NCBI RefSeq assembly: GCF_018283675.1
Contig: NZ_JAGVRK010000001.1
Location: forward strand, 1,674,001-1,738,000
Direction: 5' to 3'
Source of the DNA: Metabacillus flavus
GTDB lineage: Bacteria; Bacillota; Bacilli; Bacillales; Bacillaceae
DNA length: 64,000 nucleotides
The position numbers were made by a program, and so were the translations under genes. Under the pieces are notes generated by a model. It was not told the DNA's origin. It worked only from the letters and a program-made list of their open reading frames with translations, and did no database searches. How positions within the stretch are numbered: position 1 is the stretch's first letter; every line of letters starts with the position of its first letter. Below are positions 1 through 64,000 of the stretch, one piece after another.

Positions 1-2165
1 ATAGAGCTTTCATTTGTATTTCCTGTAATTCCCTGATTAAGAAGTGGCAGCAAATTTGCCAGTAGCAATAAGACCGTAATGGAAATATTGCTGTCATTAA
101 AATTAATCATTGTGTTGTTTCCAACTTTAAAGCAGTTTCCGTTAGAAATGGTATTAGCAGAATTGTCAGCTGCACTTGCGAAACCATTTGCTGTATTCTG
201 CAGAGCACTGTCATTATCAAAAACGTTGTTAGAATGACTTTCATTATCGGACGCGTTGCATGCGGAGCTAGTGGAAGAGAGCGAATTATCTGCATTGCTT
301 TGATTATCATTAGTTGAAGAATTGTCTGCATTACTTGTATTCTCAGTTGTGTTATCTCCAGTAGCTGAAGTTGTGGAATTCGACACTGTATTCGTTGAAG
401 TGCTGCCGCTGTCGATTGTATTGCCTTCAACATTAGATGTACTTGTCGGTTCAACTGTATTGGTTACGGCACTTGTATTTGTATCATTTACAGTCCCTGT
501 GCTGTCTGTATCCGATGTGTTGGTGGCAGTACTAGTGCTGGAGGAGTTATTTTCACCTACACTGGAATTGCTGTCACCTGAAAAGGATGAACTGTCTGTA
601 TCTGAATTATTGGAAGAAGTACTATTGCTTGAAGAGTCATTATCCCCAGCGCCTGAGGTACTTGGTCCTGTCATTGCAGTACTTGTCGTATCAGAATTGT
701 TCGAAGATCCGCTGGTAGCAGTAGAGGTATCCGTTGAGATGGTTGAACTGTCCGTATCCGAGGTGCTGGACGAGCCGCTCGTGGCGGTTGACGTATCGGT
801 AGCACTGGTTGAACTGTCTGTATCCGAGGTGCTGGACGAGCCGCTTGTAGCGGTTGACGTATCGGTAGAACTGGTTGAACTGTCCGTATCTGAGTTGCTG
901 GACGAGCCGCTCGTGGCAGTGGAGGTATCCGTAGCACTGGTTGAACTGTCTGTGTCTGAGGTACTGGACGAGCCGCTTGTAGCGGTTGAAGTATCGGTAG
1001 CACTGGTTGAACTGTCCGTATCCGAGGTGCTGGACGAGCCGCTCGTGGCAGTGGAGGTATCCGTTGAGCTGGTTGAACTGTCCGTATCTGAGTTGCTGGA
1101 CGAGCCGCTTGTAGCGGTCGATGTATCCGTAGCGCTGGTTGAGCTGTCTGTGTCCGAGTTGCTGGACGAGCCGCTTGTGGCAGTGGAGGTATCAGTTGAA
1201 TTGGTGTTGCTGTCTGTATCCGAGCTGCTGGTAGCACCACTTGTAGTAGTAGAAGAGTCATTGGCATTCGATGCACTGTCCGTATCGGAGGTGTTGGACG
1301 TGCCGCTTGTCGCAGTAGAGGTATCTGTAGAGTTAGTGTTGCTGTCTGTATCCGAGCTGCTGGTAGCACCGCTGGTATTAGTAGAAGAGTCATTGGCATT
1401 TGATGCACTGTCCGTATCGGAGGTGTTGGACGTGCCGCTTGTCGCAGTAGAGGTGTCTGTAGAGTTAGTGTTGCTGTCTGTATCCGAGCTGCTGGTAGAA
1501 CCGCTTGTGGCAGCAGCAGAGTCATTGGCGTTTGATGTGCTGTCCGTATCTGAGTTGCTTGTTATGCCGCTTGTCGCAGTAGAAGTTTCCGTGGCACAGG
1601 TAGAGCTGTCGGTATCCGAGTTGCTGGTAGAACCGCTTGTGGCAGCGGATGAGTCATTGGCATTTGATGTACTGTCAGTATCTGAATGGCTTGTATTGCC
1701 GCTTGTCGCAGTAGAGGTATCGGTAGCGCTGGTAGAGCTGTCGGTATCCGAGTTGCTGGTGGAACCGCTTGTGGCAGCAGAAGAGTCATTGGCATTTGAA
1801 ATACTTTCATTATCTGAGTCACTGGTCGTACCGCTTGATGCTGATGAAGTGTCCGTCGCATTTGATATGTTGTCTGTGACTGTATCATTTTCGGCCTTGC
1901 TATTTGCTTCAGAGATGCCTGTAGCTTTTGAGCCGCTTTCGGTTTCTATTTCATTCTCAGCCTTACTATTTGCGTTGGAAATCCCAGTCGCATTTGATTT
2001 ACTGTCCAAATCAGCATCATTTCTTGATATGGACTTTGTGTTCTGACTATTAATTATACAAGTACAGCCCCTGAATACATCGCATTTGCATACAAGAGAG
2101 TTTCCTTTGCATTTTTCACAGTATTTCATTTTGCCGCATTTTTCACATCTGTTTTTATCCGGCAT
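1..2165 (-). CDS. Ser/Thr/Asp-rich repeat protein with Cys-rich N-terminus (partial, runs off left edge)
   Basis: I do not recognise a family. The frame opens with ATG at 2165-2163, has GGAGG eight bases upstream (2173-2177), and I traced it to base 1 without finding a stop, giving at least 721 residues. Residues 1-36 carry eight Cys in CxxC/CxC pairs (7, 10, 16, 19, 26, 28, 34, 36). A Ser/Asn/Glu/Asp linker follows, then about 17 copies of a 22-residue (66-bp) unit built almost only from Ser, Thr, Asp, Ala and Gly (about 700-1860). A more diverged Ser/Asn tail ends in a Leu-rich stretch (about 45-70). The composition suggests an extended, acidic surface fibre; the Cys cluster could anchor it or bind metal. 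An upstream gene on the same strand looks like a spore-appendage subunit, so a spore-surface role is inferred, not shown. The long frame on the plus strand here is the antisense shadow of this repeat. Confidence 0.72.
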   Translation of the reverse strand, partial: MPDKNRCEKCGKMKYCEKCKGNSLVCKCDVFRGCTCIINSQNTKSISRNDADLDSKSNATGISNANSKAENEIETESGSKATGISEANSKAENDTVTDNISNATDTSSASSGTTSDSDNESISNANDSSAATSGSTSNSDTDSSTSATDTSTATSGNTSHSDTDSTSNANDSSAATSGSTSNSDTDSSTCATETSTATSGITSNSDTDSTSNANDSAAATSGSTSSSDTDSNTNSTDTSTATSGTSNTSDTDSASNANDSSTNTSGATSSSDTDSNTNSTDTSTATSGTSNTSDTDSASNANDSSTTTSGATSSSDTDSNTNSTDTSTATSGSSSNSDTDSSTSATDTSTATSGSSSNSDTDSSTSSTDTSTATSGSSSTSDTDSSTSATDTSTATSGSSSTSDTDSSTSATDTSTATSGSSSNSDTDSSTSSTDTSTATSGSSSTSDTDSSTSATDTSTATSGSSSTSDTDSSTISTDTSTATSGSSNNSDTTSTAMTGPSTSGAGDNDSSSNSTSSNNSDTDSSSFSGDSNSSVGENNSSSTSTATNTSDTDSTGTVNDTNTSAVTNTVEPTSTSNVEGNTIDSGSTSTNTVSNSTTSATGDNTTENTSNADNSSTNDNQSNADNSLSSTSSACNASDNESHSNNVFDNDSALQNTANGFASAADNSANTISNGNCFKVGNNTMINFNDSNISITVLLLLANLLPLLNQGITGNTNESS

Positions 2166-2184
2166 CGGTCAGCCTCCTTTTCCA

Positions 2185-2337
2185 TCACTGACTTCCAGGA
2201 TGGTATTCCTTTATTTTCCTGAAAAAATATTCTTCGAAATGTATTAGCTTTCTGGCAGGTTCTTCTTTACCTGCATCCTTTAATTTGTTTAATAGGGTTA
2301 TATTATTGAGAGATAGGCTTTCAAATACCCTTGTCAG
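2185..2337 (-). CDS. possible small protein just upstream of the repeat-protein gene
   Basis: A 50-codon frame ends 19 bases before the repeat-protein start. The translation looks protein-like: a Leu/Asn/Lys helix-prone first half, then a basic/aromatic stretch containing HFEEYFFRKIKEYHPGSQ. There is no ATG, GTG or TTG at its head. The only plausible initiator is CTG at 2337, weakly preceded by AAGGAA. An in-frame TAA sits two codons upstream. It could be a small leader protein, a remnant of a longer gene, or chance. Not recognised. Confidence 0.25.
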   Translation of the reverse strand: MTRVFESLSLNNITLLNKLKDAGKEEPARKLIHFEEYFFRKIKEYHPGSQ

Positions 2338-2463
2338 TTTTTATATATTCCTTTTTTCGTAAACGGTATGGACGAGTGTACTTGTAAAAATTTTTTTTAC
2401 ACAAATTTACAAGAATGAATTCATGGGCATACCGGTAAGATGGCCAATGGAAATGAGAATTTT

Positions 2464-2495
2464 AAAAAGGCAGAGGATTTGGATACTCCTCAGCC
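2464..2495 (-). terminator. intrinsic terminator of the Ena-like gene
   Basis: On the minus strand GGCTGAGGA pairs with TCCTCTGCC (plus 2487-2495 with 2469-2477, one mismatch) and is followed by TTTTT. It lies 20 bases past the stop of the Cys-rich gene at 2517. Confidence 0.6.
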
Positions 2496-2516
2496 CAACA
2501 AAGTCTATTTAATCGT

Positions 2517-3044
2517 TTAATTACAGGATTTTCCGCATTTGCACGAGCTGCAATCAGGGGCACAATAAGTTGTGGTAATTTCCAGGGAGCCTGTACAACC
2601 GCCAGTTGCCGCACCATTGGTTATACAACGGATAGAAACTTGCCTTACATTTGTAACGGTAATAACCGCAGCTATTGCGCTAGATCCCGGGGTGACAGGT
2701 GCCGGAAGGAACCTTTCTACTGTCTCTCCGTTCCCTCTTGTAATAACAAGAATTGTATTGCAGGGTAAACCATCTACAGGGCTTGTAACAGTTGCTGCAA
2801 TTGTAACTGTAGCGCCGCAGTCCCCGATTGTTTCATATAAAGGAGAGGAAACCGTGCCGCATGCTAATTCAAACCCTATTGTGAAAGGAACGGTAACAGG
2901 GATACACGTATTTTTATTTCTGCCGCTGCTGCAGCTCCCACAGCCGCAATCGTCACATAAGCTTCCTTTTTTAAACTTGTTTCCCAGTCTTTCATTTACG
3001 ATGATATTTGCTGCCTCCTTAAAAGGGCCCTCTAAGCCATTCAA
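2517..3044 (-). CDS. Cys-rich beta protein, candidate S-Ena/DUF3992-type endospore appendage subunit
   Basis: 175 residues from a TTG at 3044. AAGGAGGTG lies eight bases upstream and the nearby ATG is out of frame, so TTG is the likely start. A short charged N-terminus is followed by a Cys/Gly segment (CDDCGCGSCSSG). Next comes a domain of alternating Val/Ile/Thr strands with PVTPGSS, VTNVRQVSIRC and GCTGSLEITTTYC motifs, and the C-terminus is again Cys-rich (CAPDCSSCKCGKSC). The pattern of an N-terminal Cys connector, a jellyroll-like core and a final GxxCxGxLxIxxxYC resembles the DUF3992 subunits that assemble by disulfides into Bacillus cereus endospore appendages. That is my recollection of the family, not a search. 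A sigma-E-like promoter sits just upstream. Another spore-coat beta protein is the main alternative. Confidence 0.5.
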   Translation of the reverse strand: MNGLEGPFKEAANIIVNERLGNKFKKGSLCDDCGCGSCSSGRNKNTCIPVTVPFTIGFELACGTVSSPLYETIGDCGATVTIAATVTSPVDGLPCNTILVITRGNGETVERFLPAPVTPGSSAIAAVITVTNVRQVSIRCITNGAATGGCTGSLEITTTYCAPDCSSCKCGKSCN

Positions 3045-3075
3045 GCATTTCACCTCCTTCGGTGATTTATATAGC

Positions 3076-3104
3076 ATTGTATGGAAGTAAGAGGAAGAAT
3101 GCTT
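3076..3104 (-). promoter_or_regulatory. candidate sigma-E promoter for the Ena-like gene
   Basis: Read on the minus strand, the -10 is CATACAAT (plus 3076-3083), an exact fit to the sigma-E consensus CATACAMT. Fourteen bases upstream is AAGCATT (3098-3104), four of seven to KMATATT. The implied start near 3069 leaves a leader of about 25 bases before the TTG at 3044. It predicts mother-cell expression during sporulation. Confidence 0.42.
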
Positions 3105-3270
3105 GTGTTAAGTTCCTAATACCAGATTTTATAATTTTGCTTGTCTTAATTCCTGCTGTTCGAAACTATAATTTATAGATCTCTCAGCAAAATAACTGAT
3201 TTCTACTGAAGGAATTTTGAGTTTATATTGGGGTATTTTGATTTTTAATATAGGCTATATTAAACTTGGC

Positions 3271-3401
3271 TGTTGATTGCAGCTAGCAGGCACTCGCTTT
3301 CCGCGGGGCGGGCGGTGAGCCTCCTCGCCGCTTTGCGCCTGCGGGGTCTCACCTGTCCCGCTGCTCCCGCAGGAGTCTCGCGCCTTCCACTCCAATCAAC
3401 A
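3271..3401. repeat. 131-bp G+C-rich element with 9-bp terminal inverted repeats (MITE-like)
   Basis: TGTTGATTG at 3271-3279 is exactly inverted as CAATCAACA at 3393-3401. The interior is far richer in G+C than the flanks and full of complementary runs (GCGGGGCGGGCGG against CCCGCTGCTCCCGC). No coding frame is evident. From memory, very similar intergenic elements occur widely in Bacillaceae genomes. Directly beyond it, GGTGTT...AACACC (3402-3420) forms another small hairpin. Confidence 0.6.
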
Positions 3402-3442
3402 GGTGTTAAAAATCAACACCAGGCTTTAACAGAGCTTTAATA

Positions 3443-3476
3443 TAAAAAAAGAAACTCCATAATTATTTTGGAGTTC
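3443..3476 (-). terminator. intrinsic terminator of a decayed transcription unit
   Basis: On the minus strand AACTCC (plus 3470-3475) pairs with GGAGTT (3453-3458), followed by a run of seven T. It lies about 70 bases downstream of the broken frame ending at 3548. Confidence 0.5.
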
Positions 3477-3547
3477 CCGACTGTTAAAAATAATTTGGTT
3501 TCAGACAATTCCTTTTTTCATCTTTCAATAATCCCGTAAAGATCTTT

Positions 3548-3897
3548 TTATGTACCGCTGAACTCTTTCTCTTTTTTAGGGAATGTCTTATTCAACCAAG
3601 TTAATGTCATTAGAATATGTTCAGGTTGAGAATTGACTTTTTCTAAAAACCAAACATATTCTTTTACTTTTATATCAGTTAGAAGATTTAAGTTTTTGTT
3701 TCCGCTTTTATAGTCTAGTTCGGCTACTTCATTTGCGGTAATATAACCATTTATCTGTTGACTATTCCAATTTCAGAAGACATCCGCTCTTCGTTAATTA
3801 ATACAATATAATGTATATAATTGGACAATGTAAAAAGTCCGTTTATTATATCTTTGCCATTTGCTATGTAGCCAATCTCCTTTGTTTGAATAACAAT
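3548..3897 (-). pseudogene. decayed gene, unknown function (frameshifted, no start)
   Basis: Two protein-like frames join near 3765-3785. The upstream part reads through GYIANGKDIINGLF and HYIVLINEERMSSEIGIVN, then stops. The downstream part, in a different frame, reads through NGYITANEVAELDYKSGN, then EYVWFLEKVNSQPEHILM, and ends with TAA at 3548. There is a stop directly above the first part and no start codon with a ribosome binding site. The retained terminator suggests a once-functional gene that has lost its 5' end and gained a frameshift. I do not recognise the product. Confidence 0.45.
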
Positions 3898-4238
3898 TTA
3901 AATCGGCTTCTTTAATGCGATTAACATTTAGGCGTAATTTTTCATAATGCAACCCTTATCTGAAACAAAATATTTTCATTAAGCAAATTTAGCCATTGGA
4001 AGTAATAAAGTATTTGCGGGTGTTCTGGGTAAGAAGAGGGGTAATGGAAAGCGGGTGTGCAGTGATTGTCTTTCTTTATTCAATGCTGTAATAAAGTACT
4101 TTTCTTAATTAAAGGGGGAGTTTAATGCAGGTAAAGAAATTAGCATCATATTACAGAAACTGCTGAGCAAATAAACTTTGTCCACATCTAAATAAAGAAG
4201 GAGAAAAAGGAAGGGACTTTAATAACGGATAATATTTT
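3898..4238. other. A+T-rich intergenic stretch with a 13-codon remnant
   Basis: No convincing gene is visible. A strong AAAGGGGGAG precedes an ATG at 4125, but this frame stops after 13 codons (TGA at 4164-4166). It may be a truncated gene start or chance. The stretch separates the accessory left part from the conserved yla block. Confidence 0.35.
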
Positions 4239-4670
4239 TTAATTGGATGCAGACCTCCTTACGATCCATCCTCCCCACACCAAAACCCCTGCAAATACCA
4301 AATGAGCCGCTGCCCACCAACCAAATGCCCTTATATCATATACAGATGGTACATTTTTATTGGCAAGAATAGAGAGCGGAAAGTATAAGAACCCAGCTGG
4401 AATAGTAATTAGCAGGGCGAGTGCGGATTGTTTTAGCAGTGTGATGAATTTAAGCCAGTCCCGGATCAGGATAAATCCTATCCCAATCGGCACCGCTACT
4501 GCCAAATGTATTCCGAATTCCACCCATTCTGGAAGTGGCTTTGAGTAAATAAAGTCGACATTTAGGAGCAAGGTATATACTTTTAAACCGGTCAGAGCTT
4601 GAATTCCTTTCAGAAAAATGCCCAGGATGATTCCGCCAGCAAGGCCGATTATTCCGCCGCGGGCGATCAT
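4239..4670 (-). CDS. small integral membrane protein of unknown function
   Basis: 143 residues from the ATG at 4670-4668, which overlaps the ylaI stop as ATGA and so implies translational coupling. The longer in-frame start inside ylaI is unlikely. The protein is almost all hydrophobic, with about four membrane segments: a Gly/Ile-rich one near 5-22, then around 55-72, 78-98 and 120-138. The last ends WWAAAHLVFAGVLVWGGW before a basic C-terminus. I do not recognise it, and it is not the YlaH expected from B. subtilis. Moderate confidence that it is real, given the coupling. Confidence 0.6.
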   Translation of the reverse strand: MIARGGIIGLAGGIILGIFLKGIQALTGLKVYTLLLNVDFIYSKPLPEWVEFGIHLAVAVPIGIGFILIRDWLKFITLLKQSALALLITIPAGFLYFPLSILANKNVPSVYDIRAFGWWAAAHLVFAGVLVWGGWIVRRSASN

Positions 4671-4870
4671 GATAGAAAGTCTCCGGTTTGTTTGTCCCGG
4701 TAAAGCCTGAAGTTTCCTGTGCTCAGTCTTTCTTTTGTTTTTGTTTCGATCCGTTCGTAGCATTCAGGACAGGTGTATGTGTGGATGGGTCTGTTGCGCA
4801 GCCTTTTAGCCAGCAGGGTTTCGTCATTTATTGTGTGTACTTGGTCGCATATTACGCATTTTACTCTCAT
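4667..4870 (-). CDS. ylaI: YlaI, DUF2197 zinc-ribbon-like protein
   Basis: 67 residues. ATG at 4870-4868 is preceded by AGAGGTG at six bases, so the frame's earlier ATG is not used. Two CxxC knuckles (CVICD near residue 5 and CPEC near 33) surround the conserved segment LLAKRLRNRPIHTYTC, matching B. subtilis YlaI closely from memory. The four Cys suggest zinc binding; the function is unknown. It is first in a two-gene unit with the membrane protein downstream. Confidence 0.85.
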   Translation of the reverse strand: MRVKCVICDQVHTINDETLLAKRLRNRPIHTYTCPECYERIETKTKERLSTGNFRLYRDKQTGDFLS

Positions 4871-5006
4871 GAATAACACCTCTTACAGTTTGTATAGACC
4901 GATTATACCACAGGCTGAAAAAGTTTCAGGGGGAGGACTGTTTTTATTGGAACATTTGTGAAAAATCGGTATGATAGAGGTATACTGCGGCATTGGAGGG
5001 ATGGAT

Positions 5007-5462
5007 ATGGCAAATAAGGTTGAGATTCAGCTGATTGACCCGCTGTTTAATGCTTTGCAAAAGGAAAGATTTGTGACCATAGCAACGATTGATCATGAGA
5101 CTGGAGCACCGAATGTAAATGCAATTTCGTGGGTGCTTGCTCCGGATCGCCAAAGGCTTTATTTCGCTTTGGATACACGTTCGCGCATTTTGGAGAATAT
5201 ACATAAGCATCCTGCTGCGGTTATTAATCTTCTGGCAAATGAGTCTGCTTACTCCATTATTGGGAACGCTCATGTGAAAATTGAAAAGCTTGAGGGCGTT
5301 CCGCTTAAACTGTCTTTGGTGGAGCTTGAGATTTCAGAAATACGGGATGTTATGTTCTACGGTTCCAGAATTTCTACTGAGCCTCAGTATGCCAAGACTT
5401 ATGATGAAAAAGCAGCAGCCCGCCTTGATCAGCAGGTGATGGATGCTATGAAAAAAGCTTAG
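5007..5462 (+). CDS. pyridoxamine 5'-phosphate oxidase-like (FMN-binding split barrel) protein
   Basis: 151 residues. GGAGGG at 4995-5000 touches an ATG at 5001 and lies six bases from the ATG at 5007, so 5007 is chosen. The sequence has the split-barrel signature: FVTIATIDHETGAPNVNAI near the start, then RLYFALDTRSRILENIHKHP, where Arg and Ser/Thr normally contact flavin phosphate. Family members bind FMN, F420 or heme. The substrate here is unknown. The gene is monocistronic and converges on ylaJ across a shared terminator. Confidence 0.75.
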   Translation: MANKVEIQLIDPLFNALQKERFVTIATIDHETGAPNVNAISWVLAPDRQRLYFALDTRSRILENIHKHPAAVINLLANESAYSIIGNAHVKIEKLEGVPLKLSLVELEISEIRDVMFYGSRISTEPQYAKTYDEKAAARLDQQVMDAMKKA

Positions 5463-5486
5463 TCAGAATATTCTGGCTAAGCTTTT
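5453..5486. terminator. bidirectional terminator between the FMN-barrel gene and ylaJ
   Basis: AAAAGCTTAGTCAGAA (5453-5468) is complementary to TTCTGGCTAAGCTTTT (5471-5486) with one mismatch. A and T runs at both ends let it act on both strands. It includes the stop codon of the plus-strand gene. Confidence 0.8.
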
Positions 5487-5492
5487 ATCCAT

Positions 5493-6104
5493 TTAGTTCT
5501 TTTTCAGTTCTTTGTTGGATTCATCGTTTTGATGTTTATCTAATTCATCTTGCTGATTTTTAGGCAGCTGATCATTGTCCTGTTCAGTTGGTTCTTTTTC
5601 CTGATTATCCATCGTATCATTAGGTACATCCGGCATTACGCGGCCGACGATAGCAGCCAGTTCATCCAATAGCCCGCCGATTGGTCGGCCTTGCTGGATT
5701 TCCTTCGCTAAGTGGCGGATTCGCTGGTTGGTGTCAGCATCTGCCACAACGACGGCATTTGCACCGTATGGATCGTTTTTTAAGCTTTCTGTAACTGAAT
5801 ATTTGACTGATTCTACTTTGCTCCGGTCAAGCTCTGACTCAACATCGATTCCGACAATGGCATATTTGCCGAGGACGACTGCAGTGGCATCATTTACATC
5901 TGGAACGCGATTGGCGATTTCCACTAAGTGTTTCGAAATTTGCTGGCCGGTTTTGCGGTCGACTGGTCTTTCGATGCTGTTTTTGACTGTAATGGGTTTG
6001 GATTTATAATCAGTGGATGTTTCACCTTGTGAATTTTCATTGGCCGAGCATGCAGTAAGCATGAAAAGGCAGGAAAAAACGAAAAATAGTAACGAACGCA
6101 GCAT
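5493..6104 (-). CDS. ylaJ: YlaJ, YhcN/YlaJ-family sporulation lipoprotein
   Basis: 203 residues with SD AAGGAGTG. The lipoprotein signal peptide ends in LTAC (Cys19), the site for lipidation. The middle holds the family domain: a predicted secreted alpha/beta region around HLVEIANRVPDVNDATAVVL and NDPYGANAVVVADADTNQRI. The last 40 residues are a Lys/Asp/Glu/Gln-rich tail. Family members are forespore-expressed lipoproteins affecting spore germination or outgrowth. The position next to phoH2 matches B. subtilis. Confidence 0.9.
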   Translation of the reverse strand: MLRSLLFFVFSCLFMLTACSANENSQGETSTDYKSKPITVKNSIERPVDRKTGQQISKHLVEIANRVPDVNDATAVVLGKYAIVGIDVESELDRSKVESVKYSVTESLKNDPYGANAVVVADADTNQRIRHLAKEIQQGRPIGGLLDELAAIVGRVMPDVPNDTMDNQEKEPTEQDNDQLPKNQQDELDKHQNDESNKELKKN

Positions 6105-6258
6105 ACGAGCACTCCTTTTGAATAGCTTTTAACTTTATTGTCTAAATAACCTTCTATCTTTATTCACAAAATCATATATTTTAGCATCGATTTATGAACA
6201 GGCAGTGGTGAGAGAGAAGGCGGCGATTGCCGTCATATGCGGACTAGGAGGCGGAATA

Positions 6259-7587
6259 TTGAATAAGGTTTATGTATTGGACACGAATGTTTTGCTGCAA
6301 GATCCGAATTCAATTTTTTCTTTTGATGACAATGAAGTGGTCATCCCGGCAGTTGTGCTGGAGGAAGTAGACTCCAAAAAACGCTATATGGACGAAGTTG
6401 GACGAAATGCACGCCAAGTTTCCAAGCTTATTGATGGACTGCGTGAACAGGGAAAGCTCCATGAAAAAATACCGCTCCGCAATGGAGGAGTATTAAGAAT
6501 AGAATTAAATCACCGATCCTTTCACGAGCTTCAGGATATATTTGTTGAAAAAACAAATGATAACCGGATTCTGGCTGTTGCCAATAATCTTTCGAATGAG
6601 GAAAAATCAAAAGAAAATGGCCGGCCTGTTATTATTGTCAGTAAAGATACATTGGTTCGCGTGAAAGCAGATGCACTCGGACTAATTGCTGAAGACTTTT
6701 TGAGTGACCGGGTCGTTGAAGTTGATCATATATATACAGGGTTCCTCGATTTGTACATAGACCGGGGAAATTTGGACAGGTTTTATGAAAAGAATGAACT
6801 GACTCTCACAGAAGTCACCAATCACCCGTTTTATCCGAATCAGTTTGTCATTATGAAGGATGCTTTGGGCGGATCGGCTTCTGCAGTAGGGATGGTGGAT
6901 AAGACCGGTAAAAAGGTAAAGAGACTATTTACCGACCATGATCATATTTGGGGGATCCGGCCAAGAAATGTGCAGCAGACCATGGCCCTTGAATTGCTTT
7001 TAAGAAATGACCTGCCGCTTGTTACGCTCGTTGGTAAGGCAGGAACCGGAAAGACGCTGCTTGCTCTTGCTGCCGGACTTTTGCAAACCGAGGACATGGG
7101 GACTTTTAAAAAGCTTCTTGTTGCAAGGCCGATTGTACCGGTAGGGAAAGACATTGGGTTTTTGCCGGGTGAAAAGGAAGAAAAGCTTCGCCCCTGGATG
7201 CAGCCAATTTATGATAATCTTGAGTTTCTGTTCAATACTAAGAAACCCGGGGAGCTCGATGCTATTCTCGCAGGTATGGGTTCGATTGAAGTGGAGGCTC
7301 TTACTTATATAAGAGGACGCAGTATCCCTGACCAATACATCATTATTGATGAAGCACAGAATCTTACAAAGCATGAGGTTAAGACCATTCTTACCCGTGT
7401 CGGGGAAAGAAGTAAAATTGTGCTGATGGGAGACCCGGAGCAGATTGATCACCCTTATCTGGATGAGTATAACAACGGCCTGACTTATGTGGTCGAGAAA
7501 TTTAAGGACCAGCAAATTGCCGGTCATGTGAAGCTCGTCAAAGGTGAGCGTTCCGGACTTGCGCAGCTTGCTGCGGATCTGCTGTAA
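6259..7587 (+). CDS. phoH2: PhoH2 (YlaK): PIN-domain RNase fused to PhoH ATPase
   Basis: The 442-residue product starts at TTG 6259, seven bases after GGAGG; the longer frame upstream has no ribosome binding site, and 442 matches my recollection of B. subtilis YlaK. Residues 1-140 form a PIN ribonuclease domain (VYVLDTNVLLQD, acidic active site). The C-terminal half is a PhoH P-loop ATPase with Walker A GKAGTGKT near 260 and Walker B IIIDEAQN near 365. PhoH2 proteins unwind and cleave RNA in other bacteria; the target here is unknown. It is monocistronic between ylaJ and ylaL, as in B. subtilis. Confidence 0.92.
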   Translation: MNKVYVLDTNVLLQDPNSIFSFDDNEVVIPAVVLEEVDSKKRYMDEVGRNARQVSKLIDGLREQGKLHEKIPLRNGGVLRIELNHRSFHELQDIFVEKTNDNRILAVANNLSNEEKSKENGRPVIIVSKDTLVRVKADALGLIAEDFLSDRVVEVDHIYTGFLDLYIDRGNLDRFYEKNELTLTEVTNHPFYPNQFVIMKDALGGSASAVGMVDKTGKKVKRLFTDHDHIWGIRPRNVQQTMALELLLRNDLPLVTLVGKAGTGKTLLALAAGLLQTEDMGTFKKLLVARPIVPVGKDIGFLPGEKEEKLRPWMQPIYDNLEFLFNTKKPGELDAILAGMGSIEVEALTYIRGRSIPDQYIIIDEAQNLTKHEVKTILTRVGERSKIVLMGDPEQIDHPYLDEYNNGLTYVVEKFKDQQIAGHVKLVKGERSGLAQLAADLL

Positions 7588-7593
7588 ACGAAA

Positions 7594-7625
7594 GGAAGGT
7601 GCCTTCATCAGGCACCTTCCTTTTT
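7594..7625. terminator. bidirectional terminator phoH2/ylaL
   Basis: A perfect 10-bp stem, GGAAGGTGCC (7594-7603) with GGCACCTTCC (7611-7620), has an A run on the left and TTTTT on the right. It serves both convergent genes. Confidence 0.9.
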
Positions 7626-8118
7626 ACAATACGATTATTTCACGGACTGCTTTGATTGGGCGGTCACGGTTAGAACCGTCTCCATAATACAAATGCATGG
7701 GGCCGTCTTCCTTAAGCGGTTTTCCATTCTCACTGAATGCAGCAATCAGTTCCCCGGCTTTTTCTAAAGATAAAACAACAATATCTTCTTCACCGATTAT
7801 TTGAACCGCTGAAGCAGTCTTGTCCAGTTCGGCATTGGATAAAAAGGGAGCGAAGCGGATTCCGAATGTTCCGTTCACAAGCTCCTGCTTCTTAAAGGTG
7901 TTTTTTACAGGTTCTGAAGGAGCTTCGTTGCCTTCTTTTATCTCCCGGTCCCAATGCTTTGAAATTTGTTTAGTATATTCTTCTTGTTCATTTTGGCTTT
8001 CTTCTGTTTTTGAGAAAAAACTGGCAAGGTCTGCTTTACGGTCGTCAAAAATCCAGACGCTTGGGTCTATGGCGATCGGGAACTTTACCTTTCCTGAAAT
8101 TTGGATGATATCCATCAT
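7624..8118 (-). CDS. ylaL: YlaL-like conserved protein
   Basis: 164 residues. AGAGGAGTG stands eight bases before the double ATG at 8118-8113. The protein is soluble with no signal or membrane segment. A conserved N-terminal strand-rich part (KFPIAIDPSVWIFDDRK) leads into a Glu/Lys-rich linker and then a second alpha/beta part ending in a hydrophobic VREIIVL. Assignment rests on gene order between phoH2 and ylaN and on general resemblance. Function unknown. Confidence 0.72.
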   Translation of the reverse strand: MMDIIQISGKVKFPIAIDPSVWIFDDRKADLASFFSKTEESQNEQEEYTKQISKHWDREIKEGNEAPSEPVKNTFKKQELVNGTFGIRFAPFLSNAELDKTASAVQIIGEEDIVVLSLEKAGELIAAFSENGKPLKEDGPMHLYYGDGSNRDRPIKAVREIIVL

Positions 8119-8319
8119 AAAAATCACTCCTCTATTTGCCATTATAAGCGCTTGTTATGGGCTTGTCATGAGATGAATCCGCTAATGTCTCCTGATAATG
8201 GCGCTTATTGGCGAAGGCAAGCATGTTTTGTCCTTCACTTATACCTTGCTTTTTTCCTTTTTTCCCTTTAATATTAATAGGTAGATTAGAGGTAATCGCT
8301 CGGGAACGGAGGGATTCAT

Positions 8320-8601
8320 TTGGCTTCTGAGATTGCGATTGATCATCGTGAAAAGGCGCTTGCATTATTGAAGGCTGACGCTGATAAAATCATGAAATTG
8401 ATCAAGGTTCAGATGGACAATTTAACCATGCCCCAATGCCCTCTTTATGAAGAGGTTTTAGATACACAAATGTTTGGCTTATCCAGAGAAATTGACTTCG
8501 CCGTTCGCCTTGGACTAGTGTTTGAGCATGAAGGAAAAGTTTTGCTGGATTCCCTTGAACGTGAGTTATCTGTTCTGCATGAGGCATTTACGAAAAAATA
8601 A
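8320..8601 (+). CDS. ylaN: YlaN, iron-homeostasis protein
   Basis: 93 residues from a TTG at 8320 with GGAGGG six bases upstream. The sequence is strongly conserved, with [20 protein letters not shown] in the centre. The small helical protein is essential in B. subtilis under low iron and, in recent work I recall, binds Fur to relieve repression. Monocistronic, followed by a clear terminator. Confidence 0.93.
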
Positions 8602-8609
8602 AAACCTAG

Positions 8610-8648
8610 AACTCAAACTGATTGCATGACAATAGTTTGGGTTTTTTT
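8610..8648 (+). terminator. ylaN terminator
   Basis: AACTCAAACT (8610-8619) pairs with AGTTTGGGTT (8634-8643, one G-U pair), followed by a T run. Confidence 0.8.
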
Positions 8649-8841
8649 AGCTTTTAAAGGGATGCTTTCGACCTGTATGAAAGCCATGCTTTTCCTAATA
8701 GAATTACTCCATTTGTTCGTTGTGCGAAGCTGATTACCCTGATACGATGAAAGAGAAGGCAGATTTGTTCTGCAACGGCTAAATAATTCGAAAAGACAAA
8801 ATTTTTAGAAGAATTAATTGAAAAAGTAGGGAAGAGAGTTT

Positions 8842-10059
8842 ATGATTAAAAAAATCCTAAAATCATATGATTATACTCTGATTTTTTCTGTATTTCTGCT
8901 TTGTGTGTTTGGTCTTGTCATGGTATACAGTTCCAGCATGATCTCAGCCGTTACCAGATTTAATTCAGACAGTGCTTATTTTTTTAACAAACAGCTTATT
9001 TTTGTCTGCATTGGTGCGGTCGCGTTTCTTATAGCCGCAGTGATTCCATACCGGATCTTACTCACTAAAAAACTGCTGAAAAGCATTATGTTTATTTCAG
9101 TGGGACTTCTTTTGATTCTATTCGTCTATGGACATACAGCCGGCAACGCAAAGAGCTGGATAAAAATTGCCGGTTTCACCATGCAGCCTGCAGAGTTTGT
9201 AAAGCTGAGTGTGATCATCTATCTTGCGGCGGTTTATGAAAAAAAACAGGCATACATAAACAACTTTAAGAAGGCGGTTATGCCCCCGCTGTTTTTTACA
9301 ACAATTATTTGCGGATTAATTGTGATTCAGCCCGATCTGGGGACGGCTATGATTATCGCCCTGATCATGATGACCATGGTATTTTCTTCCGGTATGAACT
9401 GGAAAAGCATCATTGGTTTAGCTCTTTTGGCTCTTCTTTTCCTGGCATTGATCAGTCCGTTGATTCTCTTAAATTCGGACAGGTTTATTACTGAAGAGCG
9501 TGTTTCCAGATTCGAAGGATTCACCGATCCATTCGGAACAGAAAAGGACGCAGGGTACCACCTTGCAAATTCCCTGTATGCCATTGGTTCCGGCGGAATA
9601 ACCGGTCTTGGTCTTGGGAACAGTGTTCAGAAATACGGCTATCTGCCGGAGTCGCATACGGATTTTATCATGTCCATAGTGGCAGAGGAACTGGGGATAT
9701 TTGGAGTTCTGTTCGTGCTGAGTCTGCTCGGGGTCCTTATATTTAAAGGGTTTTACATCGCAAGGAAATGCGAGGATGCTTTTGGAACTCTCTTGGCTAT
9801 AGGGATTTCAAGTATGATTGCCATTCAGGCTGGAATTAATCTTGGCGGTATGACAGGTTTAATTCCTATTACCGGGGTAACACTGCCTTTCATCAGCTAT
9901 GGAGGCTCCTCCATGCTTGTGCTGATGATTTCAGCCGGTTTATTAGTGAATGTATCTATGTTCACAAATTATAGAGAAGGATACAAATCAGACGCTGAAA
10001 AATCCGTTAGCAAGAAAAGAGAGCAAAATATTCAAAAACCGGTTCAAAACAAAATGTGA
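8842..10059 (+). CDS. ftsW: FtsW, peptidoglycan glycosyltransferase of the divisome
   Basis: 405 residues, about ten membrane segments of the SEDS family (FtsW/RodA/SpoVE). The family block near 275 (LPESHTDFIMSIVAEELG) and the C-terminal GVTLPFISYGGSS are present. SEDS proteins polymerise lipid II together with a class B PBP; here the partner is probably PBP2B (pbpB, about 38 kb downstream). The position directly before pycA matches B. subtilis ftsW rather than rodA. A basic Lys/Arg-rich cytoplasmic tail follows the last segment. SD is GGGAAGAGAG. Confidence 0.92.
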   Translation: MIKKILKSYDYTLIFSVFLLCVFGLVMVYSSSMISAVTRFNSDSAYFFNKQLIFVCIGAVAFLIAAVIPYRILLTKKLLKSIMFISVGLLLILFVYGHTAGNAKSWIKIAGFTMQPAEFVKLSVIIYLAAVYEKKQAYINNFKKAVMPPLFFTTIICGLIVIQPDLGTAMIIALIMMTMVFSSGMNWKSIIGLALLALLFLALISPLILLNSDRFITEERVSRFEGFTDPFGTEKDAGYHLANSLYAIGSGGITGLGLGNSVQKYGYLPESHTDFIMSIVAEELGIFGVLFVLSLLGVLIFKGFYIARKCEDAFGTLLAIGISSMIAIQAGINLGGMTGLIPITGVTLPFISYGGSSMLVLMISAGLLVNVSMFTNYREGYKSDAEKSVSKKREQNIQKPVQNKM

Positions 10060-10116
10060 TATACTATTTAAAAATATGACATACTAATATTTATGCCTTA
10101 GGAGGAGAAACATCTC

Positions 10117-13100
10117 ATGCAAACAATCCAAAAAGTGCTTGTAGCTAACAGAGGAGAAATTGCAATTCGTGTTTTCAGGGCTTGTACAGAATTGAATATT
10201 AGAACCGTTGCCATCTATTCAAAAGAAGATGCAGGGGCTTATCATCGGTACAAAGCGGATGAAGCCTACCTGATAGGTGAAGGGAAAAAACCAATCGATG
10301 CCTACTTGGACATTGATGGGATTATCGAAATCGCAAAGGCGAATGACGTAGATGCGATTCATCCCGGTTATGGTTTTCTTTCTGAAAACATTCATTTTGC
10401 AAGAAGATGCGAGCAGGAAGGCATTATTTTTGTTGGGCCTGAATCAAAGCACTTAGATATGTTTGGAGATAAAGTTAAGGCAAGAAGCCAGGCTGAAGCA
10501 GCAGGCATACCTGTAATTCCTGGAAGCGACGGGCCGGTTGAGCATGTTGAGGATGTTGTAAAATTCGGGGAAGAGCACGGATATCCTTTTATTATTAAAG
10601 CATCCCTTGGCGGAGGCGGACGCGGCATGAGAATCGTCCGGTCCAAAGCAAGTGTGAAAGAATCATTTGAACGCGCCAAATCTGAAGCGAAGGCTGCTTT
10701 TGGCAATGATGAAGTTTATGTAGAAAAACTGATTGAAAATCCGAAGCATATAGAAGTCCAGATTATAGGAGACAAGAGCGGGAATATCGTTCATTTATAT
10801 GAGCGCGACTGTTCGATCCAAAGGCGCCATCAAAAAGTTGTTGAAGTGGCACCAAGTGTTTCCTTAAGTGAAGACTTCAGACTGGCTATTTGTGAGGCAG
10901 CAGTCAAACTGATGAAAAAAGTAGAATACGTGAATGCGGGGACAGTAGAATTCCTGGTTTCCGGGGACGAATATTACTTTATCGAGGTTAATCCCCGAGT
11001 TCAGGTTGAACATACCATTACAGAGATGATTACAGGGATTGATATTGTACAGACCCAGCTCATGGTGGCAGAAGGTCTTGCTCTGAATAGCAGGGAGATT
11101 GGCATTCCATCCCAAGAACATATACATACAAATGGGTTTGCTATTCAATCCCGTGTAACGACGGAGGATCCATTAAACAACTTTATGCCGGACACTGGGA
11201 AAATTATGGTTTACCGTTCAGGCGGCGGCTTCGGCGTGCGGCTTGATGCCGGGAATGGATTCCAGGGGGCAGTCATTACGCCTTACTACGATTCCCTTTT
11301 GGTGAAGGTTTCTACATGGGCATTGACGTTTGAACAGGCTGCTTCAAAAATGGTCCGGAATTTGAAGGAATTCAGGATTCGCGGAATCAAGACCAACATC
11401 CCGTTCCTTGAAAATGTAGTTAAGCATGAACAATTTTTAAGCGGGGTGTATAATACGACATTTATTGACAGCTCTCCTGAATTGTTTATTTTCCCTAAAA
11501 GGAAAGACCGGGGAACGAAGATGCTCAGCTATATTGGAAATGTAACAGTGAATGGGTTCCCGGGCATAGGCAAGAAAAAGAAACCTGTATTTGAAACGCC
11601 TCCTGTTCCAGGAATTGCCCGTCTTGAGCAATTTCCTTCCGGCACGAAAAACATACTGGAAGAGCGCGGAGCAGACGGTCTGGTCAGCTGGATCAAGGAA
11701 CAGCCTCAAGTGCTTTTAACTGATACCACATTCCGTGATGCTCATCAGTCCTTATTGGCGACCCGTCTCAGAACAATCGATATTAAGAAAATTGCAGAAC
11801 CGACTGCAAAGCTTGCTCCCGAGCTGTTTTCTCTGGAAATGTGGGGAGGAGCCACTTTTGATGTGGCCTATCGTTTTCTGAAGGAAGATCCGTGGGACCG
11901 CTTGCTGACGGTTAGGAAGCAGGTTCCGAATGTCCTGCTGCAAATGCTGCTGCGTGCATCTAACGCGGTTGGATATAAAAACTATCCGGATAATGTGATA
12001 AAAGAATTCGTTGAAAAATCGTCAAACGCAGGTATCGATGTGTTCAGAATTTTTGACAGTCTGAACTGGGTTAAAGGGATGACGCTTGCAATAGATGCTG
12101 TTCGTGACAGCGGAAAGCTTGCAGAAGCAGCAATTTGCTACACAGGAGACATACTCGATCCATCCCGCCGCAAATATGATTTGACATATTACAAGAATTT
12201 AGCGAAAGAACTTCAAGAGTCCGGTGCACACATTTTGGCAATCAAGGATATGGCAGGGCTTTTAAAGCCTCAAGCTGCCTATGATTTGATTTCTGCATTG
12301 AAAGAGACGGTAGAGATTCCCATTCACCTGCATACACATGACACGAGCGGAAACGGTACGTTCATGTATGCTAAGGCAGCAGAGGCAGGCGTTGATATCG
12401 TGGACGTAGCGGTAAGTTCAATGGCGGGTCTGACTTCACAGCCAAGCGCCAGCACATTTTACTACGCTCTATCCGGGATGGAGCGGCAGCCAAAAGTAAA
12501 TGTTGAAGTTTTAGAACAGCTGTCCCACTACTGGGAAGGTGTCCGCAAGTATTATCAGGACTTCGAAAGCGGAATGATTGCCCCGCACACAGAGGTGTAC
12601 CAGCATGAAATGCCGGGCGGACAGTACAGCAATCTTCAGCAGCAGGCAAAAGCAGTCGGACTTGGAGACCGCTGGGGTGAAGTAAAAGAAATGTACCAGC
12701 GTGTAAATACACTTTTCGGAGACATTGTGAAAGTTACACCATCCTCAAAGGTGGTTGGTGACTTAGCCTTATTCATGGTTCAAAACAATTTATCTGAGGA
12801 TGATATTTATGAGCGCGGAGAATCACTGGATTTCCCTGATTCTGTTGTGGAAATGTTTGAAGGGTATCTTGGACAGCCGCACGGCGGATTTCCGAAAGAA
12901 CTGCAGCGCATTATCCTGAAGGGCAAAGAGCCGATTGAAGTGCGTCCGGGGGAGCTTCTTAAGCCGGTGGATTTTGATAAGAGCAAGGAAGAGCTGTTCC
13001 AGATACTGAACAGACCTGTAACGAGCTTTGAAGCAATTGCTCATGCCCTGTATCCTAAAGTATTCCTGGATTATGCAAAAACGTTCGAGCAATTTGGAGA

Positions 13101-13554
13101 TGTATCGGTATTGGATACCCCGACTTTCCTTTATGGGATGAGACTTGGTGAAGAGGTCGAAGTGGTAATTGAACGAGGGAAGACTTTGATCGTCAAGCTT
13201 GTTTCAATCGGTGAGCCTCATGCAGATGGGACAAGGGTGGTTTATTTTGAATTAAATGGCCAGCCGCGTGAAGTCGTGATCAAGGATGAGAGCATTAAAT
13301 CTGCGGTCGCAGCAAAAGCAAAAGCAGACCATGCTAATCCGGAGCATATCGGTGCTTCCATGCCGGGGACAGTCATTAAAGTTCTTGTTGAAAACGGCGA
13401 AACAGTAAATAAAGGCGACCATTTAATGATCACGGAAGCTATGAAAATGGAAACGACTGTACAGGCCCCTTATACAGGGGTTGTAAAGGGAATTCACGTA
13501 AGTAACGGAGAAGCGATTCAAACGGGTGATTTATTAATAGAGCTATCCAATTAA
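10117..13554 (+). CDS. pycA: pyruvate carboxylase
   Basis: 1145 residues, full family length. Order: biotin carboxylase (1-450, ATP-grasp Gly loop GGGGRGM near 170, HPGYGFLSE near 88), carboxyltransferase (about 530-800; TLLLTDTTFRDAHQSLLATR-type metal site, LHTHDTSGNG), allosteric/tetramerisation linker, and biotin carrier (AMKM, biotinyl Lys1110). It makes oxaloacetate from pyruvate and bicarbonate to refill the citric acid cycle and is activated by acetyl-CoA in this family. SD is GGAGGAG. Followed by its own terminator. Confidence 0.97.
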   Translation: MQTIQKVLVANRGEIAIRVFRACTELNIRTVAIYSKEDAGAYHRYKADEAYLIGEGKKPIDAYLDIDGIIEIAKANDVDAIHPGYGFLSENIHFARRCEQEGIIFVGPESKHLDMFGDKVKARSQAEAAGIPVIPGSDGPVEHVEDVVKFGEEHGYPFIIKASLGGGGRGMRIVRSKASVKESFERAKSEAKAAFGNDEVYVEKLIENPKHIEVQIIGDKSGNIVHLYERDCSIQRRHQKVVEVAPSVSLSEDFRLAICEAAVKLMKKVEYVNAGTVEFLVSGDEYYFIEVNPRVQVEHTITEMITGIDIVQTQLMVAEGLALNSREIGIPSQEHIHTNGFAIQSRVTTEDPLNNFMPDTGKIMVYRSGGGFGVRLDAGNGFQGAVITPYYDSLLVKVSTWALTFEQAASKMVRNLKEFRIRGIKTNIPFLENVVKHEQFLSGVYNTTFIDSSPELFIFPKRKDRGTKMLSYIGNVTVNGFPGIGKKKKPVFETPPVPGIARLEQFPSGTKNILEERGADGLVSWIKEQPQVLLTDTTFRDAHQSLLATRLRTIDIKKIAEPTAKLAPELFSLEMWGGATFDVAYRFLKEDPWDRLLTVRKQVPNVLLQMLLRASNAVGYKNYPDNVIKEFVEKSSNAGIDVFRIFDSLNWVKGMTLAIDAVRDSGKLAEAAICYTGDILDPSRRKYDLTYYKNLAKELQESGAHILAIKDMAGLLKPQAAYDLISALKETVEIPIHLHTHDTSGNGTFMYAKAAEAGVDIVDVAVSSMAGLTSQPSASTFYYALSGMERQPKVNVEVLEQLSHYWEGVRKYYQDFESGMIAPHTEVYQHEMPGGQYSNLQQQAKAVGLGDRWGEVKEMYQRVNTLFGDIVKVTPSSKVVGDLALFMVQNNLSEDDIYERGESLDFPDSVVEMFEGYLGQPHGGFPKELQRIILKGKEPIEVRPGELLKPVDFDKSKEELFQILNRPVTSFEAIAHALYPKVFLDYAKTFEQFGDVSVLDTPTFLYGMRLGEEVEVVIERGKTLIVKLVSIGEPHADGTRVVYFELNGQPREVVIKDESIKSAVAAKAKADHANPEHIGASMPGTVIKVLVENGETVNKGDHLMITEAMKMETTVQAPYTGVVKGIHVSNGEAIQTGDLLIELSN

Positions 13555-13561
13555 CCTGAAG

Positions 13562-13584
13562 AGCAGCCAATTTGGCTGCTTTTT
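13562..13584 (+). terminator. pycA terminator
   Basis: AGCAGCC pairs with GGCTGCT across a short A/T loop and is followed by TTTTT, starting about seven bases past the pycA stop. Confidence 0.85.
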
Positions 13585-13676
13585 CAATGCCAGCACATCC
13601 ATTCTGTACGCGATTCCTTCAGCTTCGTTAAAATCTTATGCAAAAGGGAATGGATACAGAGAGAGGAGGCTGAATG

Positions 13677-15104
13677 ATGGGAAGTGTGCTTGTATGGTTC
13701 CGAAGAGATTTTCGCTTTCAGGATCATATCGCGCTTTCAGAAGCGCTGTCTTATTGTCAAAAAAATGAAAGCGAGCTTGTCTTTGTTTTTCAGCTGAACC
13801 GCCGTTTTTTTCAGGAATCGGAAAATGGTCTCAGGCAACAGTATTTTATGGCAACAGTCAAGGATTTTGGTGAAAGATGCCGCAAGCTTGGAACGGAGCT
13901 GCTGATTGTAGAAGGGGACACGGAGAAGGCGTTTCAGCAGGTGCTGAAAGAGCATGATGATGCTGAAGCTGTATTCTTTAATCTGGATGAAGCGGGATAT
14001 GGGAAAGAAAGAGATCAGAAAATGAGAGAATGGTTTGAAGATAGAGAGATTAGAGTTCATTCATTTCAGGATGCATACATACATGGCCCAAACGAAGTAT
14101 TGAAAAAGGATGGCTCCATTTACAAAGTGTTTTCGCCTTATTACAAAGCTTGGAAACAAATAGATAAGCCTGTGATAAAAAAACTCTCGTTCGATGAACT
14201 TGGTAAATACGTCCGTAAAACCAAACAGATTTCAAAGAGTGCAGCATCAGAAATAGAAAAGCTTTCGGGCGGTTCAAAAAGCATGGATTGGGAGATTGGA
14301 GAAAAAGCTGCCCGGTCACAGCTGAAAACCTTTATAGAGCAAGGGCTTGAGAATTACCCAGATGGACGGAATATTCCATCGGAAAAGGGGACAAGCCTTA
14401 TGTCCAGGTATTTAAAAACAGGAACGATTTCACCCAGGACGGTTTATACGGCAGTCGCCCAGACAGATGGGGATGAGAGCAGTAAAGAAGCGTATATTAG
14501 GGAACTGGCATTCAGGGACTTTTACCAGATGATCTACGCCAGCCATCCCAAAACGAAGGATCAGGAGTTTCTGGAAGCCTACAGATCTCTCCAATGGAAT
14601 CAGGATGAACGGATGCTTCAAGCTTGGAAAGAGGGCAAAACAGGGTACCCGATTGTAGATGCAGGGATGAGGCAGCTGAATCATGAAGGGTGGATGCATA
14701 ATCGGCTTCGGATGATTACTGCATCCTTCTTGACGAAGGATTTAATGATTGACTGGCGTCTTGGAGAAGAATACTTTGCTTCCAAGCTCGTGGACTATGA
14801 TCCCGGATCGAATATTGGCGGCTGGCAATGGGCAGCTTCTGTAGGAACGGATGCTGTTCCGTATTTCAGAGTCTTCAACCCTGTTACCCAGTCGAAGCGA
14901 TTTGATAAGGACGGAAATTACATACGCAAATATGTGAGCGAGCTGAAGGATGTTTCTCCCTTGTATATACATGAACCATGGAAAATGCCTCAAGAAGAAC
15001 AGAGAGAAATTTCCTGTATGATAGGGAAGGACTATCCTGCGCCGGCCGTCGATCATCAGGAGCAGAGGAAAAAAGCAATTGATCTTTTTAAAAATGATAA
15101 ATAA
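13677..15104 (+). CDS. phr: deoxyribodipyrimidine photolyase (class I CPD photolyase)
   Basis: 475 residues from the second of two ATGs, seven bases after GGAGG. The N-terminal Rossmann antenna domain (VLVWFRRDFRFQDH) is followed by the helical FAD domain with RELAFRDFYQMIY near 285, GYPIVDAGMRQLNHEGWMHN near 325 and DYDPGSNIGGWQWAASVGTD near 375, which form the flavin and lesion pocket. It repairs cyclobutane pyrimidine dimers using light. B. subtilis has no photolyase between pycA and ctaA, so this is an insertion relative to that species. Monocistronic, sharing a terminator with ctaA. Confidence 0.92.
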   Translation: MGSVLVWFRRDFRFQDHIALSEALSYCQKNESELVFVFQLNRRFFQESENGLRQQYFMATVKDFGERCRKLGTELLIVEGDTEKAFQQVLKEHDDAEAVFFNLDEAGYGKERDQKMREWFEDREIRVHSFQDAYIHGPNEVLKKDGSIYKVFSPYYKAWKQIDKPVIKKLSFDELGKYVRKTKQISKSAASEIEKLSGGSKSMDWEIGEKAARSQLKTFIEQGLENYPDGRNIPSEKGTSLMSRYLKTGTISPRTVYTAVAQTDGDESSKEAYIRELAFRDFYQMIYASHPKTKDQEFLEAYRSLQWNQDERMLQAWKEGKTGYPIVDAGMRQLNHEGWMHNRLRMITASFLTKDLMIDWRLGEEYFASKLVDYDPGSNIGGWQWAASVGTDAVPYFRVFNPVTQSKRFDKDGNYIRKYVSELKDVSPLYIHEPWKMPQEEQREISCMIGKDYPAPAVDHQEQRKKAIDLFKNDK

Positions 15105-15133
15105 AAGGGATGCCTTTCCGGGGCATCCCTTTT
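15105..15133. terminator. bidirectional terminator phr/ctaA
   Basis: AAGGGATGCC (15105-15114) pairs with GGCATCCCTT (15122-15131), flanked by A and T runs. Confidence 0.85.
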
Positions 15134-15136
15134 GGT

Positions 15137-16069
15137 TTATTGATTTCTCATATTTGCATTGCTTCTTGATACAAGCAGGAGGAAGTAGCTTAATACCCCA
15201 AACAGACATGAGATGAATATAGCATGTGCCAAAGAAATGGCAAGATTTAGCTGGGTCAGGACAATGAGAGCACCTGAAAGGGCCTGAAGGGATACGAGAA
15301 TGAAGCAAATAATCCATCCCCAGTAAACAACCTTCTGATGCTTATAATGCTTGATAGCCTGCCAGGCTGCATAGGCAATCCAAACAAATATAAGGCCTGC
15401 AGCAAACCTATGGCCCATCTGCACCCATTCCTGGAATCGCATGGGCATTGCGGATCCATCATTGCATAGAGGCCAGCTGGAACAGGAAAGGCTTGCACCC
15501 CTGTGGCGGACATAGGCGCCTGTATAGACGACAATGTAACTGTAGATAAGCACGCCAATCATATGGAATTTCATTTTCCTGTCAATTACAAGAGTGTTGG
15601 TGTCAAACTTTCTGTCAACCTCAAAAATGAGGAGAGCGAGCAACAGCACGGATGCAAAAGAAATAAGCGATACACCGAAATGGATGGCTTTCATTGCACT
15701 GGATTGCCCCCATACGACCGCTCCTGCACCAAGCAGGGCCTGAAGCAAAAGAAAAACGACCGACAGGACAGCTAAAAACTTTGTCTCCCTTATATGTCCA
15801 ATGAGCCTCCAGGAAGCAATGGCAAGAGCTATAACAAGGAGCCCTGCCGCTGCACTTGCCGCCCTGTGGCTTAATTCGATTATCAGCTCAGGAGTGATGT
15901 CACCGGGAAGAAGTACGAATTTCCCATGGCATAGAGGCCAGGATCGCCCGCAGCCCATTCCTGAACCGGTTTTTGTAACTAACGCACCGCCAAGCAGCAC
16001 AACTAGCATAACTAGTGTCGTGATGACAGCCAGCCATTTTAACGCGATAACACGTTTCAAACGATTCAC
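15137..16069 (-). CDS. ctaA: CtaA, heme A synthase
   Basis: 310 residues with eight membrane segments in two homologous halves. It hydroxylates the C8 methyl of heme O to give heme A for the caa3 oxidase. The extracellular Cys pairs are seen ([13 protein letters not shown] near 40, [11 protein letters not shown] near 195), as are the heme-ligand His regions ([25 protein letters not shown]). The start is GTG at 16069, but TTG at 16060 has better spacing from AAGGTGA. It is divergent from ctaB. Confidence 0.95.
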
Positions 16070-16553
16070 CTTCTTATTCTTCTAGTCAATTCATTTATTC
16101 ATCTTAATAGTATTTTGCCATAACACGCTTTTGATTGTAAGAAAAAGAGAAGGAAAATACAACTAGAGCGGAACATTGTTCACAAAACGCTTAAAAACAG
16201 CGGTCATTTTTACTATTACTTGAAAAAAGGTTGATAAATGGAAAAGAGTTTGCTAGAAATAATAAAGAAGGTTTTTTTTCAAAAGAAATGCCTATCTTTA
16301 TTCCTCCGCATTTTATGTTAAAATAAGATGGCTTGTATCCTGTTCCAATTCACACAAATTTTCACGGTAATGACACAAAATGTTCACAAATTAGCCATAA
16401 ATATTTGTCGAATTCTTGTTTAAATCATTTAGAGCATTTTGTTCGAGTTACACTTCCTGTATCATTATAAGTAGATTCAGGCTTGTATTTTGTGTGAAGA
16501 AACAGGTTTGAGGTGCTTTACATAAAGGCACCATAAGCAAAGGAGGATGTATT
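16070..16553. promoter_or_regulatory. divergent ctaA-ctaB control region with ResD-like boxes
   Basis: This A+T-rich 484-bp gap has no gene but repeats the motif TTCACA(CA)AA / TTTGTG(TG)AA: 16179-16186, 16349-16358, 16383-16390 and, inverted, 16487-16497. These resemble the ResD consensus TTTGTGAAT. In B. subtilis, ctaA and ctaB are divergent and ResDE-activated, so the same control is likely. Promoter cores were not assigned. Confidence 0.5.
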
Positions 16554-17483
16554 ATGCCGAATTCGAGGACAGCTGCCGAAACAGCGATGAGCGAACACGG
16601 TCCTCATGAGATCACTAAGGCTTCCGCCTGGAAGGACTTCCTGGCTCTCATAAAAATAGGAATTGTTAATTCCAATATGATCACAGCCTTTGCCGGGCTA
16701 TGGCTGGCTTTTTATTTCAGCGGACAAAGCTTTTTGGCTTCGCTTGATACAGTGGTGTTTGCGCTCGTGGGATCTGCGCTGGTTATGGCTGGTTCATGCG
16801 CAGTAAACAATTACTATGACAGGGATATTGATCCGATCATGGAAAGGACCAAAAACCGTCCTACTGTTACAGGGAAGTATGAACCAAACCAAGCGCTTTG
16901 GATTGGGATTTTTCTAATTGCACTTGGCATGGCCGCCCTGCTCATGACAACCATGATGGCAGCATTGATTGGAGCAATTGGAGTATTTTCGTATGTATTT
17001 CTCTATACAATGTGGTCGAAGAGACGCTACACGATCAACACTGTAATTGGAAGCATACCGGGTGCGGTTCCGCCGCTGATCGGATGGACAGCAGTAGACC
17101 CGCATATCACTGTTCAGGCAATGGTCCTGTTCATGATTATGTTTATCTGGCAGCCGCCGCATTTTCTCGCTCTTGCTATGAAAAGAGTGGAGGAATACCG
17201 TGCAGCTAAAATACCGATGCTTCCGGTTGTACGCGGATTTGCTATGACAAAGAGACAGATGATGGTCTGGGTAGCCTGCCTGCTTCCGCTGCCATTCTAC
17301 CTTTATGATCTGGGCATTGGATTTCTGATCTTGGCTACCGTGCTTAATGTAGGCTGGATTGCACTGGCACTTTCAGGCTTTAAAATAAAGGATGACCTCG
17401 TTTGGGCTAAATGGATGTTTATTTACTCACTCAACTATTTAACGATCCTCTTCGTATCTATGATCCTCTTCACGATCGTTTAA
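16554..17483 (+). CDS. ctaB: CtaB, protoheme IX farnesyltransferase (heme O synthase)
   Basis: 309 residues, a UbiA-type prenyltransferase with about eight or nine membrane segments. The first Asp-rich motif [19 protein letters not shown] (about 88-106) binds Mg-farnesyl diphosphate; a later conserved loop is [20 protein letters not shown]. It converts heme B to heme O, the CtaA substrate. The start has AAAGGAGG. It heads the cta operon. Confidence 0.95.
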
Positions 17484-17494
17484 TAAATGAATAG

Positions 17495-17519
17495 GCGTGG
17501 CGGTATGTATCCGCCACGC
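17495..17519 (+). terminator. strong hairpin between ctaB and ctaC without a T run
   Basis: GCGTGGCGG (17495-17503) pairs perfectly with CCGCCACGC (17511-17519). The bases after it are ATTATTCATA, so it may be a weak terminator or an RNA-processing/stability element. From memory, B. subtilis also makes a short ctaB-only transcript. Confidence 0.5.
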
Positions 17520-17643
17520 ATTATTCATACCTATCCCTGTAAAAAATTCTTTTATTTAAAAGGATTTTCCATAATTAAATTTTTTGCAATATTCAAAAGG
17601 TTTAAAACGTCACACAACCAAATTACTTGAAGAGGGGTTTGAT

Positions 17644-18723
17644 TTGGCTATGAAAAAATGGCGGACAACATGGCGTCTGATGGCTTTGTTCATCACAGCG
17701 GCGCTTGTGATGACCGGATGCGGAGAACCGTTCCTTTCCACACTGCAGCCAGCTGGAGAGGTAGCAGAGAACCAATTTTGGATTATGAGTTTAAGCACCA
17801 TTATTATGGTAGTGGTCGTAGCTGTCGTCACTGTCATATTCTTTTATGTTATTGTGCGCTTCAGGCACCGAAGCGGGGATGAAAAGAAAATTCCTGAACA
17901 GGTAGAAGGAAATCAGCGATTAGAAATTATCTGGACTGTTATTCCGATCTTGCTTCTGCTTGTATTAGCCGTCCCAGTTGTTGCAGCAACCTTTGATTTG
18001 GCAAATGTAAAACCAATGGAGGAGAAAAACCGCAAGCCGGAGGATGCATTAGTCGTCAATGTACGCGCTAATCTCTACTGGTGGGAATTCGAATACCCTG
18101 ACTACAAAATCATTACGAGTCAGGATTTAGTAGTACCTACAGATGAAAAGGTTTACTTTAGTGTAAAGGCTTCAGATGTAAAACATTCTTTTTGGATTCC
18201 TTCTGCAGGTGGAAAAATTGATACGAATACGGAAAATGTAAATAAATTCTGGCTGACATTTGATTCTGATAAAGTCAATAAGGCTGGAGAGTATCTTTAT
18301 GGAAAGTGTGCCGAGCTTTGCGGACCGTCCCACGCATTGATGGACTTTAAAGTGAAAGCGGTACCGCGCGAAGAATTTAATCAATGGACTAATAAAATGA
18401 AATCTGCAAAGCCTCAGGCAGCAACTGCTCTGGCTAAACAAGGGGAACAGCTTTTTGAGGAAAAGAGCTGCATCGGATGCCATGCTGTAGCACCTGCTGA
18501 TGAGCGGCCTGAAGAAGTACGTACAGCACCTAATCTGGGCAACTTCGGTGAACGTACTAAAGTGGCTGGTATTTTGCCTAATACTGATGAAAATATTAAA
18601 AATTGGCTTGAAAATCCTGAAAAATACAAGCCCGGCAACAAGATGACAGGGAAGTACCCAAAATTATCCGGAGAAGAAATTGAAGCGCTTACAGCGTATA
18701 TGAAAGGCTTGAAAGTTGAATAA
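17644..18723 (+). CDS. ctaC: CtaC, cytochrome caa3 oxidase subunit II with fused cytochrome c
   Basis: 359 residues from TTG 17644, six bases after AGAGGGG; the frame's earlier ATG lacks a ribosome binding site. A lipoprotein signal ends LVMTGC, and two membrane helices follow (about 48-70 and 95-115). The CuA cupredoxin domain carries CAELCGPSHALM, and the C-terminal domain carries the heme c site CIGCH near 279 with a later Met ligand in PGNKMTG. It takes electrons from the cytochrome c domain to CuA and on to CtaD. Confidence 0.96.
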   Translation: MAMKKWRTTWRLMALFITAALVMTGCGEPFLSTLQPAGEVAENQFWIMSLSTIIMVVVVAVVTVIFFYVIVRFRHRSGDEKKIPEQVEGNQRLEIIWTVIPILLLLVLAVPVVAATFDLANVKPMEEKNRKPEDALVVNVRANLYWWEFEYPDYKIITSQDLVVPTDEKVYFSVKASDVKHSFWIPSAGGKIDTNTENVNKFWLTFDSDKVNKAGEYLYGKCAELCGPSHALMDFKVKAVPREEFNQWTNKMKSAKPQAATALAKQGEQLFEEKSCIGCHAVAPADERPEEVRTAPNLGNFGERTKVAGILPNTDENIKNWLENPEKYKPGNKMTGKYPKLSGEEIEALTAYMKGLKVE

Positions 18724-18748
18724 GCTGCAATAAAGGGGAGGGTTTGAC

Positions 18749-20614
18749 TTGAGTACAATCGCTCAGAAGAAGGGTTTCGGTGCAACGGTTTGGGATTATT
18801 TAACGACTGTTGACCATAAAAAAATTGCAATTTTGTATCTCGCAGCAGGCGGATTTTTCTTTTTAGTAGGGGGACTTGAGGCGCTGCTGATCCGTATTCA
18901 GCTTGCTGTTCCCGGCAATGATTTTCTTCAGGCCGGTTTATACAATGAAATTATTACGATGCATGGTACGACAATGATTTTCCTTGCTTCCATGCCCTTG
19001 CTTTTTGCATTCATGAATGCAGTCGTGCCGCTGCAGATTGGAGCGCGCGACGTTGCATTCCCGTTTTTAAATGCACTGGGCTTCTGGCTTTTCTTATTTG
19101 GCGGACTTTTTTTGAATCTAAGCTGGTTTTTAGGGGGAGCTCCTGATGCGGGCTGGACATCCTACGCCTCTTTATCTCTTTATTCTCCAGGACACGGCAT
19201 TGATTTTTACGTGCTTGGGCTGCAAATATCAGGGATAGGGACTTTAACTGCCGGAATCAACTTCCTTGTAACGATTATAAACATGAGAGCGCCAGGCATG
19301 ACATTTATGAGAATGCCGCTTTTCACCTGGACAACATTTGTTGCATCTGCACTTATATTATTTGCCTTTCCTGCCCTTACTGTCGGATTAGCACTGATGA
19401 TGTTTGACCGGCTGTTTGACACAAGCTTCTTTGCCGCAGAAAAAGGAGGAAATACAGTCATCTGGGAGCATTTGTTCTGGATATTCGGGCACCCGGAAGT
19501 ATACATATTAATTCTTCCTGCGTTCGGCATGTTTTCTGATATCATTCCGGTTTTCTCAAGAAAAAGATTGTTTGGATACTCCTCCATGGTTTTTGCTACC
19601 GTACTCATCGGATTTTTAGGGTTTATGGTATGGGCGCATCATATGTTTACAACAGGTTTAGGGCCAATCGCAAATGCGATTTTTGCCGTAGCTACGATGG
19701 CAATTGCCGTCCCGACTGGAATCAAAATATTTAACTGGCTCTTTACCATGTGGGGCGGGATCATCCGCTATACAACCGCCATGCTTTGGTCTGTTGCATT
19801 CATTCCTTCTTTTGTCCTTGGAGGAGTAACAGGGGTTATGCTTGCGAGTGCAGCGGCTGATTATCAGTACCATGACAGTTACTTTGTAGTTGCCCATTTT
19901 CATTACGTTATTGTAGGCGGAGTGGTATTCGCTTTGTTTGCCGGAGTCCATTACTGGTGGCCGCTTATGTTTAATAAAATCCTTAATGAAACGCTCGGAA
20001 AAATTACATTTGTTCTTTTCTTTATCGGTTTTCACCTTACGTTTTTTATTCAGCATTTTCTTGGTTTATATGGAATGCCAAGAAGGGTATTTACCTTCCT
20101 GCCAAATCAGGGGTGGGAGACAGGTAACCTCGTCAGTTCAATAGGTGCTATTTTCATGGCAGCAGCCATTATCGTTATGCTTATTAACATTGTCATGACA
20201 GCTGTTAATGGGAAAGCTTCTGGAAAGGATCCATGGGTGGATGGCCGTACACTTGAGTGGGCTGTTGAAGCGCCGACTCCTGAGTACAACTTTAAGCAAA
20301 CACCGCTTGTGCGCGGTCTTGACGCTTTATGGGTTGAAAAAATGGCAGGTAAAAAAGGGATGACGCCCGCAGAACCCGTGTCTGATATCCATATGCCAAA
20401 TTCATCGATCATTCCCTTTATTATGGCATTCGGGCTATTCGTAGCAGCATTCGGACTTATGTACCGTGCGGATGAGCCATGGGCTATTCTTGTCCTGTTT
20501 GTTGGTTTCGCCATAACGCTTGCATCGATGTTCCTTCGATCTGTGCTGGATGATCACGGATTCCATATTCATAAAGAAGATCTTGAAGATGATGATAAAG
20601 AGGTGAAGGCATGA
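18749..20614 (+). CDS. ctaD: CtaD, cytochrome c oxidase subunit I
   Basis: 621 residues from TTG 18749 (SD GGGGAGGG). Twelve or more membrane segments hold low-spin heme a and the heme a3-CuB centre. GHPEVYILILPAFGM (helix VI, CuB His and cross-linked Tyr) and the CuB/heme ligands VWAHHMF and VAHFHYVIVGG are all present. A C-terminal extension with extra helices is usual for Bacillus caa3. The 3' end overlaps ctaE by four bases. Confidence 0.97.
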   Translation: MSTIAQKKGFGATVWDYLTTVDHKKIAILYLAAGGFFFLVGGLEALLIRIQLAVPGNDFLQAGLYNEIITMHGTTMIFLASMPLLFAFMNAVVPLQIGARDVAFPFLNALGFWLFLFGGLFLNLSWFLGGAPDAGWTSYASLSLYSPGHGIDFYVLGLQISGIGTLTAGINFLVTIINMRAPGMTFMRMPLFTWTTFVASALILFAFPALTVGLALMMFDRLFDTSFFAAEKGGNTVIWEHLFWIFGHPEVYILILPAFGMFSDIIPVFSRKRLFGYSSMVFATVLIGFLGFMVWAHHMFTTGLGPIANAIFAVATMAIAVPTGIKIFNWLFTMWGGIIRYTTAMLWSVAFIPSFVLGGVTGVMLASAAADYQYHDSYFVVAHFHYVIVGGVVFALFAGVHYWWPLMFNKILNETLGKITFVLFFIGFHLTFFIQHFLGLYGMPRRVFTFLPNQGWETGNLVSSIGAIFMAAAIIVMLINIVMTAVNGKASGKDPWVDGRTLEWAVEAPTPEYNFKQTPLVRGLDALWVEKMAGKKGMTPAEPVSDIHMPNSSIIPFIMAFGLFVAAFGLMYRADEPWAILVLFVGFAITLASMFLRSVLDDHGFHIHKEDLEDDDKEVKA

Positions 20615-21234
20615 TGCACGCTGAAGAAAAGCTAACAGCTGAAACATTCCCGGAATCTCCTGAAAAAGCCACCCTGGAAGGGAAAAATAAATTTGTGGGC
20701 TTTTGGCTGTTTCTAGGGGGAGAAACTGTCCTGTTTGCTTCTTTGTTCGCCACATTCCTGGCACTGAGACAATCGCCAAAAGGCGGACCTCCGGAAGAAC
20801 TGTTTGAGCTTCCGATTGTATTTATCGCAACCATGCTTTTATTGACAAGCAGTTTGACAAGTGTTTATGCCATGTACCACATGAAAAATTTCAACTTTAA
20901 ACAAATGCAGATTTGGCTGGGGATTACAGTGCTTCTTGGTGCTGGTTTCCTTGGGCTTGAAATTTATGAATTTAATCACTATGTTCACGAGAAGGACTTT
21001 ACCATTACAACGAACGCATTTGGTTCGGCCTTTTATACCCTTGTAGGAACTCACGGAGCCCACGTAACCTTTGGACTTTTGTGGATTACAACTCTAATTA
21101 TACGAAATAGCAAGAGGGGACTAAGCCTGTATAATGCCCCTAAATTCTATGTAGCCAGTCTTTACTGGCATTTCATTGATGTTGTCTGGGTATTCATTTT
21201 CACGGTTGTATACTTAATGGGGATGGTGGGGTAA
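20611..21234 (+). CDS. ctaE: CtaE, cytochrome c oxidase subunit III
   Basis: 207 residues, five membrane segments. It starts in an ATGATG overlapping the ctaD stop. Family sequence includes KFVGFWLFLGGETVLFASL near the N-terminus, LVGTHGAHVTFGLLWI near 150 and the terminal YWHFIDVVWVFIFTVVY. Subunit III stabilises subunit I and supplies protons and oxygen. Its stop is directly followed by the ctaF start. Confidence 0.95.
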   Translation: MMHAEEKLTAETFPESPEKATLEGKNKFVGFWLFLGGETVLFASLFATFLALRQSPKGGPPEELFELPIVFIATMLLLTSSLTSVYAMYHMKNFNFKQMQIWLGITVLLGAGFLGLEIYEFNHYVHEKDFTITTNAFGSAFYTLVGTHGAHVTFGLLWITTLIIRNSKRGLSLYNAPKFYVASLYWHFIDVVWVFIFTVVYLMGMVG

Positions 21235-21567
21235 ATGGCTCAACATCAAAATTCAGGTAACCCAAAGGTTGATCTTGCTTATCGAAAAAGAAAAAACGCT
21301 GAAGACATGAAGTATCAGCTTGTATCGTTTGGAATGATGCTTTTCCTGACTATCCTGGCCTTCATGGCAGTGGGCTATAAAGGAATTGAACACTGGTTTA
21401 CCGTCCCGTTCATTATCCTGCTCGCATTAGTTCAGGTCGCATTTCAGCTCTACTATTTTATGCACATGAATCACAAAGGCCACGAAGCAGCAGCCCTTTT
21501 CCTATACTCAGGCGTCTTCGTAGCAGCCCTCACAGTACTGACCTTTATGACCATTGTTTGGTGGTAA
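21235..21567 (+). CDS. ctaF: CtaF, cytochrome c oxidase subunit IV
   Basis: 110 residues, three membrane segments after a polar N-terminus. The start abuts the ctaE stop (TAAATG). The motif YYFMHMNHKGHE in the loop is typical of COX4/CyoD-like small subunits. Last gene of the tight cta block before the repeat array. Confidence 0.93.
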   Translation: MAQHQNSGNPKVDLAYRKRKNAEDMKYQLVSFGMMLFLTILAFMAVGYKGIEHWFTVPFIILLALVQVAFQLYYFMHMNHKGHEAAALFLYSGVFVAALTVLTFMTIVWW

Positions 21568-21570
21568 CTC

Positions 21571-22420
21571 GAAAAGCGAAGGGCGCTTGCACAGCCGTGA
21601 CAGACGGTGGAGCTGGAACTGACAAAGTCGTTCTTTGACTTTGACAGGGCCAGCGAAGCGTCCGAACGGCTAGCGCCTGGAGCTGGACAGAGTAGAAAAG
21701 CGGAGGCGGCTTCTAGTAAGGAGGTTCTGCTAAAGGCGCGGCGTCCTGCCGCAACGCAGAACTGACCTGCATCGTGCAGGCCTCCGAGACAGACGGTGGA
21801 GCTCTCGACCGAGAGGCGTTCTTTGCCTCGACCGAGAGAGCGAAGCGGCCGAACGGCTAGCCGCCGGAGCTAGACAAGTAGAAAAGCGAAGGGCGCTTGC
21901 CCAGCGCTGAGAGACGGTGGAGCTCTCGACCGAAAGGCGTTTTTTGCCTTGACCGAGAGAGCGAAGCGGCCGAAGCGCTAGCGCCCGGAGCTGGACAAAG
22001 TAGAAAAGCGAAAGGCGCTTCTAGTAAGGAGGTTCTGCTAAAGGCGCGGCGTCCTGCCGCAACGCAGAACTGACCTGCATCGTGCAGGCCTCCGAGACAG
22101 ACGGTGGAGCTGGAACTGACAAAGTCGTTCTTTGACTTTGACAGGGCCAGCGAAGCGTCCGAACGGCTAGCCGCCGGAGCTAGACAAGTAGAAAAGCGGA
22201 GGGCGCTTGCCCAGCCTCGACAAGCATAAGACAATCAGCCGGAGGAAGGTGCTTTTTCCTTCCGCAGGATGAGTGGCTTATGACCTCGAGAGGCTAGCGC
22301 CTGGAGCTGGACAAAGTAGAAAAGCGAAGGGCGCTTCTAGTAAGGAGGTTCTGCTAAAGGGGCGGGGTCCTGCCGCTCCCCTGAGCTGAACCCCCTCCTG
22401 GGGCCCTGCGGCCTGAGGAA
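21571..22420 (+). repeat. mosaic structured-repeat array between ctaF and ctaG (310-bp composite period)
   Basis: Six consecutive units each begin GAAAAGCGRAGG(C/G)GC and most end GGCTAGC...GGAGCTRGACAAAGTA. They start at 21571, 21695, 21881, 22003, 22191 and 22319. Short units (about 124 bp) alternate with long ones (about 187 bp), so the composite repeats every 310 bp. Interiors are swappable hairpin modules. One contains CAAAGTC/GACTTTG; one contains GAGGC/GCCTC. The long units carry a three-way junction: GGAGG/CCTCC closing GTTCTGC/GCAGAAC and CCTGC/GCAGG. The last unit is degenerate. No coding frame is plausible. It is much richer in G+C than its neighbours and interrupts the cta operon. 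Confidence 0.85.
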
Positions 22421-22563
22421 TCATGCGGCTCTTAATTGCTTGAACCATTATTTATACATCTGCAGCTCATCAAGTTTGTTAAGTGATTGAAGGAAGGTGC
22501 CGCGCTCTGTCGCTCCGCCGGACAAACTTGCCTTCTGCGGGGCGCCGAGAGGAGGAGACATCT

Positions 22564-23472
22564 TTGGAAAATTTGGCATTGTTCGGATTTGAAGCATTAT
22601 GGAGCCCTTATTATTTCACTGTTTTAGTAATACTTGCAGCTGTTTATTATTCAGCAGGCAAGCATCGTAAAAAGTGGTTTAAGAACTCTGAGGAAGTATC
22701 AGCGAAGCAGAAAGCTTCATTTTATGGAGGTCTTGCTCTTCTTTACATTTTGAAAGGCAGTCCGTTCGATTTGCTGGGCCATATCCTTTTCAGTGTGCAT
22801 ATGACTCAGATGGCCTTGGTGTATTTGGTTGTTTCTCCATTACTTATCATTGGCATACCGGGCTGGATGTGGAATTTGATTTTATTGCGTTCACCCGTTA
22901 GGCGAATTTTTATGTTTTTGACACAGCCAATTCTGGCATTGATTTTGTTTAATGGGATTTTTTCCTTCTATCATACTCCGCTTATATTCGATATCGTCAA
23001 AACCAATCCTGCCTATCACGCGGCCGCTACGAGTCTCATCTTTTTTACATCCATATGTATGTGGTGGCCTTTATTTAGAAAACGGGGAGATTCTGGTGAG
23101 ATGTCCAGCCTTATGAAAATGGGATATATTTTTGCGAACGGGGTTCTCCTGACACCAGCATGTGCACTGATCATTTTTGCAAAGGATCCTCTTTATGCAG
23201 CTTATTCCGATCCTGCTTCCTGGATGAGTGCAATGGCGCTCTGTGTACCAGGAGCAACCTTATCGGGATTAAGCCTGTCAGGTCCGGAAGTTTTTACTTC
23301 CATACCATTAACAGAAGATCAGCAGCTCGGCGGCATATTAATGAAAATCATCCAGGAGGCTGTTTATGGCACGATTCTTGGCTGTGTTTTCTTTAAATGG
23401 GTAAGAATTGAGAGAGAAAAGGATAAGCGGGAGCTGCAGGCAATTCTCTCAGAAAAAGGGCATCGTATTTGA
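22564..23472 (+). CDS. ctaG: CtaG, cytochrome c oxidase assembly factor (caa3_CtaG family)
   Basis: 302 residues from TTG 22564, six bases after GGAGGAG. The longer upstream frame reads into unrelated G+C-rich sequence. About seven membrane segments; the family stretch FDLLGHILFSVHMTQMALVY near 73 has conserved His and Met suited to copper handling. The protein is needed for caa3 CuB assembly in B. subtilis. The repeat array separates it by about 1 kb from ctaF; whether it is still co-transcribed is unclear. Confidence 0.92.
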   Translation: MENLALFGFEALWSPYYFTVLVILAAVYYSAGKHRKKWFKNSEEVSAKQKASFYGGLALLYILKGSPFDLLGHILFSVHMTQMALVYLVVSPLLIIGIPGWMWNLILLRSPVRRIFMFLTQPILALILFNGIFSFYHTPLIFDIVKTNPAYHAAATSLIFFTSICMWWPLFRKRGDSGEMSSLMKMGYIFANGVLLTPACALIIFAKDPLYAAYSDPASWMSAMALCVPGATLSGLSLSGPEVFTSIPLTEDQQLGGILMKIIQEAVYGTILGCVFFKWVRIEREKDKRELQAILSEKGHRI

Positions 23473-23507
23473 TAGTGACATCATTCAAGTAAAAGGAGTC
23501 TTTGCTT

Positions 23508-23969
23508 ATGTACTTGCCTCTTCTTCCAACTATCAGCACGGCTTTTATTGTGATTAGTGCCGTATTTGTTGCCATTGGCTGGTATTTGATTGCTAAACGC
23601 CGTGTAGAAGCTCATCGTAAAGCTATGACCTGGGCCGGTGTTTTTGCACTTGTATTTTTTATCGTTTACGTTTCCAGAACTGTTTTTGACGGAAATACGG
23701 CTTTTGGAGGACCGCCGGGTGTTAAAGTTTTTTATTTAGCCTTTTTAATCTTTCATATTTTTCTTGCAGCATCAGGAGGAGTTTTTGGTATTGTCTCAAT
23801 CTGGTCGGGCTACAGACAAAAAATAATCCGCCATCGCAGACTTGGACCAATCACAAGCATTATCTGGTTCTCGACAGCAGTAACGGGTGTCACCGTTTAC
23901 ATGCTTTTGTACATTATCTATGGCGGAGGAGAAACAGTGCCCGTCATAAAAGCGATTACGGGCTTTTAA
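23508..23969 (+). CDS. DUF420 membrane protein (YozB-like)
   Basis: 153 residues from the ATG at 23508 (AGGAG nine bases upstream; a TTG at 23502 is too close). Four or five membrane segments with conserved His residues (EAHRKAMTWAG near 33, LIFHIFLAASGG near 85, RHRRLGPIT near 111). DUF420 proteins occur beside oxidase genes and are proposed assembly or heme-related factors. It directly follows ctaG, which supports that link. Confidence 0.82.
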   Translation: MYLPLLPTISTAFIVISAVFVAIGWYLIAKRRVEAHRKAMTWAGVFALVFFIVYVSRTVFDGNTAFGGPPGVKVFYLAFLIFHIFLAASGGVFGIVSIWSGYRQKIIRHRRLGPITSIIWFSTAVTGVTVYMLLYIIYGGGETVPVIKAITGF

Positions 23970-24043
23970 CATAATTCAGGGGGGGTGCAGAATATAATTC
24001 TGTAACCCTTTTTTTATTGGTTAAAAGATAAGGAGGGAATTAA

Positions 24044-24541
24044 ATGGAAATTCTGACAGATGAGCTGCTGCTCATTCCCTGCTCCTTGGATTTGGCGAAG
24101 TCGCTTATTCTGCATAGAAAGGAGCTGGCCAAGCGCTCCCCTATTGTCATTCCTGAGGACTGGCCTTCATCCATGAGTAAAGGAATTCTGCCTTTTTACA
24201 TAGAAAGACTGGAAAAGGACCGGTCTGAGTATGGCTGGGGCATTTGGCTGATCATTCACCACAGGGAAAAGAAGATGATCGGAGATTTTTACATCTACTC
24301 AAAACCGGATAAGAATGGGACTGTGGATTTCGACTTTCGTATTCATCAGGACTACCGGAAAGAAAATGGATTCGAGGCAGTGAGTCATTTTTTTGATTGG
24401 CTCTTCGAACAAAATGGAGTGAAGAGTATTTCAACAGAATGCCACATTGATCATGAAAAGACCATTGGCATTTTAAGCAGGCTCGGACTCATATGCAACA
24501 GGAAGGAGGAATCTTATTTAAGCTGGAGACTTTCAAAATAA
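24044..24541 (+). CDS. GNAT-family N-acetyltransferase
   Basis: 165 residues with a strong AAGGAGGG. The layout is of the RimJ/RimL type: LLIPCSLDLAKSLI at the start, GIWLIIHHREKKMIGDFYI (strands 3-4) near 65, DFRIHQDYRKENGFEAVSH with the acetyl-CoA loop near 97, and a C-terminal IGILSRLGL. The substrate is unknown. Not in this place in B. subtilis. Convergent with ylbA across a shared hairpin. Confidence 0.75.
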   Translation: MEILTDELLLIPCSLDLAKSLILHRKELAKRSPIVIPEDWPSSMSKGILPFYIERLEKDRSEYGWGIWLIIHHREKKMIGDFYIYSKPDKNGTVDFDFRIHQDYRKENGFEAVSHFFDWLFEQNGVKSISTECHIDHEKTIGILSRLGLICNRKEESYLSWRLSK

Positions 24542-24570
24542 AAAAGACAAAAGCAAGGCTTCTGTCTTCT
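24541..24570. terminator. bidirectional terminator between the GNAT gene and ylbA
   Basis: AAGACA-AAGC pairs with GCTT-TGTCTT (24544-24554 with 24558-24568), with A runs before and T-rich sequence after. Confidence 0.65.
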
Positions 24571-24929
24571 TACAGCATAATCGCTTCCAAGTCTTTTTTT
24601 AGACGCTTAATGGTGTTTTCGCAGGATTGTACAATCGGCTCCGGAAATTCTTCTCCCTCGCCATATTCCACGCCGTGGGGATAATAATGCTTTCCTAGCA
24701 GGGGAGGTAATAGTTTAACAACCGCGTGTCTTCCGCCAACTTCACCTTCTGTAATATAGCCTTGAATCCTTAAATAATATATTTCCCCAAGCTGTTCTAT
24801 CTTTTTATCATACGTTACGCGTTCGTAATCCCACTGTCCGGCGCGAATTAATCCATGCTGTTCCATTAAAAAGTCAAGCCGGCTTAATTCTGCAGTTTGA
24901 TGGTCAAGCCCTGTTCCATCGAATTTCAT
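24570..24929 (-). CDS. ylbA: YlbA, YugN-like protein
   Basis: 119 residues, soluble, no signal. The YugN-like layout is recognisable: LDFLMEQHGLIRAGQWDYER near 18-37, then YYLRIQGYITEGEVGGRHAVVKLLPPLLGKHYYPHGVEY and a helical C-terminus. Function unknown in the family. Gene order after ctaG matches B. subtilis ylbA. A partial cre-like sequence lies 28 bases upstream (24957-24970). Confidence 0.75.
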   Translation of the reverse strand: MKFDGTGLDHQTAELSRLDFLMEQHGLIRAGQWDYERVTYDKKIEQLGEIYYLRIQGYITEGEVGGRHAVVKLLPPLLGKHYYPHGVEYGEGEEFPEPIVQSCENTIKRLKKDLEAIML

Positions 24930-25182
24930 AATACTGTATTCTCCCTTCCACCCTTATGTAAACGCTTTTCATCCCATATTCCTATAATAGTATGAATCCG
25001 TCAGACTTTCAATCCGGATATGGTTCTATTTGGGAAAATCGGTATTTAATTCAAGCATAACAGACATACTATTAATCCATTGCTGGACAGTTTCATCTTA
25101 TTTATTGAAATTGGAAGTCTTTTCTGATTAAATGACTTGTAACAACAGGATTATTTTAAAATGAAAAGCGGGGGGAATTTAG

Positions 25183-26223
25183 CTGAGACGTTTGTTTAAA
25201 TCCATTTTGGTAATTGCCATTATTATAAGTACATATACCGTATTTATAAAATTTGCTGAAGAGCCTCCTGATCGACAAGAAGAAAAGAAAGATTTACAGC
25301 TTTCAAATGAAGAAGACTCCCGCGGCCAAGCAATTGAACTTCCCGATGAAGGACTGCTTTCTTTAATGGGGCAGCCGTCAAAACTGGTCCTGAAAGAACT
25401 AGGGGAGCCTTCCAGAAAAGATCCATCTCAATATGATTATGAATGGTGGATTTACAATGGAGGAGACAATCAATACGTACAGATTGGTGTTTTGTCAGAT
25501 AAAGTAGTGTCTGTATATGCAATCGGTAATGGTGTGAATATGAAACCGTATAGGCTTGGTGAGCCGCTGAGCGAGGTTTATCAGACTGCCCCGGTTTCTT
25601 CCTCCCTGTCAATGGATCATAAAGGAAATTCATATAGGTTTGAACTTTCAGAGGAAGATATGAATACCCGGCCTGCCATTGAAGCAGATGGGACGATTGT
25701 TCAGCTTTATATTGACAAATTTACCGGGACACTCTCAAGTATTCGGGCAACTGACAAGGATACATTTATTAAACAGCGTCCCTATGAAGTAGTTTACAGG
25801 GGTAAGCTGATTAATGCCGAGCCGGTATCTGAAGAAGAAGAAAAGGAGATTCAGCGTGCTCAAGAGAGACAAATATTAGATATTACCAATGTCATACGAA
25901 GCCGCCACGAATTGGCTCCTTTAAGCTGGGACCAGAAGACGGCTCAAACAGCGTTTTCGCATAGCAAGGACATGGCAGATCAGCAGTATTTTGCCCATGA
26001 TTCACCCACCCAGGGAACGCTTGCTGACCGGCTAAAGCGGGACCGCATCCCTTATCAAACGGCTGGGGAAAATATTGCAGCCCATTACAGTGACAGTATT
26101 TCTTCGGTTGAAGGCTGGCTGAACAGTGAGGGGCACAGGAAAGCTTTGCTCAATAAAGAGTTCACCCATCTTGGGGTTGGTGTTTATAAAGATTACTATA
26201 CACAGGATTTCATAGGGAAGTAA
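25183..26223 (+). CDS. ylbC: YlbC, CAP (SCP/PR1) domain protein with CAP-associated domain
   Basis: 346 residues if started at CTG 25183, which stands seven bases from GGGGGG; TTG 25192 is the alternative (343 residues) but is 16 bases away. An N-terminal hydrophobic segment serves as signal or anchor. Residues 55-200 are the CAP-associated domain (LGEPSRKDPSQYDYEWWIY). Residues 225-346 are the CAP domain with HSKDMADQQYFAHDSP, AGENIAAHY and SEGHRKALLN. Extracellular function unknown. ylbB, its B. subtilis neighbour, is absent here. Confidence 0.85.
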   Translation: MRRLFKSILVIAIIISTYTVFIKFAEEPPDRQEEKKDLQLSNEEDSRGQAIELPDEGLLSLMGQPSKLVLKELGEPSRKDPSQYDYEWWIYNGGDNQYVQIGVLSDKVVSVYAIGNGVNMKPYRLGEPLSEVYQTAPVSSSLSMDHKGNSYRFELSEEDMNTRPAIEADGTIVQLYIDKFTGTLSSIRATDKDTFIKQRPYEVVYRGKLINAEPVSEEEEKEIQRAQERQILDITNVIRSRHELAPLSWDQKTAQTAFSHSKDMADQQYFAHDSPTQGTLADRLKRDRIPYQTAGENIAAHYSDSISSVEGWLNSEGHRKALLNKEFTHLGVGVYKDYYTQDFIGK

Positions 26224-26255
26224 AAAATGATAACCTCATCGGGTTATCATTTTTT
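26222..26255. terminator. bidirectional terminator ylbC/thioesterase
   Basis: AAAAAATGATAACC (26222-26235) pairs with GGTTATCATTTTTT (26242-26255) with a six-base loop. Confidence 0.9.
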
Positions 26256-26738
26256 TCTTTCTATAATAAAAAAGGTAGCCGTGCTGTATGCTATTAGTTT
26301 CCCATCTTCCCTGTAAATGCTCGACTCCATCAGCAGTGTTCTCGTTCCTTTATGAATTAGCTTTGCTTTGCATGTCAGGAAAGACCCTATTCCTGGAGCT
26401 GTATAATTGATTTTAAGCTCTGAAGTAACGGCTGCGAGATGTGCGGGTAAAAGTTTATGTGCAAGGGTACCCATGGCTGAATCGGCCAGTGTCGCCGTAA
26501 TTCCCCCGTGTACTATATCCAGGGAGTTTTGGATTAAAGCCGTGTTTGGTATGGTTACGGTAAATTCGTCATCGCCATCTTGACCTTCTGCCTGCAGAAG
26601 GGCCCCGATATATGTACTGCTGATTTTTTGATTTTTACGTTTCATTGCCTCAAGAAGCAGAAGGAAATCATCTGTTTCATCGGCGGATAGCTGATTGATA
26701 AGCTCGAATGTTTGCTGCTTCATCTGTTCTTTGTTCAT
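26247..26738 (-). CDS. PaaI-type hotdog-fold acyl-CoA thioesterase
   Basis: 163 residues. The hotdog helix carries SLDIVHGGITATLADSAMG near 88-106, with the HGG and Asp typical of PaaI/YuxO thioesterases, followed by SELKINYTAPG and LIHKGTRTLLMESSIY strands. It likely hydrolyses a CoA thioester; the acyl group cannot be told. The N-terminal 50 residues are helical and charged, longer than in minimal members. Not in B. subtilis at this spot. Confidence 0.82.
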   Translation of the reverse strand: MNKEQMKQQTFELINQLSADETDDFLLLLEAMKRKNQKISSTYIGALLQAEGQDGDDEFTVTIPNTALIQNSLDIVHGGITATLADSAMGTLAHKLLPAHLAAVTSELKINYTAPGIGSFLTCKAKLIHKGTRTLLMESSIYREDGKLIAYSTATFFIIERKK

Positions 26739-26866
26739 TGCTGCATCCCTTTCGGTGTTTTCTTTTTATTTTATCAGAATGACAGGGCTGTGTGAAAAAT
26801 TTAGGCGAACCAATTGGGTGCCTTTTGCTTAAATTATACTAGGCGTAAGTAAAAGGGGTGAGGCAA

Positions 26867-27259
26867 ATGGCTACGAAAAAGCTGCATCCGAAAGTTGAGG
26901 AGTTCAAGGAATTTGTCCGAAAGCATCCAAAAATGATCCAAGAAGCGAAAAAAGGGACAAAGACGTGGCAGGAATACTATGAGAATTGGTATTTGCTTGG
27001 CGAAAATGATGCTTATTGGGACGATTATAAAGACGCTCGTCAGGAAGAAAAAGAAACGGATGAAGAAAAGGGATTCGTAACCCAGCTTTTTTCCGCTGTG
27101 AAAAAAATGGATGCAAACGAAATGAATATCAGCTTGAGTAAAATGAGCAATGCTGTTTCGACGGTTCAGAATCTGCTGGAAACATTCGGGGTTGCAAAGG
27201 GATCGGGAGGGACACCTTCAAACGGAGGCAGCAGACCTTTTTCCTTCAGGAAGGATTAA
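26867..27259 (+). CDS. ylbD: YlbD, putative spore coat protein
   Basis: 130 residues. ATG 26867 is eight bases from AGGGG; the earlier GTG lies inside the SD. The N-terminus has the conserved FVRKHPKMIQEAKKGTKTWQ and YYENWYLLGENDAYWDDYK. A Lys/Glu linker and an amphipathic helix follow, ending in a Gly/Ser tail. B. subtilis YlbD is reported as a coat protein. Closely followed by ylbE (3-bp gap). Confidence 0.88.
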   Translation: MATKKLHPKVEEFKEFVRKHPKMIQEAKKGTKTWQEYYENWYLLGENDAYWDDYKDARQEEKETDEEKGFVTQLFSAVKKMDANEMNISLSKMSNAVSTVQNLLETFGVAKGSGGTPSNGGSRPFSFRKD

Positions 27260-27262
27260 ACA

Positions 27263-27502
27263 ATGAGACAAGAAATCCAGGAATATATCCAATCCAAGCC
27301 GGAAATCACTAAATTTATCAGGGAACAGCCTCAATGGTACCGAAAGCTTTCCCGCAATCCTCAAGCCTTGGAAGAAATGAATCTTGCTATGATGAATTAT
27401 TACCAGAAAACCATTCCCCATAAGGTAGCGCAATTCTCAAATTCGATTCAGATGGCTTCAATGATGCTTGGTATGTTTCAGTCTATGAAGCAGCAAGATT
27501 AA
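27263..27502 (+). CDS. ylbE: YlbE-like protein
   Basis: 79 residues. Conserved REQPQWYRKLSRNPQALEEM followed by a Met/Gln-rich helix. No signal or membrane segment. Function unknown; paired with ylbD in Bacillus, so a sporulation role is inferred from the neighbour only. Confidence 0.85.
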   Translation: MRQEIQEYIQSKPEITKFIREQPQWYRKLSRNPQALEEMNLAMMNYYQKTIPHKVAQFSNSIQMASMMLGMFQSMKQQD

Positions 27503-27531
27503 AGCTTAAGCAAAAACGCTTAAGCTTTTTT
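27502..27531 (+). terminator. ylbD-ylbE terminator
   Basis: AAGCTTAAGC (27502-27511) pairs perfectly with GCTTAAGCTT (27518-27527), followed by a T run. It begins at the ylbE stop. Confidence 0.9.
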
Positions 27532-27581
27532 ACATGTTTTGACCAAGTTTGCAAAACCTAGTAAGAAAAGGAGGTGCACCT

Positions 27582-27980
27582 ATGGCAAGGACCATCCTTA
27601 TTCTTATGCTCACAATCTTTGCAGCTGGCTGTACGAATGACAAGCCCCGCCCAAAGGGTTTCGCAGGAGGAGCTGAGGCAAAAGCACTGGAATTGAGGCA
27701 GGGAAGTTATTCTATCCATCATTTTGTTAAAGGCGATACCGTATATGTGGAGTGTTTTGTTCCTAAAGGGAATTTTGGCGTGCCGGATAAAAAACTGAAA
27801 GATGGGGAGCTTTTTGTGACAGTTTCAATTGATGGGAATAAACAGAAGCGATTCATGACCCCTGCGTTTTCAATTTCCGGTTTAAAGACAGGATATCATG
27901 ATATATTGCTGAACGTTCATGCATATAACAGGCCTGATATCAGCCATAAGCCACGCAGCTGGACTGTAAAAGTCGACTAG
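27582..27980 (+). CDS. small lipoprotein of unknown function
   Basis: 132 residues with AGGAGGTG five bases before the ATG. The signal peptide ends FAAGC (Cys15), a lipobox. The mature part is a single beta-rich domain: SIHHFVKGDTVYVECFVPKG, DGELFVTVSIDGNKQKRF, then SGLKTGYHDILLNVHAYN, ending WTVKVD, like an extracellular beta-sandwich. I do not recognise a family. Inserted between ylbE and ylbF relative to B. subtilis. Confidence 0.75.
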   Translation: MARTILILMLTIFAAGCTNDKPRPKGFAGGAEAKALELRQGSYSIHHFVKGDTVYVECFVPKGNFGVPDKKLKDGELFVTVSIDGNKQKRFMTPAFSISGLKTGYHDILLNVHAYNRPDISHKPRSWTVKVD

Positions 27981-28046
27981 CTGCAGAAGGGGAATGGTTC
28001 TCTTCCTGCCTTTTTCATGGTAAAATGGTCAGTGGAGGTGCTGTCA

Positions 28047-28499
28047 TTGGTTTATGCAACAATGGAGAGTGTGCAAATACTGGAGCAGGCTGATCAGATC
28101 AGTGAAATGATCCTGAAATCGGACCTTGCGGAAGCCTATCGCATGCGTCTGGAAGACCTGAAAAAAGATCAAACGGCACAAGAAATTGTCAGCAGGTTTG
28201 TAAAAGTGAAAGACATATATGAGGATGTCCAGCGATTTGGAAAATACCATCCTGACTATAGAAAGATCTCAAAAGATATGCGGGAGATCAAAAGAGAGCT
28301 TGATTTAAATGAGAAAGTAGCTGCGTTCAGACGGGCCGAGACAGAGCTTCAAACCCTTTTGGATGAAATCAGCATACAGCTGGGAAGTGCAGTTTCTGAG
28401 CATGTTAAAGTGCCTACTGGAAATCCGTTCTTCGACAGCCTGTCCTCATGCGGAGGAGGCTGCGGTTCCGGCGGAGGATGCGGCTGCAAAGTTTCCTGA
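28047..28499 (+). CDS. ylbF: YlbF, Y-complex (RNase Y specificity) subunit
   Basis: 150 residues from TTG 28047, six bases after GGAGGTG, giving the family N-terminus YATMES. A helical YlbF/YmcA domain holds the near-invariant RFGKYHPDYRKISKDMREIK. The C-terminal CGGGCGSGGGCGC cluster is full. In B. subtilis YlbF, YmcA and YaaT form an Fe-S-containing complex that steers RNase Y and promotes sporulation, competence and biofilm formation. The Cys cluster fits iron-sulfur binding. Confidence 0.94.
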   Translation: MVYATMESVQILEQADQISEMILKSDLAEAYRMRLEDLKKDQTAQEIVSRFVKVKDIYEDVQRFGKYHPDYRKISKDMREIKRELDLNEKVAAFRRAETELQTLLDEISIQLGSAVSEHVKVPTGNPFFDSLSSCGGGCGSGGGCGCKVS

Positions 28500-28503
28500 G
28501 TCC

Positions 28504-28529
28504 AGAGGCGGAGGTTCTCCGCCTCTTTT
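28504..28529. terminator. ylbF terminator
   Basis: AGAGGCGGA (28504-28512) pairs with TCCGCCTCT (28518-28526), followed by a short T-rich run (TTTTATTTG). Confidence 0.7.
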
Positions 28530-28917
28530 ATTTGTTTAAAATACAATCTGGACATAGATTTCCGCAGCAAAACATTTTTTCCTGAGGGACGTAAAAACGA
28601 TGCCGATACACCCAATTATGACCTTCATTTCTTACAAAAACTGTTTTGCACGTAACTTTTTTATAAAGCATGGCTTTCTTAGCTGACTGATCAATCAGGC
28701 TGCTGAGCGACTCCATGCTTAAAGGGAAATCTGCGGTAATATAAAGGAATGGGATTCCGGTTATGACTGTCTTCCGGACAGATGATAGACTAGGGGCTGC
28801 AGACAAATTATCCAAAAAATCCTTCCAAATCAGGTCAAGTTCTGCAGGCAATCTTTTTTCCTCCTCCAGATGCATATTGTGAAAGAGTAAGAACTCTGAT
28901 AAACTTTTCTTGGACAT
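28528..28917 (-). CDS. unknown protein with C-terminal CCxxxCxxC motif, antisense between ylbF and ylbG
   Basis: 129 residues from ATG 28917, but that start has no SD. TTG at 28851 stands about eight bases after GGAGGAGG and would give 107 residues. The middle is alpha/beta (KTVITGIPFLYITADFPLS, KKAMLYKKVTCKTVFVRNEG). The C-terminus FCCGNLCPDCILNK carries four closely spaced Cys suited to metal or Fe-S binding. I do not recognise it. In B. subtilis ylbF and ylbG are adjacent, so this gene interrupts the pair on the opposite strand. Confidence 0.6.
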   Translation of the reverse strand: MSKKSLSEFLLFHNMHLEEEKRLPAELDLIWKDFLDNLSAAPSLSSVRKTVITGIPFLYITADFPLSMESLSSLIDQSAKKAMLYKKVTCKTVFVRNEGHNWVYRHRFYVPQEKMFCCGNLCPDCILNK

Positions 28918-28936
28918 GTGAAAAAGGGTGAGAAAA

Positions 28937-29209
28937 ATGGATGGAAAAAGACAAGGTCTAATCGTATGGATGCACTCATTGAAGCAGGTTAAAATGCTTC
29001 GCCGTTTTGGAAACGTTCACTATATCTCCAGAAGGCTCAAATATGTTGTTCTATACTGTGATATGGAGCAAAACGAGGCGCTTAGAGAGAAAATCGCATC
29101 TTACTCTTTTGTGAAGCATGTTGAACCCTCTTACAAGCCATTTCTCAAGCTCGAGTTTGAGAAAAAACAGGATAAAGCAAAAGAATATGATTACAAAATG
29201 GGTTTATAA
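28937..29209 (+). CDS. ylbG: YlbG, DUF2129 protein
   Basis: 90 residues from ATG 28937 behind AAGGGTGAG. Nearly the whole protein is family core: [20 protein letters not shown], then [18 protein letters not shown] and [20 protein letters not shown]. Small cytoplasmic protein of unknown function, always near ylbF in Bacillus. Ends at a strong terminator. Confidence 0.92.
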
Positions 29210-29214
29210 TCCAA

Positions 29215-29245
29215 ACGCAATCCGGTATCCCGGATTGCGTTTTTT
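29215..29245. terminator. ylbG terminator (also serves the convergent gene)
   Basis: ACGCAATCCGG (29215-29225) pairs perfectly with CCGGATTGCGT (29230-29240) around a four-base loop, followed by six T. Confidence 0.9.
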
Positions 29246-29633
29246 AATTTAATGGGGGAAGGATATGATTTAATCTAAGAATTCCCGTTAAGTATTGATA
29301 ATATAGAATTGGTTCATGAAATACGGAAGAAGGCTTTACGTCAAACTGGTAGACAGGCTTTCCGGATTCCTCGGCAGCATGATGAAACAGCTGCCAGCGC
29401 TTCGTTTCTTTAACACGGGGATCGGTAATTCCTTCCCGGCAAATATAGATTGCCTGAAAATTCCCGGGATCAGTTGGAGACATAATAACTCCAACAGTCG
29501 TTACTTTTTTTCCATTATGTATGGTTGAAAGCTCAAGAAATGAAACGATTCTATGTTGATTGGATCGGATAATTTCCAGCAGTTCATATAAGTCTGAATA
29601 GCCCTCGCCAAGCTCGATAAAACGCTGTACCAT
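29244..29633 (-). CDS. conserved Bacillus protein of unknown function (DUF7147-like)
   Basis: 129 residues with AAAAGGAGAG before ATG. Soluble; conserved opening VQRFIELGEGYSDLYELLEI, then QAIYICREGI and VKPSSVFHEPILYYQYLTGI. From memory it matches a conserved Bacillus protein found beside ylbG/rsmD, sometimes mislabelled methylthioribose kinase; it has no kinase motifs. Function unknown. Confidence 0.72.
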   Translation of the reverse strand: MVQRFIELGEGYSDLYELLEIIRSNQHRIVSFLELSTIHNGKKVTTVGVIMSPTDPGNFQAIYICREGITDPRVKETKRWQLFHHAAEESGKPVYQFDVKPSSVFHEPILYYQYLTGILRLNHILPPLN

Positions 29634-29989
29634 TGAATACTCTCCTTTTTGCTGATGGATTCCATATCAAATGTAGCATGAATCTGAAAGTTGCGCCATT
29701 CAAGGAAATAAATGTATAGAAATGTAAAAGGCAGGCCATACTTTCTATTGACAGCATCTCGTTCATGATGTTGTTGCCAACCGCGGAGAAGACTTACGTT
29801 TCCCCATAAGTTCTTCCTCCGGTTTCTCCTCTCCCTTTTCCTTCTAGCCTTTTGGTTTAGAGGGACCCTGCGGTTATGCCGCGGGGTTTTTTTTATGCTT
29901 GCAATTGCCTGTCTTTTCTCCCTCTTTAATTTATGGTACGATGACTTTGCGAAAAAACAGGAAATTTGTAAAGCAGTGGTGAATAGAAA
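29634..29989. other. 356-bp gap before rsmD: orphan terminator, otherwise empty
   Basis: Apart from the terminator at 29866 I see no gene. The 120 bases before it are pyrimidine-rich (CTTCCTCC, TTCTCCTCTCCC). A TTGACA at about 29750 has no good -10 at 17 bases. Confidence 0.4.
29866..29894 (+). terminator. orphan terminator, possible end of a small RNA
   Basis: CCCTGCGG (29866-29873) pairs with CCGCGGGG (29879-29886, one G-U), followed by eight T. No plus-strand gene lies between it and the ylbG terminator 620 bases upstream, so it may end an unannotated short transcript. Confidence 0.75.
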
Positions 29990-31050
<1,061 letters not shown>

Positions 31051-31080
31051 GGGCGGAGAATCATCTCTGCCCCTTTTTTT
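31051..31080 (+). terminator. rsmD-coaD terminator
   Basis: GGGCGGAGA pairs with TCTCTGCCC (one G-U), followed by a T run. Confidence 0.85.
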
Positions 31081-31137
31081 ACACGAAAAGAAAGTATAAA
31101 TTTCTACTTCATCATCTTTCTTTGTATAAGTTGATTT

Positions 31138-31263
31138 GTCCAGCTCCAGCGCCTAGACCGATCTGAGGTGTCGGGGCCCGCAGGATGCGGGTCAGTTCTG
31201 TGCTGCGACAGGACGCCTCGCACTTAGCAGGACCTCATTTTTACAAGGCAGCTTGCGCTTTTC
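31138..31263 (-). repeat. single inverse copy of the structured mosaic repeat
   Basis: It begins GTCCAGCTCCAGCGCCTAG and ends GCTTGCGCTTTTCTT, the reverse complements of the end and start of the ctaF-ctaG units. Inside are CCCGCAGGATGCGGG and a diverged version of the three-way-junction module (TTAGCAGGACCTC). It lies between the coaD terminator and the ylbJ stop. Confidence 0.75.
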
Positions 31264-32466
31264 TTAATAAGCCGCATTTTTGCGCCAATAAAGCCAGATA
31301 TACAAACAAAGGAAAAATAGAGTAATGAGCGGACCAGCCGAATATAAAATGTTTAATGGCTCCAATTCTTCAATTCCATTCGGAGGTGCATATGTTTCTG
31401 AAATGCCTCCTCTGTTTACGTAGAGCGGCTTCCATAGCACCCATGTAAGAATGGCGGCGAAAAATCCCTGCATCATCCTTGCTATAAAAAATGGGAAAAA
31501 GCGAACGTCGGTTTCAGCTAGAATACTTGCAACCTGAGCTTGAACAGATAGGCCGCTGAATCCGAGTATAAACGATGCCATGATGACTTTAGAAAGCAGA
31601 CCGGCATTCGCTTTACTTGCTTCCATATTTCCTTGTGTGATCTCAAAAACCCCTGCAATCAGCGGCTTTGTAAGGGTTTCAGGGAGTGAGAATAAATAGA
31701 ATGCCTGGCTTAGGATACCAGCCGCCATATTTGAAAACCCAACGATATCCAAAATCCTCGTTAAAACAGAAAAGAGAATGATAAAGCCGCCAATGACAAG
31801 AAGCGTTTGTACAGAACCCAGAACTGCATCCCCAAGCATTTTTCCAATAGGCTTTTTGTTTTTTAAACGGGTCTCATGAAGTGCTCCGAAGGCCTCTGAA
31901 AATAAAGGGAAAGGGAATTTTTTGATCCGTATTTCGTTCTGAGCTTCTGTTTGTCTTCCATGAAATCGCATAATGATGCCTACAAGCAGGTTTGATAAAT
32001 AATGGGCGGAGGCAAGCAAAATACCCAGTGCGGGGTTTTTGAAAATTCCAACGGAAACAGCAGCAAACATAAAAAGAGGACTAGAACAATTTGTAAAGGA
32101 AACCAGCCTTTCCGCCTCAATATTGGTAAGCTGCTTTTCTTTTCGCAAACGCGCAGTAAGTTTTGCACCTGCAGGAAAACCTGATGCAATTCCCATTGCC
32201 CAGACGAATCCGCCTGACCCGGGAACCTTAAACAGCGGTCTCATGACAGGCTCTAAAAGGACACCCGCAAACCTGACAATACCGAAGCCAATAAGCAGCT
32301 CGGAAATGATAAAGAAAGGGAGCAGGGAAGGAAACACAATGGTCCACCAAACTTCCAGCCCGCCCCTTGAGGCCTCCAGAGAAGCCTTTGGATGCAAGAT
32401 AATGGATGCAGTGAGCGCAAGCATTAAAAATGCAATAAGCAGAGTATTCCACTTTTCACGGCTCAA
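31264..32466 (-). CDS. ylbJ: YlbJ, sporulation integral membrane protein
   Basis: 400 residues from TTG 32466 behind AGGGGGAG. About ten membrane segments in two Gate/nucleoside-recognition halves (GGLEVWWTIVFPSLLPFFII near 35, GFVWAMGIASGFPAGAKLTA near 86, FIILFSVLTRI, SFILGFSGLSVQAQ). B. subtilis ylbJ is sigma-E dependent and needed for heat-resistant spores. Substrate unknown. Confidence 0.93.
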   Translation of the reverse strand: MSREKWNTLLIAFLMLALTASIILHPKASLEASRGGLEVWWTIVFPSLLPFFIISELLIGFGIVRFAGVLLEPVMRPLFKVPGSGGFVWAMGIASGFPAGAKLTARLRKEKQLTNIEAERLVSFTNCSSPLFMFAAVSVGIFKNPALGILLASAHYLSNLLVGIIMRFHGRQTEAQNEIRIKKFPFPLFSEAFGALHETRLKNKKPIGKMLGDAVLGSVQTLLVIGGFIILFSVLTRILDIVGFSNMAAGILSQAFYLFSLPETLTKPLIAGVFEITQGNMEASKANAGLLSKVIMASFILGFSGLSVQAQVASILAETDVRFFPFFIARMMQGFFAAILTWVLWKPLYVNRGGISETYAPPNGIEELEPLNILYSAGPLITLFFLCLYIWLYWRKNAAY

Positions 32467-32628
32467 CAGGCTCCCCCTCTCTATGTTCTATACAATCAGA
32501 ACTGTGTAATGATAAAATAGTTGTCAGGCATGTACCTCTTCAATACCTTAATATACGAGAATAGCCTTCTATTTTAGACCATAAGATTCAGTATCTGCCT
32601 TTAAATGATTAGAGGAGGGCTGGTGAAC

Positions 32629-33420
32629 ATGGAACCTAAAATCGGTTTGGCGCTCGGATCTGGAGGAGCAAGAGGATTTGCACATCTGGGGGTATTGAAA
32701 GTATTGAAGGACGAGGGGATACCGGTTCACATGATAGCCGGGAGCAGTATGGGAGCACTTGTGGGAAGTTTTTATGCAGCAGGGCTTGATATAAAAAGTC
32801 TGTACCAAATAGCTGCAGCCTTTAAAAGAAGCTATTATTTAGATCTGACCATCCCTAAAATGGGATTTATTGCAGGTGAAAAAATAAAAGGTTTGATACG
32901 GGCTTTTACAAAGGGCAATAATATTGAAGATTTGAACATACCGCTTTCCATTGTGGCTACGGACTTATGCAAAGGTGAAAAAGTGATATTTACAAAAGGC
33001 CCGGTTGCAGAAGCCGTTCGCGCGAGCATTGCCATTCCGGGAATTTTTGTTCCGGAGGTCATTAATGGCAGGATGCTTGTAGACGGAGGAGTTGTTGACC
33101 GGGTTCCGGTATCGGTAGTCAGGGATATGGGGGCGGATCTTGTAATTTCGGTTGATGTTTCAGTAGTGAAAAGACAGGCAGCCATCACATCGATTTTTGA
33201 TGTGATCCTTCAAAGTCTTGATATTATGCAGGATGAACTGGTTCATCACCGTGCCGTTGCCTCCGACATTATGATACGCCCCCAAGTAGAGAAATTCAGC
33301 TCCAGATCTTTTACTAACATACAAGAGATTATTTTAAGCGGAGAAGAGGAGGCAAAAAAAAGCCTCCCAGCGATCCGTTCTCTGATTGACAATTGGAAGG
33401 AGTCTCAGAATGAGGAATAA
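32629..33420 (+). CDS. ylbK: YlbK, patatin-like phospholipase (RssA-like)
   Basis: 263 residues from ATG 32629, nine bases after GGAGGG; a GTG at 32623 is possible. Patatin features: oxyanion loop LGSGGARGFAHLGV near 8, nucleophile elbow GSSMG (Ser near 37), catalytic Asp in DGGVVDRVP near 153. Serine hydrolase, physiological substrate unknown. Its end overlaps ylbL by 11 bases. Confidence 0.92.
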   Translation: MEPKIGLALGSGGARGFAHLGVLKVLKDEGIPVHMIAGSSMGALVGSFYAAGLDIKSLYQIAAAFKRSYYLDLTIPKMGFIAGEKIKGLIRAFTKGNNIEDLNIPLSIVATDLCKGEKVIFTKGPVAEAVRASIAIPGIFVPEVINGRMLVDGGVVDRVPVSVVRDMGADLVISVDVSVVKRQAAITSIFDVILQSLDIMQDELVHHRAVASDIMIRPQVEKFSSRSFTNIQEIILSGEEEAKKSLPAIRSLIDNWKESQNEE

Positions 33421-34450
33421 ACGAAAAGGGGCAATCCGGGCTTTTGTCATCGGCATAATTATAGCCATGGCGATTTCCTACATAAAATTACCGTATTACG
33501 TAACAAAGCCCGGCAATGCTTCAGCCCTTGAACCCATCATTGAAGTAGATGGAGGCTACGATTCAGCTGGAAGCTTTTCATTGACTACTGTGAGCATCGG
33601 AAGGGCAAGTATTCTCGGTTATCTCGCAGCCCAGTTTGATGAATATGCTGAAATCCTCCCGATGAATCAAGTCAAAGCACCGGATGAATCCGATGAGGAA
33701 TACTTGAATAGACAGCTGAAACTGATGGAAGGCTCCCAGGAATCAGCGCTGATTCTTGCCTACCATGAGGCAGGAAAAGATGTGACAAGCAAATTCAACG
33801 GCGTGTATGTGAATTCACTTATCAAAGGCATGCCAGCTGCAAAAAGCTTAAAAGCAGGCGACAGAGTGTACGAAATTGATGGTAAAGCATTAAAAAGTTC
33901 AGAAGAATTCGTCAGCTACGTTGAAAAGAAAAAAGAAGGGGATCAATTATCCATTACCTTTGAACGCGGCGGCAAAAAAAGAACAGTTCCGGTTGCCATT
34001 GCGAAATTTCCTGAAAGCTTAACAAATGGCGGAGAATCTAAAGCGGGCATAGGGATCACCCTCATGACAGACAGAGAAGTAACCGTGAATCCTGACATTA
34101 AGCTTGATACTGAAGATATAGGCGGACCTTCCGCAGGTCTTATGATGAGCCTTGAAATATATGATCAGCTCACAAAAGAGGATTTTACAAAAGGCTACCA
34201 AATTGCCGGAACCGGTACAATCGCTGAAACTGGGGAAGTCGGCCCAATCGGAGGAATCTCCCAAAAGATTGTGGCGGCTGACAAATCCGGAGCCGAAATC
34301 TTCTTTGCCCCGAGCGAAAACGGTAAAAAGGGATCCAATTATGAAGAAGCCGTTAAAACCGCGAAGGACATTAAAACAAAAATGAAAATCGTTCCAGTTG
34401 ATCAATTCAATGATGCTGTGGGGTATTTGAAGCAGCTTAAATTAAAATAG
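33410..34450 (+). CDS. ylbL: YlbL, membrane-anchored PDZ/Lon-type serine protease
   Basis: 346 residues from ATG 33410 (AAGGAG seven bases upstream). One N-terminal membrane anchor, a PDZ-like segment (GMPAAKSLKAGDRVYEIDG near 138), then a Lon-type proteolytic domain with the catalytic Ser in GGPSAGLMMSLE near 236 and Lys in AGTGTIAETGEVGPIGGISQ-K near 282. In B. subtilis YlbL helps clear the SOS division inhibitor YneA. Confidence 0.93.
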   Translation: MRNKRKGAIRAFVIGIIIAMAISYIKLPYYVTKPGNASALEPIIEVDGGYDSAGSFSLTTVSIGRASILGYLAAQFDEYAEILPMNQVKAPDESDEEYLNRQLKLMEGSQESALILAYHEAGKDVTSKFNGVYVNSLIKGMPAAKSLKAGDRVYEIDGKALKSSEEFVSYVEKKKEGDQLSITFERGGKKRTVPVAIAKFPESLTNGGESKAGIGITLMTDREVTVNPDIKLDTEDIGGPSAGLMMSLEIYDQLTKEDFTKGYQIAGTGTIAETGEVGPIGGISQKIVAADKSGAEIFFAPSENGKKGSNYEEAVKTAKDIKTKMKIVPVDQFNDAVGYLKQLKLK

Positions 34451-34486
34451 AAAAGAGCCGCCAATAAATTCTGGCGGCTCTTTTCT
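34449..34486. terminator. bidirectional terminator ylbL/tmcAL
   Basis: AGAAAAGAGCCGCCA (34449-34463) pairs perfectly with TGGCGGCTCTTTTCT (34472-34486). Confidence 0.95.
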
Positions 34487-35717
34487 ATTCTTCATATCCT
34501 ACTCGAACAGGCGGTGTTGCATATTCTGCTTTTAATCGAGTGATCCTTTTTTGTTTTGGAAATCCCATTGCATAGATATTGGCTGCTTTTAAATCAAGAG
34601 AGAGGGCTGGATGCTCAAATGAATGTACATTCGTGATTAACGGGATTTTCAAATTCTTTTTTATGCTTCCTAAATAACGCTGACCAGATGGATTCATCCC
34701 TAAAACTCTAATAAAAGGACAGCGTTCTCCATTTACAGCCTCTTCCATCTGTCTTTTTGTCGTTCTTGTCAGCACGTGAACACACATACGCTGCAGTCTT
34801 GTCCATGTATACCGCTTAGTTTTCAGCCGTTCCATTAATTCCTGGAAGGAAGAGCTTTCTTTAATGGAAGACTTCAGACGATTCTCCAAGCCTTCCTCCA
34901 CCTCATATATTTCAGAAAGCTCCTTGCCAGACATAGATAAAACGTTATATTGCAAATATGGAAAGTATCTCTCCCAGCTTAGAAATGGATTTCCTTCTTT
35001 TGACCAGCCGGATAATATCCGATAGGTTGATTCAGGCACATATGGCTTTATTTCTTTAAGCGTTTCATTTCCGCTGAAAATGGCTTTTCGGAGACTTGTG
35101 GCACTGGCAATATCTCCTGAGGGAAGTGCCTCGTCATGGTAGCCTGCTGAAGTCCGCTGAATGGTATGAGCCTTCATCAAGCTTCCTTGCTCCAGAATCG
35201 AGGAAACATACTGAAAGCCCAGTATATTGTTCGGCTTGGTTAAATCAGCAAGCTCTCCCTTGAGGGCGTTAATGGTTTCAAACGAAAGGGAGAGGGCCTT
35301 CGGATAGCTCATGCCCTGGTTCATGTATTGTTTTATGCTTGTACTGTAACTTTGTTCATTTTGAGAGATCTGTTTGATTGCATTGTAAAAGGGCTCGATT
35401 TTTCCATCCTCACTGCCAAAACACAAATGAGCAGCTCCAAGCATATCCAAAATTGAAACAGCACCGTTTGCAAACGTACTTGCCTTTTGTGAAGAATAAA
35501 CGTAAGGCAGCTCGACTACTAAGTCAGCACCTGCCTCCAAAGCCATTCTGGCACGCTCCCATTTAGGCAAAAGGGCAGGCTCGCCCCTTTGAAGAAAGGT
35601 TCCGCTCATGACCGCAATCGTCACATCAGCCTTAGCTGCCTTTTTTGATTCCTGCATATGATAAAAATGTCCATTGTGAAATGGGTTGTATTCAACAATA
35701 AGCCCTAAAATATTCAA
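34485..35717 (-). CDS. tmcAL: TmcAL (YlbM), tRNA-Met cytidine acetate ligase
   Basis: 410 residues from TTG 35717, nine bases past AAAGGAG. The longer frame adds an unrelated N-terminus. Nucleotidyltransferase motif VEYNPFHNGHFYHM at the start, MSGTFLQRGEPALLPKWERA near 55; a helical tRNA-binding C-terminal half. It makes ac4C34 in elongator tRNA-Met from acetate and ATP. The transcript should start near 35848, giving a leader of about 130 nt containing a palindrome. Confidence 0.92.
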   Translation of the reverse strand: MNILGLIVEYNPFHNGHFYHMQESKKAAKADVTIAVMSGTFLQRGEPALLPKWERARMALEAGADLVVELPYVYSSQKASTFANGAVSILDMLGAAHLCFGSEDGKIEPFYNAIKQISQNEQSYSTSIKQYMNQGMSYPKALSLSFETINALKGELADLTKPNNILGFQYVSSILEQGSLMKAHTIQRTSAGYHDEALPSGDIASATSLRKAIFSGNETLKEIKPYVPESTYRILSGWSKEGNPFLSWERYFPYLQYNVLSMSGKELSEIYEVEEGLENRLKSSIKESSSFQELMERLKTKRYTWTRLQRMCVHVLTRTTKRQMEEAVNGERCPFIRVLGMNPSGQRYLGSIKKNLKIPLITNVHSFEHPALSLDLKAANIYAMGFPKQKRITRLKAEYATPPVRVGYEE

Positions 35718-35790
35718 TCGGAATGGCTCCTTTATTTTGAATTCCGGGTCAATCATGGTAGAGTATTCATAAAGCATAACCAGCTTAAAT

Positions 35791-35810
35791 CACACTTCTG
35801 CAAAAGTGTG
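35791..35810. promoter_or_regulatory. perfect palindrome in the tmcAL leader
   Basis: CACACTT (35791-35797) is inverted as AAGTGTG (35804-35810) around six bases. A TATAAT follows at 35812. It could be an operator or a leader hairpin. Confidence 0.4.
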
Positions 35811-35854
35811 ATATAATGCAGTTTAATGTATGGAAAGACGGCTTGAATGACTAT

Positions 35855-35883
35855 ATTATAGTGTAAAGAAAAAATATTGACAA
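35855..35883 (-). promoter_or_regulatory. sigma-A promoter for tmcAL
   Basis: Minus strand: TTGTCA (plus 35878-35883), 17-base spacer, TATAAT (35855-35860). Its -35 overlaps that of the ylbN promoter. Confidence 0.75.
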
Positions 35884-35905
35884 ATGGAATAGTGAAAGCT
35901 ATAAT
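35877..35905 (+). promoter_or_regulatory. consensus sigma-A promoter for ylbN-rpmF
   Basis: TTGACA (35877-35882), 17 bases, TATAAT (35900-35905): a perfect match. Start predicted near 35912, about 22 bases before ylbN. Confidence 0.88.
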
Positions 35906-35933
35906 TACCTTTGTTGCCTTGAGGTGATACCTA

Positions 35934-36458
35934 ATGAAATGGTTAATCAACCAGTTATATCAATATCAAAGCAAAGGATTGGAATTGGATGAGGAAATCA
36001 ATCTCACTGAGCTCATTAATGAGCATAAAGATGTGAGAGACATCTCGCCTGTCCATGTAAACGGCAGAGCCGCAATCCAATCGGATAAAGCAACGTTTCA
36101 GCTGACTGTAACAGGGGTCTTGACTCTTCCATGTGCCAGAACGCTTGTAGATGTTCGATTCCCTTTTCATATTGAGACGACTGAAGTATACCTATTGAAA
36201 CCGACAGACTATGACGAGGAACTTGAAGGAGAAATTCATACGCTCGACAGCGATGAAGTTGATTTAATTCCAGCAATTAAAGAACTCATTCTTCTCGAGA
36301 TTCCAATGCAGGTCTTCAGCGACAGCGTTAACGAAGAAGGAGCCGCCCCTCAGGAAGGCAAGGACTGGAAGGTCGTGTCTGAAGAGGAAAACAAAAACAA
36401 AGTGGATCCAAGGATGGCCGAACTGGCCAAATTCTTCGATAACAATAATGAAAGCTAA
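35934..36458 (+). CDS. ylbN: YlbN, DUF177/YceD family protein
   Basis: 174 residues with GAGGTGAT before ATG. Family features: LTGVLTLPCARTL-like core (VTGVLTLPCARTLVDVRFPF near 60) and DLIPAIKELILLEIPM near 108, with a Lys/Asn-rich C-terminus ending DPRMAELAKFFDN. DUF177 proteins are linked to 23S rRNA accumulation and always precede rpmF. Driven by a perfect promoter. Confidence 0.93.
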   Translation: MKWLINQLYQYQSKGLELDEEINLTELINEHKDVRDISPVHVNGRAAIQSDKATFQLTVTGVLTLPCARTLVDVRFPFHIETTEVYLLKPTDYDEELEGEIHTLDSDEVDLIPAIKELILLEIPMQVFSDSVNEEGAAPQEGKDWKVVSEEENKNKVDPRMAELAKFFDNNNES

Positions 36459-36550
36459 AGGCTGATTTTTAGCTTTAAACCAGATGATCGGATTTACGCC
36501 GTCTTCATCCAGTACATGAAAGTTTAACACTCTTTAAGGAGGTGGGAAGA

Positions 36551-36724
36551 ATGGCTGTACCTTTTAGAAGAACTTCTAAAACAAGAAAAAGATTGCGTCG
36601 TACACACTTCAAATTGCAAGTGCCTGGTATGGTAGAATGCCCTAACTGCGGTGATATGAAATTGTCTCACCGTGTCTGCAAAGCTTGCGGAACATACAAA
36701 GGAAAAGAAGTAGTGGAAAAATAA
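36551..36724 (+). CDS. rpmF: ribosomal protein bL32
   Basis: 57 residues from ATG 36551, six bases after AAGGAGGTG. Very basic N-terminus ([16 protein letters not shown]) and a zinc ribbon with CPNC near 30 and CKAC near 43. This is the four-Cys, zinc-binding form. Confidence 0.97.
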
Positions 36725-36734
36725 GACCATGAAG

Positions 36735-36773
36735 AACCCGCCCGAAGCACAGTGCTTCGGAGCGGGTTTTTTT
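36735..36773 (+). terminator. ylbN-rpmF terminator
   Basis: AACCCGC-CCGAAGCA pairs with TGCTTCGG-GCGGGTT with one bulged base, followed by a T run. Confidence 0.9.
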
Positions 36774-36858
36774 GATTTCAGGAAGTGGCTTTGTGAAATG
36801 TTCCAAGCCCATTTACAGGGAATCAAGGCGGAAGACAGATAAATAGAGGAGAAGAGAG

Positions 36859-36900
36859 GTTGTCAGACGAACGTGAAAAAGAGCGTGTTGTCAGACGAAC
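36859..36900. repeat. two direct copies of GTTGTCAGACGAAC
   Basis: Exact 14-bp repeats at 36859-36872 and 36887-36900, 28 bases apart, each followed by a G/A-rich stretch ending in AAAAGA. They lie between the rpmF terminator and the crotonase gene. Confidence 0.6.
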
Positions 36901-37031
36901 AGGGAAAAGAACAGCCCGCCATACAAACTAAACATCCTGTCCTACCCAACAAAACCGTAAATATTAAAACGGATACGCTTACATAATCCCGGTGATATAA
37001 TAGTTTTATATACATAATAGGGGTGGTAATA

Positions 37032-37799
37032 GTGGACAACAAGGTACTTGTGTCAGATGCGGCAGATGGAATTATTGAAGTGAAGCTTAATCGTGCTGAG
37101 AAGCGCAATGCGGTGGATTTCGATGTAATAGAAGAACTGGAAGGGTTTTTGGATCAGTATGAAGCCGATAAGAAAGTACGCGGTCTGATGCTGACTGGAT
37201 CCGGTGACGCAGCTTTTTGTTCGGGCGGTGATCTTACAGCATTCCATTCTCTAAAGACGGAAGAGGAATCATTTGGGATGCTTCATAGAATGGGGAAAAT
37301 TCTCTACCGTTTGGCTATATTTCCGGCACCAGTTTTTGCGCTTATAAATGGAACGGCTGTCGGGGGAGGCTGTGAGCTTGCGATGGCGGCGGATATCCGC
37401 TTAGCTAAAAAGGGAGTGCGTATGGGCTTTATTCAAGGCACGTTATCGATTACAACCGGATGGGGGGGAGGCTCTTTGCTGATGGAAAGGGTCAATTCAT
37501 CTAAAGCTCTCGGGCTTCTATGTTCCGCAAACATATATGGCTGTGAGGAGCTCCTTCAGAAAGGAGTACTAGATGAAATTTTACCTGAATCCTTTTTTAA
37601 AGAAGAGGGATTGCGATACGTAAAAACCATGCTTGCAGAAAATCCAGCCGTTTCCCGGGCTTATAAATCAATTCAGGTCAGTAAGCTGAAACAAAGTCAG
37701 CTATGGAAGAGGATGGAAGAAGAAATCTGGCAATGTGCAAAATTATGGGAAATGGAAGAGCATCATCAAGCTGTAGACAGGTTTTTGAAAAGAAAGTGA
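37032..37799 (+). CDS. crotonase-superfamily protein (hydratase-like, one catalytic Glu replaced)
   Basis: 255 residues from GTG 37032, about seven bases after AGGGG. Crotonase fold: oxyanion loops FCSGGDLTAFH near 62 and NGTAVGGGCELAMAADIRLA near 106. Glu115 matches the first catalytic Glu of enoyl-CoA hydratase, but the second (Glu164 in rat) is Gln135, and the usual P-G-A-G-G is T-G-W144-G-G. A plain hydratase is therefore unlikely. The WGG motif recalls ethylmalonyl-CoA decarboxylase-like members (from memory). A biotin acyl-CoA carboxylase lies 1.6 kb downstream. Not at this place in B. subtilis. Confidence 0.85.
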   Translation: MDNKVLVSDAADGIIEVKLNRAEKRNAVDFDVIEELEGFLDQYEADKKVRGLMLTGSGDAAFCSGGDLTAFHSLKTEEESFGMLHRMGKILYRLAIFPAPVFALINGTAVGGGCELAMAADIRLAKKGVRMGFIQGTLSITTGWGGGSLLMERVNSSKALGLLCSANIYGCEELLQKGVLDEILPESFFKEEGLRYVKTMLAENPAVSRAYKSIQVSKLKQSQLWKRMEEEIWQCAKLWEMEEHHQAVDRFLKRK

Positions 37800-38078
37800 G
37801 GAAGTAGCCTTGATTATTGACGGGATTTCCTGCTTTCTTATAAAAAGAGCAGGATTAAGTTTATTCTAGGTTTTTAAACCTTCCCCATTAGATTCTGAAA
37901 CTGGTATCCAGATTTGCAGTATGGATCTTCCTTCGTCCAGCTGCCCGCAGGCTGAGGCGGTACGGCGAGCTCTTGGCAAAAACCCTATATAATATCACTT
38001 CCGCTTTTGTTTTAGTACATAGTCTATCGAATCTATCATCAGCATATGTATAGGAAAACGATATTGGGGGGAAATGGG

Positions 38079-38678
38079 ATGACGGCTACAAGACAGGATG
38101 CTTGGACGCAGGATGAGGATCTTTTGCTTGCTGAAGTGGTGCTTCGCCATATTAGAGAGGGCGGGACCCAGCTGGCTGCTTTTGAAGAGGTGGGCAGACA
38201 TTTGTCCAGGACTGCTGCTGCGTGCGGATTCAGGTGGAATTCATACGTGAGAAAGCAGTATAAGTCCGGCATTGATCATGCGAAAAAGCTTCGCAAGGAG
38301 TCAAGGGGGAAATTGGAGCCGGTTAAGGAAGCAGTGAAGGAGATTACGGCCGTTTCTGATGATAAGGGCGGCCTAACGATAAAAGAGATTGTAAAATTTT
38401 TAGAAGCCTATGACGACTCAGCGGATGCAAGAATTTTAAAGGAAAGCAATGAACTTCTTTCGGCAAAAGTGCAGCAGCTTGAGCAGCAGGTTACCATTCT
38501 TGAGAAAGAAAAGCTAATCTTGCAGAATCAGCTTCAGCTTGTAGAGGAAGACTATCAGTCCCTTATTGAAATAATGGATCGTGCCAGAAAGATGGCAATC
38601 TCTCAGGAAGACGAACGGAACCGCAAAGTGAAATTTCAGATGGACCGCAACGGGAATCTGGAGAGAATAGAAAAATAA
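38079..38678 (+). CDS. gerR: GerR (YlbO), RsfA-family sporulation transcription factor
   Basis: 199 residues from ATG 38079 behind GGGGGG. The N-terminal Myb/SANT-like DNA-binding domain reads [20 protein letters not shown], then [20 protein letters not shown]. The C-terminal half is a coiled coil ([20 protein letters not shown]). GerR is a sigma-E-dependent regulator of late mother-cell genes in B. subtilis. Confidence 0.92.
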
Positions 38679-38691
38679 TTCCAGACGAATG

Positions 38692-38722
38692 AACAGGACC
38701 GCTCTCCTCGAGCGGTCCTGTT
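38692..38722. terminator. bidirectional terminator gerR/ylbP
   Basis: AACAGGACCGCT (38692-38703) pairs perfectly with AGCGGTCCTGTT (38711-38722). Confidence 0.9.
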
Positions 38723-38726
38723 TAGT

Positions 38727-39203
38727 TTAGGCAGATTCTGAGGAATGATGGGAGGCATCCGGCGACCAAAGCAGCGGGTTTTCTCCTTTATCCCGTTCCA
38801 TATCGTATTTAACAGCTTCGAAATCCATTTTACTCCAGAAATCTGCGGATTTGACTCGTGGATTCGTTTTAATCGGGAGCTTGAAGGATTTAGCAAATTC
38901 AACCAGGGACTGGCCATAGCCTCCCCGCTGATAATCAGGAAGAACCTCAAGCTTCCAAAGCTCCAAGTAATCCTGCTGTGGAGTAAAGTATTGATCAAAT
39001 TTTTTATCTACTTTGTAAAGACTCATCCTGGCGACCAGCTTTTCTCCAAAATAGATTCCGTAAAACGGGGAGTCACTGTCATTTTCAATAATATTCCCTT
39101 CAAGATCCTCGAGCATGGATAGCTCCTGAAGTCCATATTCTTTAAACCTTTTAAACTCTTCAAGTGTTTTGTAATTAATAAGAAGGCGTTCCACCTTGTG
39201 CAT
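38727..39203 (-). CDS. ylbP: YlbP, GNAT-family acetyltransferase
   Basis: 158 residues. Acetyl-CoA loop LEVLPDYQRGGYGQSLVEFA near 90 (Q/RxxGxG/A), preceded by strands FYGIYFGEKLVARMSLYKVD. Substrate unknown. Position between gerR and panE follows B. subtilis. A possible sigma-A promoter sits about 60 bases upstream. Confidence 0.9.
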   Translation of the reverse strand: MHKVERLLINYKTLEEFKRFKEYGLQELSMLEDLEGNIIENDSDSPFYGIYFGEKLVARMSLYKVDKKFDQYFTPQQDYLELWKLEVLPDYQRGGYGQSLVEFAKSFKLPIKTNPRVKSADFWSKMDFEAVKYDMERDKGENPLLWSPDASHHSSESA

Positions 39204-39263
39204 ATTTTTTCCCCCTTGATGCAGCTGAAAAGTAGCAAAATTTTAAATTTATTGACTAATGTC

Positions 39264-39293
39264 ATTATACCATGCTTCCAGTACTTTTCACAA
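39264..39293 (-). promoter_or_regulatory. candidate sigma-A promoter for ylbP
   Basis: Minus strand TTGTGA (plus 39288-39293), 18 bases, TATAAT (39264-39269). Confidence 0.45.
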
Positions 39294-39299
39294 AGGGTT

Positions 39300-39313
39300 A
39301 GGAAACGCTTTCA
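39300..39313. promoter_or_regulatory. cre-like site (CcpA) before the acyl-CoA carboxylase operon
   Basis: AGGAAACGCTTTCA fits 12 of 14 positions of the cre consensus TGWNANCGNTNWCA; the right half is perfect. It lies 81 bases upstream of the carboxylase start, where CcpA could repress in the presence of preferred sugars. Confidence 0.6.
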
Positions 39314-39393
39314 AAAAAATAAAGGATATTGCTTCATATTGTAGAAACATATATTTGAAGATGGTCTTTTTTTGAAACAGGGGGTGGGAATCG

Positions 39394-40734
39394 TTGAAAA
39401 AAGTATTGATTGCAAACAGGGGTGAAATTGCTTCGCGGATTATTGAGACGTGCAAGCGGATGAAGATTGAGACGATTGCAATTTTTTCAGATGCGGATCA
39501 GGACCTGCCATATGTAAAGGAAGCGGATTATTCCTTCCGAATCGGTGAGCCGCCGGTAGGGAAATCATATCTTCTTGCGGATTCTATTTTGGAATTAGCG
39601 GTGAGAGAAGGGGCAGATGCGATTCATCCGGGATATGGATTCCTCTCGGAGAATAGTGATTTTGTCCGAAAAACAGAAGAGCATGGATTGTTATTTATTG
39701 GGCCTTCTTCGGCTGTGATTGAAAAAATGGGCGATAAGGTTCTTGCAAGAAAAACCATGATGGAAGCCGGAATTCCTGTAGTGCCGGGCAGTGAACTTGG
39801 CTTGGAGACACTCGGGCAGGCTGCAGAGAAAGCAGAACAGATCGGTTTTCCCGTGATGCTGAAAGCAAGCGGAGGCGGAGGCGGGATTGGGATGCATCTA
39901 TGCCATGATAAAGCCGAGCTTGAAAAAGTATATGCATCTGCTAAAAACAGAGCAAAAGCTTACTTCGGAAATGACGAAGTTTTTATTGAAAAGTATATTG
40001 CTGAATCCCGCCATATTGAGGTTCAAATATTCGGGGACGAGCATGGGAATATTGTTCACTTGTTCGAAAGGGAATGCTCAGTTCAGCGCAGGAATCAAAA
40101 GGTAATTGAAGAAGCGCCTTCACCAAGTATTTCAGAAGAGACACGTCAGAAAATATGCAAGGCAGCCGTTCAGGCAGCTCTTCATGTGGGATATAGGAAT
40201 GCGGGGACCGTTGAATTCATTATGGATGAAAAGGAGCAGTTTTATTTTCTTGAAATGAATACCCGCCTGCAGGTGGAGCACCGTGTTACTGAAATGATTA
40301 CAGGGCTGGATTTGGTGAAGTGGCAGATCCTTGCCGCTAGAGGAGAAGCTCTTCCCTTAAATCAGGGTGAAATCCGGAAAATTGGTCATGCGTTTGAATT
40401 CAGGCTTTATGCAGAGGATCCGGAAAAATTCATCCCTTCGCCCGGGAAGTTAAATGTGTTTACATATCCGGAGCCATCTGGTTTCGTTATAGACCGGACC
40501 TATATTGAAGGAAATCAAATTACCCCTTTTTATGATCCGCTCATCGCAAAAGCGGTTGTATATGGTGAAAATCGAGAAGCAGCTATGCTCAAAGCGGCTG
40601 AAGTTTTTAGAGGGATGCAGATTGAAGGGGTCAAATCCAATTTGCCTCTTTTTGTGAAGGTGCTAAAGGACGAAGAATTTAAATCAGGCCAATACACTAC
40701 ATCTTTATTAAAAAAATCAAAAATAGTCGGGTAA
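39394..40734 (+). CDS. biotin carboxylase subunit of an acyl-CoA carboxylase
   Basis: 446 residues from TTG 39394 (SD GGGGTGGG). AccC-like ATP-grasp enzyme: HPGYGFLSENSDF near 77, Gly loop KASGGGGGIGMHL near 155, FIEKYIAESRHIEVQIFGD near 191, EMNTRLQVEHRVTEMITGLD near 286. It carboxylates the biotin on the small carrier encoded next. It is distinct from the housekeeping AccC, which lies elsewhere in Bacillus, and matches the YngH-type subunit. Confidence 0.9.
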   Translation: MKKVLIANRGEIASRIIETCKRMKIETIAIFSDADQDLPYVKEADYSFRIGEPPVGKSYLLADSILELAVREGADAIHPGYGFLSENSDFVRKTEEHGLLFIGPSSAVIEKMGDKVLARKTMMEAGIPVVPGSELGLETLGQAAEKAEQIGFPVMLKASGGGGGIGMHLCHDKAELEKVYASAKNRAKAYFGNDEVFIEKYIAESRHIEVQIFGDEHGNIVHLFERECSVQRRNQKVIEEAPSPSISEETRQKICKAAVQAALHVGYRNAGTVEFIMDEKEQFYFLEMNTRLQVEHRVTEMITGLDLVKWQILAARGEALPLNQGEIRKIGHAFEFRLYAEDPEKFIPSPGKLNVFTYPEPSGFVIDRTYIEGNQITPFYDPLIAKAVVYGENREAAMLKAAEVFRGMQIEGVKSNLPLFVKVLKDEEFKSGQYTTSLLKKSKIVG

Positions 40735-40748
40735 AGGATGGATCAAAC

Positions 40749-40964
40749 ATGAAAGAAGTTACAGCAAGCATGGCAGGTACTGTATTGAGTGTTTTAGTTG
40801 AAGCAGGTGCAGCGGTAGCATCAGGACAGGATTTGATGATGCTTGAATCAATGAAAATGGAGATTCCTATTGAATCCTCCTATTCTGGAACAGTTAAGGA
40901 AATAAAAGTTCAGATGGGCGATTTCGTAAATGAAGGGGATGTACTGGTTTTACTAGAGGATTAA
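40749..40964 (+). CDS. biotin carboxyl carrier protein (small, YngHB-type)
   Basis: 71 residues, a stand-alone biotinyl domain with LESMKMEIP (biotin on Lys36). The 14-bp gap to the biotin carboxylase and 13-bp gap to the carboxyltransferase place it in one operon. Confidence 0.92.
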   Translation: MKEVTASMAGTVLSVLVEAGAAVASGQDLMMLESMKMEIPIESSYSGTVKEIKVQMGDFVNEGDVLVLLED

Positions 40965-40977
40965 GGGGGGCTTTGCA

Positions 40978-42516
40978 TTGAAAATGATAGAGCTGAATGA
41001 TCAATTAAAGGAAAAAATTGCGGAAGCAGAAGCCGGCGGTCATCAAAAATATCATGATAAATCCCGAGAGCAGGGAAAACTGTTTGTCCGTGACCGTCTT
41101 AAGCAGCTTTTTGATAATGGCCAGTATTCGGAGGACGGCAAATTTGCGAATCACCTTGCTGGGGATCTTCCGGCTGACGGGGTGGTAACAGCAATAGGTC
41201 AGGTGCATGGGCAAACGGTATGTGTGATGGCCAATGATTCGACAGTTAAGGCAGGTTCCTGGGGAGCGAGAACTGTAGAGAAAATTATCCGGATCCAGGA
41301 GACTGCTGAGAAATTAATGGTCCCGCTGCTGTACTTGGTGGATTCAGCAGGAGCGAGAATTACAGATCAGCTTGATATGTTTCCAAACAGAAGGGGCGCG
41401 GGAAGAATTTTTCATAATCAGGTCAGGCTATCCGGAATGATCCCGCAGATTTGTTTGCTCTTTGGCCCATCTGCAGCGGGAGGAGCATACATTCCTGCAT
41501 TTTGTGACATTGTGATTATGGTGGAAGGAAACGCTTCTATGTACCTTGGTTCCCCGCGCATGGCAGAGAAGGTAATCGGGGAGAAGGTGTCGCTTGAGGA
41601 AATGGGAGGAGCAAGGATGCATTGCAGTATAAGCGGCTGCGGTGATGTGCTTGTATCTACCGAGGAAGAAGCAATTGCTGAAGCCCGAACATACTTGACG
41701 TATTTTCCTGCAAATTTTAGAAATCGGCCTTCTGAAACAGAGTCCGTCGCTCCTTTAAGTGAAAAATTGCTTTCTTCCATTATTCCGGAAAACCAAAATG
41801 CACCGTTCGATATGTATGACGCAATTGATTCATTGATAGACGGGGGCAGCTTCTTTGAAATTAAAAAGCTGTTTGCACAGGAATTAATTACGGGACTTGC
41901 CAGAATTGACGGGAAAGTTGTAGGCATTGTTGCGAATCAGCCGCGAGTTAAAGGCGGGGTGCTTTTCGTGGATTCAGCAGATAAAGCGGCAAAGTTTGTT
42001 GCATTATGTGATGCCTTTCAAATTCCGCTGCTTTTCCTGGCGGATGTACCTGGATTCATGATTGGCACGAAAGTGGAGAGAGCTGGAATCATCCGCCACG
42101 GGGCGAAAATGATCGCAGCGATGAGTTCCGCTACTGTGCCGAGGATATCAGTTATTGTAAGAAAGGCTTATGGCGCAGGCTTGTATGCTATGTCAGGTCC
42201 CGCTTTTGAACCGGATTGCTGCATTGCCCTTCCTTCTGCGCAAATCGCAGTAATGGGACCTGAAGCCGCTGTAAATGCGGTTTATTCCAATAAGATCAAC
42301 GAGATTGAGGATCCAAAAGAACGAATGAAGTATGTAATGGAAAAGCAGCAGGAATACAAAGAAACGATTGATATATACCGGCTTGCATCAGAAATGATTA
42401 TAGATCATATTGTTGGAGCGGATGATCTCCGCCAGGAATTGATTATGCGGTTTAAACAATATGAAACAAAGGAAGAACTGCTTCCGTACCGCAAACACCC
42501 GGTATATCCGGTATAA
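40978..42516 (+). CDS. acyl-CoA carboxylase carboxyltransferase subunit (PccB/MccB-like)
   Basis: 512 residues from TTG 40978, seven bases after AAGGGGGG. Two crotonase-like halves fused: N-half LYLVDSAGARITDQLDMFPN and GPSAAGGAYIPAFCDIVIMV, C-half LFLADVPGFMIGTKVERAGI and RKAYGAGLYAMSG. The family includes propionyl-, methylcrotonyl- and geranyl-CoA carboxylases; the substrate cannot be fixed. It completes the operon; B. subtilis has a similar set (yngE/yngHB/yngH) at a different locus. Confidence 0.88.
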   Translation: MKMIELNDQLKEKIAEAEAGGHQKYHDKSREQGKLFVRDRLKQLFDNGQYSEDGKFANHLAGDLPADGVVTAIGQVHGQTVCVMANDSTVKAGSWGARTVEKIIRIQETAEKLMVPLLYLVDSAGARITDQLDMFPNRRGAGRIFHNQVRLSGMIPQICLLFGPSAAGGAYIPAFCDIVIMVEGNASMYLGSPRMAEKVIGEKVSLEEMGGARMHCSISGCGDVLVSTEEEAIAEARTYLTYFPANFRNRPSETESVAPLSEKLLSSIIPENQNAPFDMYDAIDSLIDGGSFFEIKKLFAQELITGLARIDGKVVGIVANQPRVKGGVLFVDSADKAAKFVALCDAFQIPLLFLADVPGFMIGTKVERAGIIRHGAKMIAAMSSATVPRISVIVRKAYGAGLYAMSGPAFEPDCCIALPSAQIAVMGPEAAVNAVYSNKINEIEDPKERMKYVMEKQQEYKETIDIYRLASEMIIDHIVGADDLRQELIMRFKQYETKEELLPYRKHPVYPV

Positions 42517-42666
42517 TGCGAAAAAGATGATTTGCAATCCTGCACAAGAGAGCTGCCTGCAGCCAACGTGCTTGAGAGCAGGTCATTTTTTTTTCATGAT
42601 GTGCACCAAACGGATGTTTTGCTTAATGGAAATTTGGTATGATTAGGGAAAAAGGGGGCTTGCTAT

Positions 42667-43539
42667 ATGAAAGCCGGAATAATTGGCGGCGGCGCGATTG
42701 GCTTATTATTTGCAGCATATTTAAGCCGGAATCATCAACTTACCTTATATACGAATACAGAAGCGCAGGCTTCCAAAATACGCCAACAAGGGATTGCGGT
42801 CTGTAAAGATGGAGAAACAGAAATCAGTTATCCTCATGCTTCTTCAAGCAGACATTATGAGGAGAAGCTGCTTATTGTGACTGTAAAACAATTTCACCTC
42901 CCATCGATCCTCGATCATCTTTCCTCAGAAGAACCGAAAACCCTGCTCTTCTTACAGAATGGAATGGGGCACATTAAAAGTTTGTCTGATTTGAAAGGAC
43001 ATCTTATTTATACAGGCTCTGTTAGTCATGGAGCCGTTAAAAACGGGGAAAGGGACGTTCAGCATAACGGAATCGGAACTACGGTCTTCTCACCTTTTCA
43101 GGAAGGGAGCAGCAGTGAAATTATTGAGTCTCTCAGTACTGAAGATTTTCCGTTTGTCTTTCGCTCCGATTGGTATGAGGTTGTTGCAGGAAAGCTGCTG
43201 GTCAATGCATGCATCAATCCGCTTACAGGGCTGCTGAATGTCCGGAATGGACAGCTCACAGAAAATCCTCATTATTATCTTTTGCTGAAGCAAGTGTTTG
43301 ATGAAGTTTTCCCGGTCCTGGAAGTTGGGGATGAAGCCAGTCAGTGGAAAAAAGTTGAGGATGTATGCAGAGCAACTTCCAGTAATATTTCCTCGATGCT
43401 GCAGGACTTGCGCATGGGTAGAAAAACAGAGATTGAGGCAATTGCAGGCTATGTCCTTGATTTGGCAGAGGATAAAAACAGACGTGCTCCAACCCTTTCT
43501 TTCTTAACGAATGCAATAAAAGGGATGGAAAACAGCTGA
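42667..43539 (+). CDS. panE: 2-dehydropantoate 2-reductase (PanE/YlbQ)
   Basis: 290 residues. NADPH Rossmann loop IIGGGAIGLLFAAYLS at the N-terminus; catalytic Lys in AGKLLVNACINPLTGLLNV near 175; later Glu in KTEIEAIAGYVL. Reduces ketopantoate to pantoate for CoA synthesis. B. subtilis has ylbQ here. Confidence 0.9.
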   Translation: MKAGIIGGGAIGLLFAAYLSRNHQLTLYTNTEAQASKIRQQGIAVCKDGETEISYPHASSSRHYEEKLLIVTVKQFHLPSILDHLSSEEPKTLLFLQNGMGHIKSLSDLKGHLIYTGSVSHGAVKNGERDVQHNGIGTTVFSPFQEGSSSEIIESLSTEDFPFVFRSDWYEVVAGKLLVNACINPLTGLLNVRNGQLTENPHYYLLLKQVFDEVFPVLEVGDEASQWKKVEDVCRATSSNISSMLQDLRMGRKTEIEAIAGYVLDLAEDKNRRAPTLSFLTNAIKGMENS

Positions 43540-43549
43540 AGGGGGGCGG

Positions 43550-43942
43550 ATGCAGTTGAAGGGGATTTTATCAATATTACTCGGTGCCGCAGCGCTTGCA
43601 CCTGCAATCATCTTCATTTTGCTTATCTTCACTTTGAAAGCTGCGACAGGAAAGGGGAAGAAGGCACTGCTGGCTGCAGTAGATCTCAGTGTTTTTCTGT
43701 TTTTCTTCTCGGTATATATTAAGATGATCACAATATGGGAGCTGCCTGCCCTAATTTATTTGTACTGGAGTTTTATTGGCTGGTTCCTTGTCTTCATCCT
43801 GTTTTTTGCATTGGCTAAATGGAAAAGGCCTTGGAAAGCTTTAAAAAAGATGTGGAGATTGTCATTCCTAGTGTATTTCTCTGCGTCCTTTATTTTATTG
43901 ATTTATGGCGCAGGTCTTTATATCCTGAATGAACTTTATTAG
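43550..43942 (+). CDS. DUF3397 membrane protein
   Basis: 130 residues, four membrane segments (about 5-28, 40-60, 68-88, 105-127) with basic loops. ATG is preceded by a G-rich SD. Matches, from memory, the DUF3397 protein commonly found before bshC. Function unknown. Confidence 0.72.
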   Translation: MQLKGILSILLGAAALAPAIIFILLIFTLKAATGKGKKALLAAVDLSVFLFFFSVYIKMITIWELPALIYLYWSFIGWFLVFILFFALAKWKRPWKALKKMWRLSFLVYFSASFILLIYGAGLYILNELY

Positions 43943-44030
43943 CATAGTGAAACGTATTTTTTAACAAAGCCATCAAGAAGTGCTATACTTTTTGACGGAA
44001 TGCATTTTTAACCGAGAAAGGAAGTACATC

Positions 44031-45653
44031 ATGGAGATTTTCGAGTTCTCCCTGCAATCGGCGAATCCGTTTGTCAATGCACTGATTGAGAAAACTTTGG
44101 ATATTCATACATATTTTGATTATGACATCAGCCTGGAAGACGTTTATGCGAAACGTCAAGATGACCTTTTAAAGCGCTCATTTAACCGGAAAGAATTGTC
44201 TTCTTATTTAAAAACCTACAACGAAAAATTTCAGGCTCCTGCTGCAATGAGGAATATTGATCGGCTGCTTGATGAATCAAGCACCGTTGTGGTGGGCGGA
44301 CAGCAGGCTGGATTATTAACCGGTCCGCTATACACCATTCATAAGGTCGTTTCCATTCTTGCCTTGGCTAAGCAGCAGGAGGAGAAGCTCGGATCACCGG
44401 TTATCCCTGTATTTTGGGTTGCAGGTGAGGACCATGATTTTGATGAAATTAATCACGTTTATATTCAAAAAAATGACCGGATCAAAAAGAAAGCAATCAG
44501 CCAGAGGTATTTGGATAAACGCTCTGTAGCGTTTGCAGAACTTGACCACGCTGCCTGTAAAAGGTGGATAGAAGAAGTCATTCAGTCCTTTGGAGAAACA
44601 CAGCATACAAAAGACCTTTTAAAGAAACTCACTATGTACATGGAAAAGTCCTCTACATATACAGAATTTTTCGAATGGCTGATCATGGATCTGTTCGGCT
44701 CCGAGGGCATTGTCCTTATTCAATCTGCAGACCCAGGACTTCGTGAGCTTGAAACGGAGCATTTCTCTGCAATGATCCAAAAAAATGATGAACTGGCGCG
44801 CGGCATGATGAATCAGCAGCAAATCATAAGAGAAAATGGATTCTCGCCCATTATCGAAACAGCTTTTGAAAGTGCTAACCTGTTTTATGAAGCAGATGGC
44901 GAAAGGCTTCTAATGCAGCGCCTTGAATCAGGAGAGTTTGCAGATAAAGAAAACCGGGTCTCCTTCACACAGCAGGAGTTTCTGAACGAATTAGCTGACT
45001 GCCCGGAAAAATTCAGCAACAATGTTGTCACAAGGCCGATTATGCAGGAACTCCTTCTCCCAACACTCGCTTTTATTGCAGGACCTGGCGAACTATCCTA
45101 TTGGGCAGAATTAAAACAGGCTTTTGAATCAATTGACATCAAAATGCCGCCGGTCGTGCCAAGATTGAATGTAACCATCCTGGAACGTTCCATTGATTCT
45201 GATTTGCAGGATATACAAACGGCAATCCCTGAAGCATTAAATGGGAGCCTCGGCAAATTGAAGGAACAGTGGCTGAATGATCATCAGCAGATCGAGATTG
45301 ATGGAATCGCAGACGAGGCCATTAATGAAATCAGCAGGATTCATGAACAGCTGACAAATAAAATAGTTGCTGAATATCCCGGTATGGAAGCTTACTCAAA
45401 AAAGAATAAACAGTTCGTAGTTAGGCAATTGGACCTGCTGAAAAGAGAAGCTAAGAAAAATATTGAACAGAAACACCATCACATTTTAGCGAAATTTGAC
45501 AGGGCAGAACGGGCTATTTCTCCGGGAGGCAGCCCGCAGGAAAGAATTTGGAACATATATTACTATTTAAACAAGTACGGCAGTCATTTCCCTCAAAATC
45601 TTGCAGGTTTGTCATATTCCTTTAATAATCAACATAAGGTTGTCAAAATTTAA
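44031..45653 (+). CDS. bshC: BshC (YllA), bacillithiol synthase cysteine-adding enzyme
   Basis: 540 residues from ATG 44031 (SD AAAGGAAG), typical length. N-terminal catalytic core with VVGGQQAGLLTGPLYTIHK near 86 and VFWVAGEDHDFDEINHVY near 126 (HIGH-like nucleotide fold); long C-terminal coiled coil. It adds Cys to GlcN-malate to form bacillithiol. Followed by a terminator, separating it from mraZ. Confidence 0.94.
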   Translation: MEIFEFSLQSANPFVNALIEKTLDIHTYFDYDISLEDVYAKRQDDLLKRSFNRKELSSYLKTYNEKFQAPAAMRNIDRLLDESSTVVVGGQQAGLLTGPLYTIHKVVSILALAKQQEEKLGSPVIPVFWVAGEDHDFDEINHVYIQKNDRIKKKAISQRYLDKRSVAFAELDHAACKRWIEEVIQSFGETQHTKDLLKKLTMYMEKSSTYTEFFEWLIMDLFGSEGIVLIQSADPGLRELETEHFSAMIQKNDELARGMMNQQQIIRENGFSPIIETAFESANLFYEADGERLLMQRLESGEFADKENRVSFTQQEFLNELADCPEKFSNNVVTRPIMQELLLPTLAFIAGPGELSYWAELKQAFESIDIKMPPVVPRLNVTILERSIDSDLQDIQTAIPEALNGSLGKLKEQWLNDHQQIEIDGIADEAINEISRIHEQLTNKIVAEYPGMEAYSKKNKQFVVRQLDLLKREAKKNIEQKHHHILAKFDRAERAISPGGSPQERIWNIYYYLNKYGSHFPQNLAGLSYSFNNQHKVVKI

Positions 45654-45671
45654 CGTAACTTTTTTAAAAAT

Positions 45672-45696
45672 CCTGTGCTGTACAGGGTTTTTTTTT
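45672..45696 (+). terminator. bshC terminator
   Basis: CCTGT-GCTGT-ACAGG hairpin followed by nine T. Confidence 0.75.
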
Positions 45697-45715
45697 GTTT
45701 TCAAAACGTGTAGAA

Positions 45716-45767
45716 TGGGAAGTGGAGATAAGTGGGGGAAAGTGGTGAGTTTGGGAGAGAGAGTGGG
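45716..45767 (+). promoter_or_regulatory. MraZ box array upstream of mraZ
   Basis: GTGGN occurs at 45722, 45732 and 45742 with exactly ten-base spacing; TGGG(A/G) also occurs at 45716, 45752 and 45764. MraZ is known to bind TGGGN direct repeats separated by five bases in its own promoter, so this is a likely autoregulatory operator. Confidence 0.6.
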
Positions 45768-45775
45768 GACAAGGT

Positions 45776-46207
45776 ATGTTCATGGGGGAATATCAGCATA
45801 CAATCGATGCAAAAGGCCGCATGATCGTCCCAGCTAAATTCCGTGATGGGTTAGGTGAGTCTTTTGTCCTAACGAGAGGACTCGACCAATGTCTATTCGG
45901 CTATCCAATGTCAGAGTGGATCATCCTGGAAGATAAACTCAAAACTCTGCCGCTTACTAAAAAAGACGCTCGGGCGTTTACACGATTCTTCTTTTCAGGT
46001 GCAGTGGAATGTGAACTGGATAAACAGGGACGGATTAATATTGCATCCGCTCTGCTGAATTACGCTAAGCTTGAAAAAGATTGCGTTGTCATCGGGGTAT
46101 CAAATCGAATTGAACTATGGAGCAAGCCGATTTGGGAAGACTATATAGACCAGCAGGAAGACTCTTTCGCAGAAATAGCTGAAAACATGATTGGTTTTGA
46201 TATATAA
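45776..46207 (+). CDS. mraZ: MraZ, transcriptional regulator of the dcw cluster
   Basis: 143 residues. Two AbrB-like half repeats: [20 protein letters not shown] at the start and [20 protein letters not shown] near 79, each with the DxxGR signature. It forms a ring and represses its own operon. Candidate binding boxes lie just upstream. Confidence 0.95.
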
Positions 46208-46291
46208 TTAATCATTGTGCATGCGCTGCGAAACATATGAATCGGGCTGCATACGTTATCATTCGAATTTGATATAAAGGTGGGTTCATCC

Positions 46292-47227
46292 ATGTTTGAA
46301 CATAAAACAGTATTACTGAAAGAGACGGTAGATGGTCTGAACATTAAACGCAACGGTACATATGTTGATTGCACTCTTGGCGGTGCGGGTCACAGTGAAT
46401 ACTTGCTTTCGCAATTATCTTCAGAAGGCAGATTGTTCGCTTTTGACCAGGATGACACAGCCATTGAAAATGCAAAACACAAACTAGCGGCATATGAAGG
46501 ACAGGCCATCCTCATCAAAAGCAATTTCAGGCACATTAAAGAAAAACTTGCAGAGTACGGTGTGGAAAAGGTTGACGGGATTCTCTTCGATTTAGGCGTT
46601 TCCTCTCCTCAGCTGGATACTCCTGAAAGGGGCTTCAGCTATCACCATGATGCACCCCTTGATATGAGAATGGATCAGCAATCTGACTTGTCCGCATACG
46701 ATGTCGTGAATAATTGGAGCTATGAAGACCTTGTGAGAATCTTTTTCCGATATGGAGAAGAGAAATTTTCCAAACAAATTGCAAGGAAAATTGAAGCAAG
46801 ACGTGAAAAGGAACCGATTAAAACGACTGGCGAACTGGTGGAATTGATCAAGGATGGGATCCCTGCACCTGCAAGGCGTACAGGCGGACATCCGGCTAAA
46901 AGGATTTTCCAGGCGATCCGCATTGCCGTTAATGATGAACTGAAAGTGTTTGAGGAGGCAATTGAACAGTCCATTGAGCTTCTTAATCCGACAGGAAGAA
47001 TAAGCGTAATTACGTTCCATTCCCTTGAAGACAGAATTTGCAAAACGACATTCAAACAGGCGGCTGAGCTTCCTCAGCTTCCGCCGGGACTGCCGGTTAT
47101 TCCGAAAGAGTTCGAACCGAAAATTAAACTTGTCACGCGAAAGCCGATTTTGCCAGCTGAAGAGGAGCTTACCGATAATAACCGGTCACGTTCCGCTAAA
47201 CTGAGAATTGCAGAAAAAATAAAATAA
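46292..47227 (+). CDS. rsmH: RsmH (MraW), 16S rRNA m4C1402 methyltransferase
   Basis: 311 residues from ATG 46292 (AAAGGTGGG). SAM loop [16 protein letters not shown] near 27, then [20 protein letters not shown] near 98 and [14 protein letters not shown] near 236. Methylates N4 of C1402. Second dcw gene. Confidence 0.95.
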
Positions 47228-47310
47228 TCGGCCGATAAATAGAGAGAAAAGCCTTTGATGAAAAATGAGCAAAGATGAAAATATGAGAAGGTAGAAGAGG
47301 AGGTCCAGCC

Positions 47311-47685
47311 ATGAGTAATTTAGCCGTTAAAGTTAATCAGCGCGCCCAGGAACAAACGATACGCCAAACACAGCCCCAGACTCAGCCTAAGGCGATGCCC
47401 ATTAAAAGAAGACTCCCGATAACGCTCGGGGAAAAGGTTCTGCTTGTCCTGTTTGTCCTTGGACTGGCAGCAGCGAGCATCCATCTTATCGCTAACAGCG
47501 TGGCCTCCTATCAAGCCAGCATGGAGATCCAGAAGCTGGAGGCACAGGTTGATGCCCAAGGCAAGACAAATGCCGATCTTCAGATTCAAGTGAAGGAACT
47601 GAGCAACTATGAAAGAATTTGGGAAAGAGCGAAAGAGCTTGGACTTACTCTTGATAAGAACAATGTGAAGGTTGTCAAGGAATAG
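47311..47685 (+). CDS. ftsL: FtsL, divisome membrane protein
   Basis: 124 residues. Cytoplasmic Gln-rich basic N-terminus (1-37), one membrane helix (about 40-60), extracytoplasmic coiled coil (65-124). It forms a complex with DivIB and DivIC that activates PBP2B-FtsW. Three bases before pbpB. Confidence 0.92.
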   Translation: MSNLAVKVNQRAQEQTIRQTQPQTQPKAMPIKRRLPITLGEKVLLVLFVLGLAAASIHLIANSVASYQASMEIQKLEAQVDAQGKTNADLQIQVKELSNYERIWERAKELGLTLDKNNVKVVKE

Positions 47686-47688
47686 CGC

Positions 47689-49836
47689 ATGCTGAAAAAA
47701 AATAAAAACATGAATAGAGGAGCAGCCGTATTAGCAACACTTTTTGCGGTGCTCTTCTTTATCATTACAGGCAGATTTTTGTATATTCAGCTGACTGGAC
47801 AAGTGGATGGGCAGGTTCTTGCTGCGCGCGCGGCACAAAAATATGAAAAGCAGCAGACACTGGAGGCATCAAGAGGATCGATTCTTGATCGGAACGGGGA
47901 AGCAATTGCCGAAGATACATCGGCATATACGCTCGTTGCTATTCTGGACGAGTCGCTGACAACGGATCCTAAAAAGCCCCAGCATGTAGTAGATAAAGAG
48001 ACTACAGCGGAAAAGCTTGCACCAATTTTGGATATTGACACGTCTAAAGCACTTGAAATTCTTCATAAAGACGCGAAGCAAGTAGAATTTGGAGCAGATG
48101 GAAGAAATTTGAGCCAGACTGAAAAGCTTAAAATTGAAAAGCTTAAGCTTCCCGGGATTGCCTTTATGAAGAATCAAAAGCGTTTTTATCCGAATGGTGT
48201 TTTCGCCTCCGATATTATAGGCTATGCCCAGAAAAATGAAGAGAACGGAGTTACCTCAGGAATGCTGGGGCTTGAAAAGAGCCTGGACAGTTTCCTGCAG
48301 GAAAAGGACGGTTCTATTAAATACAATAGTGACCATTATGGCTGGAAGCTCCCGGGGAGCCGTGATGAAATTACACCTCCTGACAATGGAAGTGATATTT
48401 ATTTGACGCTTGATCAGAAGATTCAGACGTTCCTGGAGGATGCAATGAATCAGACCGTGAAAGAATACAGTCCGAAAAAAATCATGGCGGTTGTTGCGGA
48501 TCCTAAAACAGGAAAAATTTTAGCAATGAGCCAGCGTCCAAGCTTCAATCCCAACACGAGAGACATTTCCAATTTTAATAATGATATTATTGGCTACCCG
48601 ATTGAACCGGGATCAACGATGAAAATGTACACAGTAGCATCTGCAATAGAGCAAGGTGTATATAAAGGCAGTTCAACCTATAAATCAGGCAGCTATAAGA
48701 TCGGGACAAAGGTTATTAAAGACCATAATAAAACCGGTTGGGGCACGATCCCGTATGATGAAGGTTTTGAGCGCTCTTCAAACGTAGCGATGATTAACCT
48801 GGCAATGAAACTCGGCCCGGATACCTACAGTAATTATATGAATAAATTCGGTTTTGGGGAAAAAACAGGAATTGATTTACCAGGTGAGAAAGCAGGTAAG
48901 ATCAATAGTGACAGCAAAATCTCATTAGCAACCGCCTCCTTTGGGCAGGGGTCAACCGCTACAGTCATTGAACAAATTCAGGCTGCAACTGCTATTGCCA
49001 ATGGCGGAAAGCTAATGAAACCATACCTGATTGATCAGATTGTGGATGCGGATGCCAATAAAGTAATTAAGAAAAATGAACCGAAGCAGATTGGCCGGCC
49101 AATTTCAGAAGCTACGGCTGCACAGGTTCGGGATTTGATGGGGAAGGTCGTAACTTCTAAAAACGGTACCGGTAAGCCTTTTGCAATTGAAGGATATGAT
49201 GTAGCGGGGAAAACGGGCACAGCACAAATTCCCGGAGAAAACGGACGGTATATGAGCGGAAAAGAGAACTTCATTTTCTCCTTCATGGGGATGGCGCCTA
49301 AGGATGATCCGGAGCTGCTCGTATATGTAGCTGTTCAGCAGCCTGAACTTGAACCGACTGAAATCGGGTCAATGCCTGTTTCCTCCATTTTTAAAACCGT
49401 TATGCAAAATAGTCTTCAATATTTGCAGATTCAGCCTGAAAAAGGAAAAGAGAAAAATGAAGAGACGGCACCTAAAGCACAGGATCCTGTAATGGAATCT
49501 TATATTGGGAAAAATGCAAAGGGTTCTGCCAAACTTCTTGAATCAGGTTCCTATAAACCAATCATTCTTGGCTCAGGTCCTTCTGTAGAGGCGCAATCCC
49601 CTTCTGAGAGGACAGTGATTTCAAAAGGAGAAAGAGTATTTCTGCAAACAGGCGGAAAAGTAAAAATGCCTGATCTTTCCGGATGGTCTAAGCGGGATAT
49701 AATGAAACTGGCTGACTTGCTACAGTTAAGGGTTTCATTTTCCGGCCAGGGTTTTTCAGCCAAGCAGAGTATACCTAAAGGCACGATTGTTAGTAAGGAA
49801 ACTCTTTTAACCGTTGAGTTAAAGCCGCCTTCTTAA
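47689..49836 (+). CDS. pbpB: PBP2B, division transpeptidase
   Basis: 715 residues. N-terminal anchor, class B dimerisation domain, then transpeptidase with EPGSTMKMY (SxxK Ser near 309), RSSNVAMIN (SxN) and GKTGTAQ near 507. Two C-terminal PASTA domains, the last opening KVKMPDLSGWSKRDIMKLAD. Cross-links septal peptidoglycan with FtsW. Followed by a strong terminator. Confidence 0.96.
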   Translation: MLKKNKNMNRGAAVLATLFAVLFFIITGRFLYIQLTGQVDGQVLAARAAQKYEKQQTLEASRGSILDRNGEAIAEDTSAYTLVAILDESLTTDPKKPQHVVDKETTAEKLAPILDIDTSKALEILHKDAKQVEFGADGRNLSQTEKLKIEKLKLPGIAFMKNQKRFYPNGVFASDIIGYAQKNEENGVTSGMLGLEKSLDSFLQEKDGSIKYNSDHYGWKLPGSRDEITPPDNGSDIYLTLDQKIQTFLEDAMNQTVKEYSPKKIMAVVADPKTGKILAMSQRPSFNPNTRDISNFNNDIIGYPIEPGSTMKMYTVASAIEQGVYKGSSTYKSGSYKIGTKVIKDHNKTGWGTIPYDEGFERSSNVAMINLAMKLGPDTYSNYMNKFGFGEKTGIDLPGEKAGKINSDSKISLATASFGQGSTATVIEQIQAATAIANGGKLMKPYLIDQIVDADANKVIKKNEPKQIGRPISEATAAQVRDLMGKVVTSKNGTGKPFAIEGYDVAGKTGTAQIPGENGRYMSGKENFIFSFMGMAPKDDPELLVYVAVQQPELEPTEIGSMPVSSIFKTVMQNSLQYLQIQPEKGKEKNEETAPKAQDPVMESYIGKNAKGSAKLLESGSYKPIILGSGPSVEAQSPSERTVISKGERVFLQTGGKVKMPDLSGWSKRDIMKLADLLQLRVSFSGQGFSAKQSIPKGTIVSKETLLTVELKPPS

Positions 49837-49843
49837 AAATTGG

Positions 49844-49878
49844 GAGACTCTTGTTCAATACAAGAGTCTCTTTTTTTA
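49844..49878 (+). terminator. pbpB terminator
   Basis: GAGACTCTTGT (49844-49854) pairs perfectly with ACAAGAGTCTC (49860-49870), then eight T. It divides the dcw cluster before spoVD. Confidence 0.92.
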
Positions 49879-49914
49879 GAGTTAATGGATAGGCATTGAG
49901 CTGTCCCGTCCAAG

Positions 49915-49943
49915 TTCTATCGTCCATTGTACAAGCATATAGT
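49915..49943 (+). promoter_or_regulatory. candidate sigma-E promoter for spoVD
   Basis: TTCTATC (4/7 to KMATATT), 14 bases, CATATAGT (6/8 to CATACAMT), 28 bases before the ATG. spoVD is sigma-E controlled in B. subtilis. Confidence 0.4.
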
Positions 49944-49970
49944 GGGAGGAGCATAGACAAGGAGTGATGA

Positions 49971-51893
49971 ATGTTGCGAGTTTCCCAGGTTACTGTCAGA
50001 AAAAGGCTTGCTGCTGTTTTGCTGATTGGTGTGCTTGTATTTGCTGTGATAGATGTCAGGCTCGGATATGTCCAATTCATACTTGGTGACAAGCTGACAG
50101 CAGGAGCAAAGGATTTGTGGAGCCGTAATCTTCCGTTTGAACCTGAACGCGGAGAGATTTTGGACAGGAATGGTGTGAAGCTTGCTACAAATATCAGTGC
50201 TCCGACAGTTTATGCTGTGCCAAGGCAGGTGGAGAACCCTGCAGAAGCAGCAGAGAAGCTGGCGCCTGTATTGAATATGACTAAGAAGAAAGCATATGAT
50301 TTTCTAACTAAAAATGAAATGATTGTCACGCTGAAGCCGGAGGGCAGAAAGATTTCCCATGAAAAAGCGGGAGAGGTCAGGGCTCTTGGGATTAAAGGTG
50401 TTTATATAGGAGAGGACAGCAAACGATATTATCCGAATGGCAGCTATCTGTCGCATGTACTGGGATTCGCAGGGATTGATAACCAGGGACTGCTTGGCCT
50501 TGAAGCCGTATACGATAAAGATCTCAAAGGCGAAAAGGGGTTTGTTAAATTTTATTCGGATGCAAAAGGGAAACGAATGCCGAATGAGGCGGATGACTAC
50601 AAATCCCCAACAGACGGACAAACGCTAAAACTGACAATTGATTCAAAGGTGCAGACCATTATTGAGAGGGAACTTGATTTGGCACAAGCGCAATACAAAG
50701 CAGATGGAATGATTGCGATTGCTATGAATCCTAAAAATGGTGAAATTCTAGGGATGTCTTCAAGACCTGATTTTGATCCCGCCAATTATCAAGATGTAAA
50801 GCCAATCGTATACAACCGCAATTTACCTGTATGGAGCACATATGAACCCGGTTCTACATTTAAGATTATTACTCTCGCTGCCGCATTAGAGGAACAAAAA
50901 GTAGATTTGGAACAAGATCATTTTCATGATCCCGGATCGATTGAGGTATCCGGAGCCAGACTGAAATGCTGGAAGAGAGGCGGACATGGTTCACAGAGTT
51001 TTTTGGAAGTTGTTCAAAACTCCTGCAACCCCGGGTTTGTCGCATTGGGGCAGCGATTAGGCAAAGAAAAACTGTTTAAATACATTAAGGATTTCGGATT
51101 CGGCCAAAAAACGGGTATTGATCTTCAAGGTGAGGGAAGAGGAATTCTTTTTAATCTGGACAGGGTTGGACCTGTAGAACAGGCAACAACAGCATTTGGA
51201 CAAGGAGTTTCGGTAACCCCGATTCAGCAGGTGGCTGCAGTCTCTGCCGCGGTTAATGGAGGTATATTATATACTCCGTACGTTGCTAAAGAGCTCGTTG
51301 ATCCTGTAACAGGTGCAGTAACGAGCAAAAAAGCTCCTGTAGAAAAGCGCAGGGTCATTTCTGAAGAAACCTCGAAGAAGATTCGATATGCCCTGGAAAG
51401 CGTAGTAGCGAGCGGAACGGGGAAAAATGCTTTTGTTGAAGGGTACAGGGTTGGAGGGAAAACGGGAACAGCCCAAAAGGTAAGCAATGGAGCTTACCTG
51501 AAAAACAACTTCATTGTGTCCTTCATTGGCTTTGCCCCTGCAGATGATCCTGAACTTGTCGTCTATGTAGCGGTTGATAATCCGAAAGGGACTGTTCAAT
51601 TCGGAGGAACGGTGGCGGCTCCGATTGTCGGCAATATTATGAGAGACAGCCTTCCGGAAATGGGCGTTAAGCCTCGTAAGGATCAGATGGAGAAAGTCTA
51701 CAAATGGGGAGACACAAAGTCCGTTGAGGTACCGAATCTTTTAGGGATGGAAATGGATGAACTGAGAGAACAGCTTTTGAATGTAAAATTCGACGTAGCC
51801 GGAAATGGCGAGGTTGTTGTGCAGCAATCCCCTGCAGCGGGTACGAAGGTGAAAGAGGGTTCGTCTATCCGGGTGTTTATGGGAAACCCTTAA
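49971..51893 (+). CDS. spoVD: SpoVD, sporulation-specific transpeptidase
   Basis: 640 residues with AAGGAG. Anchor helix near 10-35, dimerisation domain, transpeptidase with YEPGSTFKII near 292, VQNSCNPGF near 351 and GKTGTAQ near 494. A single PASTA domain closes it (VEVPNLLGMEMDELREQLL). Makes spore cortex with SpoVE. The repeat region after it interrupts the cluster. Confidence 0.95.
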   Translation: MLRVSQVTVRKRLAAVLLIGVLVFAVIDVRLGYVQFILGDKLTAGAKDLWSRNLPFEPERGEILDRNGVKLATNISAPTVYAVPRQVENPAEAAEKLAPVLNMTKKKAYDFLTKNEMIVTLKPEGRKISHEKAGEVRALGIKGVYIGEDSKRYYPNGSYLSHVLGFAGIDNQGLLGLEAVYDKDLKGEKGFVKFYSDAKGKRMPNEADDYKSPTDGQTLKLTIDSKVQTIIERELDLAQAQYKADGMIAIAMNPKNGEILGMSSRPDFDPANYQDVKPIVYNRNLPVWSTYEPGSTFKIITLAAALEEQKVDLEQDHFHDPGSIEVSGARLKCWKRGGHGSQSFLEVVQNSCNPGFVALGQRLGKEKLFKYIKDFGFGQKTGIDLQGEGRGILFNLDRVGPVEQATTAFGQGVSVTPIQQVAAVSAAVNGGILYTPYVAKELVDPVTGAVTSKKAPVEKRRVISEETSKKIRYALESVVASGTGKNAFVEGYRVGGKTGTAQKVSNGAYLKNNFIVSFIGFAPADDPELVVYVAVDNPKGTVQFGGTVAAPIVGNIMRDSLPEMGVKPRKDQMEKVYKWGDTKSVEVPNLLGMEMDELREQLLNVKFDVAGNGEVVVQQSPAAGTKVKEGSSIRVFMGNP

Positions 51894-52222
51894 ACCGGTA
51901 TTTTCTTTAAAAACTCTTTTTAAAATGGATTCTTTGAACAAAATCGATTTAGGCCTGATTGCAGCGGGAGGGTCCGGGAAAGCGTACAGGCGAGACCAAG
52001 GCGGCTATAGCGTCCGCTATGCGGATCGCCAAGGGTCCTGCAGCGGAAAGCACCACACCTAATGCTTTTTTTCAGCAAAAATTGTAAAAACAGCCTTATA
52101 AAATCATTTTTGGATTGGATCTTTCCTGAAGGCAAATCAGTCTGGTTGAGCGCAGTCGAGGCTTTGCCGGACTGATTTTTGTATTTTTCCAGGATACACT
52201 TTTCACTGAGCGGATAAATTGT
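51894..52222. other. G+C-rich structured island after spoVD
   Basis: Bases about 51955-52075 are G+C-rich and self-complementary (GCTATAGCG, CCGCTATGCGG, GGCG...CGCC). It differs in sequence from the mosaic repeats but may be a relative. No coding frame is credible. Confidence 0.4.
52134..52182 (+). terminator. terminator-like hairpin downstream of spoVD
   Basis: AAATCAGTC (52134-52142) pairs with GACTGATTT (52170-52178) with a long loop, followed by T-rich sequence. Confidence 0.55.
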
Positions 52223-52574
52223 CCAGCTTCCACCGTCTCTCACGGCTGGGCGAGCCCTATCGAACTTAGTTTTTGTGTCTAGCTCCGGGTGCTAGCCGTT
52301 CGGACGCTTCGCTCCCTCGGGCCCGCAGGACGCGGGTCAGTTCTGCGTCGCGGCAGGACGCCGCGCTCTTAGCAGAACTTCCTTAAGATGGCGCCTCTCG
52401 GTCGGGAGCTCCACCGTCTCTCACGGCTGGGCGAGCCCTATCGAACTTAGTTTTTGTGTCTAGCTCCGGGTGCTAGCCGTTCGGACGCTTCGCTCCCTCG
52501 GTCGAGGCAAAAAGCGCCTCTCGGTCGGGAGCTCCACCGTCTCTCACGGCTGGGCGAGCCCCCTGCGCTTTTAA
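52221..52574 (-). repeat. inverse mosaic-repeat array before murE (181-bp period)
   Basis: A 91-bp sequence is exactly repeated at 52230-52320 and 52411-52501; its first 27 bases recur at 52534-52560. The array starts GTCCAGCTTCC and ends CTGCGCTTTTAAA, the reverse complements of the ends of the ctaF-ctaG units, and includes the module GCAGGACGCCGCGCTCTTAGC. No coding sequence. Confidence 0.85.
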
Positions 52575-52676
52575 ATTAACAATGGCTCTTTTCCTTGAAG
52601 TGAGATAAAATATGTACTGTATGCATAAATGGCATATTGTTATCTTAAAGAGTGTGAATTGAGAGGTTTGATAAGG

Positions 52677-54179
52677 ATGAAGTTGACTGATTTGCTTTCC
52701 CGTTTGCATTTTGGAAATATAGATGTGAGTGAGGATCCTGACATTGAATCGATTGAGATGGATTCTAGAAATGCAGGAAAAGGAAGCCTGTTTATCTGTA
52801 TTAAAGGATACACGGTAGATGGCCATCATTTCGCCAGACAGGCAGTAGACCAAGGAGCCGCTGCTGTTATTGCAGAAAGAGAGCTGGACCTGCCTGTACC
52901 TGTCATTATCGTGCCTGATTCAAGCAGAGCTATGGCTGTACTTGCAGATGCATTTTATGGACAGCCGACCCAGAAGCTTCATTTAATTGGAGTGACCGGC
53001 ACAAATGGGAAAACAACGACCGCCCATTTAATTGATATGGTTTTGCAGTCTGCCGGCAGGAAAACCGGTATGATTGGCACAATGTACATAAAAATAGGGG
53101 ATGAAACCCTTGAAGTTAGAAACACCACTCCGGAAAGTCTGACCCTGCAGAAAACATTCAGAAAAATGGCAGACTCAGGGATATCCAATGCCGTAATGGA
53201 AGTATCTTCACATGCCCTCCATATGGGCAGGGCTCATGGATGCGACTATGATGTGGCTGTGTTTACAAACCTTACACAGGATCATCTCGATTACCATGGA
53301 ACGATGGATGCTTATAAACAGGCGAAAGGTCTGCTGTTTTCCCAGCTTGGGAATACTTTTAACCATCAAAATCCTAAATTTGCGGTTTTAAATCAGGATG
53401 ATCCTGCCTCAGAGGAATACAGAAGCATGACAGCTGCCCATATTCTTACCTACGGCATTGATCAGAAGGCGGATGTTATGGCTTCGGATATAAAAATGAC
53501 GTCAAGCGGAACGGCTTTTTTACTGCAAACTCCATACGGTTCGCGAAACATGAAACTTAAATTAATCGGCAAATTCAGCGTTTACAATGTCCTTGCTGCA
53601 ATCGGTGCTTGCTTAGTGTCAGGCATCCCGCTTGAAACAGCCGCATCTGCTTTGGAAAAAGCAGATGGTGTAAGAGGAAGATTTGAGCTTGTTGATGCAG
53701 GTCAGCCTTTTGCAGTTATTGTTGACTACGCACATACCCCGGATAGTCTTGAAAATGTTTTGACCACCATTCAGCAGTTTTCTTCCGGCCGTACCTTTGT
53801 GGTAGTGGGATGCGGAGGAGACCGTGACAAAACAAAAAGGCCGATCATGGCCCAGATTGCAGTGAAATATGCTGACGAACCAATCTTTACATCAGATAAT
53901 CCAAGAAGCGAGGATGCACTTGCTATTCTTGCTGATATGGAAAAAGGGGTTCAGGGTTCTTATTATCATTCCATCGCAAACCGGGAGCAGGCGATTTATT
54001 TCGCAGCTGCAAACGCACGACCTGGCGATGTTATTCTTATTGCGGGGAAAGGGCATGAAACGTATCAGCAAATCGGGAATAACATTTACGATTTTGATGA
54101 CAGGGAAGTAGCCCTCAAAGCCATCAGCACCCTTAAGATCGGTCAGAGTGCAGTGAAAGATCATAAAAGAGAGCAGTGA
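52677..54179 (+). CDS. murE: MurE, UDP-MurNAc-tripeptide synthetase (meso-DAP adding)
   Basis: 500 residues from ATG 52677; the upstream extension lacks an SD. P-loop [15 protein letters not shown] near 108, [16 protein letters not shown] near 175, and a C-terminal [15 protein letters not shown] near 410. The D-N-P-R motif is the hallmark of meso-diaminopimelate specificity. Essential for the peptidoglycan precursor. Confidence 0.95.
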
Positions 54180-54278
54180 AAAAAATGAAAATGTTAAAAC
54201 GTTGTAAACATAATAGATCAGCAGAAGCATATGATGGTCTCAAAGAGACAAGGATGGAGCTTGAAGGAGGAAAACGCA

Positions 54279-55253
54279 GTGCTTGAGCAAGTCATTTTAT
54301 TTACCATTATGATGGGGTTTTTAATAAGTGTTCTGCTTTCTCCTATCTTTATTCCATTTTTAAGAAGATTGAAATTTGGACAAAGCATAAGGGATGAAGG
54401 ACCGAAATCCCATATGAAAAAATCAGGGACGCCGACAATGGGCGGGATTATGATTATCCTCTCCATTATCGTGACGACGCTTGTTATGACTGGCAAATTT
54501 TCAGAACCGAGTGTGGAAATGTGGCTATTAATTTTTGTTACATTTGGATACGGCGTACTTGGCTTTCTGGATGATTTCATAAAAGTGGTGATGAAACGCA
54601 ATCTGGGTCTGACATCCAAGCAGAAGCTGATTGGACAGATCATGATTGCCATCGTGTTTTACCTTGTATTCAGACAATATAACTTTTCAACAGAAATTAG
54701 AGTCCCAGGGACAGAACTCGGGTTCGATCTGGGCTGGGCCTATGTTTTATTGATTGTATTTATGCTTGTCGGAGGTTCAAATGCAGTTAATCTGACAGAC
54801 GGACTTGACGGGCTTCTTTCAGGGACTGCAGCCATTGCTTTCGGGGCATTTGCTATATTAGCCTGGAATCAGTCCCAATATGATGTAGCCATTTTTTCAG
54901 TGGCTGTTGCCGGAGCGGTGCTTGGGTTCCTTGTTTTTAATGCCCATCCTGCGAAAGTGTTTATGGGAGACACGGGATCTCTCGCATTAGGCGGTGCGAT
55001 TGTGACAGTGGCCATTCTGACGAAACTTGAAATTCTGCTCGTCTTAATTGGCGGTATATTTGTACTTGAGACGCTATCGGTCATTATCCAAGTTATTTCT
55101 TTTAAAACTACAGGAAAAAGAATATTTAAAATGAGCCCGCTGCACCATCATTACGAGCTTTCCGGATGGTCGGAATGGCGCGTAGTTGTTACATTTTGGA
55201 CAGTTGGATTAATTTTTGCCATGATCGGAATTTATATTGAGGTGTGGATGTAA
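54279..55253 (+). CDS. mraY: MraY, phospho-MurNAc-pentapeptide translocase
   Basis: 324 residues from GTG 54279 behind GGAGG, the family length. Ten membrane segments; [19 protein letters not shown] near 42, [15 protein letters not shown] near 170, [12 protein letters not shown] near 229, [15 protein letters not shown] near 287. Transfers P-MurNAc-pentapeptide to undecaprenyl phosphate (lipid I). Its stop abuts murD. Confidence 0.96.
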
Positions 55254-56609
55254 GTGAAAACGATTGAATCCTATCAAAAGAAGCGTGTACTCGTATTAGG
55301 GCTTGCTAAAAGCGGCCTTGCTGCAGCAAAATTGCTTCATAAGCTTGGAGCCGAAGTGACGGTAAATGATATGAAGCCTTTTAAAGAAAATGAAGCGGCA
55401 CAGGAATTGAATGAGCTTGGAATGCATGTTGTGTGCGGCAGCCATCCTGAAACGCTGATTGAAGGCCGAAACATTGAATTGATTGTAAAAAATCCAGGTA
55501 TCCCTTATTCCAATCCAATCCTGCTGCAGGCAGCTGATCTTGGAATTCCGGTTATTACAGAAGTGGAGCTTGCGTACGAAATCTCCGAAGCTGACATACT
55601 TGGAATTACAGGATCCAACGGAAAAACAACGACAACCACGCTCGTCTATGAAATGCTGAAGAAAGATGGAAAAAACCCTCTTATTGCAGGGAATATAGGT
55701 ACGGTTGCCTGTGAAGTTGCAGAAAAAGCCAAGGCGGGTCAGGTCATCGTAATGGAGCTTTCATCATTTCAGCTTCAAGGAACTGCTTCATTCAAGCCTT
55801 CTGCAGCAGTAATTTTAAACTTATTTGATGCTCATTTGGATTACCATGGAACGAGAGATGCATACGCGATGGCGAAGGGGAAGATCTATGAGAACTTAAC
55901 CCCTTCAGATACGGCTGTCATTAATGCAGATGATCAGGAAGTATGCAGACTTTCTGAGGAAACGTCAGGGACCAGATTATATTTCTCTGTAAAACGGAAG
56001 CTGGAACATGGTGCGTTTATATATGAGGATGCTATTTGGTACAACGAGGAGCGCATCATTGCGGTTAATGAAGTGGTGCTTCCAGGAAAACACAACCTGG
56101 AGAATATCCTTGCGGCGATCTCGCTGGTGAAGACGAGAGGCTGTTCAAATGAAGCAATCTGCAGCGTCCTTACTTCTTTTTCAGGTGTTGTTCACAGATT
56201 GCAGTTTGTCAGAACCTTGAATGCCCGTAAATTTTATAATGACTCTAAAGCAACGAACATTCTAGCAACCTCAAAGGCCCTTGAAGCATTTGAGCAGCCG
56301 GTCATTCTGCTTGCCGGCGGGCTGGACAGGGGAAATGAATTTGATGAGCTTAAACCGGCTATGACGAACGTCAAAGCCTTAATCAGCTTTGGTGAGACAG
56401 CCCCTAAGCTGGAGAAGACTTGCAGGGAACTCGGAATAGAAGTGATCAAACGTGTCGATAATGTGGAACAGGCAGCCGGCGCGGCTTATGATCTTTCTGA
56501 AGCAGGGGATGTGATATTGCTGTCACCTGCATGTGCAAGCTGGGATCAGTATAAGACTTTTGAACAAAGAGGAGACATGTTTGTCAGCGCCGTGCATAAG
56601 CTAGATTAA
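55254..56609 (+). CDS. murD: MurD, UDP-MurNAc-alanine D-glutamate ligase
   Basis: 451 residues from GTG immediately after the mraY stop. N-terminal Rossmann motif [18 protein letters not shown]-loop [14 protein letters not shown] near 116; [20 protein letters not shown] near 193; NDSKATN near 325. Adds D-Glu. Confidence 0.96.
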
Positions 56610-56661
56610 GGGCTCGTACCAGTCAGAGCCTGACCTTTAGACGAAATAGAGGTGTGCGGCT

Positions 56662-57762
56662 TTGACGGCGAAGAGGACGACTCCGGATTTTATATTGATT
56701 ATTGTGACGCTTTTGCTTCTAACGGTTGGACTGATTATGGTCTACAGTGCAAGTGCAATCTGGGCGGATTATAAATTTGATGATTCCTTTTTCTTTGCAA
56801 AAAGGCAGCTCCTTTTTGCAGGTGTAGGTATTGCCGGGATGTTCTTCATTATGAATGTAGACTACTGGACGTGGAGAACGTGGGCAAAAATCATTCTTTT
56901 AATCTGTTTTGTGCTGCTTATCGCGGTTTTAGTTCCAGGGATTGGAATGGAACGGAATGGATCCAGGAGCTGGATAGGTGTAGGTGCATTTTCGATTCAG
57001 CCTTCTGAATTTATGAAGTTTGCCATGATTATCTTTTTGGCTAAATATCTATCAGAACATCAAAAAAAAATAACGTCCTTCAAAAAAGGTTTGATTCCTT
57101 CATTAGGACTTGTGTTTATTGCATTTGGCATGATTATGCTGCAGCCGGACCTTGGCACTGGAACCGTAATGGTAGGAACGTGTATTGTCATGATCTTTAC
57201 GGCAGGTGCGAGAATCTGGCACTTTGGATTCCTCGGACTGCTTGGTGTTGGCGGATTTACTGCCCTGGTCCTTTCCGCTCCTTACCGTATGAAAAGGATC
57301 ACGTCATTTCTGGATCCATGGCAGGACCCATTGGGCAGCGGCTTTCAAATCATTCAGTCGCTCTACGCCATTGGGCCTGGCGGGTTGTTCGGAATGGGTC
57401 TAGGCCAAAGCAGGCAAAAGTTTTTTTACTTGCCTGAGCCGCAAACAGATTTTATCTTTGCCATTTTATCGGAAGAATTAGGTTTTATCGGCGGATCACT
57501 CGTCTTGCTTCTATTCTGCCTGCTGTTATGGAGAGGAATCCGCATTGCACTTGGTGCTCCAGACTTATATGGAGCATTCCTGGCAGTGGGAATTATTGCA
57601 ATGGTCGCCATTCAGGTCATGATTAACATAGGGGTGGTAACCGGAATGATGCCTGTTACCGGAATTACCCTGCCATTTCTCAGCTACGGCGGATCTTCCC
57701 TAACGTTAATGCTGATGGGAATTGGGGTCTTGCTAAATATCAGCAGATATGCAAAATATTAA
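56662..57762 (+). CDS. spoVE: SpoVE, sporulation SEDS glycosyltransferase
   Basis: 366 residues from TTG 56662, seven bases after GAGGTG. About ten membrane segments; MVYSASAIWADYKF near 28, LPEPQTDFIFAILSEELGF near 257, GITLPFLSYGGSS near 334. FtsW paralogue that polymerises lipid II for the cortex, partner of SpoVD. Position between murD and murG is diagnostic. Confidence 0.95.
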   Translation: MTAKRTTPDFILIIVTLLLLTVGLIMVYSASAIWADYKFDDSFFFAKRQLLFAGVGIAGMFFIMNVDYWTWRTWAKIILLICFVLLIAVLVPGIGMERNGSRSWIGVGAFSIQPSEFMKFAMIIFLAKYLSEHQKKITSFKKGLIPSLGLVFIAFGMIMLQPDLGTGTVMVGTCIVMIFTAGARIWHFGFLGLLGVGGFTALVLSAPYRMKRITSFLDPWQDPLGSGFQIIQSLYAIGPGGLFGMGLGQSRQKFFYLPEPQTDFIFAILSEELGFIGGSLVLLLFCLLLWRGIRIALGAPDLYGAFLAVGIIAMVAIQVMINIGVVTGMMPVTGITLPFLSYGGSSLTLMLMGIGVLLNISRYAKY

Positions 57763-57885
57763 ATAGATAATGAACTTGATGAGGCTGACCCTGCTTAAAT
57801 GAATGGCTCTTGCATGAGCATTCTATAGCTATAGGGCCAGCCCATCCCATTTTCCCATTTTTTAACGGGATGAGGAGGAACATAA

Positions 57886-58983
57886 ATGAAGGTAGCTGTG
57901 AGCGGCGGCGGTACAGGAGGACATATTTATCCTGCACTTGCCCTGATCAAGGAAATGAAAAAGAAAAACCCGGATGCGGAATTTTTATATATAGGCACAG
58001 AAAAAGGTCTCGAAAAAGGAATTGTCGAGAGAGAAAACATTCCGTTTAAATCAATTGAAATTACGGGATTTAAACGTAAGATTTCAATGGACAATGTAAA
58101 AACCGTAATGAGGTTCTTAAAAGGTGTCCAAACGAGTAAGCGCTACTTAAAGGAATTTAAACCGGATGTTGTAATTGGCACAGGGGGATATGTATGCGGC
58201 CCTGTCGTATATGCTGCGGCGAAAATGAAAATTCCTGCTGTCATTCATGAGCAGAATAGTCTGCCGGGCTTAACGAATAAATTCCTTTCCAGGTATGCTG
58301 ATAAGGTTGCGATCTGCTTTGAGGAAGCGAGAAGCTATTTTCCTGCTGATAAAGCGGTTATGACAGGAAATCCCCGGGCTTCAGAAGTTGCTGGAGTAAA
58401 CGGAGAGAAGAGCAAGCTTTCAGCAGGTTTAAAGCCAGGCAAAAAATCTGTTCTCGTATTCGGCGGGAGCCGGGGTGCAAGACCGATCAATAAAGCGATT
58501 CTCGAAGTGCTTCCGGAGCTTGAAAAAAGAGATTACCAGCTTCTATATGTAACGGGAGAGGTACATTTTAAGCAAGTGGCGGAAGAAGCGAAAGCACTTG
58601 GATCTCCAGCCAATGTCATCATCAAGCCATTTATTCATAACATGCCTGAAGTCCTTGCCGGTACGGATTTAATCGTAGGGCGGGCAGGTGCAACGTCCAT
58701 TGCTGAGATTACTGCACTTGGTCTGCCAAGCATTCTCATTCCAAGTCCTTATGTAACGGCTAATCACCAGGAGGTTAACGCTAGGTCGCTGAGTGATAAG
58801 GGTGCAGCTGTGCTGATGCTGGAAAAAGACTTGAACGGGAAAGCGCTTCTGAGAGAAATGGATAAAATCATGAACGATGAATCCATTCTTATTGCAATGA
58901 GAACGGCTTCTTCAGAAATTGGAATGCCGGATGCAGCATCAAGACTGGCGGAAGTTCTGGAAGAAGTTTCTGTAAAAAAATAA
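57886..58983 (+). CDS. murG: MurG, lipid II-forming GlcNAc transferase
   Basis: 365 residues. GT-B enzyme: [15 protein letters not shown] at the start, [14 protein letters not shown] near 101, [14 protein letters not shown] near 193, [20 protein letters not shown] near 265. The SD GAGGAGG directly follows a CATCCC/GGGATG hairpin (57843-57872), which might affect initiation. Confidence 0.96.
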
Positions 58984-59010
58984 GATTCTTTTTGTTAATA
59001 GGAGGGTATC

Positions 59011-59922
59011 ATGGAAAACGTCATCAAAGAACTGGAACAGGCAGATATCGGGAAAGTATTAGTCAATGAGCCTTTATCCAAACATACTACGATGAAAATC
59101 GGAGGACCGGCAGACTGTCTGGTACAGCCGAAGGATATTGAGAGCATTGAAACCATCATTCGCATCGTGAAGGAACATGGAGTAAAATGGCGGGCAATCG
59201 GAAGGGGCTCGAACCTTTTAGTATCCGATCAAGGAATTGAAGGGGTTGTTATCAAGCTTGGAGATGGACTGGACCATATGGATATTGACGGTGATATTCT
59301 GACCGTCGGCGGCGGGTATTCCGTTATAAAGCTTGCTACGATTATCAGTAAAAAGGGGTTCTCCGGCCTTGAATTCGCAAGCGGTATTCCAGGGTCGATC
59401 GGTGGAGCCGTATATATGAATGCAGGAGCACATGGTTCTGATATGAGCAAAATCCTTGTTAAAGCACGTGTGCTGTTTGAAGACGGAACAATGGAATGGC
59501 TGTCGAATGAAGAACTGAATTTTTCCTATCGAACCTCGCTTCTTCAAAAGGAACGCCCCGGAATTTGCCTTGAGGCTGTCCTGAAGCTTGAAGCAGGAGT
59601 TAAAGAAGAAATCGTGAAAGTGATGCAAAAAAACAAGGATTACAGGAGAGATACCCAGCCATGGAACTTTCCGTGTGCCGGCAGCATATTCCGCAACCCG
59701 CTTCCAGAATATGCAGGAGCTTTGGTGGAAAAAGCTGGCCTGAAAGGGTATAAACTCGGCGGGGCACAGGTTTCCGATATGCATGGCAATTTTATTGTAA
59801 ATGCAGGGGGAGCTACTGCTGAGGATGTTCTGAATCTGATTGCTTTTATTAAAAAAACAATCCTTGAGAAGTACGGTACAGAGCTCGAAACCGAGGTTGA
59901 AATAATCGGACGAAATTCCTGA
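59011..59922 (+). CDS. murB: MurB, UDP-N-acetylenolpyruvoylglucosamine reductase
   Basis: 303 residues, type II (short) form. FAD motif [20 protein letters not shown] near 67, [20 protein letters not shown] near 126, catalytic Ser in [10 protein letters not shown] near 226, and [20 protein letters not shown] near 248. Makes UDP-MurNAc. Confidence 0.95.
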
Positions 59923-59949
59923 AGAATGTTCTTATATATCCTCCTATTG

Positions 59950-60003
59950 TGCTATAATGACTAATATAGGAAAAATGTAAAACGGCATCTTGTATGCCGT
60001 TTG
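59950..60003 (+). promoter_or_regulatory. extended -10 promoter and hairpin between murB and divIB
   Basis: TGCTATAAT (59950-59958) is an extended -10 (TGnTATAAT) without a good -35. About 20 bases on, AAACGGCAT (59980-59988) pairs with ATGCCGTTT (59994-60002), followed by GTTTATATTT. It is either a murB terminator with a promoter beside it or a leader hairpin for divIB. Confidence 0.45.
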
Positions 60004-60057
60004 TTTATATTTCCCATTCTGTTTTGAATGAATATTTCATGAAGGGTGACTGGGAAT

Positions 60058-60873
60058 TTGAATAATCGAATGGAACAGGAAAAAATTGTTTCGATCGAAG
60101 ACCGCATACCTAAATTGAAACAGCAGCGCAAACAAAAAACCAATAAACGGCTTACTTTATTTCTATGTCTTTTCTTTATTTTGATTCTTCTCGTCGTATA
60201 TTTTCAATCGCCTTTAAGCAAAATCTCGGCTATAGAAGTTGTCGGCAATGCCCATACTGCAGATGATTCCATTCTTAAGCAGAGCGGGATTTCAATTGGG
60301 ACAGGCTTCTGGAATTTAAACGTGGAACAGGCCGAGAGCGGGATTAAAAGATTGAAAGAAATAAAATCGGCCCGAGTTTTAAAGACGTTCCCCAATAAAG
60401 TGACACTTCAGGTCGAAGAGTATAAACGGGTGGCTTATGCGGAAAAGAACGGAGCCTTTATGCCAATCCTTGAAAACGGGGTTGTATTGAAGTCAGATGA
60501 AAAATCGCTTCCATCTGATGCTCCGCTCTTAATCAATTGGAAGGATGCCGATCAAATCCAGGAAATGGCTTCCGCCCTGCTTGAAATTCCAAAGCCCATC
60601 GCGGCATCCATTTCCGAAATTTATCATGCTCCCGAAAAGAATGATTCATGGCATATCACGCTTTATATGAATGAGGGTTACGTGATCAGCGGCTCAGTAA
60701 GGAATATTGCAGAGAAAATTAAGGACTATCCTTCTATCGTGTCTCAGCTGAAACCAGGTTCTAAAGGGATCATTCATATGGAGGTAGGGACATATTTCGA
60801 GTCCTTCGAAAAACCCTCTGACAGCAAAGATAAATCAAATCAGGGAGAAGAATCGAATGAAACCCAAGGGTAA
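60058..60873 (+). CDS. divIB: DivIB (FtsQ-like) division protein
   Basis: 271 residues from TTG 60058, eight bases past AAGGGTGA; the GTG at 60046 lies inside that SD. Basic cytoplasmic N-terminus, one membrane helix (about 33-52), POTRA domain (SKISAIEVVGNAHTADDSIL), beta domain and a charged tail. Works with FtsL and DivIC. Its end overlaps ylxW by 17 bases. Confidence 0.93.
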   Translation: MNNRMEQEKIVSIEDRIPKLKQQRKQKTNKRLTLFLCLFFILILLVVYFQSPLSKISAIEVVGNAHTADDSILKQSGISIGTGFWNLNVEQAESGIKRLKEIKSARVLKTFPNKVTLQVEEYKRVAYAEKNGAFMPILENGVVLKSDEKSLPSDAPLLINWKDADQIQEMASALLEIPKPIAASISEIYHAPEKNDSWHITLYMNEGYVISGSVRNIAEKIKDYPSIVSQLKPGSKGIIHMEVGTYFESFEKPSDSKDKSNQGEESNETQG

Positions 60874-61561
60874 GTATGTTCTGCTATCCATTGTCATGCT
60901 TGTACTTGGTTATCTGATTGCCTTTTCCTATCAGCTGACTAATGAAAAGAAGCCAGGCGGAATCTCAGCTGAACAGTGGGATAAAGAATACGAATCTAGA
61001 CAGCTCCTCATTGAACAGGAAGAGAAAAACCTGATGCTTCAGGCAGAACTCCAGAAAAAGCAAAAAAACGTACAGAACTATGAGAAAAAGCTTAAAAAGG
61101 ATAAACAGGCCGCAAGCGGTCTCGTTGAAAAAATTGAAAACTTAAGAATGTATGTTGGCGAAACTGGAGTCAAAGGGGAAGGGGTCCAAATCACCCTGGA
61201 AGATTCCTCATACATACCGGCAGATGAAAATGCCAATAATTACATTGTTCATGAAAGCCATATTTTCAAAGTCATCAACGAGCTTCTCATTTCGGGTGCT
61301 TCTGCTGTTTCCATTAATGGCCAGCGAATTTCAGCCGATTCGTATATCTTCTGCAACGGGCCTGTTATTACAGTTGACGGGAATCAGTTTCCTGCACCTT
61401 TTGTCATCTCGGCTATTGGCGATCCGGATGTGATGATTGCCGCTTTTACGATATCCGGCGGCATTTCGGAACAGCTTGTTTATGACAACATAGTTGTAAA
61501 ATCAGAAAAGAAAAGTGAGATTACCATGAATTCAATGCTTCAGGGTGACCGAAAATCCTGA
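60857..61561 (+). CDS. ylxW: YlxW, DUF881 protein
   Basis: 234 residues. N-terminal membrane anchor (7-25), coiled coil (45-95), DUF881 domain starting at GETGVKGEGVQITLED and including HESHIFKVINELLISGASAV near 135. Function unknown; conserved between divIB and ftsA in Bacillus. Confidence 0.92.
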   Translation: MKPKGKYVLLSIVMLVLGYLIAFSYQLTNEKKPGGISAEQWDKEYESRQLLIEQEEKNLMLQAELQKKQKNVQNYEKKLKKDKQAASGLVEKIENLRMYVGETGVKGEGVQITLEDSSYIPADENANNYIVHESHIFKVINELLISGASAVSINGQRISADSYIFCNGPVITVDGNQFPAPFVISAIGDPDVMIAAFTISGGISEQLVYDNIVVKSEKKSEITMNSMLQGDRKS

Positions 61562-61589
61562 TTGTTCATGTAAGTAAGGAGCAAAGAAT

Positions 61590-62315
61590 GTGTCAGGCAG
61601 GAAAAAAATAATGGGCTACACCTTCATCATGGGTCTTTTCGGATTTATGCTATCCGTCCAATTTTTATCCATTAAGGAACCTGTTATAAGGGATACGAGA
61701 GACTTGTGGGAGATCAGAGAGCAGCTTAAAGAAGAGCAAAAGCAGCAATCTGACCTCCTTGAGGAAATCACTAAATACGATAAGCTTTTGAATACGTATG
61801 ATTCCATGGAGGGAAGAGAACGGGAGGAAGCTTTAAAGAAAACGCTGGATGAGCTCAAAGTACTGGCCGGTTTAACCGAAGTAAAAGGTGAGGGAATGAT
61901 CCTCCGTCTTGAGCCGTTGTTTAGCCAGGACCTGATTGGGGAAAATACTATATCTGTCTCGCCTGATTTACTTAGAAAACTGATTAACGAACTAAACACA
62001 TATGATGCGGAGCATATTTCCATTAATGGACACAGGGTGTCAAGTACAACGGTCATCAGGGACATTAATGGAGTGACGAAGATGGACGGCAGCGCCTTAG
62101 ACACACTGCCGATTGAAATCAAAGTCATTGCAGAGGATGCAAATAAGCTTTATGACAGAGTTAAGGTGTCAAGCACACATGATTTGTTTGCAGTTGATAA
62201 CATTAAGCTGACAGCGGAAAAACCCAGAGAAGACATAGTGGTTCCCGAAAGCGATAAGAAAATCCTTACCGGGGAATTAAAGCCCTATGAGAGCGGCAAA
62301 GGGGGAGAAAATTGA
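61590..62315 (+). CDS. ylxX: YlxX, DUF881 protein
   Basis: 241 residues from GTG 61590, eight bases after AAGGAG (an overlapping ATG is out of frame). Same plan as YlxW: anchor (8-27), coiled coil (38-85), DUF881 (GLTEVKGEGMILRLEPLF near 93). A tandem paralogue of YlxW. Overlaps sbp by four bases. Confidence 0.92.
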   Translation: MSGRKKIMGYTFIMGLFGFMLSVQFLSIKEPVIRDTRDLWEIREQLKEEQKQQSDLLEEITKYDKLLNTYDSMEGREREEALKKTLDELKVLAGLTEVKGEGMILRLEPLFSQDLIGENTISVSPDLLRKLINELNTYDAEHISINGHRVSSTTVIRDINGVTKMDGSALDTLPIEIKVIAEDANKLYDRVKVSSTHDLFAVDNIKLTAEKPREDIVVPESDKKILTGELKPYESGKGGEN

Positions 62316-62680
62316 TGTGGCTTCCTGTGCTTGGGCTGATTTTAGGAATTGCACTGGGCTTTTCCACAGAATTCAAAATCCCTGCTGAATATTCGAATTA
62401 CCTGTCCATAGCCATATTGGCTGCTCTTGATACATTGCTCGGCGGAATCCGGGCCCAGCTTCAGAACATATATGATGAGCTGGTATTTGTATCAGGATTC
62501 TTCTTTAACATTCTACTAGCCGCAGCTTTAGCTTTTCTGGGTGTCCATCTTGGTGTAGACTTATATCTAGTGGCGATTTTTGCCTTCGGAGTAAGATTGT
62601 TCCAAAACATTGCGGTCATTAGAAGGATATTAATCTCAAAGTGGAGTGATTCGAGACAAAAGGTGAAAAAAGTTGATTAA
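62312..62680 (+). CDS. sbp: Sbp, small basic protein (DUF1290)
   Basis: 122 residues, three or four membrane segments. IPAEYSNYLSIAILAALDTL near 24, then GGIRAQLQNIYDELVFVSGF and a basic C-terminus. Function unknown; conserved immediately before ftsA. Confidence 0.92.
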   Translation: MMWLPVLGLILGIALGFSTEFKIPAEYSNYLSIAILAALDTLLGGIRAQLQNIYDELVFVSGFFFNILLAAALAFLGVHLGVDLYLVAIFAFGVRLFQNIAVIRRILISKWSDSRQKVKKVD

Positions 62681-62860
62681 ACTAGAGGGAAAAATGCATC
62701 TTTTGACGAATAAATTCTTATAGCATCATTTATGCCTGTTAAAAGAATAAATTCAAGACGGGTGCTGTGAAAACACGCTGTCACAAGGTAAAAGGCATGC
62801 CTTCCTAAGGCTGCGGGTGAAGCTGTTCAATGTGCGATCTCAAAATGTTCGTGATGCAGA

Positions 62861-62889
62861 TTGTAAAGTTGTCCATCAAATAATAGAAT
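62861..62889 (+). promoter_or_regulatory. candidate sigma-A promoter for ftsA
   Basis: TTGTAA (4/6), 17 bases, TAGAAT (5/6), 33 bases before the ftsA ATG. B. subtilis ftsAZ has several promoters here; I saw no clear sigma-H site. Confidence 0.45.
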
Positions 62890-62922
62890 AAGAAATGTAG
62901 AGAGAGAAGGAGGTGCCATAGA

Positions 62923-64000
62923 ATGAACAACAGTGAAATCTTCGTGAGTCTCGACATCGGTACATCCAGTGTTAAAGTCATTATCGGGGAAATGGCCGAC
63001 GATGCTTTAAACGTAATCGGTGTGGGGAATGTAAAATCAGAAGGATTAAAAAAAGGTTCAATCGTTGATATAGACGAAACCGTTCATTCTATTAAAAAAG
63101 CCGTGGAACAAGCGGAACGCATGGTAGGAATTCCCCTGAAAAGAGTGGTTGTGGGGGTTGCAGGCAACCATGTACATCTTCAGGATTGTCATGGTGTGGT
63201 TGCTGTTTCCAGTGAGAACAGGGAGATAGCAAATGAAGATGTCCGCCGAGTTATTGAAGCGGCCCAGGTGATGTCCATTCCTCCTGAACGAGAAATTATT
63301 GACGTTATTCCCCGTCAGTTCATCGTTGACGGTCTGGATGAGATAAATGATCCCCGCGGAATGCTTGGGGTCAGACTTGAAATGGAAGGGACAATCATTA
63401 CCGGTTCCAAAACAATCTTACATAATCTGCTCCGCTGTGTTGAAAGGGCGGGGCTCGAAATAACAGACATCTGCCTTCAGCCTTTGGCTGCCGGTTCTGT
63501 AGCATTGTCCCGTGACGAGAAAAATCTCGGAGTTGCCATGATTGATATCGGCGGCGGCTCTACAACAATTGCTCTATTTGAGCAGGGGCATCTGCGTTCT
63601 GCTTCCGTTCTTCCTATCGGAGGGGAGCATTTGACAAAGGATTTGTCCATCGGGCTCCGTACAGCAACAGAAGAGGCAGAAAGAATCAAGGTTAAACATG
63701 GTCATGCTTTTTACGACCTTGCTTCCCCTGATGAAGTGTTTGAAGTATCCATCATTGGAACCGATCAAAAACAGCAATTTAATCAGCTGGAAATCTCTGA
63801 TATTATTGAAGCAAGACTAGAAGAACTATTTGAGATGGTTCAACATGAGCTTATGAGGCTGGGCGTGAGAGACCTTCCAGGCGGTTTCGTTCTGACAGGC
63901 GGTACTGTCAGTATGCCTGGTGTGCTTGAACTTGCCCAGGATATGCTGCAAAGCAGTGTGAGAATTGCAAGCCCTGACTATATCGGAGTGAGAGAACCCC
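62923..64000 (+). CDS. ftsA: FtsA, actin-like Z-ring tether (partial, cut by right edge)
   Basis: The first 359 codons are present; AAGGAGGTG precedes ATG 62923. Actin-fold motifs: phosphate-1 loop VSLDIGTSSVKVIIGE at the start, phosphate-2 loop MIDIGGGSTTIALFEQG near 206, adenosine motif GFVLTGGTVSMPGVLELA near 325. The C-terminal membrane-targeting helix and ftsZ would follow outside the window. Confidence 0.96.
   Translation, partial: MNNSEIFVSLDIGTSSVKVIIGEMADDALNVIGVGNVKSEGLKKGSIVDIDETVHSIKKAVEQAERMVGIPLKRVVVGVAGNHVHLQDCHGVVAVSSENREIANEDVRRVIEAAQVMSIPPEREIIDVIPRQFIVDGLDEINDPRGMLGVRLEMEGTIITGSKTILHNLLRCVERAGLEITDICLQPLAAGSVALSRDEKNLGVAMIDIGGGSTTIALFEQGHLRSASVLPIGGEHLTKDLSIGLRTATEEAERIKVKHGHAFYDLASPDEVFEVSIIGTDQKQQFNQLEISDIIEARLEELFEMVQHELMRLGVRDLPGGFVLTGGTVSMPGVLELAQDMLQSSVRIASPDYIGVREP

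Follow-up and report, generated by a model that had tools for sequence, protein, structure and literature searches.

A probable divergent member of a two-gene family of candidate spore-surface repeat proteins in Metabacillus flavus

A very long repeat gene is read on the minus strand at the left end of a 64,000-nt stretch of the Metabacillus flavus genome (G000:C1:1674001-1738000; from here: the window). The gene is real, and its 783-aa product, rich in Ser, Thr and Asp, appears from its sequence to belong, as a divergent member, to a two-gene family that combines a long acidic rod with a small beta protein. We assign a probability of roughly 60% to the reading that these two genes form a module for a rod of the spore outer layer, which would be docked by its tail and whose head would possibly be coupled to an Ena-like fibre. 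New here is the unusual alternating acidic chemistry in a family of probable spore-surface repeat proteins, of which the window probably holds a divergent member. This two-gene family of long acidic rods is apparently undescribed so far; in the open-licence literature, within partly incomplete listings, no account of such acidic rods was found. If the reading is true, it defines a spore-surface protein family in which alternating acidic copolymers of great length are paired with a dedicated small protein, offers a testable system for the attachment of a charged rod to the coat of the spore, and contributes a candidate subunit of an Ena-type appendage whose gene adjoins one for a non-collagen fibre.

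The repeat gene, its strand and its product

An earlier note on this DNA had proposed a minus-strand gene for more than 720 residues, starting at ATG 2165 behind a good ribosome binding site, and had suggested extending the sequence to the left to find the C-terminus. The frame from ATG 2165 is indeed open through base 1 (721 aa inside the window), and in the whole-genome sequence its stop lies 187 bases to the left of the window, giving 783 aa in total and a gene at L003:11815-14166 on the minus strand. The features of the gene are as follows.

1..2165, minus strand: S/T/D repeat protein gene; its final 62 codons and stop are for the most part beyond the left edge of the window, as far as G000:C1:1673814
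2173..2178, minus strand: Shine-Dalgarno sequence AGGAGG of the repeat gene, read from the sequence
2031..2165, minus strand: Cys-rich basic head, residues 1-45, with 8 Cys and a net charge of +6
693..1880, minus strand: 22-aa repeat, 18 units, residues 96-491, with S/T/D-rich low-complexity flanks on both sides
87..149, minus strand: tail motif ISNGNCFKVGNNTMINFNDSN at residues 673-693, where the C-terminal module begins, from hhalign comparison and shuffles

A plus-strand frame of 574 codons, which the note had called false, is likewise present and open at 322-2046. Since its third codon positions are common to those of the minus frame, raw synonymous fractions are not decisive for the strand, and with 0.71 for minus and 0.74 for plus they did not separate the two. 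In codons 46-660 of the minus frame the two-fold boxes are restricted (GAY 73/GAR 13, AGY 83/AGR 1, AAY 68/AAR 4), while the ACN and TCN boxes use all four third bases; the GAN codons of the plus frame are mixed, with 28 GAY and 80 GAR. Moreover, relatives that share tail motif and downstream partner with it (see below) favour minus-strand coding. The open plus frame and the like synonymous fractions on both strands would also be expected if the minus frame were open merely since the 66-bp repeat has no stops, the plus frame being the gene. However, the two-fold codon restriction, the Shine-Dalgarno sequence, the homologous neighbour and the tail motif are all found on the minus strand, and similar open antisense frames are present in the relatives. 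We consider such an artefact highly improbable and the plus frame spurious.

The 66-bp DNA repeat was recovered by TRF at 709-1777 with 16.2 copies, corresponding to 18 in-register units of 22 aa, the first of them degenerate. The composition of the repeat is 32% Ser, 23% Thr, 12% Asp, 11% Asn and 4.9% Gly, and Lys and Arg codons are nearly absent from it (AAR 4, AGR 1 among 615 codons). The distinct Cys-rich head of the earlier description carries its eight Cys at residues 7, 10, 16, 19, 26, 28, 34 and 36; the whole protein has twelve, at a net charge of -79. By its sequence, the protein is probably extended, and the term fibre-like may suit it. Inspection of the repeat protein revealed no secretion signal and no LPXTG-type end. 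No Pfam model scored above its cut-off on this rod, on the rod tails or on the small proteins tested, and NCBIfam gave no match for the window part of the rod or for the small proteins. The statement that no family was known is thus upheld as far as these databases go; the protein is nonetheless not a lone orphan, given its likeness to the two-gene family described in the following.

Rods with a small beta-rich partner

Left of the window, 43 bp downstream of the repeat gene and on the same strand, lies the gene of a 117-aa beta-rich protein.

G000:C1:1673420-1673770, minus strand: small 117-aa partner gene, left of the window
L003:11368-11388, minus strand: terminator-like hairpin with 8 T, weak, as 5 such sites occur in the stretch against 4.7 expected

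When compared with a profile of ten relatives from which it had been left out, the M. flavus small protein matched over 88 columns (hhalign, E 1.3e-12). A two-row profile found the small protein in 10 of 397 genomes of the order, M. flavus included, belonging to 8 of 135 genera; within the family it occurs in 2 of 80 genomes, again counting M. flavus. At all 14 loci, namely those of 11 genomes (ten of the order plus G078) and three more (L029, L032, L033, which belong to the named carriers below), the small gene is preceded on its strand by an adjacent repeat ORF; the M. flavus locus, with the small beta partner directly downstream of the rod, is one of the 14. The module is patchy across six families of the order and also occurs in a Paenibacillus. 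Named carriers are Salibacterium salarium, Paenibacillus profundus, Metabacillus lacus, Domibacillus mangrovi, Rossellomorea sp., Bacillus pakistanensis, two Salipaludibacillus, Bacillus sp. V59.32b and Peribacillus cavernae. Rod genes are easily missed because assemblies often break at repeats, and 6 of the 14 rods are truncated by a contig end. Counted from the earliest start possible, the longest rod ORFs measure 995-1060 aa; from the Met of the head, those of L032 and L033 reach ~960 aa, the former containing masked stretches (4% X).

In the relatives the acidic residues stand at every second position. Even spacing amounts to 97.6-100% in all 12 rods with a repeat core of at least 50 aa and to 0.8 in G388, which has a core of 22 aa only. 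The repeats consist of 30-49% Asp plus Glu and 33-49% Ala. Each of the four Ala codons is frequent in the rods of P. profundus, of both Salipaludibacillus and of G159, hence the alternation there is not explained by recent slippage alone. In B. pakistanensis, Rossellomorea and G153 the Ala codons are almost only GCA and GCG, and for these a recent repeat expansion is possible.

The M. flavus rod contains 54% Ser plus Thr and 13% Asp plus Glu, and its even acid spacing is 0.49, compared with 0.976-1.0 in the 12 relatives. Because the acidic alternation is absent, we class the protein as a divergent relative and not as a typical member. When its C-terminal 132 aa were searched against 80 genomes of the family, five congeners included, there was no match outside its own genome (E<=0.01). 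The rod of G159 carries S/N/D/T repeats directly before its tail and, judged by sequence, may be intermediate between the S/T/D rod and the Ala-acidic rods.

The heads of the rods are diverse. Those of Salipaludibacillus and Salibacterium are basic (net +6 to +9 in 50 residues) and coiled-coil-like by eye, those of Rossellomorea and B. pakistanensis have five Cys and are near neutral, and those of G159 (-3 in the first 40 residues) and P. profundus (-5 in the first 30) are acidic overall. In both Salipaludibacillus genomes (L020, L021), the rod gene is immediately preceded, ~1.5-2.3 kb upstream of the partner gene, by a gene for a small coiled-coil-like protein (MGEKKVMRRRRRQ... and MGEKKVMRRKRRQ...).

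The tail module and its relation to coat genes

Thirteen rod tails could be aligned over ~85 residues. A profile of these 13 sequences gave 12 matches in the 397 genomes, nine strong (E<=5.1e-27) and three weak. The strong matches fell in exactly the nine genomes other than M. flavus that carry the small protein; as their tails were rows of the profile, they match by construction, and the informative part is that no further strong match appeared. The M. flavus rod was not recovered by this profile, although its genome was included in the search. Direct comparison by hhalign aligned its tail with the rod tails over 28 columns (E 1e-4, probability 57%) and with the 13-tail profile over 21 columns (E 4.4e-4, probability 33%), and none of 200 shuffled versions of the tail reached either score.

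These results bear on the alternative that the S/T/D protein and the Ala-Asp/Glu rods are of separate origin, the former being the product of a different fibre gene that happens to precede the small partner, with a tail match due to convergence. The failure of the tail profile to find the M. flavus rod and the different repeat chemistry speak for it; against it, position, strand and partner are all the same as in the relatives, the tail motif scores above all 200 shuffles, and G159 with its S/N/D/T repeats before the tail is a possible intermediate. We regard an unrelated origin as unlikely and keep to divergent membership of the two-gene family.

The three weak matches were proteins of 115-117 aa whose genes adjoin one for CotO, after which one for CotZ follows. 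Pfam identified CotO (E 3.8e-27) and CotZ (E 9.1e-33) in the cluster of L073 and CotO (E 2.2e-27) in that of L072, and by eye the arrangement in L074 is the same. The profile of the rod tails (A9) matched that of the short coat-cluster proteins (A10) with E 7.2e-6 and a probability of 84%, and none of 200 column-shuffled decoys did as well. Conversely, A10 retrieved 6 of the 397 genomes, the three already mentioned plus G394, G375 and G327. In G327 it recovered the rod itself (E 6.5e-4, columns 32-116). In G394, the one examined of the two additional genomes with a short protein, a CotE gene (E 3.4e-87) comes after the gene of the short tail protein, with two small unknown genes in between. 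The M. flavus tail did not match A10 above chance (5 of 200 shuffles were as good). The link to the coat is thus one of sequence for the family and only indirect for the protein in the window. An uncharacterised family of 115-125 aa (GGxGGxxIxLTYxDNYSTLxLVYTFLLNxLD) is present in the CotO/CotZ or CotE clusters of L072-L074 and L086, where further small unknown proteins adjoin its genes.

A role at the spore surface is likeliest, since the distant short tail proteins sit in CotO/CotZ or CotE clusters; these coat-gene neighbours are what suggests this location for the rod. The rod would consist of an N-terminal head, a long repeat part and a C-terminal docking module, the last of which would attach to the outer spore coat, as the distant version in the short coat-cluster proteins suggests. 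The small protein, with a predicted nine beta strands, would be its regular partner and probably binds or caps the tail. Disulphides or metal may link the Cys-rich head of M. flavus, through which the rod may also be joined to the product of the adjacent upstream gene, the Ena-like appendage subunit. A high density of negative charge would come from the rod, in the relatives through alternating Asp and Glu and here through Asp and possibly through phosphorylated Ser and Thr, the phosphorylation of the S/T repeat being speculation by analogy.

Alternatively, the rods might be cytoplasmic or cell-surface acidic proteins that serve, for example, in salt or cation buffering. The strongly acidic composition would suit such a function, and so would hosts with salt- or sea-related names such as Salibacterium, Salipaludibacillus, Domibacillus mangrovi and Paenibacillus profundus; but this habitat link comes from names only, no secretion signal or LPXTG-type end is visible by inspection, and the tail relatives lie in CotO/CotZ and CotE clusters. 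A location away from the spore therefore seems distinctly unlikely to us.

The spore equipment of the 11 module genomes varies. CotH was found in four, M. flavus included (E 9.8e-81; the repeat gene lies ~590 kb from cotH), with no match in the other seven, and CotZ-family proteins matched in seven and in none of the remaining four. The M. flavus genome has five CotZ-family matches, four of them above the cut-off, two Coat_X proteins and one collagen/C1q protein. A gene at L087 4694-6494 in the same genome, divergent from cotH, encodes CotG-like SR repeats as judged by eye, with no Pfam match. Of nine upstream regions, seven, the two of M. flavus among them, showed no sigma-K, E or A promoter pattern. 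The coat genes of M. flavus speak for the spore reading, the lacking CotZ and CotH matches in other module genomes and the lacking promoter patterns against it.

Taken as one, the pieces could be read more boldly, though we doubt that this holds in full. The module would be a new class of genetically encoded spore-surface polymer, a near-perfectly alternating (Ala-Asp/Ala-Glu)n of up to ~1000 residues that, if extended, would present one small and hydrophobic face and one face all of carboxylate. Docked by its tail and a beta-sandwich partner, it would bind cations or mineral. In M. flavus the charge would have been swapped for Ser and Thr phosphorylatable by CotH, and the rod, by way of its Cys head, would connect a divergent Ena-type appendage with the coat.

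The Ena-like neighbour and known spore-surface systems

Upstream of the repeat gene and on the same strand lies the gene of an Ena-like protein.

2517..3077, minus strand: Ena-like protein, 186 aa from ATG 3077; Pfam PF13157 15.7 bits (cut-off 22), with fold matches

A six-frame search gave 16.4 bits for PF13157, which is also below the Pfam cut-off of 22 bits. An in-frame TTG at 3044 has a good Shine-Dalgarno sequence (AAGGAGGTG) and is the likelier start, yielding 175 aa. The protein has a Cys-rich N-terminal stretch, and Ena2A, Ena3A, Ena1B and Ena1C were among the top PDB matches of its structural model. With a single-sequence query (E<=0.001), no relative was detected outside its own genome, either among 397 genomes of the order or among 80 of the family. 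PF13157 passed its cut-off in 10 of the 80 family genomes, all of them without the rod tail. At the seven other loci with upstream sequence, no Ena-like neighbour was apparent by eye among the ORFs listed, which speaks against a general coupling of rod and Ena-like fibre.

A GC-rich palindromic block at ~3275-3410, upstream of the Ena-like gene, presumably represents a dispersed Bacillaceae repeat. Its core matched once in the window and, among the loci compared, was present only in copies of the same place. At ~3550-3800 on the minus strand, an ORF remnant (...EVAELDYKSGNKNLNLLTDIKVKEYVWFLEKVNSQPEHILMTLTWLNKTFPKK...) has no evident start and may be a decayed gene.

In the B. cereus group, the collagen-like L-BclA is located at the tip of Ena3A fibres, the L-ENA, according to PMC12628813. 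Ena1C, according to PMC12921279, is needed for tethering S-ENA to the spore. Both a tip and an anchor role therefore have a precedent. As a tip fibrillum, the rod would plug the end of an Ena-like fibre with its Cys head and point outward with repeat and tail. The order of an Ena-like gene followed by one for a fibrous protein in M. flavus, the possibly Ena-like fold of the upstream protein and the L-BclA precedent (PMC12628813) agree with this. It is, however, the tail and not the head that is conserved in the rods and linked to the coat; in addition, the single-sequence query found a relative of the Ena-like protein in no other of the 397 genomes, and the family genomes that pass PF13157 have no rod tail. 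A tip position is a less likely alternative, and we prefer docking by the tail.

The pairing resembles that of Ena1B, Ena2A or Ena3A with L-BclA in that a protein with a Cys-rich N-terminus and a possibly Ena-like fold adjoins a long fibrous protein. It differs in that the Ena-like protein, of 186 aa, falls below the Pfam cut-off, that the fibre is not collagen-like, and that the other rods have no apparent Ena-like neighbour (by eye). Unlike the collagen-like BclA, the repeat has no Gly-X-Y pattern (Gly 4.9%) and no Collagen match. The Coat_X (PF07552) crust proteins CotX and CotV share the spore outer layer and a hydrophobic C-terminal stretch, but there was no profile similarity (hhalign E 0.44 and 0.37). 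The staphylococcal Sdr/Clf adhesins have a long Ser-Asp-rich stalk of their SD repeats, which the M. flavus protein resembles; it differs by the lack of a secretion signal or LPXTG-type anchor visible by inspection, by its head and tail and by having no Pfam domain. Like CotB and CotG of B. subtilis, the repeat is of low complexity and rich in Ser, and the genome has CotH, whereas the repeats of CotB and CotG contain Ser, Lys and Arg and the present one is acidic with Lys and Arg nearly absent. The Ser repeats of CotB are polyphosphorylated by CotH, as stated in PMC7821199.

In another genome of the same family (L062, 979-1824, plus strand), a 285-aa protein has a C-terminal PF13157 match and, by eye, a CotZ-like N-terminal part, making it a possible coat-appendage fusion.
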